This document shows positions 1 through 64,000 of a DNA stretch of 64,000 nucleotides, one piece after another (the first letter of the stretch is position 1; each line of letters starts with the position of its first letter). The stretch comes from an uncultured Alphaproteobacteria bacterium. Lineage in GTDB: Bacteria > Pseudomonadota > Alphaproteobacteria > HIMB59 > GCA-002718135. The translations under genes were made by a program, and so were the position numbers. The stretch is taken from the NCBI GenBank assembly GCA_902591485.1, contig CACJAV010000005.1:24468-88467 (forward strand), read 5' to 3'. The notes below the pieces were generated by a model, which saw only the letters and a program-made list of their open reading frames with translations, searched no databases and was not told where the DNA came from.

Positions 1-209
1 GGATTAAATGTGTCATAAGTTCCAATTGAACTCCTGACTATATCACCACCTTTTTCTGCACTGTTGCTAATGTATTCAACACTTATAAAATCTTTATTAT
101 ATTTTGGTTCACCATGCATAGCAATAGCATGAGATATGTTAGTTTTTGCTGATAGATTTTGGGCAATAAATAAAATAGATAGAGATATAGCTGTGATTAA
201 AATTTTCAT
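1..209 (-). CDS. Extracellular solute-binding protein (family 5, YejA-like), N-terminal part, truncated by window edge
   Basis: Not in the ORF track. Reverse-strand translation MKILITAISLSILFIAQNLSAKTNISHAIAMHGEPKYNKDFISVEYISNSAEKGGDIVRSSIGTYDTFN: signal peptide followed by an 'HG.P.Y...F....Y....A.KGG....S..GTYD..N' pattern typical of peptide ABC binding proteins. Confidence 0.65.
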   Translation of the reverse strand, partial: MKILITAISLSILFIAQNLSAKTNISHAIAMHGEPKYNKDFISVEYISNSAEKGGDIVRSSIGTYDTFN

Positions 210-249
210 ATCATTAATATAATTACTTTAATTAAAATTTAAATTAAAT

Positions 250-1026
250 TTATTCGTTTATTAGAGAAATTAATCGAGAGTGCAGCTTTTCATTTGCTGA
301 AGCAACAACACTTCCTTGTGAATCTGTGCTTATTTCCTTACCATATTTATCTGTAATTTTCCCTCCAGCTCCTTCTATTACATTTACTAAAGCCATATAA
401 TCATGAACTTTTAGGGTATCTTCAATGACTATATCAATTAATCCTGATGCAAGCATGCCATACATATAACAATCACCACCATAACGGTAAAATCTGACTT
501 TATTAGTAATCTTGTCTACAGCATTTCTTAACTGAGGCTCATCAAAATATAATCCTGAAGTAAAAAGATAGGCATTTTCAATTTTTGTAACATTAGATGT
601 TTTTGCAGGTTGTTTATTAAAAGTAGAGTCCTGACTTTGGACACCAATCCACCTCTCATTATGAGCTGGACAATTAATTATACCAATAATAGGTTTTTTA
701 TTTTGCGTTAAAGATATTAAATTACCAAAATCTTTGTGTCCTGCAATGTAACTTCTAGTTCCATCAATTGGATCTATAACCCATGTAAATTCAGCACCTG
801 GATTTATGCTATCAAACTCTTCACCTAAAATACCATGGTCAGGATATTCTTTTTCTATCATTGATCTTATTTTTAATTCAGTATTTTTATCAGCAATAGT
901 CACTGGGCTTTCGTCAATTTTATTATCAATATCGATAGAGGTCCGAAAATATTTCATGGAAGTAATACTTGCTTCATCAGCGAGTTTATTGGCAAAGATA
1001 ATATATTCCTGGAAGGAATTATTCAT
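250..1026 (-). CDS. Inositol monophosphatase family protein (histidinol-phosphatase/IMPase-like)
   Basis: Motifs GEE, WVIDPIDGTRSYI, GGDCYMYG. Confidence 0.85.
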   Translation of the reverse strand: MNNSFQEYIIFANKLADEASITSMKYFRTSIDIDNKIDESPVTIADKNTELKIRSMIEKEYPDHGILGEEFDSINPGAEFTWVIDPIDGTRSYIAGHKDFGNLISLTQNKKPIIGIINCPAHNERWIGVQSQDSTFNKQPAKTSNVTKIENAYLFTSGLYFDEPQLRNAVDKITNKVRFYRYGGDCYMYGMLASGLIDIVIEDTLKVHDYMALVNVIEGAGGKITDKYGKEISTDSQGSVVASANEKLHSRLISLINE

Positions 1027-1033
1027 TTAGAAA

Positions 1034-1579
1034 TTAAGGAAGAGGAACAGGAGAATCTGAATGTTCTCTCAAGAAAAGTACTAGATTTGCCCTATCACCA
1101 ACTTTTTTAAGACCTGCAAAGTTCATTTTTGTTCCTTTGATGTATTTTTTTGGTTTATATAAAAATTCTGCTAATTCTTCATAACCCCATTCGCCACCAT
1201 ATTCAGCTAATGCTTTTGAATAAGCAAAGCCTTCTACATTAGCTTTTGGTCTATTAATCAAATTCCATAAATTTGGACCAACTTTATTGGCACTGTCTTT
1301 TTCATAATTATGACACGCACTGCATTTTTTAAATAATTTTTCACCTTTTTCAAGAGAGGCACTAGCCAATAGTAATGAAATTGGTTCTATAATTTCTTCT
1401 TTAGGCGCGATTTCTGAATTAATATCACCTGTATCAGGCACATCTATTTTATAAGCAGTTTCTTCCATTTCGTGATGATCAACATCAACAATTATATCTC
1501 CAAGATGGCCAATGACTGTAACGACGAGTATTGCTAATATAATGGAAGCCAAAATTTTGTTAACTTCAAGTCCAGACAT
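1034..1579 (-). CDS. Membrane-anchored cytochrome c (CycM-like); start more likely at 1579 (MSGLEVNK) than at track start 1630
   Basis: CSACH heme motif, N-terminal TM helix. Confidence 0.85.
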   Translation of the reverse strand: MSGLEVNKILASIILAILVVTVIGHLGDIIVDVDHHEMEETAYKIDVPDTGDINSEIAPKEEIIEPISLLLASASLEKGEKLFKKCSACHNYEKDSANKVGPNLWNLINRPKANVEGFAYSKALAEYGGEWGYEELAEFLYKPKKYIKGTKMNFAGLKKVGDRANLVLFLREHSDSPVPLP

Positions 1580-1670
1580 GTGTAAGACATCTATATAGAT
1601 TTTTTTTAAAATGAATAGAAATGAAAACACTCAATAAATTACTAAATACTGCTTAATTGTCGCATAATTT

Positions 1671-2411
1671 ATGAAATCAGCAGTTATAATTCCAGCGAGA
1701 ATGGCTTCTCAACGTTTTCCGAACAAACCAATGGCTAAAATCGATGGAATTCCAATGATCGAGAGAGTCTGGAGACAGGGAGTGGACTCAAAAATTGGAG
1801 ATGTGTTTGTTGCTTGCTGTGAAAAAGAAGTGTTTGATTTAATTTCATTAAGGGGTGGTAAAGCAATAATGACGAACCCAAATCATCCATCTGGTACTGA
1901 TCGAATTTTTGAGGCATTTAGTTCTCTTGAAAATAAAGATGAGTATGAAAGTATAATCAATCTTCAAGGAGATATGCCATTAATAGACCCTATGATTTTA
2001 GAGAGTGTGAACAAACCTTTGATGCATGGTTACGAGATAGGTACAATAGCTACTGATATTGCTAAAAAGGATGCAGAAAATCCAAATATTACAAAAGTAT
2101 TAGTAAATTGGCACAAAACAGACTCTGTTGGAGAGTCTACTGATTTTTATAAAGAGTCAAAAAGGCAAGTTGAAAATATATATCAGCATGTGGGAATTTA
2201 TAGCTTTAAACCTAATGCTCTTTATAACTTTGTGTCTATGAAGCCTTCAAATAACGAAATTGAAAGAAAATTAGAGCAATTGAGAGCACTTGATGCAGGT
2301 GTTAAAATAGGAATAACCTATGTAGAAAAGATTCCAATTAGTGTAGATACCCTCGAAGATTTAATGTTAATAGAAAAAATCATAAAAACCAATAATGAAA
2401 CAAATATATAA
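1671..2411 (+). CDS. kdsB: 3-deoxy-manno-octulosonate cytidylyltransferase
   Basis: IIPARMASQRFPNKPM; NLQGDMPLIDP. Confidence 0.93.
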   Translation: MKSAVIIPARMASQRFPNKPMAKIDGIPMIERVWRQGVDSKIGDVFVACCEKEVFDLISLRGGKAIMTNPNHPSGTDRIFEAFSSLENKDEYESIINLQGDMPLIDPMILESVNKPLMHGYEIGTIATDIAKKDAENPNITKVLVNWHKTDSVGESTDFYKESKRQVENIYQHVGIYSFKPNALYNFVSMKPSNNEIERKLEQLRALDAGVKIGITYVEKIPISVDTLEDLMLIEKIIKTNNETNI

Positions 2412-3237
2412 TTTTGCCTTTCAAGGTGTCAATGGAGCTTATAGCGAGCAAGCGGGTAAAAATGTTTTTCCAAATGCCACCAGTGTTCCTTGCGCAACAT
2501 TTGAGGAGATGTTTGATACTGTTAGAGATGGTAAGGCCGAGATTGCTTTAGTGCCTATAGAAAATTCACAAGCAGGAAGAGTTGCAGATACACAAAGATT
2601 AATTCCTGACTCAGAATTACAAATCATAGGAGAATATTTCTTAGAGGTTAGGCATAACCTAATGTCTATTCCAGGCACAAACATTAATGAGATTAAAAGA
2701 ATTCATAGTCATGAGCAAGGAATTGCACAATGTCGAAATAAAATAATTAAACTTAACAAAGAAATGATTGTTGCAGCGGACACTGCAGGGTCAGCAAAAA
2801 AAATATCAAAACTAAATAGTAAAGAAGATGCCGCAATAGCTTCTTCGCTTGCTGCAGATATTTATAACTTAGAAATAATTGAAAAAGATTTTCAAGATTC
2901 TCAAAATAATGTGACGAGATTTTTAATCATGTCAAAACAAAAAAATGAGATAAAATCTGATGAACAAGATCTATTGACCACACTAGTTTTTGTAGTGAGG
3001 AGTATACCTGCGTCCCTTTATAAATGTCTAGGTGGTTTTGCAAGCAATGGAATTAATATTACGAAATTAGAAAGCTATATTCATCCTCAAGGTTTTGATG
3101 TAGCCCAGTTTTACATAGATTTTGAAGGACATCCAGATAATCACTCTGTAAAGTTGGCATTGGAGGAAATGAAATTTTTTTGCAAAGAAATAAAAGTCTT
3201 GGGTGTTTATAAAAAGTCAGATTTTAGAAAAAAATAA
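2395..3237 (+). CDS. pheA: Prephenate dehydratase
   Basis: FQGVNGAYSEQA, VPIENSQAGRV, NVTRFLI, C-terminal ACT domain. Confidence 0.92.
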   Translation: MKQIYNFAFQGVNGAYSEQAGKNVFPNATSVPCATFEEMFDTVRDGKAEIALVPIENSQAGRVADTQRLIPDSELQIIGEYFLEVRHNLMSIPGTNINEIKRIHSHEQGIAQCRNKIIKLNKEMIVAADTAGSAKKISKLNSKEDAAIASSLAADIYNLEIIEKDFQDSQNNVTRFLIMSKQKNEIKSDEQDLLTTLVFVVRSIPASLYKCLGGFASNGINITKLESYIHPQGFDVAQFYIDFEGHPDNHSVKLALEEMKFFCKEIKVLGVYKKSDFRKK

Positions 3238-3292
3238 ACATAATAGATAAATCACAAGTTATTTTTTTCCCCTTTAATGGTATAGTGTAAAT

Positions 3293-3380
3293 GGAAGGTT
3301 TGAGGGCGAATATATTGCTAATCCAGTCAGGTCTGAAAAGAAGCAGCTGTACCAATTCTATTCGGGTCTTATAACCTTCC
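3293..3380 (+). ncRNA. ffs: Bacterial small signal recognition particle RNA (4.5S-type)
   Basis: Core GTCAGGTCTGAAAAGAAGCAGCTG matches the SRP RNA apical helix/asymmetric loop; terminal stem GGAAGGTT (3293-3300)/AACCTTCC (3373-3380); located directly upstream of dnaX. Confidence 0.92.
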
Positions 3381-3389
3381 TTGAATATT

Positions 3390-5063
3390 ATGACAGTAAA
3401 TACAGAATATAAAGTTCTTGCTAGAAAATATAGACCCCAAACATTTGGTGATTTAATTGGACAAGAAACTTTGGTTCAAATTTTAACTAATGCAATAACA
3501 ACTAGCAGAATTGCAAATGCTTATCTTTTAACAGGTGTGCGAGGTGTCGGTAAAACTACTACAGCAAGATTAATTGCAATGAGTTTGAACTGTGAAAATA
3601 GAAAAGAATCTAGCTGCGAACCTTGTGGAAATTGTGACTCATGTCAATCTATTAGATCAGATCATAATTTAGACGTTATTGAAATGGATGCTGCGAGTAA
3701 AACTGGTGTTGATGATGTCCGTGAAATTATTGATAACGTAAAATATAAACCCGTAAATAGTACATTTAAAATATTTATTATTGACGAGGTGCATATGCTC
3801 TCTAAAAGTGCGTTTAATGCACTTTTAAAAACTTTAGAGGAACCACCTGAACATGTTAAATTCATTTTTGCTACAACTGAAGTAAAAAAAATTCCCGTAA
3901 CAATTTTATCTAGATGTCAACGTTTTGATCTTAAACGAGTTGATTTTGAAAATTTATCAAAACATCTTAAAAAAATTTCAGAACTTGAAAAAGTAAAAAT
4001 TGATGATGATGCAATAGCGCTTTTGGTCAGAGCTGGTGATGGCTCTGTAAGAGACTCTATAAGTTTACTGGATCAAGCAGTTATAAACAACAGTAAAAAT
4101 GTTACAGCTGAGACTGTTAGTAACATGTTAGGTCTTGCTGATAGAGGAAAAATATATGATTTGCTGGAATCTGCTGCTGAAGGAAATGCATCTAAATCAC
4201 TAATCATTTTTAGAGATTTATATAATTCTGGGGCTGATATTCTGATGATTTTTGAGGAATTGCTTAATGCTGTTCATTCTATTACGCAAATTAAAATTTC
4301 CCCAGATATAAAAAAAGATATTTCGATACCTGAAATTGAAAGAGTAAAAGGTGACTATTTTTCGAATAAATTATCTATGAACGCTCTTGGCATAATGTGG
4401 CAGGTTCTTTTCAAAGGCTTTCAAGAACTACAAAATGGATTTCATCTTTTTCAACTGGGAGAAATGATAATTATAAGACTTATTTACATAAGTAGTAATC
4501 CTAATCCTGAAGGCACTAAAAAAGAAATTCTGAATAAAAAAAATGAAGATGCTCAATCAATTTCAAAAGATCAGGAAATAAAAAAAAAAGTTGATTTAAA
4601 TACAGGTGCCAACACCGTAAATAGTGATGCCGCAACATCTTCTGAAATTAAAATTCCTAATTTTAGACAATTTGTTGATCTTTTTTATAAGAAAAGAGAG
4701 GCTTTATTGCATACTCAGCTTTATAACTCAGTTAAACTAATATCATTTAAAGAAGGGGAAGTTGTCATAAATACTTCATTAATAAGAGATCAGCATTTTA
4801 ATAGAAATGTTGGAAAGCTAATTTCTAAATGGACGGGCAGAATATGGCAAATACACTCTTCAGATAGCAACATTGGAAGCTCTTTAAGTGAAGAAGATGT
4901 TATTGATCAGCAAAATGAAATAAAAACAATGAAAAACCACCCTGAGGTAATAAAAATTCTAGAAGCTCTTCCAGGTTTGAGTATTCATTCTATTACTGAT
5001 ATTACAGATACTGTTGATGAAACAATTGATGAATTTGAGTCAGAAAACCATAAGGAGGTATAA
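3390..5063 (+). CDS. dnaX: DNA polymerase III subunits gamma/tau; ATG start at 3390 (track start 3381 is TTG)
   Basis: YKVLARKYRPQTFGDLIGQE, GVRGVGKTTTAR, zinc module CEPCGNCDSC, DEVHMLSKSAFNALLKTLEEPP. Confidence 0.96.
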   Translation: MTVNTEYKVLARKYRPQTFGDLIGQETLVQILTNAITTSRIANAYLLTGVRGVGKTTTARLIAMSLNCENRKESSCEPCGNCDSCQSIRSDHNLDVIEMDAASKTGVDDVREIIDNVKYKPVNSTFKIFIIDEVHMLSKSAFNALLKTLEEPPEHVKFIFATTEVKKIPVTILSRCQRFDLKRVDFENLSKHLKKISELEKVKIDDDAIALLVRAGDGSVRDSISLLDQAVINNSKNVTAETVSNMLGLADRGKIYDLLESAAEGNASKSLIIFRDLYNSGADILMIFEELLNAVHSITQIKISPDIKKDISIPEIERVKGDYFSNKLSMNALGIMWQVLFKGFQELQNGFHLFQLGEMIIIRLIYISSNPNPEGTKKEILNKKNEDAQSISKDQEIKKKVDLNTGANTVNSDAATSSEIKIPNFRQFVDLFYKKREALLHTQLYNSVKLISFKEGEVVINTSLIRDQHFNRNVGKLISKWTGRIWQIHSSDSNIGSSLSEEDVIDQQNEIKTMKNHPEVIKILEALPGLSIHSITDITDTVDETIDEFESENHKEV

Positions 5064-5386
5064 TGGTTAATATAGGCAATATGATGAAACAAGCGCAGCA
5101 GCTCCAAAAAAAAATGGCAGATGCGCAGGAAAAGCTAAATTCCATTGAGGTTGAGGGAGTTTCAGGAGGTGGAGTGGTAAAAGTTACTGCTACAGCTAAA
5201 GGAGAAATAAAAAGAATTAATATTGATGAAAGTTTATTAAAGCCTGAGGATAAAGAAATAACTGAAGATTTAATCGTCGCTGCTATTAATGATGCTAAAC
5301 AAAAAGGTGAAGTGGCCGCACAAGAAGAAATGAAATCTGTAACAGGAGGACTGCCTTTACCACCTGGTATGAAATTGCCTTTTTAA
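5063..5386 (+). CDS. YbaB/EbfC family nucleoid-associated protein
   Basis: MKQAQQLQKKMADAQEKL..., GGLPLPPGMKLPF; position between dnaX and recR. Confidence 0.93.
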   Translation: MVNIGNMMKQAQQLQKKMADAQEKLNSIEVEGVSGGGVVKVTATAKGEIKRINIDESLLKPEDKEITEDLIVAAINDAKQKGEVAAQEEMKSVTGGLPLPPGMKLPF

Positions 5387-5389
5387 ATA

Positions 5390-5989
5390 ATGGATGGATC
5401 TGCGATAGAAAAATTAATAGCCGATATTTCTAAATTACCAGGTTTAGGAAGACGTTCTGCTCAGAGAATTGCTTTATATCTATTAAAAAATAAGGATCGT
5501 TCTTTGTTGCCCTTGATTCAGACTTTAGAATCATCCCACAAACTAATAAGTGAATGCTCAGCATGTGGAAATGTTGATATGACAAATCCTTGTAATATTT
5601 GTGCAAGTTCGAATAGAGATCAGAAATCCATTTGTATTATTGAGGATGTGTCAGATTTATGGACATTTGAAAGAACCGGTTTTTATAGGGGATTGTATCA
5701 TGTATTAGGAGGTTCTTTATCTGCTATAAACGGAATAGGTATGGAAGAGCTTACAATTACAAAGCTCGTCAAAAGAATTGAAGAAAATCAAATTAGTGAA
5801 GTAATACTGGCTTTAAGCACTACAATGGAAGGTCAAACAACCACACATGTGATTGCCGACAAGTTAGAGTCATTTAAAAATTTAACAGTAACAAGATTAG
5901 CTCAAGGAATACCTATTGGTGGTGAGGTGCATTATCTAGATGAAAATACTTTAAATACTGCATTTCAATCACGAAAAAAAATAGTCTAG
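5390..5989 (+). CDS. recR: Recombination protein RecR
   Basis: LPGLGRRSAQRIA, Cys4 zinc finger CSACGNVDMTNPCNIC, Toprim region. Confidence 0.95.
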   Translation: MDGSAIEKLIADISKLPGLGRRSAQRIALYLLKNKDRSLLPLIQTLESSHKLISECSACGNVDMTNPCNICASSNRDQKSICIIEDVSDLWTFERTGFYRGLYHVLGGSLSAINGIGMEELTITKLVKRIEENQISEVILALSTTMEGQTTTHVIADKLESFKNLTVTRLAQGIPIGGEVHYLDENTLNTAFQSRKKIV

Positions 5990-5995
5990 AAATTA

Positions 5996-6505
5996 ATGGA
6001 AATATTATTAGTTCCTAATGAAGTTTTACGTCTTAAAGCAAAAAAACTAACAAAAATTACCAAAGAAGATATTAATTTTGCTCATCAAATGATGGAAACC
6101 ATGATTAAGGCTCCAGGCGTTGGATTGGCAGCCAATCAAGTTGGAATATTAAAGCAAATTGTTACAATAAATTTTGAAGATAAGGAAAATGACAAAAAAG
6201 CAAATTATATTTTATTCAATCCTTCAATTATAGAGTATTCAGCAGAAAAAACTATTATGGAAGAGGGATGCCTGTCTTTGCCAGAGCAATATGCAGATGT
6301 TGAAAGACCAAAACAAATAATTATCGAGTATACAGATGAAAATGAAAAATTAATAAAAAAAGAAATAGATGGTTATGAAGCCAGAATACTGCAACATGAA
6401 ATTGATCATTTATCTGGAAAATTATTCGTTGACTATCTATCATCCTTAAAAAGAAACATATTAATAAAAAAAGTAAAAAAATTACAAAATACAAAAAAAA
6501 GATGA
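5996..6505 (+). CDS. def: Peptide deformylase
   Basis: GVGLAANQVG, EEGCLSLP, QHEIDHLSGKLF. Confidence 0.95.
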   Translation: MEILLVPNEVLRLKAKKLTKITKEDINFAHQMMETMIKAPGVGLAANQVGILKQIVTINFEDKENDKKANYILFNPSIIEYSAEKTIMEEGCLSLPEQYADVERPKQIIIEYTDENEKLIKKEIDGYEARILQHEIDHLSGKLFVDYLSSLKRNILIKKVKKLQNTKKR

Positions 6506-7425
6506 ATGATAAAAAAATAATTTTTATGGGCACACCGCATATAGCCGCCCAACATTTACAGTACTTAATTGATAGTAGTTTAAATATAATTGGTGTGTTT
6601 ACACAACCACCAAGAAAAAAAAATAGAGGTATGCAAATTGAAGAAAGCCCAGTTCATCAAATTGCTAAAAAAAATAATTTACAAACCTTTTATCCAAACT
6701 CTATAGATTACTCAGTAATAGAAAAAATAAAGAGTCTTAATCCTGATATAATTATTGTAGTTGCATATGGTATAATTTTACCATCGCAATTTCTAAACAT
6801 ACCAAAATTTGGATGTATTAATATTCATGTATCTCTCCTGCCAAGATGGAGAGGGGCAGCACCAATTGAACATGCTTTGCTAGCAGGAGATGTAAAAACT
6901 GGCATAAGTGTAATTAAGATTTCTCCTAAACTGGACGCTGGAGATATTCTTTATCAAGAAAGCTTAAAAATAAGTGAAGATATGTATAGTGATGAATTAA
7001 CAAGTGCCCTCACAAATTTAGGCAAAAGGACAATGCTTCAAGTTTTGCCAATAATTTTTGAAAAAAATATTTCATCTAATAAACAGGACTCAAATAAAGT
7101 TACGTACGCAAAAAAGTTCACATCAAATGATAGAAAAATAAATTTTAATAATTCTACTACTCAAGTGTATAATCACATTCGAGCTCATGGACCAAAACCA
7201 GGTTCATGGTTTGTTTATCGAGGTGAAAGAATTAAAATTTTAAAAGCTACAAAACATAAAGATAAAGGGAAGCAATCCACTATCTTAAATAATAAATTTA
7301 TGCTCGCATGTACTGATGGAAGTATACTTCCTACTCTTATACAGCGTGAAGGTAAAAAAGCTGTTGAATTAAAAGATTTTATTCAAGGCTTCTCTTTTGC
7401 AGTTAATGATAAAATAAATGCCTAA
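6502..7425 (+). CDS. fmt: Methionyl-tRNA formyltransferase
   Basis: IIFMGTP, INIHVSLLPRWRGAAPIEHAL. Confidence 0.95.
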   Translation: MNDKKIIFMGTPHIAAQHLQYLIDSSLNIIGVFTQPPRKKNRGMQIEESPVHQIAKKNNLQTFYPNSIDYSVIEKIKSLNPDIIIVVAYGIILPSQFLNIPKFGCINIHVSLLPRWRGAAPIEHALLAGDVKTGISVIKISPKLDAGDILYQESLKISEDMYSDELTSALTNLGKRTMLQVLPIIFEKNISSNKQDSNKVTYAKKFTSNDRKINFNNSTTQVYNHIRAHGPKPGSWFVYRGERIKILKATKHKDKGKQSTILNNKFMLACTDGSILPTLIQREGKKAVELKDFIQGFSFAVNDKINA

Positions 7426-8152
7426 TTATAAGATTACTGTTGAGTATGATGGCACTAATTTTGTTGGTTGGCAACAGCAAGCAAATGGAGTATCAGTTCA
7501 GTCATCATTGCAAGACTCTGTGTTTAAGCTCTCAGGTGAAAAAGTTGTTGTGTATGGAGCGGGAAGAACGGATGCAGGTGTTCATGCTTATGGGCAGGTT
7601 GCTTCTTTTGTAATTTCAAAAAAAATCTCTACCGATGTAATTAGAGATGGCTTAAATCAACATTTACGGCCTCTAATGATCTCAGTTTTAAAAGCAGAGG
7701 AAGTAGATAATGATTTTCATGCAAGATTTTCAGCTAAAAAAAGATGGTATGTATATAAAATAATTAACAGAAGGTCTCCATTAACAATAGATGCAAATCG
7801 TGCATGGTGTGTTCATAAAATTTTAGATACAAAAAAAATGCAAAATGAATCTGCTTCATTTCTTGGTAAACACGACTTAAATGCTTTTCGTTCTGCGCAT
7901 TGCCAATCAAAAAGTAGCATCAGAACTATTGATGATATAATCATTAATATTAAAAACGAGAGTATATTTATTGAAGTTGTAGCAAAATCCTTTCTTCATT
8001 CACAAGTAAGAATCATGGTTGGTACCTTAGTAGATATTGCTAAGGGAAATATTAATACATCTATATTAGAAATTATTAATTCTAAAAACAGGGAAGTTGC
8101 CGGGCAAACAGCACCTGCAAACGGCTTATATTTAAAAAAAATTGCTTATTAA
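7418..8152 (+). CDS. truA: tRNA pseudouridine(38-40) synthase TruA
   Basis: YDGTNFVGWQQQ, GAGRTDAGVHAYGQV. Confidence 0.95.
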   Translation: MPNYKITVEYDGTNFVGWQQQANGVSVQSSLQDSVFKLSGEKVVVYGAGRTDAGVHAYGQVASFVISKKISTDVIRDGLNQHLRPLMISVLKAEEVDNDFHARFSAKKRWYVYKIINRRSPLTIDANRAWCVHKILDTKKMQNESASFLGKHDLNAFRSAHCQSKSSIRTIDDIIINIKNESIFIEVVAKSFLHSQVRIMVGTLVDIAKGNINTSILEIINSKNREVAGQTAPANGLYLKKIAY

Positions 8153-8168
8153 AATCAAGCTTGTTTAT

Positions 8169-8441
8169 TTAATTATTACGAGACTCCAACAATTTTTTTT
8201 TGATCAGTGATAACCCACTTTCTTGTTTTGATTTATAGGACTCATCAAAAGCTTTTAAATGCCATCCACTCAGACGGCTTCTTAATAAGTCAATATTTTT
8301 TAACTTCCATTCATTTGTTGTATTTTCATCTTTCCAAGCTTTTTTATCATCACTTGATCTAGCACATCCATAGCAAAAACCACTAATAGGATCAGTTTTG
8401 CAGACGCTAATACATGGAGAAATAATATTTTGTTGACTCAT
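8169..8441 (-). CDS. DUF1289 family small Cys-rich protein
   Basis: SPCISVCKTDPISGFCYGCARS. Confidence 0.85.
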   Translation of the reverse strand: MSQQNIISPCISVCKTDPISGFCYGCARSSDDKKAWKDENTTNEWKLKNIDLLRSRLSGWHLKAFDESYKSKQESGLSLIKKKLLESRNN

Positions 8442-8492
8442 AAATATTTAATTATATTTTTTTTCCAATAATTCAATTACAATACTCTAATT

Positions 8493-9062
8493 ATGTCTAA
8501 AATATTTATTGTTTACTCTCACTATGATGAGAAATCTTTTAACTCTTCAATTAAAGATACATTTATAAAAAAAGCAAAAGAGGAGGGCCATACAGTTGAT
8601 TTGGTTGACCTATATAAAGAAAAATTTGATCCTGTTTTTTTTGGACAAGAACCAGATAATGTAGTTCTCGATCATCGTAAACGTATTGAAAAATCTGATG
8701 TTATTGTGCTGATAGCTCCAATTTGGAATTTCAGAATGCCAGCGATCTTAGAAGGTTGGATTGATAAAGTTTTAGCACCACCCTGGGCTTTTACTTTTAA
8801 AAAATTAATTGGAAATTACGGTTATCCTCTAGGTAACTTAAAAAATAAAAAAGCAATAATATTTTGTACGTATGGCTCACCTAGATTAGCCATAACAACA
8901 TTTTTTTTAAATTTACCAATAAGAAGATTGAAAAGAGGAGTTTTTCACATCTGTGGAATTACAAAGATAAATTATAGAAGGTATTTTGCTGTACCTTTTG
9001 TATCTAACGCTAAGAGAAAATCATTTTTAGCAGATGTTGCTAATTCAGTTAATTGGATTTAA
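8493..9062 (+). CDS. Flavodoxin-fold NAD(P)H dehydrogenase (quinone)/NAD(P)H oxidoreductase
   Basis: IVYSHYDEKSF, IAPIWNFRMPAILEGWIDKVLAPPWAF. Confidence 0.8.
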   Translation: MSKIFIVYSHYDEKSFNSSIKDTFIKKAKEEGHTVDLVDLYKEKFDPVFFGQEPDNVVLDHRKRIEKSDVIVLIAPIWNFRMPAILEGWIDKVLAPPWAFTFKKLIGNYGYPLGNLKNKKAIIFCTYGSPRLAITTFFLNLPIRRLKRGVFHICGITKINYRRYFAVPFVSNAKRKSFLADVANSVNWI

Positions 9063-9085
9063 GTTAAATAAATATTACTTATTAT

Positions 9086-10048
9086 ATGAATTTTTCATTC
9101 AAAAATATAGATGATGCCTATAGTAAAATCAAAAATCAAATTATTAAAACACCACTATTAACAAATGATTATATTAATAAAAAATTAGACTCCAAAATTT
9201 TTTTCAAATTAGAAAATCTCCAGACAACTGGCTCCTTTAAGTTAAGAGGAGCAACACATAAAATTTCTAAATTAAGTGAAGATAATAAAAGAAATGGTGT
9301 AGTAGCTTACTCTTCTGGTAATCATGCACAAGCTGTTGCTTATGCATCACTTCAAAATCAAATTAGTTGTAAAATAATTATGCCTAACAACGCTCCAAAA
9401 ATAAAAATTGAGAATACAAAAAAATATAAAGCTGAGGTTATTCTTTACGATCCCTCAACACAATCTAGAGAAAATATTGGTGAAAAAATTTCTAAAGATG
9501 AAAACAGAACATTAATACGTCCTTATGATGATCTAGATGTAATTGCTGGTCAGGGTACTGCTGGTCTAGAAATTTTTGATCAACTTAAGGAATATAATAT
9601 TGTGCCTGATATTTATTTATGTTGTTGTGGAGGTGGAGGCCTTATTGCTGGAACATCAACTTACTTAAAGTATAAATTTAAAAATATTGAGTCATACTCT
9701 GTGGAACCTTATGGTTTTGATGATACAAAAAAATCTCTCAATAGTTCAAAAATATTAGCAAATGAGCAGGGACATTCTTCAATTTGTGATGCTATTATAA
9801 CCCCTGAGCCAGGCAAACTTACTTTCCCTATTAATCTTCAAAATCTGAAAACTGGATTAGTTGTAAGGGATGATGAGGTTAAGAATTCAATTAAATTTTT
9901 TGCTGAACATTTAAAAATAATTATTGAACCTGGGGGCGCAGTAGCAGCAACTGCTGCATTAACAAAAAAAATTGATTTGAAAAATAAAAATGTTGTTGTG
10001 ATGATATCAGGAGGTAATATTGATTTAGATATGTTTGCAAATTTATGA
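9086..10048 (+). CDS. Threonine/serine dehydratase or serine racemase-like PLP enzyme (no ACT domain)
   Basis: TGSFKLRGATHK PLP-Lys motif, SSGNHAQAVAYA, GGGGLIAG. Confidence 0.85.
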   Translation: MNFSFKNIDDAYSKIKNQIIKTPLLTNDYINKKLDSKIFFKLENLQTTGSFKLRGATHKISKLSEDNKRNGVVAYSSGNHAQAVAYASLQNQISCKIIMPNNAPKIKIENTKKYKAEVILYDPSTQSRENIGEKISKDENRTLIRPYDDLDVIAGQGTAGLEIFDQLKEYNIVPDIYLCCCGGGGLIAGTSTYLKYKFKNIESYSVEPYGFDDTKKSLNSSKILANEQGHSSICDAIITPEPGKLTFPINLQNLKTGLVVRDDEVKNSIKFFAEHLKIIIEPGGAVAATAALTKKIDLKNKNVVVMISGGNIDLDMFANL

Positions 10049-11805
10049 GCAATATTAAAATAAAAAAAATTCAAAATAAATTAAAAGAAAAAAACATTAA
10101 TACCTTAATTATTAACAGAACAGATGAATTTCTAAATGAATATATTTCTGAAGATTCTGAAAGATTGCTGTGGGCTACCGATTTTTCTGGCTCCGCAGGT
10201 AGAGCTATAGTTAGTCAAAATGCAGCTACCCTTTTTGTTGATGGTAGATACACTTTTCAAGCAAAAGAGCAGTTAGATACTAGTCAAATTTCTATAGAGC
10301 ATCTTAATGATTTTTCAAAAAAATTAAGTGGAAATTTTATAAAAAATGAATGTATTGCAATTGATCCGAGATTGCATTCGATTGAAGAGACTCTAAAGTA
10401 TGTAGACTTGTCAGTTAAAAGTGAAACTAAATTATATTTTACAGAAGATAATTTAATTGACGAATTGTGGGATAATAAGCCTATTCGTAACTATGGTTTA
10501 GTTTTTGATCATCCTAAAAATTTTGCAGGGATAGAGTCTTCAAAGAAACTTGAGCATGTAATCGAAACCTTAGATAAAAATAACTTAGGTGCCTATTTTT
10601 TATCAAGTTTAGACTCCATAGCCTGGTTATTAAATTTGAGAGGAAGCGATATTCTTAACACACCTTTAGCTTTTGCATTCTTATTGATATCTCTTGATGA
10701 TAAACCAGTATTATATGTAAAGATTGATATGGTTGAGCCTTTATTAAAAGCAAGACTTGCCAAATATATTTACATAGAGCCAATAGAAAAAATCAAAGAA
10801 GTATTTAATGATTTAAAACACCAAACAAAAATTGGTTTTGATTTTAAAAATTCGTCATATTTTTTTTATGATTTAGCAATAAAAAAAAATTGTGTACCTT
10901 CACATTTAGAAAATCCATGCCTTATCCCAAAAGCATCAAAAAATGCTGTCGAGCTTGAGGGAGCAAGAAAAGCACATGTTAGAGATGGAGTAAGCGTTAC
11001 AAAATTTTTATATTGGTTAAAAAATCATCAAAATATTGAAAATGAAAATGAAATTTCTGCGGCTGCTAAATTATTTTCATTTCGTAATTCAAATGATCTA
11101 TTTCATTCTATCTCTTTTGATACAATTTCTGCTATTGGAAAAAATGCTGCTCTTCCTCATTATAGATATGATAAAAACAATCCCATCCCTCTTAAAAAGA
11201 ATACTATTTATTTATTTGACTCTGGAGGACAATATTACGATGGTACTACTGATATAACTAGAACTGTTATCTTGGGAAAACCAACGAAAGAGCAGAAAGA
11301 GATGTTTACTCGAGTTTTAAAAGGACACATAAGTCTTTCTACACACACTTTTCCAAAAAAGACAAAAGGGACAGATATTGACTACTTAGCAAGATCAAGT
11401 CTGCAGGAAATTGGGTGTGATTATGATCATGGTACCGGTCATGGAATTGGAAGTTTTTTAAGTGTTCATGAAGCTCCTCAGAGAATATCTAAAAAAAACA
11501 TGTATCCCAGCGTAGATTTACTATCTGGAATGATTTTATCAAATGAGCCAGGTTTTTATAAGGAAGGAGAATATGGAATTCGTATTGAAAATATTCTTAT
11601 AGTAACGGAAGAGAATGAAAATTTGTTTAATTTTGAAAATATTTCGTGGGCCCCAATTGATAAGGACCTGATTGAGCCATCTTTACTAAATTCGAATGAT
11701 TTGAAATGGTTGAATAATTATCATCAAACAGTATTTGATAAACTATCTACTTTTCTTACTGCAGAGGAGAAGCTTTGGTTACAAAAGGTAACTTTGCCTC
11801 TCTAA
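10045..11805 (+). CDS. pepP: Xaa-Pro aminopeptidase (M24B family)
   Basis: DSGGQYYDGTTDITRT, GHGIGSFLSVHEAPQ, EPGFY metal-site motifs. Confidence 0.9.
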   Translation: MSNIKIKKIQNKLKEKNINTLIINRTDEFLNEYISEDSERLLWATDFSGSAGRAIVSQNAATLFVDGRYTFQAKEQLDTSQISIEHLNDFSKKLSGNFIKNECIAIDPRLHSIEETLKYVDLSVKSETKLYFTEDNLIDELWDNKPIRNYGLVFDHPKNFAGIESSKKLEHVIETLDKNNLGAYFLSSLDSIAWLLNLRGSDILNTPLAFAFLLISLDDKPVLYVKIDMVEPLLKARLAKYIYIEPIEKIKEVFNDLKHQTKIGFDFKNSSYFFYDLAIKKNCVPSHLENPCLIPKASKNAVELEGARKAHVRDGVSVTKFLYWLKNHQNIENENEISAAAKLFSFRNSNDLFHSISFDTISAIGKNAALPHYRYDKNNPIPLKKNTIYLFDSGGQYYDGTTDITRTVILGKPTKEQKEMFTRVLKGHISLSTHTFPKKTKGTDIDYLARSSLQEIGCDYDHGTGHGIGSFLSVHEAPQRISKKNMYPSVDLLSGMILSNEPGFYKEGEYGIRIENILIVTEENENLFNFENISWAPIDKDLIEPSLLNSNDLKWLNNYHQTVFDKLSTFLTAEEKLWLQKVTLPL

Positions 11806-11817
11806 CTCCAGTAAAAC

Positions 11818-11979
11818 CTAAATATAGAATTGATTATATTTGCCCTTTTGTTCAAGTTCCCGCATTCTTTGCTCTAAATCGTATGTATTAGCAGACTGAG
11901 AAAGATATTTTTCAATTTTTTCACGATCATGATCAAAAGTAAAGGATCTTAAAAAATTATTAAGCAGCTTTTTTATCAT
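11818..11979 (-). CDS. 53-aa small protein, DUF3563-like; absent from ORF track (<60 aa)
   Basis: Manual reverse translation MIKKLLNNFLRSFTFDHDREKIEKYLSQSANTYDLEQRMRELEQKGKYNQFYI*; SD-like AAGGAGAT just upstream; 'YLSQSxxxxDLEQRMRELE' resembles DUF3563. Confidence 0.7.
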   Translation of the reverse strand: MIKKLLNNFLRSFTFDHDREKIEKYLSQSANTYDLEQRMRELEQKGKYNQFYI

Positions 11980-12142
11980 TATTTATCTCCTTTTTGTATA
12001 AGTGCTCAGTTAAAGCTGATTGCCAATCTTTTCCGTATTCTGTTCTGAAATATCTGACTAACTGAGGATCAACATTATCAAAACCATAGTCATTTACAGC
12101 TTTGTAAGTAGAATTTATAAAATTTAATATATTTTTATACAT
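11960..12142 (-). CDS. 60-aa hypothetical small protein, overlaps the following small ORF by 20 nt
   Basis: SD-like AAAGGAAT upstream of ATG; protein ends NDKKAA; aromatic/charged core VRYFRTEYGKDWQSAL. Confidence 0.6.
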   Translation of the reverse strand: MYKNILNFINSTYKAVNDYGFDNVDPQLVRYFRTEYGKDWQSALTEHLYKKEINNDKKAA

Positions 12143-12209
12143 TTTTATTCCTTTCTAGTTGCTAATATAAGAATTAATATATGCAAATCAAACAAGTTAT
12201 ATACATAAA

Positions 12210-12232
12210 ATATATGCAATTTATGCATATAT
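12210..12232. promoter_or_regulatory. 9-5-9 inverted repeat ATATATGCA-ATTTA-TGCATATAT, candidate operator
   Basis: Perfect inverted repeat; extra direct half-site ATATATGCA at 12177-12185. Confidence 0.45.
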
Positions 12233-12305
12233 AAATATTTAATAAATTTCTAAAATTAGAAAAAAAGGATCTCGTTATTTTAAATAATGATTGTCTACTG
12301 AAATT

Positions 12306-12328
12306 AATCATACACTTAATGTATGATT
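12306..12328. promoter_or_regulatory. 9-5-9 inverted repeat AATCATACA-CTTAA-TGTATGATT, candidate operator or hairpin
   Basis: Perfect inverted repeat 20 bp upstream of the glycosyltransferase start codon. Confidence 0.45.
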
Positions 12329-12347
12329 CAAGATAATTAGTTTAGAA

Positions 12348-13463
12348 ATGATTATTATTTTAACACAATGCTTCCCTCCACGTGTTGGAGGAATCGAAAA
12401 TCTTATTGAAAATTTATCATTAGAATTAAGTAAAACACATGAAGTTTTGGTCTTAGCTGATCAGTATGATAAATCTGAAGATTACGTATATGACTCCAAT
12501 GTAAATGGTAATATTACAATTAAGAGATTTGGAGGCATTAAATTTTTTCGTAGGCGAAAAAAAATATTGAATTTAAATCAATATTTAAAAAAAGAAAATA
12601 TAACCTGCATTATTGGAGATAGTTGGAAAAGTTTTGAATTGTGTGTAGACACATTACAAAACCAATCTATCTACTCAATTTGCCTTGCGCATGGCAATGA
12701 AATTATACCTAAACATTCTGCTTATAAAAAAAGATTAATTACTACGTTAAACAAAGTTTCTCATATAGTTTGTAACTCTAACTATACAAAAGATTTAGTT
12801 TTGCAAACTGGTGTAATAAATAAATCTGTTACTTGCATTCATCCTGGTGCTCAGAATAATATCAATTTATCTGATGAAACTATTCCAAATTTAAATGGTA
12901 GCCCAATAATAGTTACTTTAGCAAGATTGGAAAAAAGGAAAGGACATTCATATATTCTATCAGCAATAGCAAAACTTAAAAATGAGTATCCAAATATTCT
13001 TTATGTAATTGCAGGTTCAGGGGAAGAGTTATCAAATTTAAAAAAAATTGTTAAAAAATCAAAAATTGAAAATAATGTTCTCTTTGTTGGGAATATAAAT
13101 AATAATCAAAAAAATTTTTTATTTAAAAAAACTGACTTAATGATTATGCCTACAACTGATGAAACAAATAATAGATCAATTGAGGGCTTTGGTATAGCTT
13201 ATATAGAGGCGGCTTTTTATGGTGTTCCATCGATAGCATCAAATATTGGAGGGACACCAGAGGCTGTTATTCATGAAGAAACAGGTTTAATTCTTCCAAA
13301 AATTGATGATGTGTATTCAGTCTTACAAAACCTCATATCTGATAAAACTAAAATTAAAAAACTTGGTCAAAATGCAAAAATTAGAGCTGAGAGTAATTAC
13401 CAGTGGGAAAATGTGATAAAAAATTATCTTCATATAATTGATAAAATTGATAGAGAAAATTAA
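12348..13463 (+). CDS. Glycosyltransferase family 4 (GT-B fold)
   Basis: FPPRVGGIENLI, VTLARLEKRKGHSYIL, EGFGIAYIEAAFYGVPSIASNIGGTPEAV. Confidence 0.88.
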   Translation: MIIILTQCFPPRVGGIENLIENLSLELSKTHEVLVLADQYDKSEDYVYDSNVNGNITIKRFGGIKFFRRRKKILNLNQYLKKENITCIIGDSWKSFELCVDTLQNQSIYSICLAHGNEIIPKHSAYKKRLITTLNKVSHIVCNSNYTKDLVLQTGVINKSVTCIHPGAQNNINLSDETIPNLNGSPIIVTLARLEKRKGHSYILSAIAKLKNEYPNILYVIAGSGEELSNLKKIVKKSKIENNVLFVGNINNNQKNFLFKKTDLMIMPTTDETNNRSIEGFGIAYIEAAFYGVPSIASNIGGTPEAVIHEETGLILPKIDDVYSVLQNLISDKTKIKKLGQNAKIRAESNYQWENVIKNYLHIIDKIDREN

Positions 13464-14392
13464 TGAATGTTCTTTTTCATGCTACATTTGCTAATAAAGA
13501 TGAATTTTTAAAATCATTAAAAAAAATATTTATTCCTCATAAAATTTATACTTTAGATCAAAATATTCCATTAGATAAAATAGAAGTAGCCTTAGTATGG
13601 AATTTGCCGGATAAAATTCTAAAAAAATTAACAAATTTAAAAGTTATTTTTTCTTTAGGTGCTGGAGTAGATCATATTCTTAAATCACCTAGTTATAAAA
13701 ATACACCAATCATTAGAATTCAAGACCCAAATATGCGATCACGTATGTTGAACCATGTGTTATCCCAAATTTTAATTTACCAATTAAAACTTAATGAATA
13801 CAATAAGGCTCAACAAAAAAACATATGGCTTAATGAAAGACTAACTGCCTTAAATATGGACCTTACTATTGGGATCTTAGGTCTTGGGTATTTGGGTAAA
13901 TTTATTGCAAATAAATTAAAATCATTAGATTATAATGTGATTGGATATAAAAATACAGTTTCAACAGGCAAATCTCAAATACCTATACATTATAAAAAAT
14001 CCTTAAAAACTTTTTTAAAATTATCAGATATTGTAGTCTCTGTACTTCCCGCAACAACAGAAACAAGCAATATAATAAACAAATCTTTTCTAAATCAAAT
14101 GAAAAAAAAATCTTTATTAATTAATGTTGGCAGAGGTTCTTCATTGAATGAAATTGATTTATTGAAACATATTCAGCTCAATAAATATTTTTTTGCATCC
14201 CTTGATGTTTTTAAAACAGAGCCATTACCCAAAAATAGTAAACTTTGGAAAAATCAAAACATTACAATTACTCCCCATGTTGCAGCTATTACTGATGTAG
14301 ACTCATCAACTAATTATATTTTTGCAAAATTTGAGCAATTTAGAACAAAAGAAAAAATTAAAAGTAATGTAAAAATACAAAAAGGATATTAA
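13463..14392 (+). CDS. D-isomer-specific 2-hydroxyacid dehydrogenase (glyoxylate/hydroxypyruvate reductase A-like)
   Basis: IGILGLGYLGKFIANKL, INVGRGSSLNEIDLL, TPHVAAITD. Confidence 0.85.
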   Translation: MNVLFHATFANKDEFLKSLKKIFIPHKIYTLDQNIPLDKIEVALVWNLPDKILKKLTNLKVIFSLGAGVDHILKSPSYKNTPIIRIQDPNMRSRMLNHVLSQILIYQLKLNEYNKAQQKNIWLNERLTALNMDLTIGILGLGYLGKFIANKLKSLDYNVIGYKNTVSTGKSQIPIHYKKSLKTFLKLSDIVVSVLPATTETSNIINKSFLNQMKKKSLLINVGRGSSLNEIDLLKHIQLNKYFFASLDVFKTEPLPKNSKLWKNQNITITPHVAAITDVDSSTNYIFAKFEQFRTKEKIKSNVKIQKGY

Positions 14393-15570
14393 TTATTTTT
14401 GAAATAGTTTTCTAAAATTTGATAATATATCTTAGTCAACTCATCAAGATCATCTAAATAAACAAACTCATCTATTTGATGCAATGTTTGATTTCTAATT
14501 CCAAGCTCAATAACTTCACAATAATTTTTTATAAATCGTGCGTCAGATGTTCCTCCATCAGTAGCAAGATCTGGCTCTTCATTTCTGCCAGTTGCTTGTG
14601 ATATTGATTTAGATACAATTTTACTTAATTCACTAGGTTTATTTAAAAATGATCGCGCACTAATTTCATGCCGTACTTTACAACTAGCGTTTATATTTTT
14701 TGTAAAAATTGAATCTATTTTTTCATTAACCCAATCAATAAGTGTTTCTGCTGTATGTAGATCATTAAAACGTATATTTATTGTGGCTGTTGCATACTCA
14801 GGAATTACGTTGTGAGCAGGATTACCAACATCAAAGGTTGGAATTTGTATACTGGTTGGTAAAAAAAACTCGTTACCTTCATCGAGAGGTTTCTCTAAAA
14901 TATTTGATAAGAGTTTAGTTAAATAATGTACAGGATTTTCAGCTCTATGACCATTAGCTGTATGACCTTGGATACCTTTTACTGTTAAAAAAAAATTAAT
15001 AGATCCTCTTCTACCTATTTTAATCTTATCCCCTATACTTGAGTTTGATGTAGGCTCTCCAACTAAACAATGATCAATTTTAATATTATTTTGTTTTGTC
15101 CACTCCATAATTTTTGGTGTGCCATTGATGGCTTCTCCTTCTTCATCACCTGTTATTATAAAAGATAATTTGCCACCAAAGTTTCTACCATTTTTTTTCA
15201 AAAATTTTTCAGCAGCTGATATGAAACATGCAATGTTACTTTTCATATCTTCGGTCCCTCGTCCAAACAGTTTATCATTCTTTATTATTGCTGAAAATGG
15301 AGGATGCTTCCATGAACTTTCGTTACCTGGTGGAACTACATCTGTATGACCAGCAAAAGCAAAATGCGGACCATCAGTTCCAATAGTTGCAAATAAATTT
15401 TTTACTTCATAAGAACCATTGCCAGAAAATAATAAAGGACTACAATCAAAACCTAGAGCACTCAAATGGTCTTGAACTACAAGTAATGCCCCGTCATCTT
15501 TTGGTGTAATACTTCGACATTGAACTAATGCTTGCGTAAGTTTAATAGGATTAAAATTGATTTCAGTCAT
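14389..15570 (-). CDS. dapE: Succinyl-diaminopimelate desuccinylase
   Basis: FAGHTDVVPPG, GRGTEDMKSNIACF, TGDEEGEAINGT; adjacent dapD. Confidence 0.93.
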   Translation of the reverse strand: MTEINFNPIKLTQALVQCRSITPKDDGALLVVQDHLSALGFDCSPLLFSGNGSYEVKNLFATIGTDGPHFAFAGHTDVVPPGNESSWKHPPFSAIIKNDKLFGRGTEDMKSNIACFISAAEKFLKKNGRNFGGKLSFIITGDEEGEAINGTPKIMEWTKQNNIKIDHCLVGEPTSNSSIGDKIKIGRRGSINFFLTVKGIQGHTANGHRAENPVHYLTKLLSNILEKPLDEGNEFFLPTSIQIPTFDVGNPAHNVIPEYATATINIRFNDLHTAETLIDWVNEKIDSIFTKNINASCKVRHEISARSFLNKPSELSKIVSKSISQATGRNEEPDLATDGGTSDARFIKNYCEVIELGIRNQTLHQIDEFVYLDDLDELTKIYYQILENYFKNN

Positions 15571-16400
15571 TAATCACGAAGTAGATCATTAATTGAGGTC
15601 TTAGATCTTGTTCTTTCATCCACTCTTTTTACTATAACTGCGCAATATAATCCTGGACCCTCAGAGCTGTCAGGCAATTTCTTTCCAGGTAATGTTCCAG
15701 GAACTATAACAGAATATGCAGGAACTTTGCCCATATGAATTTCTCCACTTGCTCTATCAATAATTTTTGTGGATGCGCCAATAAAAACTCCCATCGATAG
15801 AACTGAGCCTTCTCCAACGATAACTCCTTCAGCTACCTCACTCCTTGCTCCTATAAAACAATTGTCTTCTATAATAACCGGATTTGCTTGGAGTGGCTCT
15901 AATACTCCTCCAATCCCTGCACCTCCAGAGATATGGCAATTTTTACCAATTTGTGCGCAGGAACCAACGGTTGCCCAAGTATCAATCATGGTACCTTCAT
16001 CAACATAAGCACCTAAGTTTACAAAGGAAGGCATCAAAATTACACCTTTTGCAATAAAAGCAGATTTTCTTACAACAGCATCAGGCACATATCTAAAACC
16101 AGCTTTTTCATGATCGTCTTTTGTCCAGTTAGCAGTTTTACTTGGGACTTTATCATACCAAGTTGCATGCGATGCTTTGACTATTTCATTGTCATTTAAT
16201 CGAAAGCTCAGAAGTATAGCTTTTTTTATCCATTGATTAACTATCCATTCATCATTAATTTTTTCACATACACGTATTTTTCCTACATCAAGTTGATTCA
16301 GTGTTTCTTCAACTGAATCTCGAATCTCACCTTTGGTATTAAAACTAATCTCATCTCGTTGTTCAAAAGCTTGCTCTATAATTTTTTTTAATTCACTCAT
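15570..16400 (-). CDS. dapD: 2,3,4,5-tetrahydropyridine-2,6-dicarboxylate N-succinyltransferase
   Basis: Left-handed beta-helix hexapeptide repeats, [28 protein letters not shown]. Confidence 0.94.
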
Positions 16401-17074
16401 ATTTTTCCTTTGTTAACATCTTCTAAAAATTCTGTAATATTTGTTGTTTCATGATCGAGATATTGTTTTGATGCTTTGATGTCATCACTAAAATTTTCGT
16501 ATCCAGCATCAATCCAAACAGATGTAAACCCAACGGTTTTGGCAGGAACAAGATTCTTTGCAATATCATCAAACATTGCGGAACTTTTTGTTTCTATATC
16601 AAATTGTGCAATCATTTGTTCATAAGGAGCTAATTCTGGCTTTGGTATATAATTTGCCATTTTAATATCATAAATTTCATCAAAAAAGTTTGATAATTCT
16701 ATTCTTTCTAAAACATCAAGAGCGTGCTGCATATTAGCATTGGTATAAATAATTTTTCTTCCTTGAAGTTTTTTTAACGCCTTATTAAGTTTGTGGTTTG
16801 GTCCAACGATAGAATAGTCAAGATTGTGTACTTCAGCTAGAAAATGATCAGGATCAACACCATGAATATCCATCATACCTCTTAATGTTGTGCCATGTTG
16901 TTTATAATAATTTTTTTGTATTATCTTTGCATCTTCAATATCTATATTTAGATGATTGGATACAAATTTACCCATTAAATCATGAACTTGTTGAAATATT
17001 CCACTATCAGCAGAATAAAGAGTGTTATCAAGATCAAAAATCCAGGTATTTATTTTCTTGTTTAGACTAATCAT
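16397..17074 (-). CDS. HAD family hydrolase, pyrimidine 5'-nucleotidase-like
   Basis: [46 protein letters not shown]. Confidence 0.87.
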
Positions 17075-17077
17075 ATT

Positions 17078-17989
17078 TTAAGAATAAATTTGTGTTCCAA
17101 TACCATGTTCAGTAAATAATTCTAATACTAATGAATGAGGAATTCTACCATCTAAGATTGTAGACTTAGTTACTCCACTTTTCATAGCTTCTATACATGT
17201 TTTAATTTTAGGTTTCATGCCGCCAACGACAAAATCTTCTTTAATTATGGTCATAGCATCTTCAATTTTTAGGGAAGGGATTAATTTTTTATCTTTATCC
17301 AATACGCCGGCAACATCTGTTAAAAGCAATAACTTGCTAGCTTTTAACTTTCCAGCTATAAATCCTGCCGCTGTATCAGCATTGATATTATAAGAGTTAC
17401 CCTCTTCATCGATACCGAGTGGAGCAATTACAGGAATTTCTCCTAAATTAATATGCTCTCTAATCAAGTTGATATTCACATTTGTTGGTTGTCCAACAAA
17501 TCCAATATCTAATAGTTTTTCAATATTAGAATCTGAGTCTTTAACTTCTACTTTTAGTTTTGTTGCAGTTAAAAGATTATTTTTATTACCACTTAAGCCA
17601 ATTGCTTTTCCACCTGAGTCACTGATTGCTCTGACAATTTCACCATTAATTTCATTTCCTAATACATCTTCCACAACTTTTACTGTTTCAATATCAGTAA
17701 CTCTTAAACCCTCAATAAATTGAGAAGTAATATTTTTAGTTTTTAATTTGTCTGCGATTTGAGGTCCGCCTCCATGAACTACTATTGGATATATCCCAAC
17801 TTCTTTCATTAAACCAATATCTCGTGCAAAACTTTTAGCAAGCTTAGGATCTCCCATAGCATGTCCACCATATTTGATCACAATTGTATCTCCACTATGC
17901 TCTCTAATAAAAGGCAAAGCTTCAACTAATGTTGAGGCTTTATGGATAAAATAAGCTTGATCGCTCTCTGATAAAAAATCAAATTTCAT
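17078..17989 (-). CDS. argB: Acetylglutamate kinase
   Basis: IVIKYGGHAMGD, IVVHGGGPQI, LLLTDVAGVLD, GGMKPKIKTC. Confidence 0.94.
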   Translation of the reverse strand: MKFDFLSESDQAYFIHKASTLVEALPFIREHSGDTIVIKYGGHAMGDPKLAKSFARDIGLMKEVGIYPIVVHGGGPQIADKLKTKNITSQFIEGLRVTDIETVKVVEDVLGNEINGEIVRAISDSGGKAIGLSGNKNNLLTATKLKVEVKDSDSNIEKLLDIGFVGQPTNVNINLIREHINLGEIPVIAPLGIDEEGNSYNINADTAAGFIAGKLKASKLLLLTDVAGVLDKDKKLIPSLKIEDAMTIIKEDFVVGGMKPKIKTCIEAMKSGVTKSTILDGRIPHSLVLELFTEHGIGTQIYS

Positions 17990-18612
17990 TTTTGCTTAGA
18001 TAAAGTATAAATATCTTTTTGAATATTAATTATTCCTTCATTTTTTTTGGTACTCGTAAAAAAAAAATTATTAAAATATTTTTTATATGATTTCATTAAA
18101 CTTTGCATAGAATTTTCAAGATTTGATAAATAAGACTGCGAGCATTTATCAATTTTTGTAAAAACTATTGAAAAATTTCTTTCCGCCTCACTAATTAGAT
18201 CAAACATATCAATATCAATATTTTTTACACCTACTTTGGCATCAATTAATACATATGCATGTATCAAATTTAATTGGTTCATAATATATTCTTCAATTAA
18301 AATACCAAGATTATCTCTCATCACTTTCGATACCTTGGCATAACCATAGCCAGGTAAATCAACAAGATTGATATTTTCGTTAATCATAAAAATATTTATA
18401 GCTTGGGTTCTTCCTGGAGTCTTGGAAATTCTAGCTAGATTTTTCGTTTTAGTAATTGCATTTATCATGCTTGATTTTCCAACATTTGATCTGCCAATAA
18501 AACAACAATCATTAATACTTTTTATTTTTTTAATAGTTTTATATGATTGAAATGATCCAATAAATTTATTTGAATTAAAAAAATTTTTTAGAGATTTATT
18601 TCCATTACTCAT
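17986..18612 (-). CDS. engB: Ribosome biogenesis GTP-binding protein EngB/YsxC
   Basis: CCFIGRSNVGKSSMINA, DLPGYGYAKVS. Confidence 0.92.
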   Translation of the reverse strand: MSNGNKSLKNFFNSNKFIGSFQSYKTIKKIKSINDCCFIGRSNVGKSSMINAITKTKNLARISKTPGRTQAINIFMINENINLVDLPGYGYAKVSKVMRDNLGILIEEYIMNQLNLIHAYVLIDAKVGVKNIDIDMFDLISEAERNFSIVFTKIDKCSQSYLSNLENSMQSLMKSYKKYFNNFFFTSTKKNEGIINIQKDIYTLSKQK

Positions 18613-20332
18613 TTTTTGCGAGTATTTTTCTTTGAATAAACCATTGTTGTGCTATCGAAAGGATATTGTTTACAGACCAATACAAAACTAAGCCAGCTGC
18701 AAAACCCGCCAACACAAAGGTGAACACAAAAGGAAGTAATGCAAATATTTTAGCTTGAGTTGGATCTGTTGGCGCTGGGTTTAACTTTTGTTGCAGCCAC
18801 ATTGTTAAGCCCATAATTATTGGAAGAATACCAATATTTAGTAATGATAAAATTGGTGGCACATTCCAAGGCACCAAACCAAAAAGGATTAATATACCAA
18901 GTGGGTCAGGTGCTGATAAATCATGAATCCAACCATAGAATGGTGCATGATACATTTCGATAGTGACAAAAAGAACTTTATACAATGAGAAAAAAATTGG
19001 TATTTGAACTAGTATTGGTAAACAGCCAGCAACAGGATTAGCTCCCTCTCTTTTGTAAAGTGCCATTAATTCTTGCTGCATTTTTTGACGATCATTTGGA
19101 TATGTTTCTTTAAGTCTTTGCATTTCTGGCTGAAGTTTTTTCATTTTGGCCATTGATTTAAAAGATGCGTGAGCCAAAGGAAAAAGGATTAACCGCATTA
19201 AAATAGTAAAAGCTATAATTGCTAAACCAAAATTTCCAACGTAACCAAAAAACCAATTTATTGAATAAGAAACAGGTTTTGTTAAAAATGCAAACCAACC
19301 CCAATCAATTGCATCAGTAAATCGAGGAATTGAGAGTGTTTTGTCATAATCGCTTAAAATATTTAATTTTTTTGCACCTGCAAATAATCTACCATCATAT
19401 TGAATTGATTCACCAGGTGCAATTTTGAAAATTTTGCCAACATATCCAGTTCTATAATTATCTCTCCCATTATTTCCATGACGATAATTCACATTAATAG
19501 GTTCATTCGGATCTGGAATTAAAACGGACATCCAATATTTATCCGTAAATCCTAACCAACCGCCTTGACCTTTTGCATCACAGAATTCATCTTTTACAGT
19601 CATACTTGCTGAACAATCATCAAGTAAATCATCATAACTTTTTTCAAGAAGCTCATCATCTACAAGACTAATTAAACCTTCATGTAAAATAAAAAAATTA
19701 ATGGTCTTTGGCGTATTGATTCTTTTGATTAATCGATAAGGATATATTTCTAGTACTTTTGAACTATCATTAATAACCTTCTGAGTTATTGAAAACATAT
19801 AATTATCATCAACAGAAATAGTAATTATAAATGTATTATTTTCATCACTAACCCAACTTAAGTTTATTTCATTACCTGGTGAAAGATTTGTTGAGTCGGT
19901 ATTCCAAACTGTTTCTAAGTTAGGAAGTTGTACATTTTGATCACCTAAAGATTTCCAGCCTAGCTCAATATAATAGGGGTTGGAAGTTCCATCAGGTGAT
20001 AATAAGTCAACATTTGCTGACTCTTCATCTAGACTTACTTTATAATTAGAGAGTGTTAAATCGTCTAACAATGCACCTTTTAAATTTATAGATCCAGTTA
20101 AAGAGGGCGTATTTATTTTTATTCTTTGATCAACAGAAAGAATATCTTCTTTTGGTTTTGCAATTTCTACTACATTTATTTTTTGATTATCAATCGATGC
20201 AGCAGGGGCTAAAATTTCATTCTCTGAATTTTGAACTGGTTCACTTATAGGTGTTGGCATAAGAAACTGAAAGAAAACAATAATGGCAATTGAAATAGCT
20301 ATTGCTAAAAATAAGTTTTTTTGTTCATTCAT
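18605..20332 (-). CDS. yidC: Membrane protein insertase YidC
   Basis: N-terminal periplasmic domain plus C-terminal [50 protein letters not shown]. Confidence 0.95.
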
Positions 20333-20574
20333 TTATTTTCTACCTTTTTTGTTGGTATGGGATCGTAGCCATGACCACCCCATGGATGACACTTTCCAAT
20401 TCGTTTAATTGTTAAATAAGATCCTTTTATTAATCCATATGATCTCAATGACTCCATAGCGTACTCAGAACAAGTAGGCATGAAACGACAATTTGAACCT
20501 AATAATGGTGATATTATTAATTGATATCCACGTATAAGTATAAGTAAGGGAAAGGTTGCAACTTTATTTAACAT
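20329..20574 (-). CDS. yidD: Membrane protein insertion efficiency factor YidD
   Basis: [41 protein letters not shown]. Confidence 0.95.
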
Positions 20575-20896
20575 GAATAATGCTCTCCATCTCTTCCAAT
20601 AAGGTTTTAAACTTGGTATCTAAAATTGATAATTTGGCTATTAGCACATAATACGTATTTGTTTTACCTTTTATCAATATTTTTTTTGCTAATTCTCTCA
20701 TAATCCTTTTGGCTTTATTTCTCTTAACCGCATTCCCAATTTTTTTTGTTGCCGTATAACCAACACCTATTTTTCCATCTAGATCTTGATTTAATAATTT
20801 TTGCACATTAATATTTTTACTTCGAATGAAAACACCTTTGTCACGGATATGGACAAATGTTGCTCTTTTTTTTATAGTAAATAACTGAGGGGCCAT
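20564..20896 (-). CDS. rnpA: Ribonuclease P protein component
   Basis: [25 protein letters not shown]; downstream of rpmH. Confidence 0.93.
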
Positions 20897-20908
20897 ATGG
20901 CGGCCATA

Positions 20909-21043
20909 TTAAGCGCTAAGCTGAGCTCTTCCTTTAGCACGACGACGATTTATGATCTGCCTTCCAGCTTTTGTTGCCATTCGAGCACGAAAACCATGTC
21001 TGCGTTTTCTTATTAATTTGCTTGGTTGATAAGTTCTTTTCAT
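20909..21043 (-). CDS. rpmH: 50S ribosomal protein L34 (44 aa; missed by ORF track, which lists an out-of-frame ORF here)
   Basis: Manual translation [44 protein letters not shown]. Confidence 0.97.
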
Positions 21044-21110
21044 TTTTATTTAATTTTTCGGACCTATTACGAATTGATCCTATATAAGTCAAATAGATAG
21101 TCAATAAAAC

Positions 21111-21944
21111 ATGCAAATAGTCAAAAAAATATCAGAAATAAGAGAAATATTGTCTGATTTAGACAAAAATAATTCAAAAATTAATCTTATTCCCACTATG
21201 GGAAATATACATGAGGGTCATTTGTCTCTTCTAAAAGAGGCAAATAAATATGAGGGTATAAATGTAGTTAGTATATTTATTAACCCCACCCAATTTAATG
21301 ATATTAAAGATTTTGAAAATTACCCAAATACCTTTGATCAAGACGTAAACTTGTTATCTAAAAATAATTGTGAAATTATTTTTGCACCTAATATAAATGA
21401 AATGTATCCCAATGGTCTTGAAACAAAAAAAACTATTTTTGAATACAGAGAAATTTTGTGTGATGTGTTTAGACCAGGTCATTTTGATGGGGTAACTACA
21501 GTTGTTAAAATGCTGCTAAACATTATAAAACCATCAAATGTTTTTCTTGGAGAAAAAGATTTTCAGCAATTAAAAATATTAGAAACATTAATCATTCAAA
21601 ATAAATTAAAAACAAATTTGGTTAAATGTTCATCAATTAGAAGTTCGAATGGGATGAGCTTATCGTCACGATATACTAAATTTAGCACAAAAGAAAAAAC
21701 TCAATTCGAAAAGTGTGCTCAAATCATAAACAAGAATTTATTAGATCTAATAAATTCATTTGATACTAAAATTCTTGAAAACATTAAAAAAGAATTACAA
21801 AGCATTGGAATTTCAAAAATTGATTATTGTGAAGTAAGAGAGGAAAATAATTTAGAAATTTCTAACACAAATATAAATTCTAGATTATTCTTGGCATTCT
21901 ATGTGAATGAGATAAGAATTATTGATAACTTTGTTTTGTATTAA
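21111..21944 (+). CDS. panC: Pantoate--beta-alanine ligase
   Basis: LIPTMGNIHEGHLSLLKEA, SIFINPTQFN, FLGEKDFQQL. Confidence 0.94.
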   Translation: MQIVKKISEIREILSDLDKNNSKINLIPTMGNIHEGHLSLLKEANKYEGINVVSIFINPTQFNDIKDFENYPNTFDQDVNLLSKNNCEIIFAPNINEMYPNGLETKKTIFEYREILCDVFRPGHFDGVTTVVKMLLNIIKPSNVFLGEKDFQQLKILETLIIQNKLKTNLVKCSSIRSSNGMSLSSRYTKFSTKEKTQFEKCAQIINKNLLDLINSFDTKILENIKKELQSIGISKIDYCEVREENNLEISNTNINSRLFLAFYVNEIRIIDNFVLY

Positions 21945-22552
21945 GGTATTAACCATTCAAAGTTTTTATTATTTTCTTTAAAAGTAATTTTTAATCTTCT
22001 GTGTCCGCTTGCTTCTAAATATAACCAATCTATTTCTTTTATTTTATTTTGTACAACTGTGAAGTTTTTATATCCTTTTTCACTCTCTTCCATAGAGGGT
22101 TCTTTTCCCTGAAGATTTATATCAATGCCATCTTCAGGAATATTTGTAGAAGTGCTAGGTGCTTTTTTTGTCAAATAGCACTTCCTGCTGAATAATTTTG
22201 TTTTATTCCACCTCTCTTCAGTAAGTAAATTTTGATTATTAATGATTGAAATTGTTTTTATTCGTAGTTGAACTTTTAGCTTGTAATCATAAAATACAAA
22301 TAAAGAATTTTCATTTTTTGCAAGATCTTCTACTTTAGGAGATCTAAAATCTGTATGAAAATTTAAAATCATATTTTCACTATCAAAATCTCTTAAAACG
22401 ACAACTCTTGACTCAATACTATTTTGTTTGTTAATAGTTGAAAAGACTGGAGTATGAAAGTCGTGTTTTCTATCCTTTGCTCCTCGAGACAAATTTCTTT
22501 TAATATCCTCGAATATTTCTTTAGTATTTTCTTTTGAAAACGTCGACATCAA
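21941..22552 (-). CDS. Pyridoxamine 5'-phosphate oxidase family (FMN-binding) protein
   Basis: ESRVVVLRDFDSENMILNFHTDFRSPKVEDL, DWLYLEASGHRRLKITF. Confidence 0.8.
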   Translation of the reverse strand: MMSTFSKENTKEIFEDIKRNLSRGAKDRKHDFHTPVFSTINKQNSIESRVVVLRDFDSENMILNFHTDFRSPKVEDLAKNENSLFVFYDYKLKVQLRIKTISIINNQNLLTEERWNKTKLFSRKCYLTKKAPSTSTNIPEDGIDINLQGKEPSMEESEKGYKNFTVVQNKIKEIDWLYLEASGHRRLKITFKENNKNFEWLIP

Positions 22553-22589
22553 TCATGTAATATAATTTGTTTTAGAAAAATAGCTAGAG

Positions 22590-23375
22590 ATGAACACTGA
22601 TAAAATAACTAATTTACTTGATCAGGAATCTATTAAATATTTATTTTCAATTTTTCATAATTATAAATCTGAAATTCGCTTGGTAGGTGGAAGTATAAGA
22701 GATACTTTAATTGATAGAGATGTAAAAGATATAGACTCAGCAACTCCTCTTGAACCCGATGAAGTATTGGCTTTATTGAAGGAGAATAATATTGAATACG
22801 ATGACTATGCGTTACGATATGGATCTATTATTGCTTATATAAATAATAAAAAAATTCAAATTACTACATTAAGAGAAGATATTAATCAGCTTGGAAGACA
22901 TACTTCAGTTTTGTATACTAAAGATTGGAAAAAAGATGCTGCAAGAAGAGATTTCACTTTTAATGCACTTTATCTTGGAATTGATCAAACAGTATATGAT
23001 TTTTACAATGGGGAAAAAGATTTAAAGGAAAAGAAAATAAAATTTATTGGTGAAATTGAAGATAGAATAAAAGAAGATTATCTTAGAATATACAGATACT
23101 TTCGTTTTCTGGGTCTATTTGATCAACCTGAAATAGATGATACAACTCAGTTATTTGTTGAAAAATATATTCATGAGTCTTTAGTTGTTTTAACAAATGA
23201 TGTCATACGTCAAGAAGTCTTAAAAATGTTTAATATGCCTTTTCCATTGAATTGTTTTTTTCAATCACATGATAAATTTAAGTGGGTTGAAATTATAAAA
23301 GAACATTTTACCAAAACTAATTATACGTTAGGGTTAGAGAGATGTCTTAATAGAATTGATAGCATTATAAATTGA
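22590..23375 (+). CDS. cca: CCA tRNA nucleotidyltransferase, short form (261 aa)
   Basis: RLVGGSIRDTLIDRDVKDIDSATPL, KDAARRDFTFNALYL, EDYLRIYRYFRF. Confidence 0.88.
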   Translation: MNTDKITNLLDQESIKYLFSIFHNYKSEIRLVGGSIRDTLIDRDVKDIDSATPLEPDEVLALLKENNIEYDDYALRYGSIIAYINNKKIQITTLREDINQLGRHTSVLYTKDWKKDAARRDFTFNALYLGIDQTVYDFYNGEKDLKEKKIKFIGEIEDRIKEDYLRIYRYFRFLGLFDQPEIDDTTQLFVEKYIHESLVVLTNDVIRQEVLKMFNMPFPLNCFFQSHDKFKWVEIIKEHFTKTNYTLGLERCLNRIDSIIN

Positions 23376-23405
23376 AAATCAAAAATTAACTACCATTTAA
23401 GCATT

Positions 23406-24263
23406 ATGAGAAAAATTGTAGCTATCAAAGATTGTATGAAAACTTTTGAAGGGGATGGTATTCCTGTAACAAGAGCCTTTCCTGTTCCTGAAATGAGAGA
23501 AAATGATCCGTTTCTTTTATTTGATCACTTTGGGCCAATAAATTATGAACCAGGAGGAGCAACGGGTGTGCCTGCTCATCCCCACTGTGGGTTTGAAGCC
23601 ATAACATATCTATTAGACGGGGAAGTTGAACATAAAGATTCTTGGGGTGGTCAAGCAGCTATTGAAACAGGAGACATTCAATGGATGACAACTGGTTCAG
23701 GCCTCATACACTCAGAATTAGTGACAGATAAATTTAAAAACAGTGGGGGAGTAATGCAGGGTTTACAGATTTGGGTAAACCTTCCTCACAAAAATAAAAA
23801 AGTAAAACCTTGGTATCAACATATTAAAAAAAATGACATCCCTACTATCTATGAGGGCAATGATGTTTTATTAAAAGTATTGGTCGGTACAGTTAAAAAC
23901 ATTTCTTCAGCTGTTCAAACTTACTCCCCAGTTTCAATTTTTGATGTTCAGTTTGCTAAACCAAGCTTGATAGATTTAGATATCCCAAAAAATCAAACAG
24001 TAATGATCTATGTAATAGATGGAGAGTTGAAATTTCATGATGATAATCAAATTGCTAGAAAAGGGCAGATGATTTATTTTGATCAGTCATCTGATATGAT
24101 TAATTTAACATCCATTTCTCCAAATGGATCTTACTTAGTTTTAGCTGGTGAGCCTCTAAATGAGCCTGTAGTTAGGTATGGGCCATTTGTGACAAATACG
24201 GAAGGGGATATGAAACAAGCAATGTTAGATTACCAGAATGGAAAAATGGGAATGCTTAGTTAA
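23406..24263 (+). CDS. Pirin family protein
   Basis: DPFLLFDHFGP, HPHCGFEAITYLLDGEVEHKDSWGG, MTTGSGLIHSE. Confidence 0.92.
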   Translation: MRKIVAIKDCMKTFEGDGIPVTRAFPVPEMRENDPFLLFDHFGPINYEPGGATGVPAHPHCGFEAITYLLDGEVEHKDSWGGQAAIETGDIQWMTTGSGLIHSELVTDKFKNSGGVMQGLQIWVNLPHKNKKVKPWYQHIKKNDIPTIYEGNDVLLKVLVGTVKNISSAVQTYSPVSIFDVQFAKPSLIDLDIPKNQTVMIYVIDGELKFHDDNQIARKGQMIYFDQSSDMINLTSISPNGSYLVLAGEPLNEPVVRYGPFVTNTEGDMKQAMLDYQNGKMGMLS

Positions 24264-24712
24264 ATTTTATTAGTTTGTCGAAGACCTTCCCCAATAACTA
24301 ATGCAACAGTACTACTTAAGTTAATTGATCTTACTCCTTCTTTCATAGGTATAGTTAATCGGTGATCAACTAGTTGATGAATCTCTTCAGGCACGCCAGC
24401 GCTTTCCCTTCCAAATAAAAGAATATCAGTAGAGGAAAATTCGAATTTATATAAACTTTGACTAGCCTTGGTTGTCATCAATATTAATCGAAATTTATTT
24501 TTTTTTGTCCAATCGTAAAAATGCTGCCAATCAATATGCCTTTTGTATTCAATATGATTAATATAATCCATTGCACTTCTTTTGAATTTTTTGTCATCAA
24601 AAATAAAGCCCGTAGGCTCAATAATATCTACCGGAACGCCCAAGCATGCACCTAGACGAAAAATATTACCAGCATTTTGAGGTATGTCAGGTTGATAAAG
24701 AGCGATTCTCAT
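24260..24712 (-). CDS. trmL: tRNA (cytidine(34)-2'-O)-methyltransferase (SPOUT)
   Basis: LYQPDIPQNAGNIFRLGACLG, LLFGRESAGVPEE, SINLSSTVALVIGEGLRQ. Confidence 0.93.
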   Translation of the reverse strand: MRIALYQPDIPQNAGNIFRLGACLGVPVDIIEPTGFIFDDKKFKRSAMDYINHIEYKRHIDWQHFYDWTKKNKFRLILMTTKASQSLYKFEFSSTDILLFGRESAGVPEEIHQLVDHRLTIPMKEGVRSINLSSTVALVIGEGLRQTNKI

Positions 24713-24807
24713 GCTCTCTTGTCTACATTATTTTTATGATTGCGTCACGCTGGCACACATAATTTGGTATTTTTTTTCGAATTTAAGCTATAAGAGAAAA
24801 TCAATTT

Positions 24808-25335
24808 ATGGCAGAAAATTCCAATAATAAGAGAAGAGACTTTCTTCAATTAAGTACTGTTACTATCGGCGCAGTAGGAACAGCTGCATTCATTTGGCCT
24901 TTCCTAAAAAGTATGAATCCTGCTGAGGATACAATAGCTCTTGGAACAACAGAGGTAGATGTAAGTCAAATAGAAGAGGGGCAAAGTATTACAGTTAAAT
25001 GGCGAGGAAAGCCTGTATTTATTCGTAAAAGAACAAAAGATGAAATAGATGAAGCAAAAACTGTCAACATGTCTGATTTAAAAGATCCTGAGGAAGATAT
25101 TGACCGTGTTAAAAAAGATGAGTGGTTAGTGCTGGTTGGAGTTTGTACTCATTTAGGTTGTGTTCCACTTGGGCAAAAATTAACTGACTCAAAAGGTGAA
25201 TATAATGGCTGGTATTGTCCATGCCATGGATCACACTATGATACATCTGGTAGAATAAGAAAAGGACCCGCTCCTGAAAATCTTGCAGTACCTCCTTATT
25301 CTTTTTTAAATGATACAACAATTAAGATTGGTTAA
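24808..25335 (+). CDS. petA: Ubiquinol-cytochrome c reductase Rieske iron-sulfur subunit
   Basis: Tat signal [13 protein letters not shown] and CPCHGSHYD. Confidence 0.95.
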
Positions 25336-25340
25336 TACGT

Positions 25341-26606
25341 ATGAGTGGTAATTCAGAGCCTAGAAAATATAAAAATCCTGTTTTAAATTGGATCGAATTT
25401 CGACTTCCAATAATTTCTTATTTTGAAAAAGAGTATGGTGATTATCCAATGCCTAAGAACTGTAATTATTTTTGGAGCTTTGGCGCTTTAGCAACAATAA
25501 CATTGGTTACAATGATAGTTAGCGGAATTTTTCTTGCAATGAACTATACCCCGCATACTGAAATGGCTTTTGATAGTGTTGAGAGAATCATGAGAGATGT
25601 TAACTATGGATGGCTATTAAGATACATTCATTCCAATGGCGCAGCATTCTTCTTCATTATTGTTTATATTCATATTGTAAGAGGTATGTATTATGGTTCA
25701 TACAAATACCCAAGAGAACTCAATTGGATTTTGGGTGTATTTATATATCTTTTGATGATGGCAACTTCATTTCTTGGATATACACTTCCGTGGGGGCAAA
25801 TGTCTTACTGGGGTGCTACGGTAATAACAAATTTATTTAGCGCTATTCCATTCATAGGTGAAGGATTAAAGACTTGGTTGCTTGGTGATTACACTGTTGG
25901 TAATGCTACACTAAATAGATTTTTTGCTCTCCACTACGTCCTTCCGTTTGTGATTTTTGGTATTGTTGGCTTACATGTTGCAGCAGTTCATGTTCATGGA
26001 TCAAATAATCCTGCAGGCATAGACATTAGATCTAAGAACGATACAGTCAACTTTTTTCCTTACATGTTAATTAAAGACACCATTGCTGTTTGTGTATTTG
26101 GTGTTCTTATTTCAGCTGTTATATTCTTTGGGCCAAACTTAATGGCAGAAGTTGATAATTATATACCAGCTGATCCATTAGTTACTCCTGCACATATTGT
26201 TCCAAATTGGTATTTAGCCCCATTCTATGCAATTTTACGAGCTGTACCTGATAAGTTAGGCGGGGTGGCGTTGATGTTTGGAGCAATTGCAATTCTTTTT
26301 GTGCTTCCATGGTTAGATACATCAAAAGTGAGAAGTTGTAATTTTAGACCAATGTACAAATGGTTCATGATGCTATTTTTTGTAAACTTTTTTGTCCTTG
26401 GTTATGTTGGAATGTTACCTGCTGAAGGTTTATATCTTTTAATTGCAAGAGTAGGGCTGGTATATTATTTTGGTTTTTTCCTTATTATTACACCTTTTAT
26501 TGGATGGATTGAAAAACCAAAGACACTTCCTGCTAGCATAAGTGATGTTTATTTGGGTGGTGGTAAAGACTCACCATTAACTGCTAGCCAAAAAGAAATT
26601 TATTAG
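25341..26606 (+). CDS. petB: Cytochrome b
   Basis: RYIHSNGAAFFFIIVYIHIVRGMYYGSYK, GYTLPWGQMSYWGATVITNL. Confidence 0.96.
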   Translation: MSGNSEPRKYKNPVLNWIEFRLPIISYFEKEYGDYPMPKNCNYFWSFGALATITLVTMIVSGIFLAMNYTPHTEMAFDSVERIMRDVNYGWLLRYIHSNGAAFFFIIVYIHIVRGMYYGSYKYPRELNWILGVFIYLLMMATSFLGYTLPWGQMSYWGATVITNLFSAIPFIGEGLKTWLLGDYTVGNATLNRFFALHYVLPFVIFGIVGLHVAAVHVHGSNNPAGIDIRSKNDTVNFFPYMLIKDTIAVCVFGVLISAVIFFGPNLMAEVDNYIPADPLVTPAHIVPNWYLAPFYAILRAVPDKLGGVALMFGAIAILFVLPWLDTSKVRSCNFRPMYKWFMMLFFVNFFVLGYVGMLPAEGLYLLIARVGLVYYFGFFLIITPFIGWIEKPKTLPASISDVYLGGGKDSPLTASQKEIY

Positions 26607-27362
26607 ATGACAAAAATATTAATATTAATTTTAACTCTAATTTTTACATTTAACGTTCATGCTGCTGAGTCAAATAAAGGATCTATGCCAAAACATGAAT
26701 GGTCATTTAATGGTATAACAGGAACCTTTGATAGAGCTGCATTACAACGAGGTTTTAAGGTTTACAGAGAAGTTTGTGCTGGATGCCATTCAATGAAATT
26801 GCTCTACTATAGAGATCTTTTGGATATAGGATTTTCTGAAGCGCAAGTAAAAGCTATTGCAGCTGAGCATGATGTCTTAGACGGTCCAAATGATGAGGGT
26901 GAAATGTTTGAAAGACCTGCGCGTCCTGCAGATAGATTTGTTAATCCTTATCTAAATGATAATGAAGCAAGAGCTAATAACAACGGTGCTTACCCACCTG
27001 ATCTAAGTGTTATCACAAAGGCTAGAAGATACGGTGAAGACTATATTTATAATTTATTAATGGGTTACGAAGAGGCTCCTGAGGAATTAGAAGTTGGTGA
27101 TGGCATGTATTACAATAAATGGATGGATGGTAATCAAATTGCTATGCCTGCACCAATCTATGATGGTAGTGTGGATTACGATGATGGAACAGACAATAAT
27201 GCCGCTCAACTATCTGAAGATGTTGTTACGTTTTTAAAATGGTCAGCTGAGCCTGAGCTCGAAGTAAGAAAGAATTTAGGTATCAAAGTTATTTTATTTT
27301 TCTTAGTTCTTGGAACAATAGTGTATTTAGCAAAAAATAGATTGTGGAGGGAAGTGCACTAA
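26607..27362 (+). CDS. petC: Cytochrome c1
   Basis: VCAGCHSMK heme site, NGAYPPDLSVITKAR, C-terminal TM anchor. Confidence 0.95.
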   Translation: MTKILILILTLIFTFNVHAAESNKGSMPKHEWSFNGITGTFDRAALQRGFKVYREVCAGCHSMKLLYYRDLLDIGFSEAQVKAIAAEHDVLDGPNDEGEMFERPARPADRFVNPYLNDNEARANNNGAYPPDLSVITKARRYGEDYIYNLLMGYEEAPEELEVGDGMYYNKWMDGNQIAMPAPIYDGSVDYDDGTDNNAAQLSEDVVTFLKWSAEPELEVRKNLGIKVILFFLVLGTIVYLAKNRLWREVH

Positions 27363-28459
27363 ACATTGAACAGAAAGTGCATTACATCTCCATTTTTTAC
27401 AATATAATCTTTACCCTCTTGCCTTAATTTTCCCGCATCTCTGCTACCTACTTCACCTTTGAATTTTATAAAATCCTCATAAGCAATAGTTTCTGCTCTG
27501 ATAAAACCTTTTTCAAAATCAGAATGTATTTTACCCGCAGCTTGTGGCGCTAAAGTGTTCTTATTTATAGTCCACGAACGTGTTTCTTTAGGTCCACAGG
27601 TAAAGTAATTAATCAGATTTAGCAGATCATAACCACTTTTAATTATTTTTGTTAAAGTTGTATCATTGAGACCCATTTCTTTAATTATCTCAAGCTTTTC
27701 TTCATTGTCTACTAATTCTGCAATTTGAGACTCAATTGAAGCAGAAACAATTACAAAGTTATGATTATTTTTTGCAGCGTACTCTTTTACTTTCTTAGAT
27801 AATTCATTTCCATTTTGAACTGAGTTTTCATCAACATTGCAGATATATAAAATTGGCTTAGTTGTAATTAAGTTCAATGTTTTAATAAATAGATTATCCG
27901 CTTCAGAATATTCATTTTTGACTAATAAATCAATATCATTTAAATTTTCTAAGAGTTTTTCTATTATACTAATTTGAATCTTAATAATTTTATCACCTTG
28001 TTTAGATTTTTTTTCGAGAGAATTTCTTTTTGTTTCTAATGTCTCAATATCAGCCAGTTGAAGCTCTGTATTGATAGTTTCAATATCATTAAGAGGATTA
28101 ATAGTATTTGATACATGAGCAATATTTTCATCTTCAAAACATCGCACTACATGAGCAATAGCATCAACTTCTCGTATATGACCTAAAAACTTATTCCCTA
28201 AACCCTCTCCCTGAGAAGCACCTTTAACAAGTCCTGCAATATCCACAAAATCCATATATGAAGGAATTATTTTTTCACTTTTTCCTATTTCACCAAGTAT
28301 TTTTAACCTTTTATCTGGAACAGCTACCCTTCCTACATTAGGTTCAATAGTGGCAAAGGGATAATTTGCTGCCTCAGCTTTATTTGACTCAGTTAAAGCA
28401 TTAAACAATGTTGATTTTCCAACATTTGGCAAACCAATAATACCACATTTAAAACCCAT
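27359..28459 (-). CDS. ychF: Redox-regulated ATPase/GTPase YchF
   Basis: GIIGLPNVGKSTLFNALT, FVDIAGLVKGASQGEGLGNKFL, C-terminal TGS. Confidence 0.96.
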   Translation of the reverse strand: MGFKCGIIGLPNVGKSTLFNALTESNKAEAANYPFATIEPNVGRVAVPDKRLKILGEIGKSEKIIPSYMDFVDIAGLVKGASQGEGLGNKFLGHIREVDAIAHVVRCFEDENIAHVSNTINPLNDIETINTELQLADIETLETKRNSLEKKSKQGDKIIKIQISIIEKLLENLNDIDLLVKNEYSEADNLFIKTLNLITTKPILYICNVDENSVQNGNELSKKVKEYAAKNNHNFVIVSASIESQIAELVDNEEKLEIIKEMGLNDTTLTKIIKSGYDLLNLINYFTCGPKETRSWTINKNTLAPQAAGKIHSDFEKGFIRAETIAYEDFIKFKGEVGSRDAGKLRQEGKDYIVKNGDVMHFLFNV

Positions 28460-29019
28460 TATTTACTTTCTGATAACTTTGTTAAAAAAAGACCTATGTC
28501 ACTTAAAATAGTTTCGAAGTTTTGTGTAATATTTTCTAGCTGTTTATTGATTATTTCAATTTCAGTTTCACTAAATTTATTAAGTACATAGTTTGAAACT
28601 AAATGTTTATCTCCTGGATGATCAATGCCAACCCGAATTCGATAGTATTCATTTCCAATCATTTCATCAATGCTTGAAAGACCATTGTGACCTGCATTAC
28701 CACCACCCAATTTTACTTTTACCTTTCCAAGCTCTAAGTCTAAATCATCATGGATAATAAATAATTTATTTTTTTCAATCTTATAAAAGCTCATTACATC
28801 TCTTATTGGCTGTCCAGACAAATTCATAAAATTTAAAGGTTTCAATAAAAAGCAGGAATCATTATTTATAATGCCCTTAAAAATTTCTTTTTTGGAGTCT
28901 TTTTTGAAAGGAACAAAATTATAAAAATTTATGAGCTTATCAATTAAAGCAAAACCAATGTTATGTCGTGTGTTAATGTATTCTTTACCTGGGTTTCCCA
29001 GACCACAAATTAAAAACAT
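28459..29019 (-). CDS. pth: Peptidyl-tRNA hydrolase
   Basis: CGLGNPGKEYINTRHNIGF, FIIHDDLDLELGKVKVKLGGGNAGHNGLSS. Confidence 0.96.
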   Translation of the reverse strand: MFLICGLGNPGKEYINTRHNIGFALIDKLINFYNFVPFKKDSKKEIFKGIINNDSCFLLKPLNFMNLSGQPIRDVMSFYKIEKNKLFIIHDDLDLELGKVKVKLGGGNAGHNGLSSIDEMIGNEYYRIRVGIDHPGDKHLVSNYVLNKFSETEIEIINKQLENITQNFETILSDIGLFLTKLSESK

Positions 29020-29037
29020 AATTATTTATAAGATATT

Positions 29038-29709
29038 TTACTTAGATTCTTCTTTAGATTCTTCTTTGCTATCTTCTTTTTGTTCTTCAGATTTTTCTTC
29101 TTTAGTCTCTTCACTAGACTCTTCTTCTGATTCAGCAGGTTTTGTTTCAACTTCTACTGTTGGAGGAACAAGTGTTGCTACAACAAAATCCCTATCTGAA
29201 ATAGTAGGCTTAACCCCATCTGGAAGATTAATATTGCTAATTTTAATAGAGTCACCAATTTCACTATTAATCAGATCAAACTGCAATTTATCAGGTATAT
29301 TGTTAGCATTACAGCTTAGCTCTACTTCACGTCTAACCAAGTTTAGTACACCGCCTTTTTTAAGACCTGGGCATGTTTCTTGATTTAAAAACTCTACAGG
29401 TACTTCAACGGTAACCTTTGTGTCGTTCTGAACTCTTAAAAAATCAAAATGAATTAGCTTATCAGTTACAGGATGATATTGTAGTTGCTTAGGAAGAACT
29501 TTTTCTGATTTTCCATCAATATCAATGTCTAATATTGTAGAGTAAAAAGCACCAGCGTGCATCAGCTTTTGTAAGATCTTATTCTCAAAAGCTATCTTAG
29601 TTGGCTCTGTTCCTTTACCATAAACTATGCCAGGAACCATACCTTTAGTAAGCAATGAGTAAGTGGAGCCAGTATCTTTAGATCTCTCAATTACTTTATA
29701 TTTTTCCAT
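29038..29709 (-). CDS. rplY: 50S ribosomal protein L25/Ctc with Ser/Glu/Lys-rich C-terminal tail
   Basis: TKGMVPGIVYGKGTEPTKIAFE, L25 domain plus acidic low-complexity tail; precedes pth. Confidence 0.93.
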   Translation of the reverse strand: MEKYKVIERSKDTGSTYSLLTKGMVPGIVYGKGTEPTKIAFENKILQKLMHAGAFYSTILDIDIDGKSEKVLPKQLQYHPVTDKLIHFDFLRVQNDTKVTVEVPVEFLNQETCPGLKKGGVLNLVRREVELSCNANNIPDKLQFDLINSEIGDSIKISNINLPDGVKPTISDRDFVVATLVPPTVEVETKPAESEEESSEETKEEKSEEQKEDSKEESKEESK

Positions 29710-29725
29710 TTTAATTTAATTTGTT

Positions 29726-30661
29726 TTAATCAAAAAGGGCCGAAACAGAAGAATCACTGTTGATCCTTTTTATGGCCTCACCCATTAAAGGAGCAACACT
29801 AATATGTCTAATATTTTTTGTATTTTTTACATCATTTGATGCTTCTATACTGTCAGTCAGAACTAATTCCTTGATAGCAGAGCTTTCAATCCTTTTTAGG
29901 GCTTCTCCAGATAAGACTCCATGGGCAATATAAGAGAATATTTCTTTAGCACCATTGTCCTTAAGAGCTTTTGCTGCATTACACAATGTTCCAGCAGAGT
30001 CAGCAATATCGTCGAGTAAAATACATGTTTTATCTTTTACATCTCCAATAATATTCATAACTTCAGACTCTCCAGCTTTTTCTCTTCTTTTATCCGCGAT
30101 AGCGAGACCAGCATTCATTCTTTTTGCAAAGGCTCTAGCTCTTACAACACCACCAACATCTGGAGATGTAATTACTAAATTGCTATTATTTGAAAATTTT
30201 TCTTTCATATCTTTAATTATTGGTGGGGCTGAAAAAATATTATCTAGAGGAATGTCAAAAAAACCCTGAATTTGTCCTGCATGTAAATCCATAGTTAGAA
30301 CTCTATGAGCCCCTGCTGAAGTAATTAAGTTTGCTACTAGTTTTGCTGTTATAGGGGTTCTAGGTCCAGTTTTCCTATCCTGTCTAGCATACCCATAATA
30401 AGGAATTACGGCAGTGATTCTTTTTGCTGAACCTCTTTTTGCAGCATCAATGGTAATTAATAATTCCATCAGGTGATCATTTGCTGGGTGAGATGTTGAT
30501 TGAATTATAAAAACATCCTCACCTCTTATATTTTCATTAATTTCTACAAATATTTCTCTATCAGCAAATTTTCTAAGAGATGTATTGGCTAATGATACAC
30601 CAATATACGAGCAAATTGCTTCTGCTAAAATTTTATTACTGTTACCTGCAATAATTTTCAT
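29726..30661 (-). CDS. prs: Ribose-phosphate pyrophosphokinase
   Basis: [53 protein letters not shown]. Confidence 0.96.
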
Positions 30662-30704
30662 TAAATATTTTTATCAATATATGAGTATACAAATAGTTCA
30701 ACTA

Positions 30705-31469
30705 TTATGTCAGAGAGATTAAGTTAATAAGTCTACCTGTAGTTTTTTCATTTTGATGTTTAGATCTCCTATGACTAAAAAATAGTCTTTTGTTTGCATA
30801 TGTATCAAGATTTACGTTATGAATTTTTTCTAAACCTAATTCTCTCAACTGATAATTTATTAGACCCCTAAGGTTAAAAAAAGTTTTATTTATATTTTTT
30901 TTTCTAAAAAATTTTGAATAATTTAGATTTTTTTTTAAAAATTTTTTTTCAAAATTTCTATCAACTTCATAATTTTTACTATTCAAACAAGGTCCAATAA
31001 TTGCTGTTAGGTTTTTTCTACTAATTTTTTTTTTATCAAAAAAGATTATAGCATTTTTAGAAATATTTTTCAGCGTACCCTTCCAACCTGAATGTAAACA
31101 GCAAACAAACTTTTTTTTATTGTCATAAATAAAAATAGGTGCGCAGTCTGCAGTTAGTACACCCAAAACTACATTGTTTAATGATGTCATCATTCCATCA
31201 GCATCTATTTTTTTATTTATATTTGTTTTTTTAATTTGTACTACCTTAGAAGAGTGAACCTGATTGATTAAAATTAATTTTTTATTTTGTAATCCTAAAT
31301 TTTTAAGAGCCTGATGTCTGTTTTTTTGAACTAATTTTTTACTATCTCCACTAGAAACACTGCAGTTAAGTGATTTAAATTCATTTTTTGAGAAACCATT
31401 AAGTTTAGTAAAAAAACCATGAGTAATTTTAGCTTTTTTTATAATGTGATAATTTTTAACTAAAGACAT
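30705..31469 (-). CDS. pgeF: Purine nucleoside phosphorylase YfiH/PgeF family (laccase domain)
   Basis: LGVLTADCAPIFIYD, CCLHSGWKGTLKNI, IGPCLNSKNYEV. Confidence 0.9.
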   Translation of the reverse strand: MSLVKNYHIIKKAKITHGFFTKLNGFSKNEFKSLNCSVSSGDSKKLVQKNRHQALKNLGLQNKKLILINQVHSSKVVQIKKTNINKKIDADGMMTSLNNVVLGVLTADCAPIFIYDNKKKFVCCLHSGWKGTLKNISKNAIIFFDKKKISRKNLTAIIGPCLNSKNYEVDRNFEKKFLKKNLNYSKFFRKKNINKTFFNLRGLINYQLRELGLEKIHNVNLDTYANKRLFFSHRRSKHQNEKTTGRLINLISLT

Positions 31470-32503
31470 GTTGTAATTAAAACTTTAAAAATATCTCCCA
31501 TTTGAGATTTACTAGTAAGTCTCTCATAATCTAATTCTATTTTTTTTGAAACTATTTCATCTTGATTATTTTGTAACTGCTCCTTCCTTTCTTTTAGACC
31601 ACAACCTAATAAAAAATCTTTTTGGTTACTAAATGACTCTATAGTTAACTTATTGTAATTTGCTACTTTAATTAATTCATCAAAATTTACGTGAGCTGTA
31701 ATATCTTGATTTCCTAGATTATCAAATAGATGGGTTTTTTTATGCCTATGGATAGTTTGTAGTGAAAAATTTTTAGGAAAGGTCTTGTATCCATAATCAA
31801 TTGTAAAAAAAATTCCTTTGTTATTTTTAATAAACTTACAAACTGAATCATAATAATTTTTTCGTGTTTTGGAAATTTCAGCTACTCCAGCGTAGTTAAA
31901 TTTTTCCAAACTTTGCAAGAGTTTTTCATTCTTTATTTCTTCAGACTCAAAGTTAAATAATTTTTTAGAATTATTATACTTTATAATTTTCTCATACCAT
32001 TTCTGTTTTCTAAAAAATTGTCTTATAGGAAAACAATCAAAGAATTCATTAGAATACACTATTGAAGGTTTATCATTTTTTATATCAAAGTTTTTACACC
32101 ATTTTAAATTTTTAACATTTAAATTGGATAATCTATCCTTTTGTTTTTTTATCAAAACTTGATTTTTTTCGATTAAAAAAAGATTAGTCGAATTCAAAAA
32201 ATCCTTATTTATTGTAGCTACACGAATTATATCCTCAGTTAAAGTTCCCGCCCCAGGACCCAATTCAATTAAATTGAAATCTCTTTGAATATGTTTTTCC
32301 CAGAAGTTTATTAAAAAAACTCCTATTATTTCTCCAAACATTTGTGATATCTCTGGGGAAGTGATAAAATCATTATTTTGACCAATGGGATTATTATTAA
32401 TATAATAACCATTGTCACTAAACTGACAAAGCTCAATGAACTCACCAACATCTATTTGTCCTTTTTTTTTAATTTGTGAAATAATTAAGTCTTTAATTTT
32501 CAT
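31460..32503 (-). CDS. SAM-dependent methyltransferase, MidA/NDUFAF7 family
   Basis: DFITSPEISQMFGEIIGVFL, LIELGPGAGTLTEDI, VYSNEFFDCFPIRQF. Confidence 0.92.
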   Translation of the reverse strand: MKIKDLIISQIKKKGQIDVGEFIELCQFSDNGYYINNNPIGQNNDFITSPEISQMFGEIIGVFLINFWEKHIQRDFNLIELGPGAGTLTEDIIRVATINKDFLNSTNLFLIEKNQVLIKKQKDRLSNLNVKNLKWCKNFDIKNDKPSIVYSNEFFDCFPIRQFFRKQKWYEKIIKYNNSKKLFNFESEEIKNEKLLQSLEKFNYAGVAEISKTRKNYYDSVCKFIKNNKGIFFTIDYGYKTFPKNFSLQTIHRHKKTHLFDNLGNQDITAHVNFDELIKVANYNKLTIESFSNQKDFLLGCGLKERKEQLQNNQDEIVSKKIELDYERLTSKSQMGDIFKVLITTCL

Positions 32504-33276
32504 CTACGAAATAGAATAAATATTCCTGCTAAGAATATTGGAATACATAAAATTTGACCCATGGATAAGTAATTGAAAAATAAACCTAAATGCAAATCAG
32601 GCTCTCTTAAATATTCAATAAAAAATCTAAAAATTGAATAAATTATTAAAAAATAAGCACTTAAATTTCCAATTATATATCTTTTTTTATTTTTAATAAA
32701 ATACAAATATAAGATAAAAAACAAAACTATTCCTTCAAATAACGCCTCATATAGCTGTGATGGGTGTCTTGGATTATTATCAACTAACGGGTAAATAAAT
32801 GCAAAAGGAAATTCAGTAACCCTTCCATACAATTCTGTATTTATAAAATTAGAAATTCTTCCTAGAAATAATCCTATAGGAGCTACAATAGATACTAAGT
32901 CTGATAAATAAAAAAAATTAACATTATTTTTTTTTGCAAAAAGATAAATTGATAAAATTATTCCAATTAAACCTCCATGAAAAGACATCCCTCCTTTCCA
33001 AATTTCAAAAAGATATAATGGGTCGAAAAAAAATAACTTTGATTGGTAAAAAACAACATAACCTAACCTTCCACCTATTATTACTCCAATTACTGCCCAT
33101 ATAAAAAATTTATCAATCTGAGTATTTGAAAGTATATTGAAAGATTGTCTATTGAGTTTTTTGATTAATATTGATCCAAGGATAAAAGCAAAAATATACG
33201 AAAGACTATACCAACGTATATCTATAAAACCTAAAGATATAAGTATTGGATCTATTGAAGGTTGAATTATAATCAT
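32500..33276 (-). CDS. lgt: Prolipoprotein diacylglyceryl transferase
   Basis: GGRLGYVVFY, WKGGMSFHGGLIG, GRISNFINTELYGRVT, HPSQLYEALFEG. Confidence 0.95.
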   Translation of the reverse strand: MIIIQPSIDPILISLGFIDIRWYSLSYIFAFILGSILIKKLNRQSFNILSNTQIDKFFIWAVIGVIIGGRLGYVVFYQSKLFFFDPLYLFEIWKGGMSFHGGLIGIILSIYLFAKKNNVNFFYLSDLVSIVAPIGLFLGRISNFINTELYGRVTEFPFAFIYPLVDNNPRHPSQLYEALFEGIVLFFILYLYFIKNKKRYIIGNLSAYFLIIYSIFRFFIEYLREPDLHLGLFFNYLSMGQILCIPIFLAGIFILFRR

Positions 33277-33301
33277 TATCTTTTAAATAGGTTATTACAT
33301 T

Positions 33302-33580
33302 ATGGTTAATAAAAGCAAAATTTTATCTGACTTATCAAAAATAGCTGTTGATGCAATGAGTACCTTTTCTAGTCTAAGAAAAGAAATTGAGACAATGGTC
33401 TCACTAAGAGTGAACAAGGTCATAAATAAAATGAATCTTGTAAAAAGAGATGAATTTGATGCACTGAAAAGATTGGTGCAAAAATCGATAATTGATAATG
33501 AAAAAACAAAAAAACCTAGAAAGAAAACTGTTACAAAAAAGAAAAAAACTATTTCTAGAAAAAAAAAGGCTAAAAACTAA
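33302..33580 (+). CDS. UbiK/BMFP family accessory protein with Lys/Arg-rich C-terminal tail
   Basis: Coiled-coil BMFP pattern (MVSLRVNKVINKMNLVKRDEFDALKRLVQK) plus KKPRKKTVTKKKKTISRKKKAKN tail. Confidence 0.75.
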   Translation: MVNKSKILSDLSKIAVDAMSTFSSLRKEIETMVSLRVNKVINKMNLVKRDEFDALKRLVQKSIIDNEKTKKPRKKTVTKKKKTISRKKKAKN

Positions 33581-33689
33581 CAATTATTCACATTTTTCCT
33601 CTTATTTTATTAATTTAACTTGCGAAACATCTCGTTTATTTAGTAAGACTATATCTAGTACTTAAATTAATTAAAATACTATATAAAGT

Positions 33690-34178
33690 ATGGATATCGA
33701 AAATTTACCCTTAAATCCTATAGATGTAGTTGAGGAAGTAATTTATCAAAAAAAATGGAGTTTTAGCAGAGCAGATGAATATGAGTTGGTTGCTGATATT
33801 TCCTCCAAATGGTGTCAATATAGATTGTATTTTACATGGTCTGAAAACATAAAAGCTATAAGTTTTACAATAACTTTTGATTTAAAATTTCCACAGAATA
33901 AAATTGGTAAAGCCTATGAATTAATAGGTTTAATAAATGAAAAGTTATGGTTGGGTCATTTTGATATTACCAGCAAAAATGGTATTCCTGCATTTCGTCA
34001 TACTATTTTGTCTAATTCAGACAGTGATTTTTTACATGAAAAATTAGAAAATTTGGTTGATATTGCTATTTATGAATGTGAAAAATATTATCCTTCTTTT
34101 CAGCAAGTTCTATTTGATGAACTGGAGCCATCTAAATCTTTACTATTTGCCAATTTTGAAGTTCTAGGGTCCGCCTAA
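33690..34178 (+). CDS. YbjN domain-containing protein
   Basis: NPIDVVEEVIYQKKWSFSRADEYELVADISSKWCQYRLYF...; between ubiK-like gene and proC. Confidence 0.85.
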   Translation: MDIENLPLNPIDVVEEVIYQKKWSFSRADEYELVADISSKWCQYRLYFTWSENIKAISFTITFDLKFPQNKIGKAYELIGLINEKLWLGHFDITSKNGIPAFRHTILSNSDSDFLHEKLENLVDIAIYECEKYYPSFQQVLFDELEPSKSLLFANFEVLGSA

Positions 34179-34221
34179 AAAACTATATATTTTTTTTAAA
34201 AAGTATAATTAATAATAATTT

Positions 34222-35037
34222 ATGAGTAAAGTTTTGTTAGTAGGTTGTGGGCATATGGGTAGTGCATTAATAATGTCTTGGTTAAATCTTAAATATTATT
34301 CTTTTACAATAGTAGATCCATACAATTTTAATAAATTAAAAAATAAATTAAAACGTAAAAAAATTGATATTTTAAATAAAGCTCCTACTCAAAAACAAAT
34401 GAAAACATTTGATATAATTATTTTTGCAGTTAAGCCGCAAATTGCTACTGATGTTTTAAATGATTATGAAAATTTTGAATTAAAAAAAAATATAGTAATA
34501 GGTAGTATCATTGCAGGTAAGAAAATAAATTTTTTTAAAAAAAGAATTAAAAATGCAAATCAATTTGTAAGAATAATGCCCAATATGCCAGCGCTAGTTC
34601 GCAATGGTATATCATGTTTTGTTTCAAACAGTAGTTTAACAATAAATAATAAAAAAAAATTAAATGAACTTTTCTTAAATGTGGGTAAAACCATATGGTT
34701 AAAAAATGAAAGTCAAATTGATAAAGCAACTGCTGTTTCAGGTAGTGGGCCTGGCTATATCTTTACTCTAATTCATGCATTTGAAAAAGCTGCTGAAAAA
34801 CTAGGATTTTCAAAAAACCAATCCCAAGACTTAATTATTTCAACGATGTTAGGTTCAATTTACTTAATGCAAGAAACTAAAAAAAAACCTGAAGAATTAG
34901 CAATACAAATTGCAGTTAAGGGTGGAACAACAGAAGCTGGGATAAAAAATTTGAAAAATAATAATATTGATAAAATTATTTATAAAACTTTTATGGCTGC
35001 ATATAATAGAGCAAAAATACTAAGTAAAAAAAATTAA
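34222..35037 (+). CDS. proC: Pyrroline-5-carboxylate reductase
   Basis: LVGCGHMGSALI, FVRIMPNMPALVRNGISCF, AVSGSGPGYIF. Confidence 0.94.
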   Translation: MSKVLLVGCGHMGSALIMSWLNLKYYSFTIVDPYNFNKLKNKLKRKKIDILNKAPTQKQMKTFDIIIFAVKPQIATDVLNDYENFELKKNIVIGSIIAGKKINFFKKRIKNANQFVRIMPNMPALVRNGISCFVSNSSLTINNKKKLNELFLNVGKTIWLKNESQIDKATAVSGSGPGYIFTLIHAFEKAAEKLGFSKNQSQDLIISTMLGSIYLMQETKKKPEELAIQIAVKGGTTEAGIKNLKNNNIDKIIYKTFMAAYNRAKILSKKN

Positions 35038-35582
35038 TGATTGATTTAGAAAAAAAAATTGCAGAAGATACACTAAAAAAACTTCACAAAAAATCATGGG
35101 ATAAATTAACCTTAGATGATGTACTTGATAAAAAAAATAAGAAGCAAAAAATTATTAATACAAAAAATGATTTGCTTACAAATATCAACAAGTACGTTGA
35201 TAATTTATTAATAGAAAAAACAAAAAATATAGATAGTTCGTCAACAAAGGATATGTTATTTGAGGTTTTAATGGCAAGATTTGATATTTTGCAAGAAAAC
35301 AGGATTTCATTTATTAAAATGTTTGAAGCATTAAAAAAATCTCCTAAAAAAATATTAAAACTATTCCCATCCTTATTAGAAAGTATGATAGTTACAGCAG
35401 AGTTAGCAAAATTTAATGTCAATGGTGTAAAGGGTGCTATTAGATTAAAAGGACTTTTTTTAGTTTATTTAATTACATTTTACTCTTGGATTGATGATCA
35501 TACTTTTTCTTTAGAAAAAACTATGAATGCCCTCGATAAAAATTTAGACCAAGTAGAAAAATTTAGTAAATATTTAAAGTGA
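35037..35582 (+). CDS. TetR/COQ9-like helical protein
   Basis: N-terminal HTH-like segment then all-alpha domain; position between proC and csaA-like gene. Confidence 0.5.
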   Translation: MIDLEKKIAEDTLKKLHKKSWDKLTLDDVLDKKNKKQKIINTKNDLLTNINKYVDNLLIEKTKNIDSSSTKDMLFEVLMARFDILQENRISFIKMFEALKKSPKKILKLFPSLLESMIVTAELAKFNVNGVKGAIRLKGLFLVYLITFYSWIDDHTFSLEKTMNALDKNLDQVEKFSKYLK

Positions 35583-35920
35583 CTAAAATTATATCATATC
35601 AAGATTTTGAGAAAGTGGATATTAGAGTTGGTACAATTATTTCGGCAAAAGAGAATTTTAAACTAAAAAAACCCTCTATTGTTCTCGAAATTGATTTTGG
35701 AAAAAAAATTGGCATTAAAAAAAGTTCTGCTCAATTTACTAAAAATTATAAATCAAGTGATTTAATTAATAAGCAAGTTGCCGCTGTAATAAATTTTGCA
35801 CCCAAACAAATTGGCAATTTAATTTCTCAAGTTTTAGTCTTGGGATTTCCAAATGAGCTTAACGAACCAATATTAATTGAGCCTAATCAAACTATTCCTA
35901 ATGGGGGTAGGCTTTTTTAA
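35579..35920 (+). CDS. csaA: tRNA-binding protein CsaA-like (GTG start)
   Basis: FEKVDIRVGTIISAKENFKLKKPSIVLEIDFG, VAAVINFAPKQIG. Confidence 0.9.
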   Translation: MTKIISYQDFEKVDIRVGTIISAKENFKLKKPSIVLEIDFGKKIGIKKSSAQFTKNYKSSDLINKQVAAVINFAPKQIGNLISQVLVLGFPNELNEPILIEPNQTIPNGGRLF

Positions 35921-37215
35921 ATTGGAAGTTGTATTATAGATTTTAGACCTCCATAGCTAGATTTTGATAATTTTACATCACCTCCATGCGATCTAATGAT
36001 ATCTCTAGTAATGGATAAACCTAGCCCACTTTCGCCTTTTAGTTTGTTTCGAGAAGGATCTAATGAAAAAAATGGCTTAAAGACATCTTCGTAATTTTTA
36101 TCAGGAATACCTGGGCCATTATCTTCTATAATGATAATACATCCATCATTATTAAGTAATATTTCAATGTTCAATTCATTAGAATATCTTAAAGAATTAT
36201 CAATAATGTTTTGTATAGCTCTCTTTAATTGTATTGGTCTTCCTGAAGTTTTAATAATATTTTTTTCTGTAAACTTTATCTTATATTTATTTAAATCTAC
36301 ATTTTTAATTATATCCTTTACTAATTTATTAATGATAATATTCTCAATTGGTTCAGGTGCTTCAGATCTAACAAAACTAACATAACTATCCAACATTGCA
36401 GTCATTTCATTGATATCTAATTCTAGCTCTGTTTTTGCTTTTTCATCTTTTAAGAGTGATAATTGAAGTTTCATTCTTGTTAATGGTGTACGTAGATCAT
36501 GACTTACACCTGCTAACATATCAGTTCGTTGTTTTAAAAATCTTTTTATTCTTGTTCTCATTTGATTAAAAGCATTTGCTGTTTGTTTGATTTCTGACGC
36601 ACCAACTGCTTTTAATTCTGGAGCATCCAAACCTCTACCGAATGTTTCTGCTATTATTGACAATCTTTTAAGAGGCCTTATTTGTTTATTCATAAAAAAA
36701 TAAGAAAATAATAAAAGAAGAATAGAAGCAAACATCATCCACAGCAAAAAGACAAAAGCTGTTTCACTGTACAGTCTATCTTTGTCTACGATAATAAATA
36801 AATATTGATTTTTTTTAATTTGTAATATTATCTCAACACCTGAATCGATATTACTTAAATCATAAAAAAAGGGAGTCTTTAATTCTGAGAGTGCCTGTTT
36901 CAGTCTATTAGATAAAATACCTCTTTGATTAATTAATGATTTATTTTCAATTTCACCATTTTCTATGATTTTTATTTTCATTTTAAAATCTTCTCTAGCA
37001 ATTTGTATTGCCTCAAATTCAAGATCTTTTTCAATTAATTTAACTAGAACATTTATGTCTGCAACTACTGATTGTGTTAGCCTTTTTGATATTATATTCC
37101 ATGAAGTTTGATAAAAAATAATGGAAGTAATTATTACTAAAATTATAATTGGAACAAATATTATAATTATAGATCTTCCTAATAATGACTTTGGAATTAT
37201 TCTTTTAACAATCAT
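35917..37215 (-). CDS. Sensor histidine kinase, EnvZ-like
   Basis: HAMP, GVSHDLRTPLTRMKLQL, IEDNGPGIP, GESGLGLSITRDIIRSHGG. Confidence 0.93.
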   Translation of the reverse strand: MIVKRIIPKSLLGRSIIIIFVPIIILVIITSIIFYQTSWNIISKRLTQSVVADINVLVKLIEKDLEFEAIQIAREDFKMKIKIIENGEIENKSLINQRGILSNRLKQALSELKTPFFYDLSNIDSGVEIILQIKKNQYLFIIVDKDRLYSETAFVFLLWMMFASILLLLFSYFFMNKQIRPLKRLSIIAETFGRGLDAPELKAVGASEIKQTANAFNQMRTRIKRFLKQRTDMLAGVSHDLRTPLTRMKLQLSLLKDEKAKTELELDINEMTAMLDSYVSFVRSEAPEPIENIIINKLVKDIIKNVDLNKYKIKFTEKNIIKTSGRPIQLKRAIQNIIDNSLRYSNELNIEILLNNDGCIIIIEDNGPGIPDKNYEDVFKPFFSLDPSRNKLKGESGLGLSITRDIIRSHGGDVKLSKSSYGGLKSIIQLPI

Positions 37216-37898
37216 ATTTCCCTACAAACTAACATATAACCTTTGCTCCTAATGGTTTTTATAAATTGTGGTTTTTTTGGAATTTTTTCAATTTTTTGAC
37301 GTAATCTTGTTATGCCTACATCAACTTTTCTTAGTTCGCTCTCATCAAATTCTTTGTCTGCCAATTCTTCTCTTGAAACAAGATTATTTCTTTTATTAAT
37401 TAATTTTATTAGCAATGTGTTTTCACCCTCTGTTAAATAAATTTCCTCATATTCTTTTTTTAGAACCATAGTCTTTGTATCAAAAACATAATTACCAAAC
37501 TCAATACGCAATTCGGATTGATTAATGTTCTCATATAAATTCAGCAATTTTTTTATGCGAAGATATAATTCTTCTGGTTCAAAGGGTTTTGAAACATAAT
37601 CATCAGATCCTATTTTTAGACCTTGGATGATATTTTCATTTTCCCCCATTGCTGTTAACATTATTATTGGAGTATTTGATTTATTTTTAATTAGAGATAT
37701 TAACTCTACCCCATCTCCACTTGGCATCATTCTATCTAATATTATTAAATCAAAAACAAAGTATTTTAGTATTTCCTTTGCTTCTTCAAAGTCTTGAGAT
37801 GTAAAAATTGATAGGTTTTTTTCACTTAAATAATCTTTTAATAAATCTCTTAATCTTTGATCATCATCTACTAGAAGAATAGTTTTGTTCATCTTCAA
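37212..37898 (-). CDS. OmpR-family response regulator (PetR-like context)
   Basis: LLVDDDQRLRDLL, LIILDRMMPSGDG, C-terminal winged helix. Confidence 0.92.
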   Translation of the reverse strand: MKMNKTILLVDDDQRLRDLLKDYLSEKNLSIFTSQDFEEAKEILKYFVFDLIILDRMMPSGDGVELISLIKNKSNTPIIMLTAMGENENIIQGLKIGSDDYVSKPFEPEELYLRIKKLLNLYENINQSELRIEFGNYVFDTKTMVLKKEYEEIYLTEGENTLLIKLINKRNNLVSREELADKEFDESELRKVDVGITRLRQKIEKIPKKPQFIKTIRSKGYMLVCREI

Positions 37899-38380
37899 TC
37901 ATTTATTTCTTGAAAAGTTTTTTTATTGTTATCTTCGATCATTTCATATAACATTTTCTTGAAACCATTTATATTATCCTCACTAAATTTATTTATAACC
38001 CCTCTAATTTTTTTTATTTGAATACTTGATAGCTCACTCTCAAGTTTTTTTCCTTTTTCAGTAAGTGATAACTTTTTGGTTCTTTTATCCACACCAGTTG
38101 AGACTATAATAAATTTTTCCTTAACTAATTGATTTAAAACTCTTGAAAGACTTTGTTTAGTAATTTGTAAAACAACTAACAGTTCTTTGATAGTAATGTG
38201 ATTTTTCTTTCCAACAAAATATATAACTCTATGATGCGCCCTACCAAAGTTTAACTTTTCAAGAATTTTATCAGGCCCAGATGTGAAATCTCTATAGGAA
38301 AAAAAGATAAGCTCAATTACCTTCTTTACTTCTTTGTCATTTAAAAAAAAAGGAGATAATAAATTATTTAGGTCAGCCAT
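37895..38380 (-). CDS. MarR-family transcriptional regulator (PetP-like context)
   Basis: FGRAHHRVIYFVGKKNHITIKELLVVLQITKQSLSRVLNQLVKEKFI. Confidence 0.9.
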   Translation of the reverse strand: MADLNNLLSPFFLNDKEVKKVIELIFFSYRDFTSGPDKILEKLNFGRAHHRVIYFVGKKNHITIKELLVVLQITKQSLSRVLNQLVKEKFIIVSTGVDKRTKKLSLTEKGKKLESELSSIQIKKIRGVINKFSEDNINGFKKMLYEMIEDNNKKTFQEIND

Positions 38381-38442
38381 ATTGACTTAATTATGCATCA
38401 CTGATAGTCAATTGTCATTAAAAAAAATTAATATGGAATATT

Positions 38443-39327
38443 ATGAGCAAATCTTTTGAAAATCGAGAAGGTTGGATTTGGATGAATGGTGTATTTATTC
38501 CATGGAAAAATGCAACATCTCATATAATTTCTCAAGGATTACATTATGCTAGTGCAGTATTTGAAGGAGAAAGAGCATATGGTGGTAAAATTTTTAAATC
38601 TCAAGAGCATACCGATCGTTTTTTCAATTCTGCAAAAATAATAGGTATAAAAATTCCTTTTTCCAAGGAGGAAATTAATGAGGCAAAGAATACGCTCATT
38701 AATAAAATGGGTTATAAAGATTGTTATGTTCGACCTCTTGCTTGGAGAGGTGGAGATCAAATGGGTATTTCGACAACTAAATCAAATATAAATGTTGCAA
38801 TAGCAGTTTGGGATGACTGGTCTTCTTATTTTAAAATTGAGGATAGAAAAAATGGACTAAAATTAATTACATCACCATGGAAAAGACCAGCACCTGACAC
38901 AGCTCCTTATGAAGCTAAAGCTTCTGGACCATATATTATATGCACAATGTCAAAAGAATTTGCAGAAAGCCAAGGATATCACGATGCCCTTATGTTAGAC
39001 TATAGGGGTTATGTAGCAGAAGGAACAGGGGCTAATATTTTTTTTATAAAAAATAGTGATATTCACACACCTATACCAGATTGTTTTTTAAATGGCATAA
39101 CTCGTCAAGCAGTTATAAAAATGGTCACACAGCAAGGATATAAAATTACAGAAAGACATATTTTGCCTTCAGAAATTAATAAGTATGATGAGGCGTTCCT
39201 TACTGGTACTGCTGCAGAGATAACACCAATAAAATCAATTGATAATGTTAGTTTTAATACTGGCGATAACTCAACTACATTTAAATTTATGGGTGATTTC
39301 AGTGATATGGTAAAAAAATCTAATTAG
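38443..39327 (+). CDS. ilvE: Branched-chain amino acid aminotransferase
   Basis: LHYASAVFEGERAYGGKIF, EAKASGPYIICTMSK, AEGTGANIFF, FLTGTAAEITPI. Confidence 0.93.
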   Translation: MSKSFENREGWIWMNGVFIPWKNATSHIISQGLHYASAVFEGERAYGGKIFKSQEHTDRFFNSAKIIGIKIPFSKEEINEAKNTLINKMGYKDCYVRPLAWRGGDQMGISTTKSNINVAIAVWDDWSSYFKIEDRKNGLKLITSPWKRPAPDTAPYEAKASGPYIICTMSKEFAESQGYHDALMLDYRGYVAEGTGANIFFIKNSDIHTPIPDCFLNGITRQAVIKMVTQQGYKITERHILPSEINKYDEAFLTGTAAEITPIKSIDNVSFNTGDNSTTFKFMGDFSDMVKKSN

Positions 39328-39736
39328 AGTTTACTAACCACTCGTTTTTGTCAGCATAAAATTCATTTTTCCAAAAAGGTGCTTCTTTTTTTAGATAATC
39401 CATTATGAAATTGCATGACTCAAAACTGTCTTTTCTGTGTTTAGAAAAGCAAGCAACTAAAACTATTTTACTATTAACTTCTAATTTTCCATATCTATGA
39501 ATAATTAAGCTATCTTCAAGTTTCCACTTTAAGTTAGCTTTATTTATAATTTTCTCAAATTGTTTATAAGCCATTTCTTGATAAACTTCTAAATTAATAG
39601 ATGTAACTTCTTTGCTATTATTCTCATCTCTTACATAGCCAATAAATGAAGATACAGCTCCTATATTAGAATGTAATTTCTTAATTTTATTAATCTCATC
39701 TTCGGAATTGAAATCTTCTTCTTGAATTTTAATCAT
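39320..39736 (-). CDS. moaE: Molybdopterin synthase catalytic subunit
   Basis: GAVSSFIGYVRDEN, IIHRYGKLEV, KKEAPFWKNEF. Confidence 0.93.
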   Translation of the reverse strand: MIKIQEEDFNSEDEINKIKKLHSNIGAVSSFIGYVRDENNSKEVTSINLEVYQEMAYKQFEKIINKANLKWKLEDSLIIHRYGKLEVNSKIVLVACFSKHRKDSFESCNFIMDYLKKEAPFWKNEFYADKNEWLVNSN

Positions 39737-39981
39737 TAACCACCGCTTACTGGAGGAAAAATAGCAATTTCATCATTATCACTAAGATTAATATTTTTAA
39801 TTACATATTCTTGATTAATGGCAAATCTCAATACTTCTTTTTTCATATGTTTATTTAAATTAGGATATTTTTCTATGATAAAAATTTTTAATTCATCTAA
39901 ATTTTTTATTCTATTAGAATTTATTTCTTCTTCTTCAAGATTAGTAATATCCTTAATCCAGGCAAAGTATTTTATTTTCAT
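39736..39981 (-). CDS. moaD: Molybdopterin synthase sulfur-carrier subunit
   Basis: Ubiquitin-like length, C-terminal FPPVSGG. Confidence 0.92.
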   Translation of the reverse strand: MKIKYFAWIKDITNLEEEEINSNRIKNLDELKIFIIEKYPNLNKHMKKEVLRFAINQEYVIKNINLSDNDEIAIFPPVSGG

Positions 39982-40529
39982 TAAAAATGCCTTAGGCCAG
40001 ACTTAAGATAATCATACCCTGTATATAATGTTAAAATTCCCGCAGTCCATAAAGCTAACTTGCCAATGAAAATAATTGGTACAATCGTAATTCCACTTTC
40101 ACTAAGTATTAGTAAAGCTAAAGCAATCAACTGAAGAGACGTTTTAATCTTTGCTATTCTAGATACAGGAACACTCACTTTAATTTTTGCAAGATATTCT
40201 CTCAAGCCAGATACGGCTATTTCTCTAAGTAAAATGATTAGCGCTGGAATTGTTTCCCAATCTGCAATGACTTCTTTTGAAGTTAAAATTAGAATAACAG
40301 CTGCTACTAATAATTTATCTGCTATAGGATCGAGAAAGGTTCCAAAGTTCGTTACTTCATTTCTAATCCTAGCAACATACCCATCAAAATAGTCTGTGAT
40401 ACTAGCTAGGCAAAAAAGGACAAATGCTATCCAGCCGTAAAAAGGGTCTTTTAAATATATACATAGAACAATTATTGGAATTACAATTATTCTTGCAATG
40501 GTTAAGATATTTGAAATATTTAATTTCAT
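39981..40529 (-). CDS. pgsA: CDP-diacylglycerol--glycerol-3-phosphate 3-phosphatidyltransferase
   Basis: SITDYFDGYVARIRNEVTNFGTFLDPIADK CDP-alcohol motif. Confidence 0.94.
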   Translation of the reverse strand: MKLNISNILTIARIIVIPIIVLCIYLKDPFYGWIAFVLFCLASITDYFDGYVARIRNEVTNFGTFLDPIADKLLVAAVILILTSKEVIADWETIPALIILLREIAVSGLREYLAKIKVSVPVSRIAKIKTSLQLIALALLILSESGITIVPIIFIGKLALWTAGILTLYTGYDYLKSGLRHF

Positions 40530-40557
40530 AAATTTTTTTTAGATTAAGTTTAACTTA

Positions 40558-42441
40558 TTAGCCATTAAAAAATTCGAATAACTCTTTAAGTTTTTTTCCA
40601 GGAATTGATTTAATACGCTTAAGCTCTTCTAATGAAGCAGATTTTATCTTGTCGACCGTCCCAAAATGAAGAAGTAGCTCTTTTTTTCTCTTTGGTCCAA
40701 TCCCCTTAATCTCATCAAAGACAGATTTAACTGTAGTTTTTGATCTTCTAGCTCGATGGGCTGTGATTGCAAATCGATGTGCTTCATCTCTCAGTCTCTG
40801 AATAAAGTAAAGAAGGGGATCATCTGGTTTTAAATTTAAATTTTTATTTTCAACATGAATGATTTCTCTACCTGCGTTTCTTTCTGGTCCTTTAGAAATA
40901 CTCATTAACTCAATGTTGCTTATTTTATATTTCTTTAATATTTTTTGGACACTATTAAATTGACCTCTTCCACCATCAATAATAATTAAGTTTGGAAATA
41001 AAGCATCTTCATTTTCATTAATTTTAGAAAGACGCCTGCTAAGTACTTCTTCCATCATATAATAATCACTAACATTTGAAATATTTTTATTTTTTAAATC
41101 ATATCTAATATTAAATTTACGGTAATGCTTTGGGCTCAAACCTTCTTTATCCGCAACCACCATTACTCCGACAGCATTTTTACCAGATGTGTGACTATTA
41201 TCATAAACTTCAATTCTGTTTATATCATCCTTTATACTTAATAATTTTGATAACGAATTTAGAGCTAAATGATGATTTTCAATGCTGGTTTTTTTTAACT
41301 TAATACTCTCAAGGGCGTTTTTTTCTGCTAATAGTATATGCTGTAATTTTTCCCCAGATTTTGGATTTAGTATTTTAGTTTTTGATTTATTTTTTTTATT
41401 TAATATTTTTTCTACTTCTTTTAAAAATTCTTGATCAATATTTACTAAAATTTTAGGGGGCACATCTTTGTCAGCATAAAATTGATATAAAAAAGACTCT
41501 AGAATTTCTTTTTCTTCACTATTATCTTCATGGGACGGAAAAAACGATTTATTTCCATAATTACTGCCATTTCTATAAAACTTTCCATGAATACAACTCT
41601 TACTATCTGATAGTTTTATCGCGAATATATCTATATTGCGCATTTCCCTAATATAAACTGATTGATATTTTTGAATTTGATTTATTGCTTTTATTCTATC
41701 TCTTAGTCTTGCAGCTTCTTCAAACATTTGATTCTTGCTTGCTAATCTCATCTTTGTATTTAATTTTTTTTCAATTTTTTTTGTATTACCTTTTAAAAAC
41801 TTTTTTGCATCATCAATGCTCTCTTTATATTTTTTTTCATTAATAATATCTACACATGGACCGCTGCATCTTTTGATATCAAATAATAAACAAGGACGAG
41901 ATCTATTTTTAAAAGTACCTTCAGAGCAACTTCTTAGTAAAAAAGCTTTCTGCAGAGCTATTAAAGTATAATCAGCAACAGATGGTGAAACAAATGGACC
42001 AAAATAATCACCTTTAATTTTTTTTGCGCCTCGATATTTTTGGAGACGAGGAAATTTATGCTCTTTATTGATTAAAATATAAGGAAATGATTTGTCATCT
42101 CTTAAGATAATATTAAAACGTGGTTTGTGTCTTTTAATTAAATTACATTCAAGTAAGAGTGCTTCAATTTCTGTGTTTGTTACAAAAAAATTCATTTTCT
42201 TTGTTAAACTCACCATTCTTTGTAAACGACGTGTGAGGTTATTTAAGGAAGTATAATTTATGACTCTCTTTGCAAGATTTTTAGCTTTTCCAATATATAG
42301 GATTTGACCTTCATCATCTTCCATTTGATAAACACCTGGTTGATGGGGGAGTGTCTTTGCAATAAATTTAATGATATCTTGACCTTTTAAGTTGGGCTGA
42401 GTGTTTTCAGACTCTATTAATTTTTGGTTTTTTTTGTTCAT
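40558..42441 (-). CDS. uvrC: Excinuclease ABC subunit C
   Basis: LPHQPGVYQMEDDEGQILYIGKAKNL, CLLFDIKRCSGPC, IIDGGRGQFNSV, C-terminal HhH. Confidence 0.96.
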   Translation of the reverse strand: MNKKNQKLIESENTQPNLKGQDIIKFIAKTLPHQPGVYQMEDDEGQILYIGKAKNLAKRVINYTSLNNLTRRLQRMVSLTKKMNFFVTNTEIEALLLECNLIKRHKPRFNIILRDDKSFPYILINKEHKFPRLQKYRGAKKIKGDYFGPFVSPSVADYTLIALQKAFLLRSCSEGTFKNRSRPCLLFDIKRCSGPCVDIINEKKYKESIDDAKKFLKGNTKKIEKKLNTKMRLASKNQMFEEAARLRDRIKAINQIQKYQSVYIREMRNIDIFAIKLSDSKSCIHGKFYRNGSNYGNKSFFPSHEDNSEEKEILESFLYQFYADKDVPPKILVNIDQEFLKEVEKILNKKNKSKTKILNPKSGEKLQHILLAEKNALESIKLKKTSIENHHLALNSLSKLLSIKDDINRIEVYDNSHTSGKNAVGVMVVADKEGLSPKHYRKFNIRYDLKNKNISNVSDYYMMEEVLSRRLSKINENEDALFPNLIIIDGGRGQFNSVQKILKKYKISNIELMSISKGPERNAGREIIHVENKNLNLKPDDPLLYFIQRLRDEAHRFAITAHRARRSKTTVKSVFDEIKGIGPKRKKELLLHFGTVDKIKSASLEELKRIKSIPGKKLKELFEFFNG

Positions 42442-42550
42442 TATTTAATTAATTTTCTAGATTATGCTCACAAATTATTATAGTCCAAAATTTGAATTTA
42501 AATAAATAAGTCTAAATAGATAACATAATATATTAATTGGAGATTTGAAG

Positions 42551-44320
42551 ATGGCTAAAATGACTACTGAGGAAGCTTTTGTAAAAGTTCTACAAATGCA
42601 CGGAATACAACATTCTTTTGGAATAATTGGATCAGCATTCATGCCAATTTCAGACCTTTTTCCAAAAGCAGGGATAACTTTTTGGGATGTTGCTCATGAG
42701 TCAAATGGTGGTCTTATTGCAGATGGTTACACAAGATCAACTGGTAAAATTGCAATGTGTATTGCTCAAAATGGACCGGGCATAACAGGTTTAGTAACAC
42801 CAATCAAAACAGCTTATTGGAATCATACTCCAATGCTTTTAGTGACACCGCAAGCTGCAAATAAAACAATGGGTCAGGGAGGTTTTCAAGAAGTAGAACA
42901 AATGAACTTATTTAAAGATATGGTTTGTTATCAAGAAGAAGTCCGGGATGCGTCTAGAATGGCAGAAGTATTAAACAGAGTTATATTAAAGGCAAAAAGA
43001 GGTTCAGCGCCAGCTCAAATAAATGTGCCTAGAGACTTTTGGACACAAGTAATAGATATTGAATTACCATCTATTATTGAATTTGAGAGACCATCTGGTG
43101 GCTCAACCGCAATAAGTGAAGCTGCAGATCTTTTATCTAATGCAAAATTCCCTGTAATATTATCAGGTGCTGGAGTTGTGCTTGCTGATGCGATTGAAGA
43201 TTGTAAAAACATAGCAGAAAAATTAGATGCACCTGTTGCATGCGGATACCAACATAACGATAGTTTTCCAGGAAAGCACCCTCTAGCTGTAGGTCCTCTT
43301 GGATACAATGGGTCTAAAGCTGCAATGGAGATTATTGCAAAAGCTGATGTCGTTTTAGCATTGGGAACAAGATTGAATCCTTTTTCTACACTTCCTGGTT
43401 ATGGAATAGATTATTGGCCCAAGGAAGCAAAGATTATTCAAGTTGATATAAATTCTGACAGAATAGGATTAGCAAAAAGAATAACAGTAGGAATTTGTGG
43501 AGATGCTAAATTAGTTGCAAAACAAATTTTAGGTGAATTATCTTCAAGTGCTGGAGATATTGGAAGAGAAGATAGAAAGGCTCTAATTCATCAAACCAAA
43601 TCTGCATGGCTTCAAACATTAACAAGTCTTGATCATGAAGAGGATGATGAAGGTACTACATGGAATAAAGACTCTCGTGAGAGAGATCCTGATAGAATGT
43701 CTCCTCGAATGGCGTGGAGAGCTATTCAAGCAGGCTTACCTGAAGATGCAATCATCTCGAGCGATATTGGGAATAATTGTGCAATTGGAAATGCTTACCC
43801 AACTTTTGAGCAAGGAAGAAAATATTTAGCTCCAGGTTTATTTGGGCCATGTGGTTATGGATTTCCTTCAGTATTAGGAGCTAAAATTGGATGTCCAGAC
43901 ACACCTGTTGTTGGTTTTTCAGGAGATGGAGCTTTTGGAATTAGCATGAGTGAAATGACATCATGTAGCCGAGAAGAATGGCCTAATATTACAATGGTTA
44001 TTTTCCGAAATTATCAATGGGGTGCGGAGAAAAGAAATACAACTCTTTGGTATGATAATAATTTTATTGGAACAGAGCTTGATCCAAAATTAAGTTATGC
44101 AAAAATTGCTGAAGCGTGTGGATTTAAAGGGGTTAAAGTAACAACCCAATCAGAATTAACTGAAGCTTTGAAGACATCATGTGTTGAACAAATGAATGGC
44201 ATTACAACTTTTATAGAAGTTATCTTAAATCAAGAATTAGGCGAGCCATTTAGAAGAGATGCAATGAAAGCACCTGTAGAAGTTGCTGGAATTAACAGTA
44301 AGGATACTGTCGTTCAATAA
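42551..44320 (+). CDS. xsc: Sulfoacetaldehyde acetyltransferase (TPP-dependent); first in-frame ATG at 42551
   Basis: FGIIGSAFMPISDLFPKAGI, HESNGGLIADGYTRSTG, GDGAFGISMSEMTSCSREEWPNITMVIFRNYQWGAEKRNTTLWYDNNF. Confidence 0.93.
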   Translation: MAKMTTEEAFVKVLQMHGIQHSFGIIGSAFMPISDLFPKAGITFWDVAHESNGGLIADGYTRSTGKIAMCIAQNGPGITGLVTPIKTAYWNHTPMLLVTPQAANKTMGQGGFQEVEQMNLFKDMVCYQEEVRDASRMAEVLNRVILKAKRGSAPAQINVPRDFWTQVIDIELPSIIEFERPSGGSTAISEAADLLSNAKFPVILSGAGVVLADAIEDCKNIAEKLDAPVACGYQHNDSFPGKHPLAVGPLGYNGSKAAMEIIAKADVVLALGTRLNPFSTLPGYGIDYWPKEAKIIQVDINSDRIGLAKRITVGICGDAKLVAKQILGELSSSAGDIGREDRKALIHQTKSAWLQTLTSLDHEEDDEGTTWNKDSRERDPDRMSPRMAWRAIQAGLPEDAIISSDIGNNCAIGNAYPTFEQGRKYLAPGLFGPCGYGFPSVLGAKIGCPDTPVVGFSGDGAFGISMSEMTSCSREEWPNITMVIFRNYQWGAEKRNTTLWYDNNFIGTELDPKLSYAKIAEACGFKGVKVTTQSELTEALKTSCVEQMNGITTFIEVILNQELGEPFRRDAMKAPVEVAGINSKDTVVQ

Positions 44321-44322
44321 AC

Positions 44323-45924
44323 TTATTGATCACCAATAATCAAATCTGCTGCTTTTTCAGCAATCATAATTGTTGGGGCGTTTGTATTACCTGAAGTAAT
44401 GTTCGGCATAATCGATGCATCAACAACTCTCAAATTTTCAATACCATGAACTTTAAGCTTATCACTAACTACGGAGGTGCTGTCACTTCCCATCTTACAA
44501 GTTCCAACAGGATGAAAAATTGTTTGAACATGTTCACTTGAAGCTTGTATAATTTCTTCATCACTTTGATAATTTATACCTGGTCTAAACTCTTCTGGTT
44601 GATATTTTTTGAATGTTTCACTCTCAAAAATAATTTTTCTTATCAATCTAATACCTGCAGCTGATACTTGGCGATCATCTTCAGTTGAAAGATAATTCAT
44701 TTTTATTTTTGGATAATCTCTAGAGTCGCTTGAGATTATATATACTTCTCCTCTACTAGTTGGCCTTATATTTGCAACAGTTGGAGTAAAGGCATTAAAC
44801 TTATGCAGACTGGCACCTCCTAATCGGTCAGTGCTAATAGGCTGAACATGAAATTGTAAATTTGGTGTTTCCCTACTTTCATCACTTTTAGCAAAACCAC
44901 AAAGTTGACTTGCCCCCATCGTCATTACACCTCTTCTGAAAAAAACAAATTCCATACCAATCATCATTTTTCCAAAAAAACTGTTTATAGTTTTGTTCAG
45001 TGTTTTGATGTTTTTAACTTTATAAACAGGCCGTAACATCAGATGATCTTGTAAGTTTTGCCCAACGCTTGAGTTATGATGTTTTACGGATATTCCTAAA
45101 CTTCCAAGTTTTTTCTCATCACCAATTCCAGATACTTGAAGAATATGAGGAGAACCAATTGATCCAGCAGATAAAATAACTTCTTTATTTGCCTTTACGG
45201 TGATTAACTCATTATCTCTCCAATAAGAAATACCAATTGCTTTTTTTCCTTCAAAATTAATTTTATTAACATGTGCTTTTACTTCAACTTTTAAGTTTGA
45301 TCTTTTTTTTGCAGGATTAAGATATGCAACAGCAGTACTGCAACGTAAACCATTTTTTTCTGTAACTTGAAAATAATCACAACCAAAATTATCTCCAGTA
45401 TTAAAGTCCTTAATTTTGGGAATCCCAATTTCTTCTGCAGCGTTTTGAAATTCATCCAAAATATCGAGTTTAATTCGAATGTCTGATACTGATAAAGGGC
45501 CTCCAACACCATGAAACTTATTTGCTCCTCTTTCTTGGTTTTCTGATTTGATGAAATAGGGTAGAACATCCTCCCAACCCCATCCAGAATTTCCTTGTTG
45601 ACGCCAAATATCATAATCTTTTGATTGCCCTCTGATATATAAAAGGCCATTTATAGAAGAACTGCCCCCTAATGTTTTGCCTCGAGGGTAATTAATTGAC
45701 CTGCCATTAATTGACTCATCAGGTTCAGTTTTAAAGCACCAATCTGTTTTAGGATTGTGCATGGTTTTATAATATCCTACAGGAATATGAATCCAAGGGT
45801 AACTATCTTTGCCACCTGCTTCAATTAAAAGAACTGATGTATTAGGGTTATTTGTTAATCGATTTGCCAAAACACAACCTGCTGAACCTGCGCCAACAAT
45901 AATATAATCAAAACTATTATTCAT
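44323..45924 (-). CDS. GMC-family FAD-dependent alcohol dehydrogenase; candidate isethionate dehydrogenase (IseJ-like)
   Basis: YIIVGAGSAGCVLANRLT, NYPRGKTLGGSSSINGLLYIRGQ, HPVGTCKMGSDSTSVV; adjacent xsc and TRAP transporter. Confidence 0.85.
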   Translation of the reverse strand: MNNSFDYIIVGAGSAGCVLANRLTNNPNTSVLLIEAGGKDSYPWIHIPVGYYKTMHNPKTDWCFKTEPDESINGRSINYPRGKTLGGSSSINGLLYIRGQSKDYDIWRQQGNSGWGWEDVLPYFIKSENQERGANKFHGVGGPLSVSDIRIKLDILDEFQNAAEEIGIPKIKDFNTGDNFGCDYFQVTEKNGLRCSTAVAYLNPAKKRSNLKVEVKAHVNKINFEGKKAIGISYWRDNELITVKANKEVILSAGSIGSPHILQVSGIGDEKKLGSLGISVKHHNSSVGQNLQDHLMLRPVYKVKNIKTLNKTINSFFGKMMIGMEFVFFRRGVMTMGASQLCGFAKSDESRETPNLQFHVQPISTDRLGGASLHKFNAFTPTVANIRPTSRGEVYIISSDSRDYPKIKMNYLSTEDDRQVSAAGIRLIRKIIFESETFKKYQPEEFRPGINYQSDEEIIQASSEHVQTIFHPVGTCKMGSDSTSVVSDKLKVHGIENLRVVDASIMPNITSGNTNAPTIMIAEKAADLIIGDQ

Positions 45925-46119
45925 TTATTTTGGAAAGCTTAATTAACATCTTATTTTATTTAACTTTTCACTTTATTATTGATTAAATTGAGATAGCTCA
46001 ACTAATTAAAAATTAAGTTTGAAATAATTTTTATTTTTTTATATTTTTATATAAAATTTATTTTTTAATTTTATCCAGTAAAATCAATATTTTTTAATAA
46101 TTATTTTTAATAATATCTT

Positions 46120-46135
46120 TGTAAAACGTTTTACA
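46120..46135. promoter_or_regulatory. Perfect 16-bp palindrome TGTAAAACGTTTTACA, LacI-family-type operator candidate
   Basis: Read directly; central CG with AAAA/TTTT flanks; 38 bp upstream of TRAP substrate-binding protein ATG. Confidence 0.6.
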
Positions 46136-46172
46136 CATGTTAAGTTTTTTACACAATTTTTCGGGAGGAAAT

Positions 46173-47273
46173 ATGAAAAAAATATTAACAATAATTTTAG
46201 GTTCAGTCTTAGTTTTAGGATTTATGACTGTATCAGCCAAAGCTGCAAAGACACTAAAGTGCCAAACAGTTTTAAATGCTAAAAGTGATGAAGCACGCTT
46301 ATTAAAAGAAGAATTTACAGATAGAGTGACAGAGTTAACTGGCGGTTCTTTGAATTTTGAAATTTTGCCAGCAGGTACAGTTGTTGGAGGCAAAGAAACA
46401 CTTGATGCAATCGATAAAGGTCTAATTGATTGTGGATTTGCTTGGACTCACTATTGGTCAGGAGAGCATCCAGCAGCAATGCTATTTGGTTCGCCAGTTG
46501 CAGGCGGAGGTGTAGGAATTGATAACCTTGCTTTTTTATCTTGGTTTAATGCAGCAGGTGGAAAAGAATTATATGAACAACTTTGGAATGAGATGGGAAG
46601 AGACATAAAAGGATTTATGCTTCAACCTGTTGGACCAGAAGCTCTTGGTTGGTTTAAAGAACCAATCACTAGTATGGAAGATTTTAGAAAATATCGTTTT
46701 AGAACACCTCCAGGAATACCGGGTCAAACATATAAAGATATTGGTATTGCGTCAGTAGCAATGGGTGGAGGTGACATACTTCCTGCACTTGAAGCTGGTA
46801 CTATTGATGCTGCTGAATGGTGCTGTCCAAAACCTGATAGTGTGTTTGGTTTTCAAAAAGTATTAAAGCACTATTATCTTCAAGGTTTACACCAAGTTGT
46901 TGTAAATGCAGACTTTTATATGAATGGTACACTTTATGATAGTTTAACTGATCATGAAAAAGCCTCTCTTCAGGTGGCAGCTGATGCATCTTTGATGCTA
47001 ACTTTATCTGATAGAATATATGAAAATGGTAAAGCACTTAGAATGTTAACAGAAGAAGCGGGTGTTATACTGCATGATACACCAACAGATTATTTTTCTG
47101 AATACATGGCAGCAGCTTTAGCTACACTAAATAAGAACGCTGAAGAAAATGAATTCTTTAATGAGGTTTATACTTCTATGAAAGAATTTGCTGATATTGC
47201 AGTACCATTCTGGAGTGGAGCTCAAATGTCTAATGCTAAGTTAGGTATGGCTCACGCTGCAACACTTAAATAA
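46173..47273 (+). CDS. TRAP transporter substrate-binding protein (DctP family); start at 46173 with SD GGGAGG
   Basis: Signal peptide MKKILTIILGSVLVLGFMTVSAKAA; DctP-fold sequence (EFTDRVTELTGGSLNFEILPAGTVVGGKE...). Confidence 0.9.
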   Translation: MKKILTIILGSVLVLGFMTVSAKAAKTLKCQTVLNAKSDEARLLKEEFTDRVTELTGGSLNFEILPAGTVVGGKETLDAIDKGLIDCGFAWTHYWSGEHPAAMLFGSPVAGGGVGIDNLAFLSWFNAAGGKELYEQLWNEMGRDIKGFMLQPVGPEALGWFKEPITSMEDFRKYRFRTPPGIPGQTYKDIGIASVAMGGGDILPALEAGTIDAAEWCCPKPDSVFGFQKVLKHYYLQGLHQVVVNADFYMNGTLYDSLTDHEKASLQVAADASLMLTLSDRIYENGKALRMLTEEAGVILHDTPTDYFSEYMAAALATLNKNAEENEFFNEVYTSMKEFADIAVPFWSGAQMSNAKLGMAHAATLK

Positions 47274-47286
47274 TTTGAAATATATT

Positions 47287-47310
47287 AAGAGCGGACTAGT
47301 TTCCGCTCTT
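47287..47310 (+). promoter_or_regulatory. Intercistronic stem-loop AAGAGCGGA-CTAGTT-TCCGCTCTT between DctP and DctQ genes
   Basis: Perfect 9-bp stem, 6-nt loop, GC-rich relative to surroundings; no long U tract after it. Confidence 0.7.
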
Positions 47311-47331
47311 TAATTCCTGTAGAACACAAGA

Positions 47332-47943
47332 ATGTCAGATAATATTCAAGATTACGATTTAAAGGATGAGTTAATCGCTGAGAGAAAAGTAGGCTATTTT
47401 GAACAACCATCTGACATGGCAAATTGGATTTACAAAACTATTATCAACATTGATAAATTTAGTTTGCTGGTGGGAAAAACTATTTGCTGGATAACTGTTC
47501 CATTATTTTTATGTATGGCATATGAGGTTGTAGCAAGAAAATTTTTTCTCTCACCCACATACTGGGCCTACGACATGAGTAGATTTTTTTATGGTGCGAT
47601 GTTTATGATTGGTTCGGGATATGCTCTATCAAGAGGTGTACATATAAGAGCAGATTTTTTATATCGTAATTTTAAAACAAAAACGCAAGGCTTTGTCGAT
47701 TTTTGGTTATATTTATTTTTTTACTTTCCTGGACTTTTCTTTTGTTTGTATATGACTACAATATTTGTCATTGAGTCAATGCAGCGTGGGGAAAAGGGAA
47801 TGGACACAGCTTGGATGCCTTACCTATGGCCAATAAAATCATGTTTATGGATTGGTATAGTTTTTTTACTTATACAAGGATTATCTGAATTATTGAAAAG
47901 TCACTACGCTATGAAAAATGGTAAATGGCCGGGTGATGAATGA
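47332..47943 (+). CDS. TRAP transporter small permease (DctQ)
   Basis: Four-TM small permease (CMAYEVVARKFFLSPTYWAYDMSRFFYGAMFMIGSGYAL) between DctP and DctM. Confidence 0.9.
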   Translation: MSDNIQDYDLKDELIAERKVGYFEQPSDMANWIYKTIINIDKFSLLVGKTICWITVPLFLCMAYEVVARKFFLSPTYWAYDMSRFFYGAMFMIGSGYALSRGVHIRADFLYRNFKTKTQGFVDFWLYLFFYFPGLFFCLYMTTIFVIESMQRGEKGMDTAWMPYLWPIKSCLWIGIVFLLIQGLSELLKSHYAMKNGKWPGDE

Positions 47944-49274
47944 TTGCAGAATTTATTAGTCCAGAAATTTTAGGAATATTTTTAATAGCAGTAATGCTAT
48001 TTTCTATCTTTGTTGGTTTCCCCATTTCCTTTACTTTAATTTTTTTAGGATTTGTCTTTGGTTATCTCGGATTTGGAAAATTAGTTTTTTATTTAATGAC
48101 ATTGCAGTTTTCAATGGTAATGACTGAACAAACCCTAGCTGCCGTTCCACTGTTTGTCTTTATGGGGATTATGATGGAACAAGCAGGTTTAATGGAAAGA
48201 TTGTTTTCCTCAGTACAGATGATGCTTTCCAGGGTTCGCGGATCTCTTTTCTATGCAGTTCTTTTTGTGTCTATAATTTTTGCTGCTGCCACAGGTATTG
48301 TTGGAGCATCAGTTACAATATTGGGAATTATGGCAGCAAAATCAATGAATAGATCAGGGTATGATGTTAGGTTAGCTGCTGGAACCATAACTGCAGGAGG
48401 AACTCTTGGAATTTTAATTCCACCAAGTATTATGCTTGTTGTAATGGGTCCTATTATGGAGATTCCTGTTACAGATCTTTTTGCAGCAGCTATCATTCCT
48501 GGAATTATGCTAGCAGTTTTATATGCTGGTTACGCAACTATAAGATGTTACTTAGATCCTTCACTCGGACCAGTTGTTCCAGAAGAAGATAGGGAAAAGA
48601 ATATAAGGGTTGTTCTTTATGAATTTTTTATGGGTTTAGTTCCGCCAGCATTATTAGTTTTCTCAGCACTTGGAAGTATTTTGTTTGGTCTTGCAACACC
48701 AACTGAAGCTGCTGGTTGCGGTGCTCTCGGGGCTATTTTATTAGCATTAGCATATCGTAAGCTGACTTTAGAAAAATTAAAAGATGGACTAATTAAAACC
48801 TTAGAGATTACTGCCTTAATAATGTTGTTAGTAGCAGCTTCTAATTTTTTTGGAGCTGTTTTTGCTAGATTAGGGACTCCATCAATGATTACTGATTTCT
48901 TATTAAGCTTAGAGGTTAATAGATATTTAATTTTACTTATTGTAATGGCCATGATTTTTCTTTTAGGCTGGCCTTTAGAGTGGGTACCAATTGTTTTAAT
49001 TGTTGTGCCTATTATTTTACCTCTTATCGAAGGCTTAGGTTTTAACCTCATTTGGTTTGCCATTCTAGTTGCAGTAAACTTGCAGACAGCCTGGCTGTCT
49101 CCACCAGTTGCTTTATCTGCATACTTTTTAAAAGGTGTAGTGCCTGAGTGGGATTTAAAAGATATTTATATAGGGATGATGCAATTTATGGTTCTACAAG
49201 TAATAGGTCTACTTTTAATTATTATTTTTCCGCAAATTGCTTTATGGCTTCCGCACTATATTTACGGTAGTTAG
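47940..49274 (+). CDS. TRAP transporter large permease (DctM)
   Basis: AATGIVGASVTILGIMAAKSMNRSGYD, AGGTLGILIPPSIMLVV, TPTEAAGCGALGA. Confidence 0.94.
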   Translation: MIAEFISPEILGIFLIAVMLFSIFVGFPISFTLIFLGFVFGYLGFGKLVFYLMTLQFSMVMTEQTLAAVPLFVFMGIMMEQAGLMERLFSSVQMMLSRVRGSLFYAVLFVSIIFAAATGIVGASVTILGIMAAKSMNRSGYDVRLAAGTITAGGTLGILIPPSIMLVVMGPIMEIPVTDLFAAAIIPGIMLAVLYAGYATIRCYLDPSLGPVVPEEDREKNIRVVLYEFFMGLVPPALLVFSALGSILFGLATPTEAAGCGALGAILLALAYRKLTLEKLKDGLIKTLEITALIMLLVAASNFFGAVFARLGTPSMITDFLLSLEVNRYLILLIVMAMIFLLGWPLEWVPIVLIVVPIILPLIEGLGFNLIWFAILVAVNLQTAWLSPPVALSAYFLKGVVPEWDLKDIYIGMMQFMVLQVIGLLLIIIFPQIALWLPHYIYGS

Positions 49275-49280
49275 ATTTAA

Positions 49281-50201
49281 GTGAATTTATTTTTATTAAT
49301 TTTTGGTTTATCTCTACTTATACTCGGTGCAGAAATAATAATTAGAGGTTCTATTAGTTTTGGAAAAAAGCTTAGAGTATCTCTATTTGCAATAGGTGTT
49401 GTTATTGTGGCTGGAGGGACATCTTTGCCCGAACTAGCAAGTAGTATTAATGCCGTAGTCTCAAATCATCCAGATCTAGCCGTTGGTGCTGTTATTGGAA
49501 GTAATATTGCAAATTTAATACTCGTTATGGCAGCAACATCATTTCTAATCCCTATTAGTAAAATTAATCAAAATCAAATTAATCAAGCTTGGATAAATAT
49601 TGGCTTGGCAGTAATTTTAATAACTATGAGTTATCTAATTATACCTTTTAATTTTGTTTTTGGCATATTTTCGATCGGCTTATTATTTTTTATTATGTAC
49701 ATACAAGTTAAACAAGGGTCTCTTGATGTATCTGATGTTGAAGAAAAAGGAGATTATTCTCTAATACTTTCAATAACTTTCATTGTATTAGGAATAATAC
49801 TATTAATTTATGGATCAGATCTTTTTGTAGACTCAGCAATTAATATTGCAACTCAGTTAAATATTCCAGAGGCAATAATAGGTATTTCTTTAGTTGCCTT
49901 TGGTACTTCACTTCCTGAATTAGTGGTTGGAATTTTATCTGCTATAAGACGAAAAGTTGATTTCGCTCTTGGTAATGTTTTAGGATCCAACATTTATAAT
50001 GTTTTAGGGGTATTGGGTATTTCTTCTTTTTTTGGAAACTTTAGCGTGCCAACAGTAATAGGCTCTGCTGATTTGCTCTTCATGTTATTTGTTACCGTAA
50101 TGATTTTAGGATTTATGTTTTTTCTTAAAAGAATTGGAAGAACTTATGGATCAATTGGTTTAATCTTATACGTTGGTTATATTTTTTATATTTACAGTTA
50201 A
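49281..50201 (+). CDS. CaCA-family Na+/Ca2+ antiporter (YrbG-like); GTG start
   Basis: GGTSLPELASSINAV and AFGTSLPELVVGILSA alpha repeats. Confidence 0.9.
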   Translation: MNLFLLIFGLSLLILGAEIIIRGSISFGKKLRVSLFAIGVVIVAGGTSLPELASSINAVVSNHPDLAVGAVIGSNIANLILVMAATSFLIPISKINQNQINQAWINIGLAVILITMSYLIIPFNFVFGIFSIGLLFFIMYIQVKQGSLDVSDVEEKGDYSLILSITFIVLGIILLIYGSDLFVDSAINIATQLNIPEAIIGISLVAFGTSLPELVVGILSAIRRKVDFALGNVLGSNIYNVLGVLGISSFFGNFSVPTVIGSADLLFMLFVTVMILGFMFFLKRIGRTYGSIGLILYVGYIFYIYS

Positions 50202-50208
50202 AATTACT

Positions 50209-50598
50209 TTACAGATTTTTCTCTTCCAATATTTTTTTAGCAACTCTAAAACATTCTAACGCTTGAGGAACACCACAATAAATTCCAATAACATGAATAA
50301 TCGCTCTGATCTCCTCTTTGGATACTCCATTAGTTATTGCTCCTCTGCAATGTATTTCCCATTCATGCATTTTTCCTAATGCACCAATCATTGATAGGTT
50401 CATCATTGATCGCGTTTTCATGTCTATGACTTCGTCACTCCAACCAAAACCCCAACACCATTCAGTCATTGCCTTTTGAAAAGGAAGTGTAAATTCATCG
50501 GCTTGTTCTAAGTTTTTTTCAACATATTGTTTACCTAATGTTGCTTTTCTTTTTTCTAGCCCTTTTTTAAATAATTCTTCGTCCATATTGCCCCTCAA
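50209..50598 (-). CDS. Carboxymuconolactone decarboxylase family protein
   Basis: WCWGFGWSDEVIDMKTRSMMNLSMIGALGKMHEWEIHCRGAITNGVSKEEIRAI. Confidence 0.88.
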   Translation of the reverse strand: MRGNMDEELFKKGLEKRKATLGKQYVEKNLEQADEFTLPFQKAMTEWCWGFGWSDEVIDMKTRSMMNLSMIGALGKMHEWEIHCRGAITNGVSKEEIRAIIHVIGIYCGVPQALECFRVAKKILEEKNL

Positions 50599-50651
50599 TT
50601 AAATATGTTAATTATAAAGATTAATGACCAACTTGTCACTGCACATTGATT

Positions 50652-52694
50652 TTAAATTTTGATAACTAATCTTAATGCATCATAAATTGCTGCATGAATA
50701 TTTCGTGATGACACAGCGTCTCCAATTCTAAAAATATTAAATTTACTATCTTTATTTTTAATTATATCCTGCTCGTATCCCTTGATAAATTTTTCATAAT
50801 TTACCTCCCCCATATTCTTTGAAAGAGGTAATAATTCAAAATACAACTCATCTAAAGGTTTTGTTCCATAGTTTACAAATACTTGGTCATACGTTGAATT
50901 ATTTTTAAATAATTCATCATAGTCTGATCCTATTAATGCATTTAGTTTATTTCCTTTTATTGAAACATCTAATAATCTTTTACCAATTACAAATGATATA
51001 TTTTCATTTTGAAGATTTTTTAAATAAGGAGTTAAATTCATGCCCATTATTTCAGAAGATATTAATCTATCAGGTGTCATAAAATTAACCTTTGATCCTT
51101 GTTCGATAGCAACTTCAGCTGATTGCATTGCAACATGGTCTCCTGCTTCATCATAAATTAATATATTTTCTGATGTTTTAATATCGCCTGAGATTATATC
51201 CCAACTAGAAAAAACATTTTCCAAATCTTTTTTTGTCTCAAACAATTCTAGATTAGGTATACCTCCTGTTGCAATAATTACTGTGTCTGGATTTTCATCA
51301 ATTATTTCATTCTTTTCTGCTAAAATATTAAATTTAAAATTTACATTTTTTTTTGTGCATTGCTCCATCCGCCAATCAATAATTCCCATCATATCTTTTC
51401 TTCTTTTTGATTTTGCACATAGTCTTACTTGACCACCGGGATCAGAAGCAGCCTCAAAAATTACTACTTCATGACCTCTTTCACATGCTATTCTTGCTGA
51501 CTCAAGACCACCAGGACCCGCACCCACTATCACGATTCTTTTTTTAGTTTTTGAAGGAGAAATTATATTTGGAAATTTTAATTCTCTTCCTGTTGCTGCA
51601 TTATGAATGCAGAGTGCTTCTTCACCTTGATATATTCTATCTAAACAATATGTTGCCCCAACACATGGTCTTATATCCTCTTCTCTATTTTCTTTAATTT
51701 TTTTTACAATATGAGGATCGGCTAGGTGTCCTCTAGTCATGCCAATCATATCAACAAGACCATTTGAAATAGCATATCTTGCAGTGGCTACATCAGAAAT
51801 TTTAGATGCATGAAAAATTGGTAAGTTAACTTCTTTTTTTATTTCTCCAGCAAAATCTAAATGAGGAGCACTCTTCATCCCCTGTATAGGAATTAGTTTA
51901 GTTAAACTTGGATCAGTGTGAATTCTTCCTCTATTGATATTTAAGTAGTCCACCAGACCTGATTTAGATAAAATCTTAGCAATTTCTAAACCATCAGATT
52001 TGTTAAGTCCGTCTTGAGCTGCTTCATCAAAGACACAACGAATACCTACTATAAATTTTTGTCCAACTTTTTTTCTTATTTCTGTTAAAACTTCAATGGT
52101 AAAACGAAGTCTATTCTCTAAATTACCCCCATATTCTGTTTCTAAATCATTACTTAGCGGTGATAAAAATTGACCTATTAGATGACCTTGACCCTCAAGT
52201 TCAACTCCATCCATCCCACCTTCTTTCATCCGTTCTGCAGCATCACCATATTCTTTTATAATTCGCTCAATGTCCCAACTTTCAACAATTTTTGGAAATG
52301 CTTTGTGAGCAGGTTCACGATGTCTGCCTGATGAAACAGATGGGAGCCAATCACCCTTACTCCATGATGTTCTTCTGCCTAAGTGAGTTAATTGAATCAT
52401 AATTTTACAATTCTGATCATGAATGGCATTTGTCAGTTTTTTTATCCAAGGAACAACTTCATCTTTGTATGCATGAATATTATCAAATGAAGGAGGACTA
52501 TCCTTAGATACGACTGATGAACCTGCAGTCATTGTCATCGCTATTCCACCTTTTGCTCTCTCTAGATGGTAGGCTATGTACTTATCTTTGGGAAAGCCAT
52601 CTTCGTTATAAGATGGTTCATGACTTGTAATTATAATACGATTTTTTAAATGTAAATGTTTAAGTTGAAAAGACTGCAATAGGGGATCATTCAT
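50652..52694 (-). CDS. Old-yellow-enzyme/TMADH-type NADH:flavin oxidoreductase with C-terminal FAD/NAD domain; DgcA-like
   Basis: OYE domain (LENRLRFTIEVLTEIRKKVG), CVGATYCLDRIYQGEEALCIHNAATGRE, IVGAGPGGLESARIACERGHEVVIFE. Confidence 0.87.
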   Translation of the reverse strand: MNDPLLQSFQLKHLHLKNRIIITSHEPSYNEDGFPKDKYIAYHLERAKGGIAMTMTAGSSVVSKDSPPSFDNIHAYKDEVVPWIKKLTNAIHDQNCKIMIQLTHLGRRTSWSKGDWLPSVSSGRHREPAHKAFPKIVESWDIERIIKEYGDAAERMKEGGMDGVELEGQGHLIGQFLSPLSNDLETEYGGNLENRLRFTIEVLTEIRKKVGQKFIVGIRCVFDEAAQDGLNKSDGLEIAKILSKSGLVDYLNINRGRIHTDPSLTKLIPIQGMKSAPHLDFAGEIKKEVNLPIFHASKISDVATARYAISNGLVDMIGMTRGHLADPHIVKKIKENREEDIRPCVGATYCLDRIYQGEEALCIHNAATGRELKFPNIISPSKTKKRIVIVGAGPGGLESARIACERGHEVVIFEAASDPGGQVRLCAKSKRRKDMMGIIDWRMEQCTKKNVNFKFNILAEKNEIIDENPDTVIIATGGIPNLELFETKKDLENVFSSWDIISGDIKTSENILIYDEAGDHVAMQSAEVAIEQGSKVNFMTPDRLISSEIMGMNLTPYLKNLQNENISFVIGKRLLDVSIKGNKLNALIGSDYDELFKNNSTYDQVFVNYGTKPLDELYFELLPLSKNMGEVNYEKFIKGYEQDIIKNKDSKFNIFRIGDAVSSRNIHAAIYDALRLVIKI

Positions 52695-52704
52695 TAGTTA
52701 TTCT

Positions 52705-53904
52705 CTAAATTGAGGCAAAGTCATTGTCAGTTAATGATGTTGCTACCCATTTATTAAAATGGTGAGTAGGATTATCAAGAACTGGGGAAAAATTGCCCCC
52801 ATTATAAACTGGTGAATTTCTTCCTTCTTGCATCCCCTCTATTATATTTAAGTCTTCTGATTGAATACTAAGCCATTGCTCGTAATTTTGTTTTCTCAAA
52901 GATTTAAATTGATCTCCATTTGCTGCTTCATCACCCACATAATAGATCTCCATGTGCTCTTTTGTAAGTTCATGACTTATTGGTTCTAACCAATAAGCAT
53001 AGTAATGATCTTTGTGAATCCCCAACATTACATTTGGAAATAGAGCAACATATTCAGCGTTTCGCTCTTTATCTTTTGACCAACCAGGGAAAGTTGGAAA
53101 CTTTTCATCATTAATAAATCTTGGATTGTAAACATATGTTCCTTGACCAGCAAAACGATTTGGTAATCCCTGTATGTGATAATGATCATCAATTTTTGAA
53201 TAAGCATTCAACCCAGGATGCACAAAGGGTAAGTGATAACTTTCACAATAGTTTTCAATTGCAAATTTCCAATTACATTTAGCCTCTAATTGAAAATATC
53301 CATAATCTTTTGAGTGACACATCATTTGTTGATCTTCTTTTGTCCAAAAAGAGCTCCATCTATCTTCAAGTGGTTTAATGTATTGTTCGAAGGGTATTTC
53401 GTTATTTGAAATATTGACCATAATCAAATCAAGCCACACAGAAGATCGCACTTCTTTCAATCCACTTTTAGATTTATCAAAATCTTCATGCTCATGTTTA
53501 TTTACACCTCCTAAATGAGGAGTCGCAACTAAATTTCCCTCAAAATCATAAGACCAGGAATGATAAGGACAACGCAAAACATTTTTAAGAGAACATGGCT
53601 CATGAATCAATTTATATCCACGGTGACTACATACATTATGAAAAACTCTGATCTGTTTGTTTTTATCTCTAACTATTATGAGAGGAATACCTAATAAATC
53701 GAATGGTTTAGTATCACCTGGGTTAGGCACAGAGCTTGCAACTCCAATAGTAACCCATTTATTTTCAAATATTTTTTTTCGTTCAATCCTCGTGTAGGGC
53801 CCGCTAACATAACATTCATTAGGAAGACCATGTGCTTTTTCTATGGATTCAGTTACAACACTTAATTTTTCTTTATTTATTATTTTGTAAATCTCTTTTT
53901 CCAT
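52705..53904 (-). CDS. Rieske non-heme iron oxygenase alpha subunit (ring-hydroxylating/betaine-demethylase type)
   Basis: CSHRG...CPYHSW Rieske site; ENYCESYHLPFVHPGL mononuclear Fe site. Confidence 0.92.
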   Translation of the reverse strand: MEKEIYKIINKEKLSVVTESIEKAHGLPNECYVSGPYTRIERKKIFENKWVTIGVASSVPNPGDTKPFDLLGIPLIIVRDKNKQIRVFHNVCSHRGYKLIHEPCSLKNVLRCPYHSWSYDFEGNLVATPHLGGVNKHEHEDFDKSKSGLKEVRSSVWLDLIMVNISNNEIPFEQYIKPLEDRWSSFWTKEDQQMMCHSKDYGYFQLEAKCNWKFAIENYCESYHLPFVHPGLNAYSKIDDHYHIQGLPNRFAGQGTYVYNPRFINDEKFPTFPGWSKDKERNAEYVALFPNVMLGIHKDHYYAYWLEPISHELTKEHMEIYYVGDEAANGDQFKSLRKQNYEQWLSIQSEDLNIIEGMQEGRNSPVYNGGNFSPVLDNPTHHFNKWVATSLTDNDFASI

Positions 53905-53952
53905 AAAAACCTGTTAAAACAGTAATTTAGGTTCTATAAAAGTCAAATTAAA

Positions 53953-54747
53953 ATGATACCAAATAATAAATTGTTATTAGATATTTGTAATGTTGCAATA
54001 GAAGCGGGTAATGAAATTTTAAATTTTTATAATAATGATATTGAAGTTACACACAAAGAGGACTTATCTCCTTTAACAAAAGCAGATTTAGCTTCTAATA
54101 AAATTATTTTAGAGTCTCTAAATAATTTAAATAGTAATATTCCTATTTTGAGTGAAGAGTCACTAGTTGATTGGAGTATAAGAAAAAATTGGAAGAAGTA
54201 TTGGTTAGTTGATCCCTTAGATGGGACAAAAGAATTTATTAAAAAAAATGGCGAGTTCACCGTAAATATCGCTTTGGTTGAAAACAATAATCCTACTTTA
54301 GGCGTAATATATATTCCCGCAAAATCTCTTTTATATTTGGCTGAAAAAAATAAAGGATCATTTAAATCAAATACAAAAGATATATTGGAAAATCTTGACG
54401 GAATTCAAAAAATTGTAGTTTCAGATAAAACAAATAGAACGCGCATAATTGGAAGTCGTTCTCACTCTAACGCTACTTTTGATAATTGGGTTAAAGAAAA
54501 ATTCCCTAATGCCGATATAGTACAAGCTGGGAGTTCACTTAAATTTTGTTTAATTGCAGAAGGTAAAGCTGATATTTACCCTCGTTTTGGTCCAACATCT
54601 GAGTGGGATATAGCAGCTGGCCATATTATAGTAAATGAAGCTGGTGGAAAAATTAGAACCTTTCAAAATAATAGTATCAAATATAATACTAAAGAGAATA
54701 TTATTAATCCTGAATTTTATGCTATAGGCAACATTACACTCAACTAA
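53953..54747 (+). CDS. cysQ: 3'(2'),5'-bisphosphate nucleotidase
   Basis: ILSEES, WLVDPLDGTKEFIKKNGEFTVNIALV, SSLKFCLIAEGKADIYPRFGPTSEWDIAAGH. Confidence 0.92.
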   Translation: MIPNNKLLLDICNVAIEAGNEILNFYNNDIEVTHKEDLSPLTKADLASNKIILESLNNLNSNIPILSEESLVDWSIRKNWKKYWLVDPLDGTKEFIKKNGEFTVNIALVENNNPTLGVIYIPAKSLLYLAEKNKGSFKSNTKDILENLDGIQKIVVSDKTNRTRIIGSRSHSNATFDNWVKEKFPNADIVQAGSSLKFCLIAEGKADIYPRFGPTSEWDIAAGHIIVNEAGGKIRTFQNNSIKYNTKENIINPEFYAIGNITLN

Positions 54748-54750
54748 ATT

Positions 54751-55650
54751 ATGAACTTAACGCATTTAGAAAAATTAGAGTCTGAGAGCATTCACATCAT
54801 TAGAGAAGTAGCATCAGAATTTGAAAATCCTGTTATGCTCTATTCAATAGGCAAAGACTCTGCGGTCATGCTTCACTTAGCCTTAAAAGCTTTTGCACCA
54901 AGTAAACTTCCATTTAAATTACTACATGTAGATACAACTTGGAAATTTAGAGAAATGATTAAATTTCGTGATGATATAGCAAGCGAATATAACTTAGATT
55001 TGCTGGTACATATTAACGAAGAAGGTGTAAAAAATAATATTGGTCCAATTTCCCATGGCTCTAAACTTCATACGGATGTAATGAAGACGCAAGCACTGAA
55101 ACAAGCATTAGATAAATATAAGTTTGATGCTGCTTTTGGAGGAGCACGAAGAGATGAAGAAAAATCAAGAGCAAAGGAAAGAGTATTTTCTTTTAGAGAT
55201 CAGCAACATCATTGGGATCCAAAAAATCAACGACCTGAATTATGGAATTTATATAATACAAAAATAGCAAAGGGAGAAAACGTAAGAGTTTTTCCTCTAT
55301 CAAATTGGACTGAGATTGACGTATGGCAATACATTTACCAAGAAAAGATAAATATTGTTCCTCTATATTTTGCAAAAGAACGTCCCGTAATTAAACGTGA
55401 TGATTTATTGTTAATGGTCGATGACAAAAGACTGGATGTAAAAGATCATGAAAAAATAGAAAATAGAATGGTGCGTTTTAGAACATTGGGTTGTTATCCT
55501 TTAACTGGTGCCATTGAGTCAAAAGCAAAATCAGTGGAAGAGATTATAATTGAATTATTAGAGAGCAAAAATTCTGAAAGAGAGGGAAGAGCAATAGATA
55601 AAGATCAAATTGGATCAATGGAAAAAAAGAAGCAAGAAGGATATTTTTGA
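54751..55650 (+). CDS. cysD: Sulfate adenylyltransferase subunit 2
   Basis: [38 protein letters not shown]. Confidence 0.95.
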
Positions 55651-57524
55651 TGGATTTAGAAAAATTTTTTCAACATCAAAATAATAAGAAGCAAGTTAAA
55701 ATTTTAACATGTGGATCTGTGGATGATGGCAAATCAACTTTATTAGGAAGGTTATTGTATGACTCTCAAAATGTATTTGTCGACCAAATTGATCAAGCAA
55801 AGATTGAAAGTGAAAAATATGGAACTCAAGGAAAAGATATAGACTTAGCTCTATTAATTGATGGCTTACAAGCAGAGCGCGAACAAGGAATTACAATTGA
55901 TGTTGCATACCGTTTCTTTGAAACATCAAAATGTAAATTTATTGTTGCCGATACGCCAGGACATGAACAATATACACGTAATATGGCAACAGGTGCTTCT
56001 AATTCTGATGTTGCTATCATTTTAATTGATGCACAAAAAGGTGTTTTAGAGCAAACAAAAAGGCACAGTTTTATTGTTAATCTTTTAGGTATCCAACATG
56101 TTGTAGTGGCAATTAACAAAATGGATTTAGTAAATTATGATGAAAATATTTTTCATAAAATCGTCACAGAATATAAAGAGTTAATAAAGAATTTTCATTT
56201 TATCTCTACAAATTATATTCCTTTATCAGCTTTAAAAGGAGATAATGTTTTTTCAACTTTTGAAAATACTAAATGGTATACAGGTCCTTCCCTTATTGAG
56301 ACGTTAGAAAATATCCAAATTGAAGAGGAAGATTTTAATAATTCATTTAGCATGCCAGTTCAGTGGGTAAATAGGTCAAGTTCAGATTTTAGAGGATATG
56401 CTGGAACCATAAGTTCTGGGAAAATATCGAAAGGAGATGTAATCACAACTCCTTCATCAAATTCTCAAACTTCTATTAAGAATATTTATGGACCAAATGG
56501 TGAATTGGATGAAGCTTTTACTAATCAGGCAGTAACATTAACATTGCAAGATGAATTAGATATTTCTCGAGGCGATATTATTCTTACACAAGATAATAAG
56601 AAAATTTTAAAAGTTGATCAGTTTGCAGCTCATCTTGTTTGGATGGATCAAGACTCAATGTTACCAGAGCGTAATTACATTTTTCGTTTTAACAATACTT
56701 TTATCAATGGACAAATTACTGATCTAGTACACAGTATTAATATTAATTCTTATGAAGAAATAGCAACCAAAAAATTAAATTTAAACGATATTGCATATTG
56801 TAAAATAGCTCTAAATAAGATGCACAGTATTGCTCCTTATAAAAACAATCATCAATTAGGGAGTTTTGTTATCATTGATCCATATAATAATAAAACAATT
56901 GGTGCCGGCATGATTGATCATGCGTTGCGTCGATCTACTAATATTTCTTGGCATGAAATGAGTATAAATAAAAATACGCGCTCCAAACTAAATGGCCAAC
57001 AACCATGCGTGATTTGGTTTACTGGATTATCAGGATCAGGGAAGTCAACAATTGCAAATATTCTTGAACAAAAACTTCATACGATGAACAAAAGAACTTA
57101 TTTATTAGATGGTGATAATGTCCGTCATGGATTAAATAAAGATTTAGGATTTACCGATACAGACCGTGTTGAAAATATTCGACGTGTTGCTGAGGTATCA
57201 AAATTAATGGTAGATGCTGGATTGATTACTCTGGTTTCCTTTATTTCTCCTTTTCGATCAGAAAGAAAAATGGCAAAAGATTTGCTTCAGGAAGGTGAAT
57301 TTTTTGAAGTATTTGTTAGTACCTCACTAGAAGAATGTGAAAAGAGAGACCCAAAGGGATTATATAAAAAAGCAAGATCAGGCGAATTAAAGAATTTCAC
57401 AGGAATTGATTCTACTTATGAAATACCAGAAAATGCAGATCTCGTCCTTGATACGAAAACAAATAATGCTGAAGAGTTAGCTGATCAAATTATCAATTTT
57501 TTAGAAAGTAAAAAAATTATTTAA
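55650..57524 (+). CDS. cysNC: Bifunctional sulfate adenylyltransferase subunit 1/adenylylsulfate kinase; ATG at 55650
   Basis: TCGSVDDGKSTLLGRLLYD GTPase; C-terminal WFTGLSGSGKSTIANILE...DGDNVRHGLNKDLGF APS kinase. Confidence 0.95.
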   Translation: MDLEKFFQHQNNKKQVKILTCGSVDDGKSTLLGRLLYDSQNVFVDQIDQAKIESEKYGTQGKDIDLALLIDGLQAEREQGITIDVAYRFFETSKCKFIVADTPGHEQYTRNMATGASNSDVAIILIDAQKGVLEQTKRHSFIVNLLGIQHVVVAINKMDLVNYDENIFHKIVTEYKELIKNFHFISTNYIPLSALKGDNVFSTFENTKWYTGPSLIETLENIQIEEEDFNNSFSMPVQWVNRSSSDFRGYAGTISSGKISKGDVITTPSSNSQTSIKNIYGPNGELDEAFTNQAVTLTLQDELDISRGDIILTQDNKKILKVDQFAAHLVWMDQDSMLPERNYIFRFNNTFINGQITDLVHSININSYEEIATKKLNLNDIAYCKIALNKMHSIAPYKNNHQLGSFVIIDPYNNKTIGAGMIDHALRRSTNISWHEMSINKNTRSKLNGQQPCVIWFTGLSGSGKSTIANILEQKLHTMNKRTYLLDGDNVRHGLNKDLGFTDTDRVENIRRVAEVSKLMVDAGLITLVSFISPFRSERKMAKDLLQEGEFFEVFVSTSLEECEKRDPKGLYKKARSGELKNFTGIDSTYEIPENADLVLDTKTNNAEELADQIINFLESKKII

Positions 57525-58807
57525 TTCTGAAAACCATACTTTCTTAAACGGGCATCACCAGTTCGTGCATGTGCTTCCATTCCTTCCAACCGTGAAATTC
57601 TAGCTGCCGCAGCACCTACTTCTTTATTTGATTCTTTTGTCATGCGCTGAAAGGTAACTGTTTTGATAAATTTACCTACAAACAAACCACCAGTATATTT
57701 TGCAGCTCCTTTGGTTGGAAGAATGTGATTAGTTCCAGAACATTTATCGCCGTAAGCAACTGTAGTTTCTTCTCCTAAAAATAATGATCCATAGTTTTTT
57801 AATTTATCTAACCACCAATCCAAGTTTGCAGCTTGTACTTCTAAGTGTTCAGGAGCGTATTCATCGCTTACTTTACATAATTCTTCGTTAGTATCACACA
57901 ATACAACTTCACCATAATCACACCAAGCAGCATCAGCATTATTTTTAGATGTTTCGGGGAGTTCAGCAATTAATTCTGGTACTCTCTTCATAACATAATC
58001 ACACAACTCTTTATCAGTTGTATAGAGCCATGCAGGAGAATTTGGACCGTGCTCAGCTTGACCAACAAGATCAACAGCGATCATTTCTTTATCAGCAGTA
58101 TGATCTGCAATAATGCCAATTTCTGTTGGTCCTGCAAATAAATCAATTCCAACTTTTCCGTATAAAATTCTTTTTGCCTCTGCTACGTATTGGTTTCCTG
58201 GACCAACAATCATGTCAACTTCTGGATTGCCAAAACATCCATAAGCAAAAGCACCAATTGCTCCTATTCCACCACAATTCATAATTACATCAGCACCACA
58301 TAAATTTGCTGTGTAAATAATTATAGGGTTAGCACCATTTTCATCTTTTGGAGGACTAGCGGCAATTACATTTTTAACACCAGCAACTTTAGCTGTCGTG
58401 ATACTCATTACAGCGGACGCAATATTATTATACCGACCCCCAGGAACATAACAACCAACACTGTTAACTGGAATTAATTTTTGACCAGCAAAAAGCCCTG
58501 GAGATAATTCAACTTCAAAATCATTATTAAGATGCTTTAGTTGATGCTCTGCAAAACTGCGAACTCTATCATAGGAGAACTGAACATCATCTTTTACTTT
58601 TTGATCTAATGATTTTATAACTTTTTCAATTTTTTCTTGGGAAACAATAACATCACCTTCATACTTATCAAACTTTCGAGAGATTTCTCTAATACCGTCA
58701 TCTCTTTTTGATTCAATTTCTTTAAGAACTTCTTGAACTCGTTGCCTTGTTTCTACTTCATCGGAAGAAGCAGTTTTGTCAGCTTTTTTGATATATGAAA
58801 TAGTCAT
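57521..58807 (-). CDS. Histidinol dehydrogenase-family protein; candidate sulfopropanediol 3-dehydrogenase (HpsN-like)
   Basis: VGCYVPGGRYNNIASAVMSITTAKVAGV, VGPGNQYVAEAKR, DLFAGPTEIGIIAD, QAEHGPNSPAWL; no his genes nearby. Confidence 0.85.
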   Translation of the reverse strand: MTISYIKKADKTASSDEVETRQRVQEVLKEIESKRDDGIREISRKFDKYEGDVIVSQEKIEKVIKSLDQKVKDDVQFSYDRVRSFAEHQLKHLNNDFEVELSPGLFAGQKLIPVNSVGCYVPGGRYNNIASAVMSITTAKVAGVKNVIAASPPKDENGANPIIIYTANLCGADVIMNCGGIGAIGAFAYGCFGNPEVDMIVGPGNQYVAEAKRILYGKVGIDLFAGPTEIGIIADHTADKEMIAVDLVGQAEHGPNSPAWLYTTDKELCDYVMKRVPELIAELPETSKNNADAAWCDYGEVVLCDTNEELCKVSDEYAPEHLEVQAANLDWWLDKLKNYGSLFLGEETTVAYGDKCSGTNHILPTKGAAKYTGGLFVGKFIKTVTFQRMTKESNKEVGAAAARISRLEGMEAHARTGDARLRKYGFQN

Positions 58808-58869
58808 CTTTTCCTCTAAATTAATTTACCTATGTATATATAATTATCTGATAATATCTATTAAATCTG

Positions 58870-59961
58870 TTATTTTTGTATCAACTCAAAAACATCAATT
58901 CCAATTTGATGAAGAATATGCGCAATATCTATTGGAACCCAATTTTCTCTTATTAAACCTTCATGGTGTAAATAGAAATCCATAACCCTCATTGTGACAG
59001 CTTTACCAGTACCTTTGTAGCCTAGCCACTCATTAGAACCATGTATACACTCAATACTGTGCCAGCCTGATGTCATTGAATAATTACCATCAGCTATTTC
59101 TATATAATGACCAATTTTCCAATAATCTCTCTCTTTAAATGTAAACCTAAAAGGTAATTGATGATGATCAACAAATCCTTTTAAACCTCTTGCTGTACCA
59201 ATACCGCAAGGTCCGTACCACATCATTTTAGGATGCCAGAATTCTTTTTGAGGATGATTTAGCAATTTATCTCTAACGTATTCATGCGTTGATCCAGGAT
59301 CTGTTTCTGGTTTTATATTTAAACTTCTCTGCATTGTTAAAGCTTGATTCATCGAATTGATGGACAACTCATCATCCATATTTTCAAATGTTGTACCATC
59401 ACCGGTTATAGGACCAGGCCACATTCCTTCTACTCCTAATGATTTATTTATTGGCCAAAATCCTGCCTGACGAATAAAATCTAGAGTATCAATCAAAATA
59501 TGTGATTGAATGATTTTATTATCTTTAATTTGATGCGCTTCACATATTCTTAAATGTATTGTTTTGCCATGAGCAGGAATATTAAGCCATGGATTAACAA
59601 AAGTCCCAGTTAAATGAGCTATTGTTGAAACAAAAATTGAGTCTTGAAAAGAGCCGCCAAGAATTAGGTTATCCCTTCTCTCAAGATCAGGAAATGCATT
59701 TAAAAGCGGTTTCCATAATTTTTCTGTTATTTCAGAAATGCCTTTTAAGTCATTAAGTGGATGGAAGGTTCTTATTTCTGCATCATCATGATACGCATTA
59801 CTAATATTATCATTAATATTTTCTAAATTGGATTCAGCTATATTTTTTAGAAGAATTCTGATTTTTTTTTTATTTGCTATATTTATCTTTGGATTTAAAT
59901 TAATTATTTCAGTGCTTCCTTCTTTTTTTATTCCAGTATTAAAATTTTCAATTTCTGTCAT
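58870..59961 (-). CDS. Protein with two SnoaL/NTF2-like (ester cyclase-like) domains
   Basis: NDNISNAYHDDAEIRTFHPLNDLKGISEITEKLWKPLLNAFPDLERRD and a second NTF2-like half (YWKIGHYIEIADGNYSMTSGWHSIECIHGSNEWLGYKGTGKAVTMRVMDFYLHHEGLIRENW). Confidence 0.7.
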   Translation of the reverse strand: MTEIENFNTGIKKEGSTEIINLNPKINIANKKKIRILLKNIAESNLENINDNISNAYHDDAEIRTFHPLNDLKGISEITEKLWKPLLNAFPDLERRDNLILGGSFQDSIFVSTIAHLTGTFVNPWLNIPAHGKTIHLRICEAHQIKDNKIIQSHILIDTLDFIRQAGFWPINKSLGVEGMWPGPITGDGTTFENMDDELSINSMNQALTMQRSLNIKPETDPGSTHEYVRDKLLNHPQKEFWHPKMMWYGPCGIGTARGLKGFVDHHQLPFRFTFKERDYWKIGHYIEIADGNYSMTSGWHSIECIHGSNEWLGYKGTGKAVTMRVMDFYLHHEGLIRENWVPIDIAHILHQIGIDVFELIQK

Positions 59962-60011
59962 AATTTACTTAGTTTCAGTTACTCACAGTTTAGGCTCAAT
60001 ATTTAATTGAT

Positions 60012-60037
60012 TTATTCAATATTTTGAATAATATTCA
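60012..60037. promoter_or_regulatory. Overlapping inverted repeats TTATTCAA-TATT-TTGAATAA and TGAATA-A-TATTCA
   Basis: Read directly in the 108-bp divergent intergenic region. Confidence 0.35.
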
Positions 60038-60069
60038 TTAAAAATGCATAAAATATAATTTTTCCTAAA

Positions 60070-61041
60070 ATGTCAATAAATATAGAAACTCGTCTGGCGA
60101 GATTTAATGATCTAATACCAAGTAAGGTTCCTTTTGTTGAGGGTAAATTAAAAGGACATCAAGATAGATTGAATTACTCAGTAGTGGGTCCTGGCGTAAG
60201 TGAAGATTCTAAACAAAATGTAAAAATTGCTGAGGAACATGGATTTAATATTGGGGCAGTAAGTGCTGCACCGATGAATGGTTCTGGGCTTCATAGTCAT
60301 ACAACAGCTGAGGTATTTATTATCTTTTCTGGTTCGTGGCGTTTTTATTGGGGACCAGATGGAAAAGAGGGTGAGGTTATTTTACATAAAGGAGATGTCG
60401 CTTCATTCCCTACTAATATGTTTAGAGGATTTCAAAATGTTAGTGATCAACAAGCATTGATGTTTGTAGTTTTAGGTGAAAATGATCCGGGAGTCATTAC
60501 TTGGACTCCTTCATTGTTAAAAAAAGCAAAAGAAACTGGAATGGTTCTTTTAAATGATAACTCTCTTATTGATTTAGAAAAAAATCAAATACCTGATGGT
60601 AAAAAAGCAATAGAGCCAATCACAGATAATGAGTTAACACAATTTGATCATTACACTTCTGAAGAAATTGAAAAATATGTAATTCGCTATGCAGATCAAA
60701 AAAATTATTTTCTAGATGACGAACATTATAATTCAAATTCTATTTTAAATTATTTAGATGATTTCACTATTCATAATAAAGAATTTAAACCATACATTAG
60801 TCATAAAACTGGATTTGGACTTACTCTTCTTGAAGGTAATAATGCTCATATCCATTCTTACACCTCATCAAAATCTGAAGTTTATTTATGTTTGGAGGGA
60901 GAATGGGAAATTACATGTAATGATAAAAAGGTGTTAATTGGCTCTAGAGATGCCTTCTCCCCTCCAAAAAACTCTACAAGAAGCCTTAAAAATATAAGTA
61001 GCGATAAAGGTAGCATTTATATAGTGCGCCAAAAAAATTAA
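60070..61041 (+). CDS. Bicupin protein (two cupin_2 domains)
   Basis: HSHTTAEVFIIFSGSWRFYWG and HIHSYTSSKSEVYLCLEGEWEI cupin motifs. Confidence 0.82.
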   Translation: MSINIETRLARFNDLIPSKVPFVEGKLKGHQDRLNYSVVGPGVSEDSKQNVKIAEEHGFNIGAVSAAPMNGSGLHSHTTAEVFIIFSGSWRFYWGPDGKEGEVILHKGDVASFPTNMFRGFQNVSDQQALMFVVLGENDPGVITWTPSLLKKAKETGMVLLNDNSLIDLEKNQIPDGKKAIEPITDNELTQFDHYTSEEIEKYVIRYADQKNYFLDDEHYNSNSILNYLDDFTIHNKEFKPYISHKTGFGLTLLEGNNAHIHSYTSSKSEVYLCLEGEWEITCNDKKVLIGSRDAFSPPKNSTRSLKNISSDKGSIYIVRQKN

Positions 61042-61044
61042 AAG

Positions 61045-62016
61045 ATGCAGGGTTTTGATCAAAAATTTAGAGATCTACCCGATTATATACTAAAAATTAC
61101 ATATCAAATTTGGGAAGACAAGGATGTTGAGTCAATAAGAGAATATTATGCAAAAGGAATTCCAGTTAGGTCCCCTGCTGGAGTTGTGTATGGACCTGAT
61201 GCAGTTGTGAAAGCAACTTATGCAACTTTAGAAGAATTTCCTGACCGTCAACTTTTAGGTGAAGATGTCATATGGATAGGTAATGAACATGATGGGTATT
61301 TATCTTCGCACCGAATTTTAACTAGAGCAACCCACTTGAATGATGGTGTTTATGGAAAAGCAACAGGAAAAAAACTTATTTATAGAGTAATTGCAGATTG
61401 TGCATGCAAGGATAATCAAGTGTATGATGAATGGCTTGTTAGAGATCAGGGCGCAATCGTAAGACAACTTAATTTAGATCCAAAAAAATATGCAAAACAA
61501 ATAATTGATAATCAAGGGGGTGTTGAAAATTGCGCAGTTCCTTTTAACAAAAATACGCCTTTGGATTTAAAATATTCACAATTAAATTTACCGGAAAAAA
61601 ATTCAGGTTATGAATATGCAGAAGTCCTAAAATCTATATTTAATAAAGATATTAATATAGTTGATAAAAAATATGATAGAGCAATAAATCAAGAATTACC
61701 AGGCGGATTGAAAGCTTACGGAGTTGAAGAAGTAAAAACTTTTTGGACTTCTCTATTGTCATCATTTCCTGATGCAACATTTTCAATTGATCATGTTAGC
61801 TATTTAGAAGAACCAAATCAGTACAGAAAGGCAGCTATTAGATGGTCACTTAATGGTGTTCATTCGGGTTCGGGATATTTTGGAGTACCTAGTCAAGCAG
61901 CAGTTCATGTCATGGCTATATCACATGTTGAATTTGGACCACGAGGTATTAAAAATGAATGGATTTTGTTTGATGAAACTGAAATTTGGAAACAAATTTT
62001 GATGAAAACAGGATAG
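61045..62016 (+). CDS. Protein with two SnoaL/NTF2-like domains
   Basis: IWEDKDVESIREYYAKGIPVRSPAGVVYGPDAVVKATYATLEEFPDRQ; second half VEEVKTFWTSLLSSFPDATFSIDH...NEWILFDETEIWKQI. Confidence 0.72.
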   Translation: MQGFDQKFRDLPDYILKITYQIWEDKDVESIREYYAKGIPVRSPAGVVYGPDAVVKATYATLEEFPDRQLLGEDVIWIGNEHDGYLSSHRILTRATHLNDGVYGKATGKKLIYRVIADCACKDNQVYDEWLVRDQGAIVRQLNLDPKKYAKQIIDNQGGVENCAVPFNKNTPLDLKYSQLNLPEKNSGYEYAEVLKSIFNKDINIVDKKYDRAINQELPGGLKAYGVEEVKTFWTSLLSSFPDATFSIDHVSYLEEPNQYRKAAIRWSLNGVHSGSGYFGVPSQAAVHVMAISHVEFGPRGIKNEWILFDETEIWKQILMKTG

Positions 62017-62023
62017 CTAAAGA

Positions 62024-63154
62024 TTGAACACGAAAATTTTAACAACACATGTAGGAAGTTTACCTCGTTCTAAAGCTTTATCAGAATTACTTTTTGCAAA
62101 AGATAAGGGAGATAGTTTTAGTGAAAATGAATTTGATGATGTTGTAAAACAAAATGTAAGTGACATTGTCAAAAAACAACTTGATACAGGTATTGATTTT
62201 GTCAGTGATGGTGAAATGAGTAAAATCAGTTATGCTACATATGTTAAAGATAGAATTAATGGTTTTTCCGGTGAAAGTGAAAGAAGAGCGCCAGCTGACT
62301 TAGATGCATTTCCTGAATATAAAGATAAAATTGCTAAAAGTGGGGGAACACCTACTTATACCCGACCCTGTTGTACTGGAGAACTCTCTATTAAAAATAA
62401 TGATGATCTTTTAAAAGATATAAATAATCTATCTTCTGCATTAAGTGCTAATAATCATACTAAGGGCTTTATGAATGCTGCTTCACCAGGAGTCATAAAT
62501 GTTTTTTTACCTAATAAATTTTACAAAAATGATGACGAGTACCTAAGTAAGCTTAGCGTGATTATGGCAGAAGAATATCAACAAATTACTTCTAATAATT
62601 TATTCTTGCAAGTTGATTGTCCAGATTTAGCCCTAGCAAGGCATATGAATTTTAAAGAATTAGATGAAAAAAGTTTTTTGCTGCGAGCTGAAAAACAAAT
62701 TGAAGCTCTTAATCTTTCACTGGCATCAGTTCCACAACACAAAATTAGAATGCATATCTGCTGGGGAAATTATGAAGGACCTCATACCTTTGATATTGGT
62801 TTGGAAAAAATTTTACCAATAGTACTTAAGGCAAAAAGTAAATATTTATTAATTGAGTCTTCTAATCCAAGACATGCTCATGAATGGAAAGTTTTTGAAA
62901 AGATTAAATTGCCACGAGATAAAGTTATTGTGCCCGGTGTTATTGATTCTACTTCAAATTTTGTTGAACACCCGGAAGTTGTTGCTGATCGGTTAAAACA
63001 ATTTTCTACTTTTGTACCAAAGGAGCAAATTATGGCTGGTACAGATTGTGGTTTTAGTACTTTTGCTGGATTTGGAAAAGTTGATGAAAAAATTTGTTAT
63101 GAGAAATTAATTTCGTTAGTTAAGGGCACTCAAATAGCATCTAAAACGATTTGA
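62024..63154 (+). CDS. Short cobalamin-independent methionine synthase (MetE C-terminal-like) / alkyl-thiol transferase family; TTG start
   Basis: THVGSLPRS, HICWGNYEGPH, IESSNPRHAHEW, AGTDCGF zinc-ligand motifs of the MetE superfamily. Confidence 0.85.
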   Translation: MNTKILTTHVGSLPRSKALSELLFAKDKGDSFSENEFDDVVKQNVSDIVKKQLDTGIDFVSDGEMSKISYATYVKDRINGFSGESERRAPADLDAFPEYKDKIAKSGGTPTYTRPCCTGELSIKNNDDLLKDINNLSSALSANNHTKGFMNAASPGVINVFLPNKFYKNDDEYLSKLSVIMAEEYQQITSNNLFLQVDCPDLALARHMNFKELDEKSFLLRAEKQIEALNLSLASVPQHKIRMHICWGNYEGPHTFDIGLEKILPIVLKAKSKYLLIESSNPRHAHEWKVFEKIKLPRDKVIVPGVIDSTSNFVEHPEVVADRLKQFSTFVPKEQIMAGTDCGFSTFAGFGKVDEKICYEKLISLVKGTQIASKTI

Positions 63155-63155
63155 T

Positions 63156-63848
63156 TTAAAATAAAAAATTAGTAATAATTTTATTAAAAGTTTTTGGCTT
63201 CTCTAGCATTACAAAATGAGAAGAATTTTTAATTTCTGTATAAACTGAATATTTTATTTTCTTATTTAATTCATTGTTCATAATATTAGAGGATAGTTTA
63301 TCGTTTTTGCCACGAATAATAAGAGTTTTTGATACAATCTTATCTAGTTTATTTAATTGATTAGGTCTTTTTAGAATCAAATTCGTTTGGTCTAAAAAAG
63401 TTTTATATCCTAATTGTTTAGCCATTAAATAAACAGTATTTTGGTATGATGTATTTTTCAAATCTTTATTAGAAAAATAGGAACTATAGTTTTTTTGATA
63501 AAATAATTTTGCGAAGTTATTTTTATTTAAGGTTGTTAATGACTTTTCTAAAAGCAACTTTCTTTTTTGTGAAATATTTCTTGCATTAGTTCCTATTAAA
63601 ACTAATTTATCTAATATTTCTGGATACTCGATTGCTAATTTTATTGCAATAAATCCTCCCATTGAAAAACCAATAACAGAAATTTTTTTTTTATTTTTGT
63701 TTATGATTTTTTGTACAGCATCATCAATTGTAGCAATATTTTTTAGAGAAGGAATGGAAACATTATATTTTTTTTTTAGAATAGATATTTGTGCATCCCA
63801 AATGCTATTGGTACACATATATCCTGGAATCAAAATTATTTTAGACAA
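63156..63848 (-). CDS. Alpha/beta hydrolase
   Basis: ISVIGFSMGGFIAIKLAIEYPEILDKLVLIGTNA nucleophile elbow; GKNDKLSS; SSHFVMLEKP. Confidence 0.85.
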   Translation of the reverse strand: MSKIILIPGYMCTNSIWDAQISILKKKYNVSIPSLKNIATIDDAVQKIINKNKKKISVIGFSMGGFIAIKLAIEYPEILDKLVLIGTNARNISQKRKLLLEKSLTTLNKNNFAKLFYQKNYSSYFSNKDLKNTSYQNTVYLMAKQLGYKTFLDQTNLILKRPNQLNKLDKIVSKTLIIRGKNDKLSSNIMNNELNKKIKYSVYTEIKNSSHFVMLEKPKTFNKIITNFLF

Positions 63849-63851
63849 TTT

Positions 63852-64000
63852 CTATCTAGTTGTATTTCGATAAATAAATTTACCCTGAATTAAATGATTG
63901 ATAGGCTCAAACTCTGGATCCTTAATGTTATCATCTATTATTTGGGTTACAAGTTTAGACATTTGTCTTACTGGTTGTCTAATTGTTGTTAAATTATATG
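63852..64000 (-). CDS. LacI-family transcriptional regulator, C-terminal fragment (truncated by window edge)
   Basis: Manual reverse translation ...LTTIRQPVRQMSKLVTQIIDDNIKDPEFEPINHLIQGKFIYRNTTR*; 'TTIRQPVRQM' resembles the LacI-family C-terminal region. Confidence 0.72.
   Translation of the reverse strand, partial: YNLTTIRQPVRQMSKLVTQIIDDNIKDPEFEPINHLIQGKFIYRNTTR

Follow-up and report, generated by a model that had tools for sequence, protein, structure and literature searches.

The perfect 16-bp palindrome TGTAAAACGTTTTACA, which lies upstream of a TRAP transporter operon in the 64,000-nucleotide stretch of alphaproteobacterial DNA analysed here (the window), is predicted to be a LacI/GalR-family operator, most likely read by an ortholog of one LacI clade, LacI-D, a reading to which we assign a probability of roughly 0.7. 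That the palindrome is a LacI-type operator, whichever LacI reads it, appears very probable. A repressor site of this family is indicated because in relatives a LacI repressor gene of one kind is preceded by the identical sequence. In this reading a LacI-type dimer, for which the LacI-D ortholog (L138 and relatives) is the likeliest candidate, would bind the 14-bp core GTAAAACGTTTTAC as a repressor and, once bound, would cover the -35 element of the TRAP promoter together with its spacer, thereby blocking RNA polymerase; in the presence of a small-molecule effector the repressor would be released and the transporter operon made. We infer all of binding, repression rather than activation, the identity of the effector and the promoter assignment. 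The mechanism is that of a standard LacI operator, an ordinary type of switch; its unusual part is the apparent link, here predicted, to a sugar/inositol-type regulator.

The palindrome is situated in a 248-bp spacer flanked by divergent GMC oxidoreductase and TRAP genes, and 37 bp separate its end from the start codon (ATG) of the TRAP solute-binding protein gene (Table 1). The preliminary description had reported such a palindrome with a CG core at this place, and it is present; the spacer is not the largest of the window as had been supposed, bigger gaps between listed ORFs (100 aa or longer) being found at 11806-12347, 33277-33689 and 8153-8492. Of 80 related loci, most of them from SAR11-type genomes, essentially all have the GMC and TRAP genes in this divergent arrangement. 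Xsc, a GMC-type dehydrogenase and a TRAP transporter are encoded together, a combination that resembles isethionate clusters, in which IseJ is likewise a GMC enzyme. The TRAP operon is probably a sulfonate importer. In a search for the substrate among solved structures, keto-acid and lactate binders were among the proteins closest to the solute-binding protein, which did not fix the substrate. The window further encodes CysD and a HisD-type dehydrogenase. Its sole Rfam match is a bacterial small SRP RNA (3291-3385), and no structured RNA was matched by Rfam in the TRAP spacer. Another perfect palindrome, of 24 bp and longer than expected by chance (GAATTTATTAGATCTAATAAATTC, 21734-21757), lies inside an ORF (21111-21944, + strand).

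Table 1. Features of the TRAP locus and of the window edge (positions in the window)
Feature	Coordinates	Strand	Basis or remark
Sulfoacetaldehyde acetyltransferase Xsc	42545..44320	+	TIGR03457 and NF005713 above cut-off
GMC oxidoreductase (choline-dehydrogenase-like)	44323..45924	-	divergent from TRAP
Invariant 18-bp block TCTTTGTAAAACGTTTTA	46116..46133	+	six congeneric TRAP spacers aligned
Putative -35 of the TRAP operon, TTGTAA	46119..46124	+	inferred; overlapped by operator
Predicted LacI-type operator, core GTAAAACGTTTTAC (14 bp)	46120..46135		palindrome; same core upstream of LacI-D genes
Putative extended -10, TG-T-TAAGTT	46138..46146	+	inferred; TGnTA(A/G) in 9/9 congeneric orthologs
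Shine-Dalgarno GGGAGG of the TRAP solute-binding protein gene	46163..46168	+	invariant in six-spacer alignment
TRAP solute-binding protein (DctP type)	46173..47273	+	keto-acid and lactate binders among the closest solved structures
TRAP small permease	47332..47943	+	DctQ position, same place in related loci; no NCBIfam hit
TRAP large permease DctM	47940..49274	+	TIGR00786 above cut-off
LacI-A C-terminus, cut by contig end	63852..64000	-	LacI-A of G065: 79% identity across 48 residues

The exact core GTAAAACGTTTTAC is found at 37 sites in 35 of 102 congeneric genomes, against 3 sites for the reversed-pattern control. Most of these sites (32/37) are found no more than about 100 bp upstream of a LacI-D start. 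Three others are at the TRAP promoter, in G000 (the assembly of the present window, 83% complete), G060 and G065, and the remaining two precede an ABC-type binding protein gene (G038 L198:35, G077 L226:6086) that is probably a further LacI-D target; in G077 this gene is divergent from a 460-aa gene. LacI-D is present in 33 of the 35 genomes with the 14-mer, an association that is largely built in, most sites being at LacI-D itself. The LacI-D genes are preceded by AGTAAAACGTTTTACT or AGTGAAACGTTTTACT, the core of which equals that of the TRAP site at 14/14 bases. The LacI/GalR operator reading earlier given to the palindrome on its form is supported, since throughout the genus one LacI clade has a promoter palindrome with the identical core. 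The sequence GTAAAACGCTTTAC also occurs between ugpB and glpD in G000, G058 and G060.

The relationship between site and regulator could be followed at an independent promoter. In G043, G057, G058 and G060 the core, as GTAAAACGTTTTAT, is also present in front of a gene for an ABC binding protein of the inositol/rhizopine type, in its promoter; this gene is unlinked to TRAP and adjoins iolD in three of these four genomes. Among the 23 genomes having that binding protein, the core lies upstream of its gene in 4/4 with LacI-D and in 1/19 without it (Fisher P ~6e-4, calculated by hand with shared ancestry ignored), the lone LacI-D-negative genome with the core being the 53% complete G003. The core motif follows the presence of LacI-D at this promoter, and such co-occurrence lends the reading as a LacI-family operator further support.

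Near-identical TRAP proteins (96-100%) are encoded by nine of the 102 congeneric genomes, G000 included. The palindrome precedes the TRAP gene in six of them, being perfect in G000 and G060, in the form TGTAAAACGTTTTACG in G065 and in the form TGTAAAACGTTTTATT in G053, G057 and G058, so that the outermost bases are changed in four of the six conserved copies. LacI-D was found in G057, G058 and G060 and partly in G053, that is, in 4/6 TRAP carriers with the palindrome and 0/3 without it, numbers too small, and genomes too closely related, for significance alone. In several genomes it lies between an aldo/keto reductase gene and an IolE-like gene (L220 in G060, L222 in G057), and in G057 an ABC operon adjoins it; at the corresponding spot in G001 it is cleanly absent. 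It was not found in the G000 assembly, from which mlaA, a neighbour of the LacI-D locus, is likewise missing, and it is therefore plausible that the locus falls in an assembly gap and that G000 has a LacI-D ortholog in its unassembled part. In G065 (85% complete) the syntenic locus is assembled (L234) and LacI-D is cleanly absent, the core of the TRAP site being intact; this site may be read by a LacI-D copy elsewhere or by another LacI, or may be a relic. The absence of LacI-D from the G000 assembly and from this locus of G065 tells against the favoured reading, as do the outermost bases changed in four copies.

The site in G065 and G000, both of which have LacI-A and LacI-C and no detectable LacI-D, also favours the idea that the operator is read by a LacI other than LacI-D, be it LacI-C, a paralog that escaped notice, or LacI-A, which lies 17.7 kb downstream and closer to the TRAP operon than any other LacI gene. 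When the LacI-type (PF00356) genes of ten genomes were sorted into clades, however, the palindromes upstream of them were found to differ by clade: LacI-A genes are preceded by TGAATAATTATTCA-like palindromes and LacI-C genes by CCAAAACGTTTTGG, at times doubled. Moreover, LacI-A is also present in G001, G007 and G008, the TRAP promoters of which are without the site. We hence consider a reader outside LacI-D to be rather unlikely, though it is the foremost of the alternatives. The LacI C-terminus noted earlier at the window edge does belong to such a gene, matching the C-terminus of a relative's LacI-A (Table 1); its tentative link to the site is not supported, as the motif upstream of LacI-A differs and LacI-A is equally common where the TRAP site is missing, and we do not favour it as the regulator. 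The survey of clades also furnished two further observations. Upstream of the LacI-C genes L151, L156 and L157 (G000 C4, G058 C1 and G060 C1), which are divergent from an ABC transporter operon, the palindromes TCCAAAACGTTTTGGA and ACCAAAACGTTTTGGT, both perfect, stand 24 bp apart. One LacI-type gene of G000 (L158, a LacI-HTH gene on C1, ~168449-168583) has its start codon directly 3' of the perfect palindrome ACGAAATCGATTTCGT, and a bound regulator would therefore cover its own translation start region.

IseR, the regulator in isethionate clusters, is of the IclR type. The assemblage of xsc, GMC and TRAP genes resembles those clusters, and in R. pomeroyi iseR adjoins iseMLK-iseJ (PMC4334477); a conserved binding site for a regulator of another family, such as an IclR-type protein like IseR, might accordingly be envisaged. 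It is nevertheless improbable, since the core is the same as the LacI-D palindrome and has the CG-centred, even-length form typical of LacI operators, and since no iseR-like or other regulator gene was found among the immediate TRAP neighbours in the window and in the related loci inspected. The present locus shares with the IseR/iseKLM/iseJ clusters the TRAP operon and GMC-type dehydrogenase, here with xsc nearby, and differs from them in lacking an iseR-like neighbour and in having a LacI-shaped operator (PMC4334477).

Palindrome shape alone is weak evidence in DNA of this composition (30.7% G+C), and the significance of the site comes from its conservation. A dinucleotide model predicts 3.4 perfect palindromes of 16 bp or longer in every 64 kb; the chance of finding one in such a spacer is about 7%, or 0.16% if a CG core is required. 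In the alignment of the six congeneric TRAP spacers with the palindrome, the longest invariant run is TCTTTGTAAAACGTTTTA, which was matched by 0 of 20,000 column shuffles, and whole-spacer identity between lineages is just 62-70%. Conservation upstream of orthologous TRAP genes, on which the preliminary description had made its interpretation hinge, is clade-limited: it holds for the six of nine congeneric orthologs and breaks down in the spacers of G001, G007 and G008, where the palindrome is absent and just TTGTAAA is kept, and in 75 more distant SAR11-type TRAP orthologs, where the promoters differ and every match to the 12-bp core has two or more mismatches. Conservation of the site across SAR11-type orthologs was accordingly rejected. 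Many of the latter (L022-L082) have another conserved block upstream of the TRAP gene, TTGTCACTTGT(G/A)TCA...TTTTTCTGATTG...GTTAAATTTAACTAAC, which contains the palindrome GTTAAATTTAAC.

All nine congeneric orthologs, those without the palindrome included, share the arrangement TTGTAA-N16-TA(A/G) with TG ahead of the second hexamer, plausibly an extended -10 promoter. The operator spans the first hexamer and most of the putative promoter spacer. The competing assignment TTTACA-N16-CACAAT was discarded; its transcription start would fall beside or within the Shine-Dalgarno sequence and it is not kept in G065, and for these reasons TTGTAA-N16-TAAGTT is preferred. Joint control of the GMC and TRAP genes, proposed earlier from their divergent arrangement, is not favoured, the site overlapping the TRAP-side promoter only and the GMC gene starting some 195 bp away from it. 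The partial arm repeat described downstream is there (TTTTACAC, 46147-46154, 18 bp on) and is not kept in relatives. A chance palindrome, with the conserved block merely reflecting the promoter -35, is very improbable: perfect 16-bp palindromes are as common as calculated above and TTGTAA is kept even where the palindrome is not, but the nine bases beyond it (AACGTTTTA) are invariant as well, and an exact 14-mer in such a spacer has a probability below 1e-5 at the control rate (3 per ~1.3e8 bp).

The predicted LacI operator appears to have few companions in its own genome. The exact 16-mer is a single copy in the 1.43-Mb G000 assembly, and with up to three mismatches it has one match in the window (0.95 expected from shuffling). 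The genome-wide scan for variants that had been suggested returned 19 with up to three mismatches in G000 against 39 for the reversed pattern; since there is no excess, any regulon must be small. A genome-wide regulon in G000 was thus rejected, several of the near matches inspected lying within coding genes.

Published rules for LacI operators describe an even palindrome that is centred on CG and precedes the start codon by 30-140 bp (PMC4052901), and the present site agrees with them in length, centre and distance. It is in these respects like the operators of local LacI-family sugar regulons in proteobacteria, which it also resembles in that the regulator has an operator of its own and adjoins an ABC transporter operon; unlike those regulons, an extra target is present here, a sulfonate-type TRAP operon in one clade (PMC4052901). 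The same 12-bp core, TAAAACGTTTTA, with its CG centre, is found in the consensus TGATAAAACGTTTTATCA of the Bifidobacterium RbsR2/RbsR3 regulons, likewise of the LacI family, which differ in the outer bases, the phylum and the regulated genes (PMC4746261). In a full-text literature search neither the 14-mer nor the 16-mer was printed anywhere; the 12-bp core alone was matched, in unrelated work including this Bifidobacterium RbsR motif. A precedent, by annotation, is HpsR, a LacI-family regulator annotated beside the DHPS TRAP operon hpsKLM-hpsNOP of Ruegeria pomeroyi, likewise a marine alphaproteobacterium in which a LacI-family regulator is paired with a TRAP transporter for a sulfonate (PMC4334477). 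HpsR is encoded next to its operon, whereas here no regulator adjoins the operon and LacI-D, the best candidate, belongs to a locus of the sugar/inositol type.

A further possibility, which we advance tentatively and hold to be somewhat less than even, is that in one clade of streamlined marine alphaproteobacteria a sugar/inositol-type LacI captured a sulfonate TRAP operon, and that in some relatives, G065 among them, the operator outlived its regulator. Transcription factors are few in streamlined ocean bacteria, in which, to our knowledge, the control of sulfonate uptake is poorly understood. If such a capture took place, organosulfonate uptake would be switched by a carbohydrate signal. As the likely regulator can be named from comparison, a testable prediction follows, namely that sulfonate import in these bacteria may be tied to the sensing of carbohydrates (inositol or sugar).
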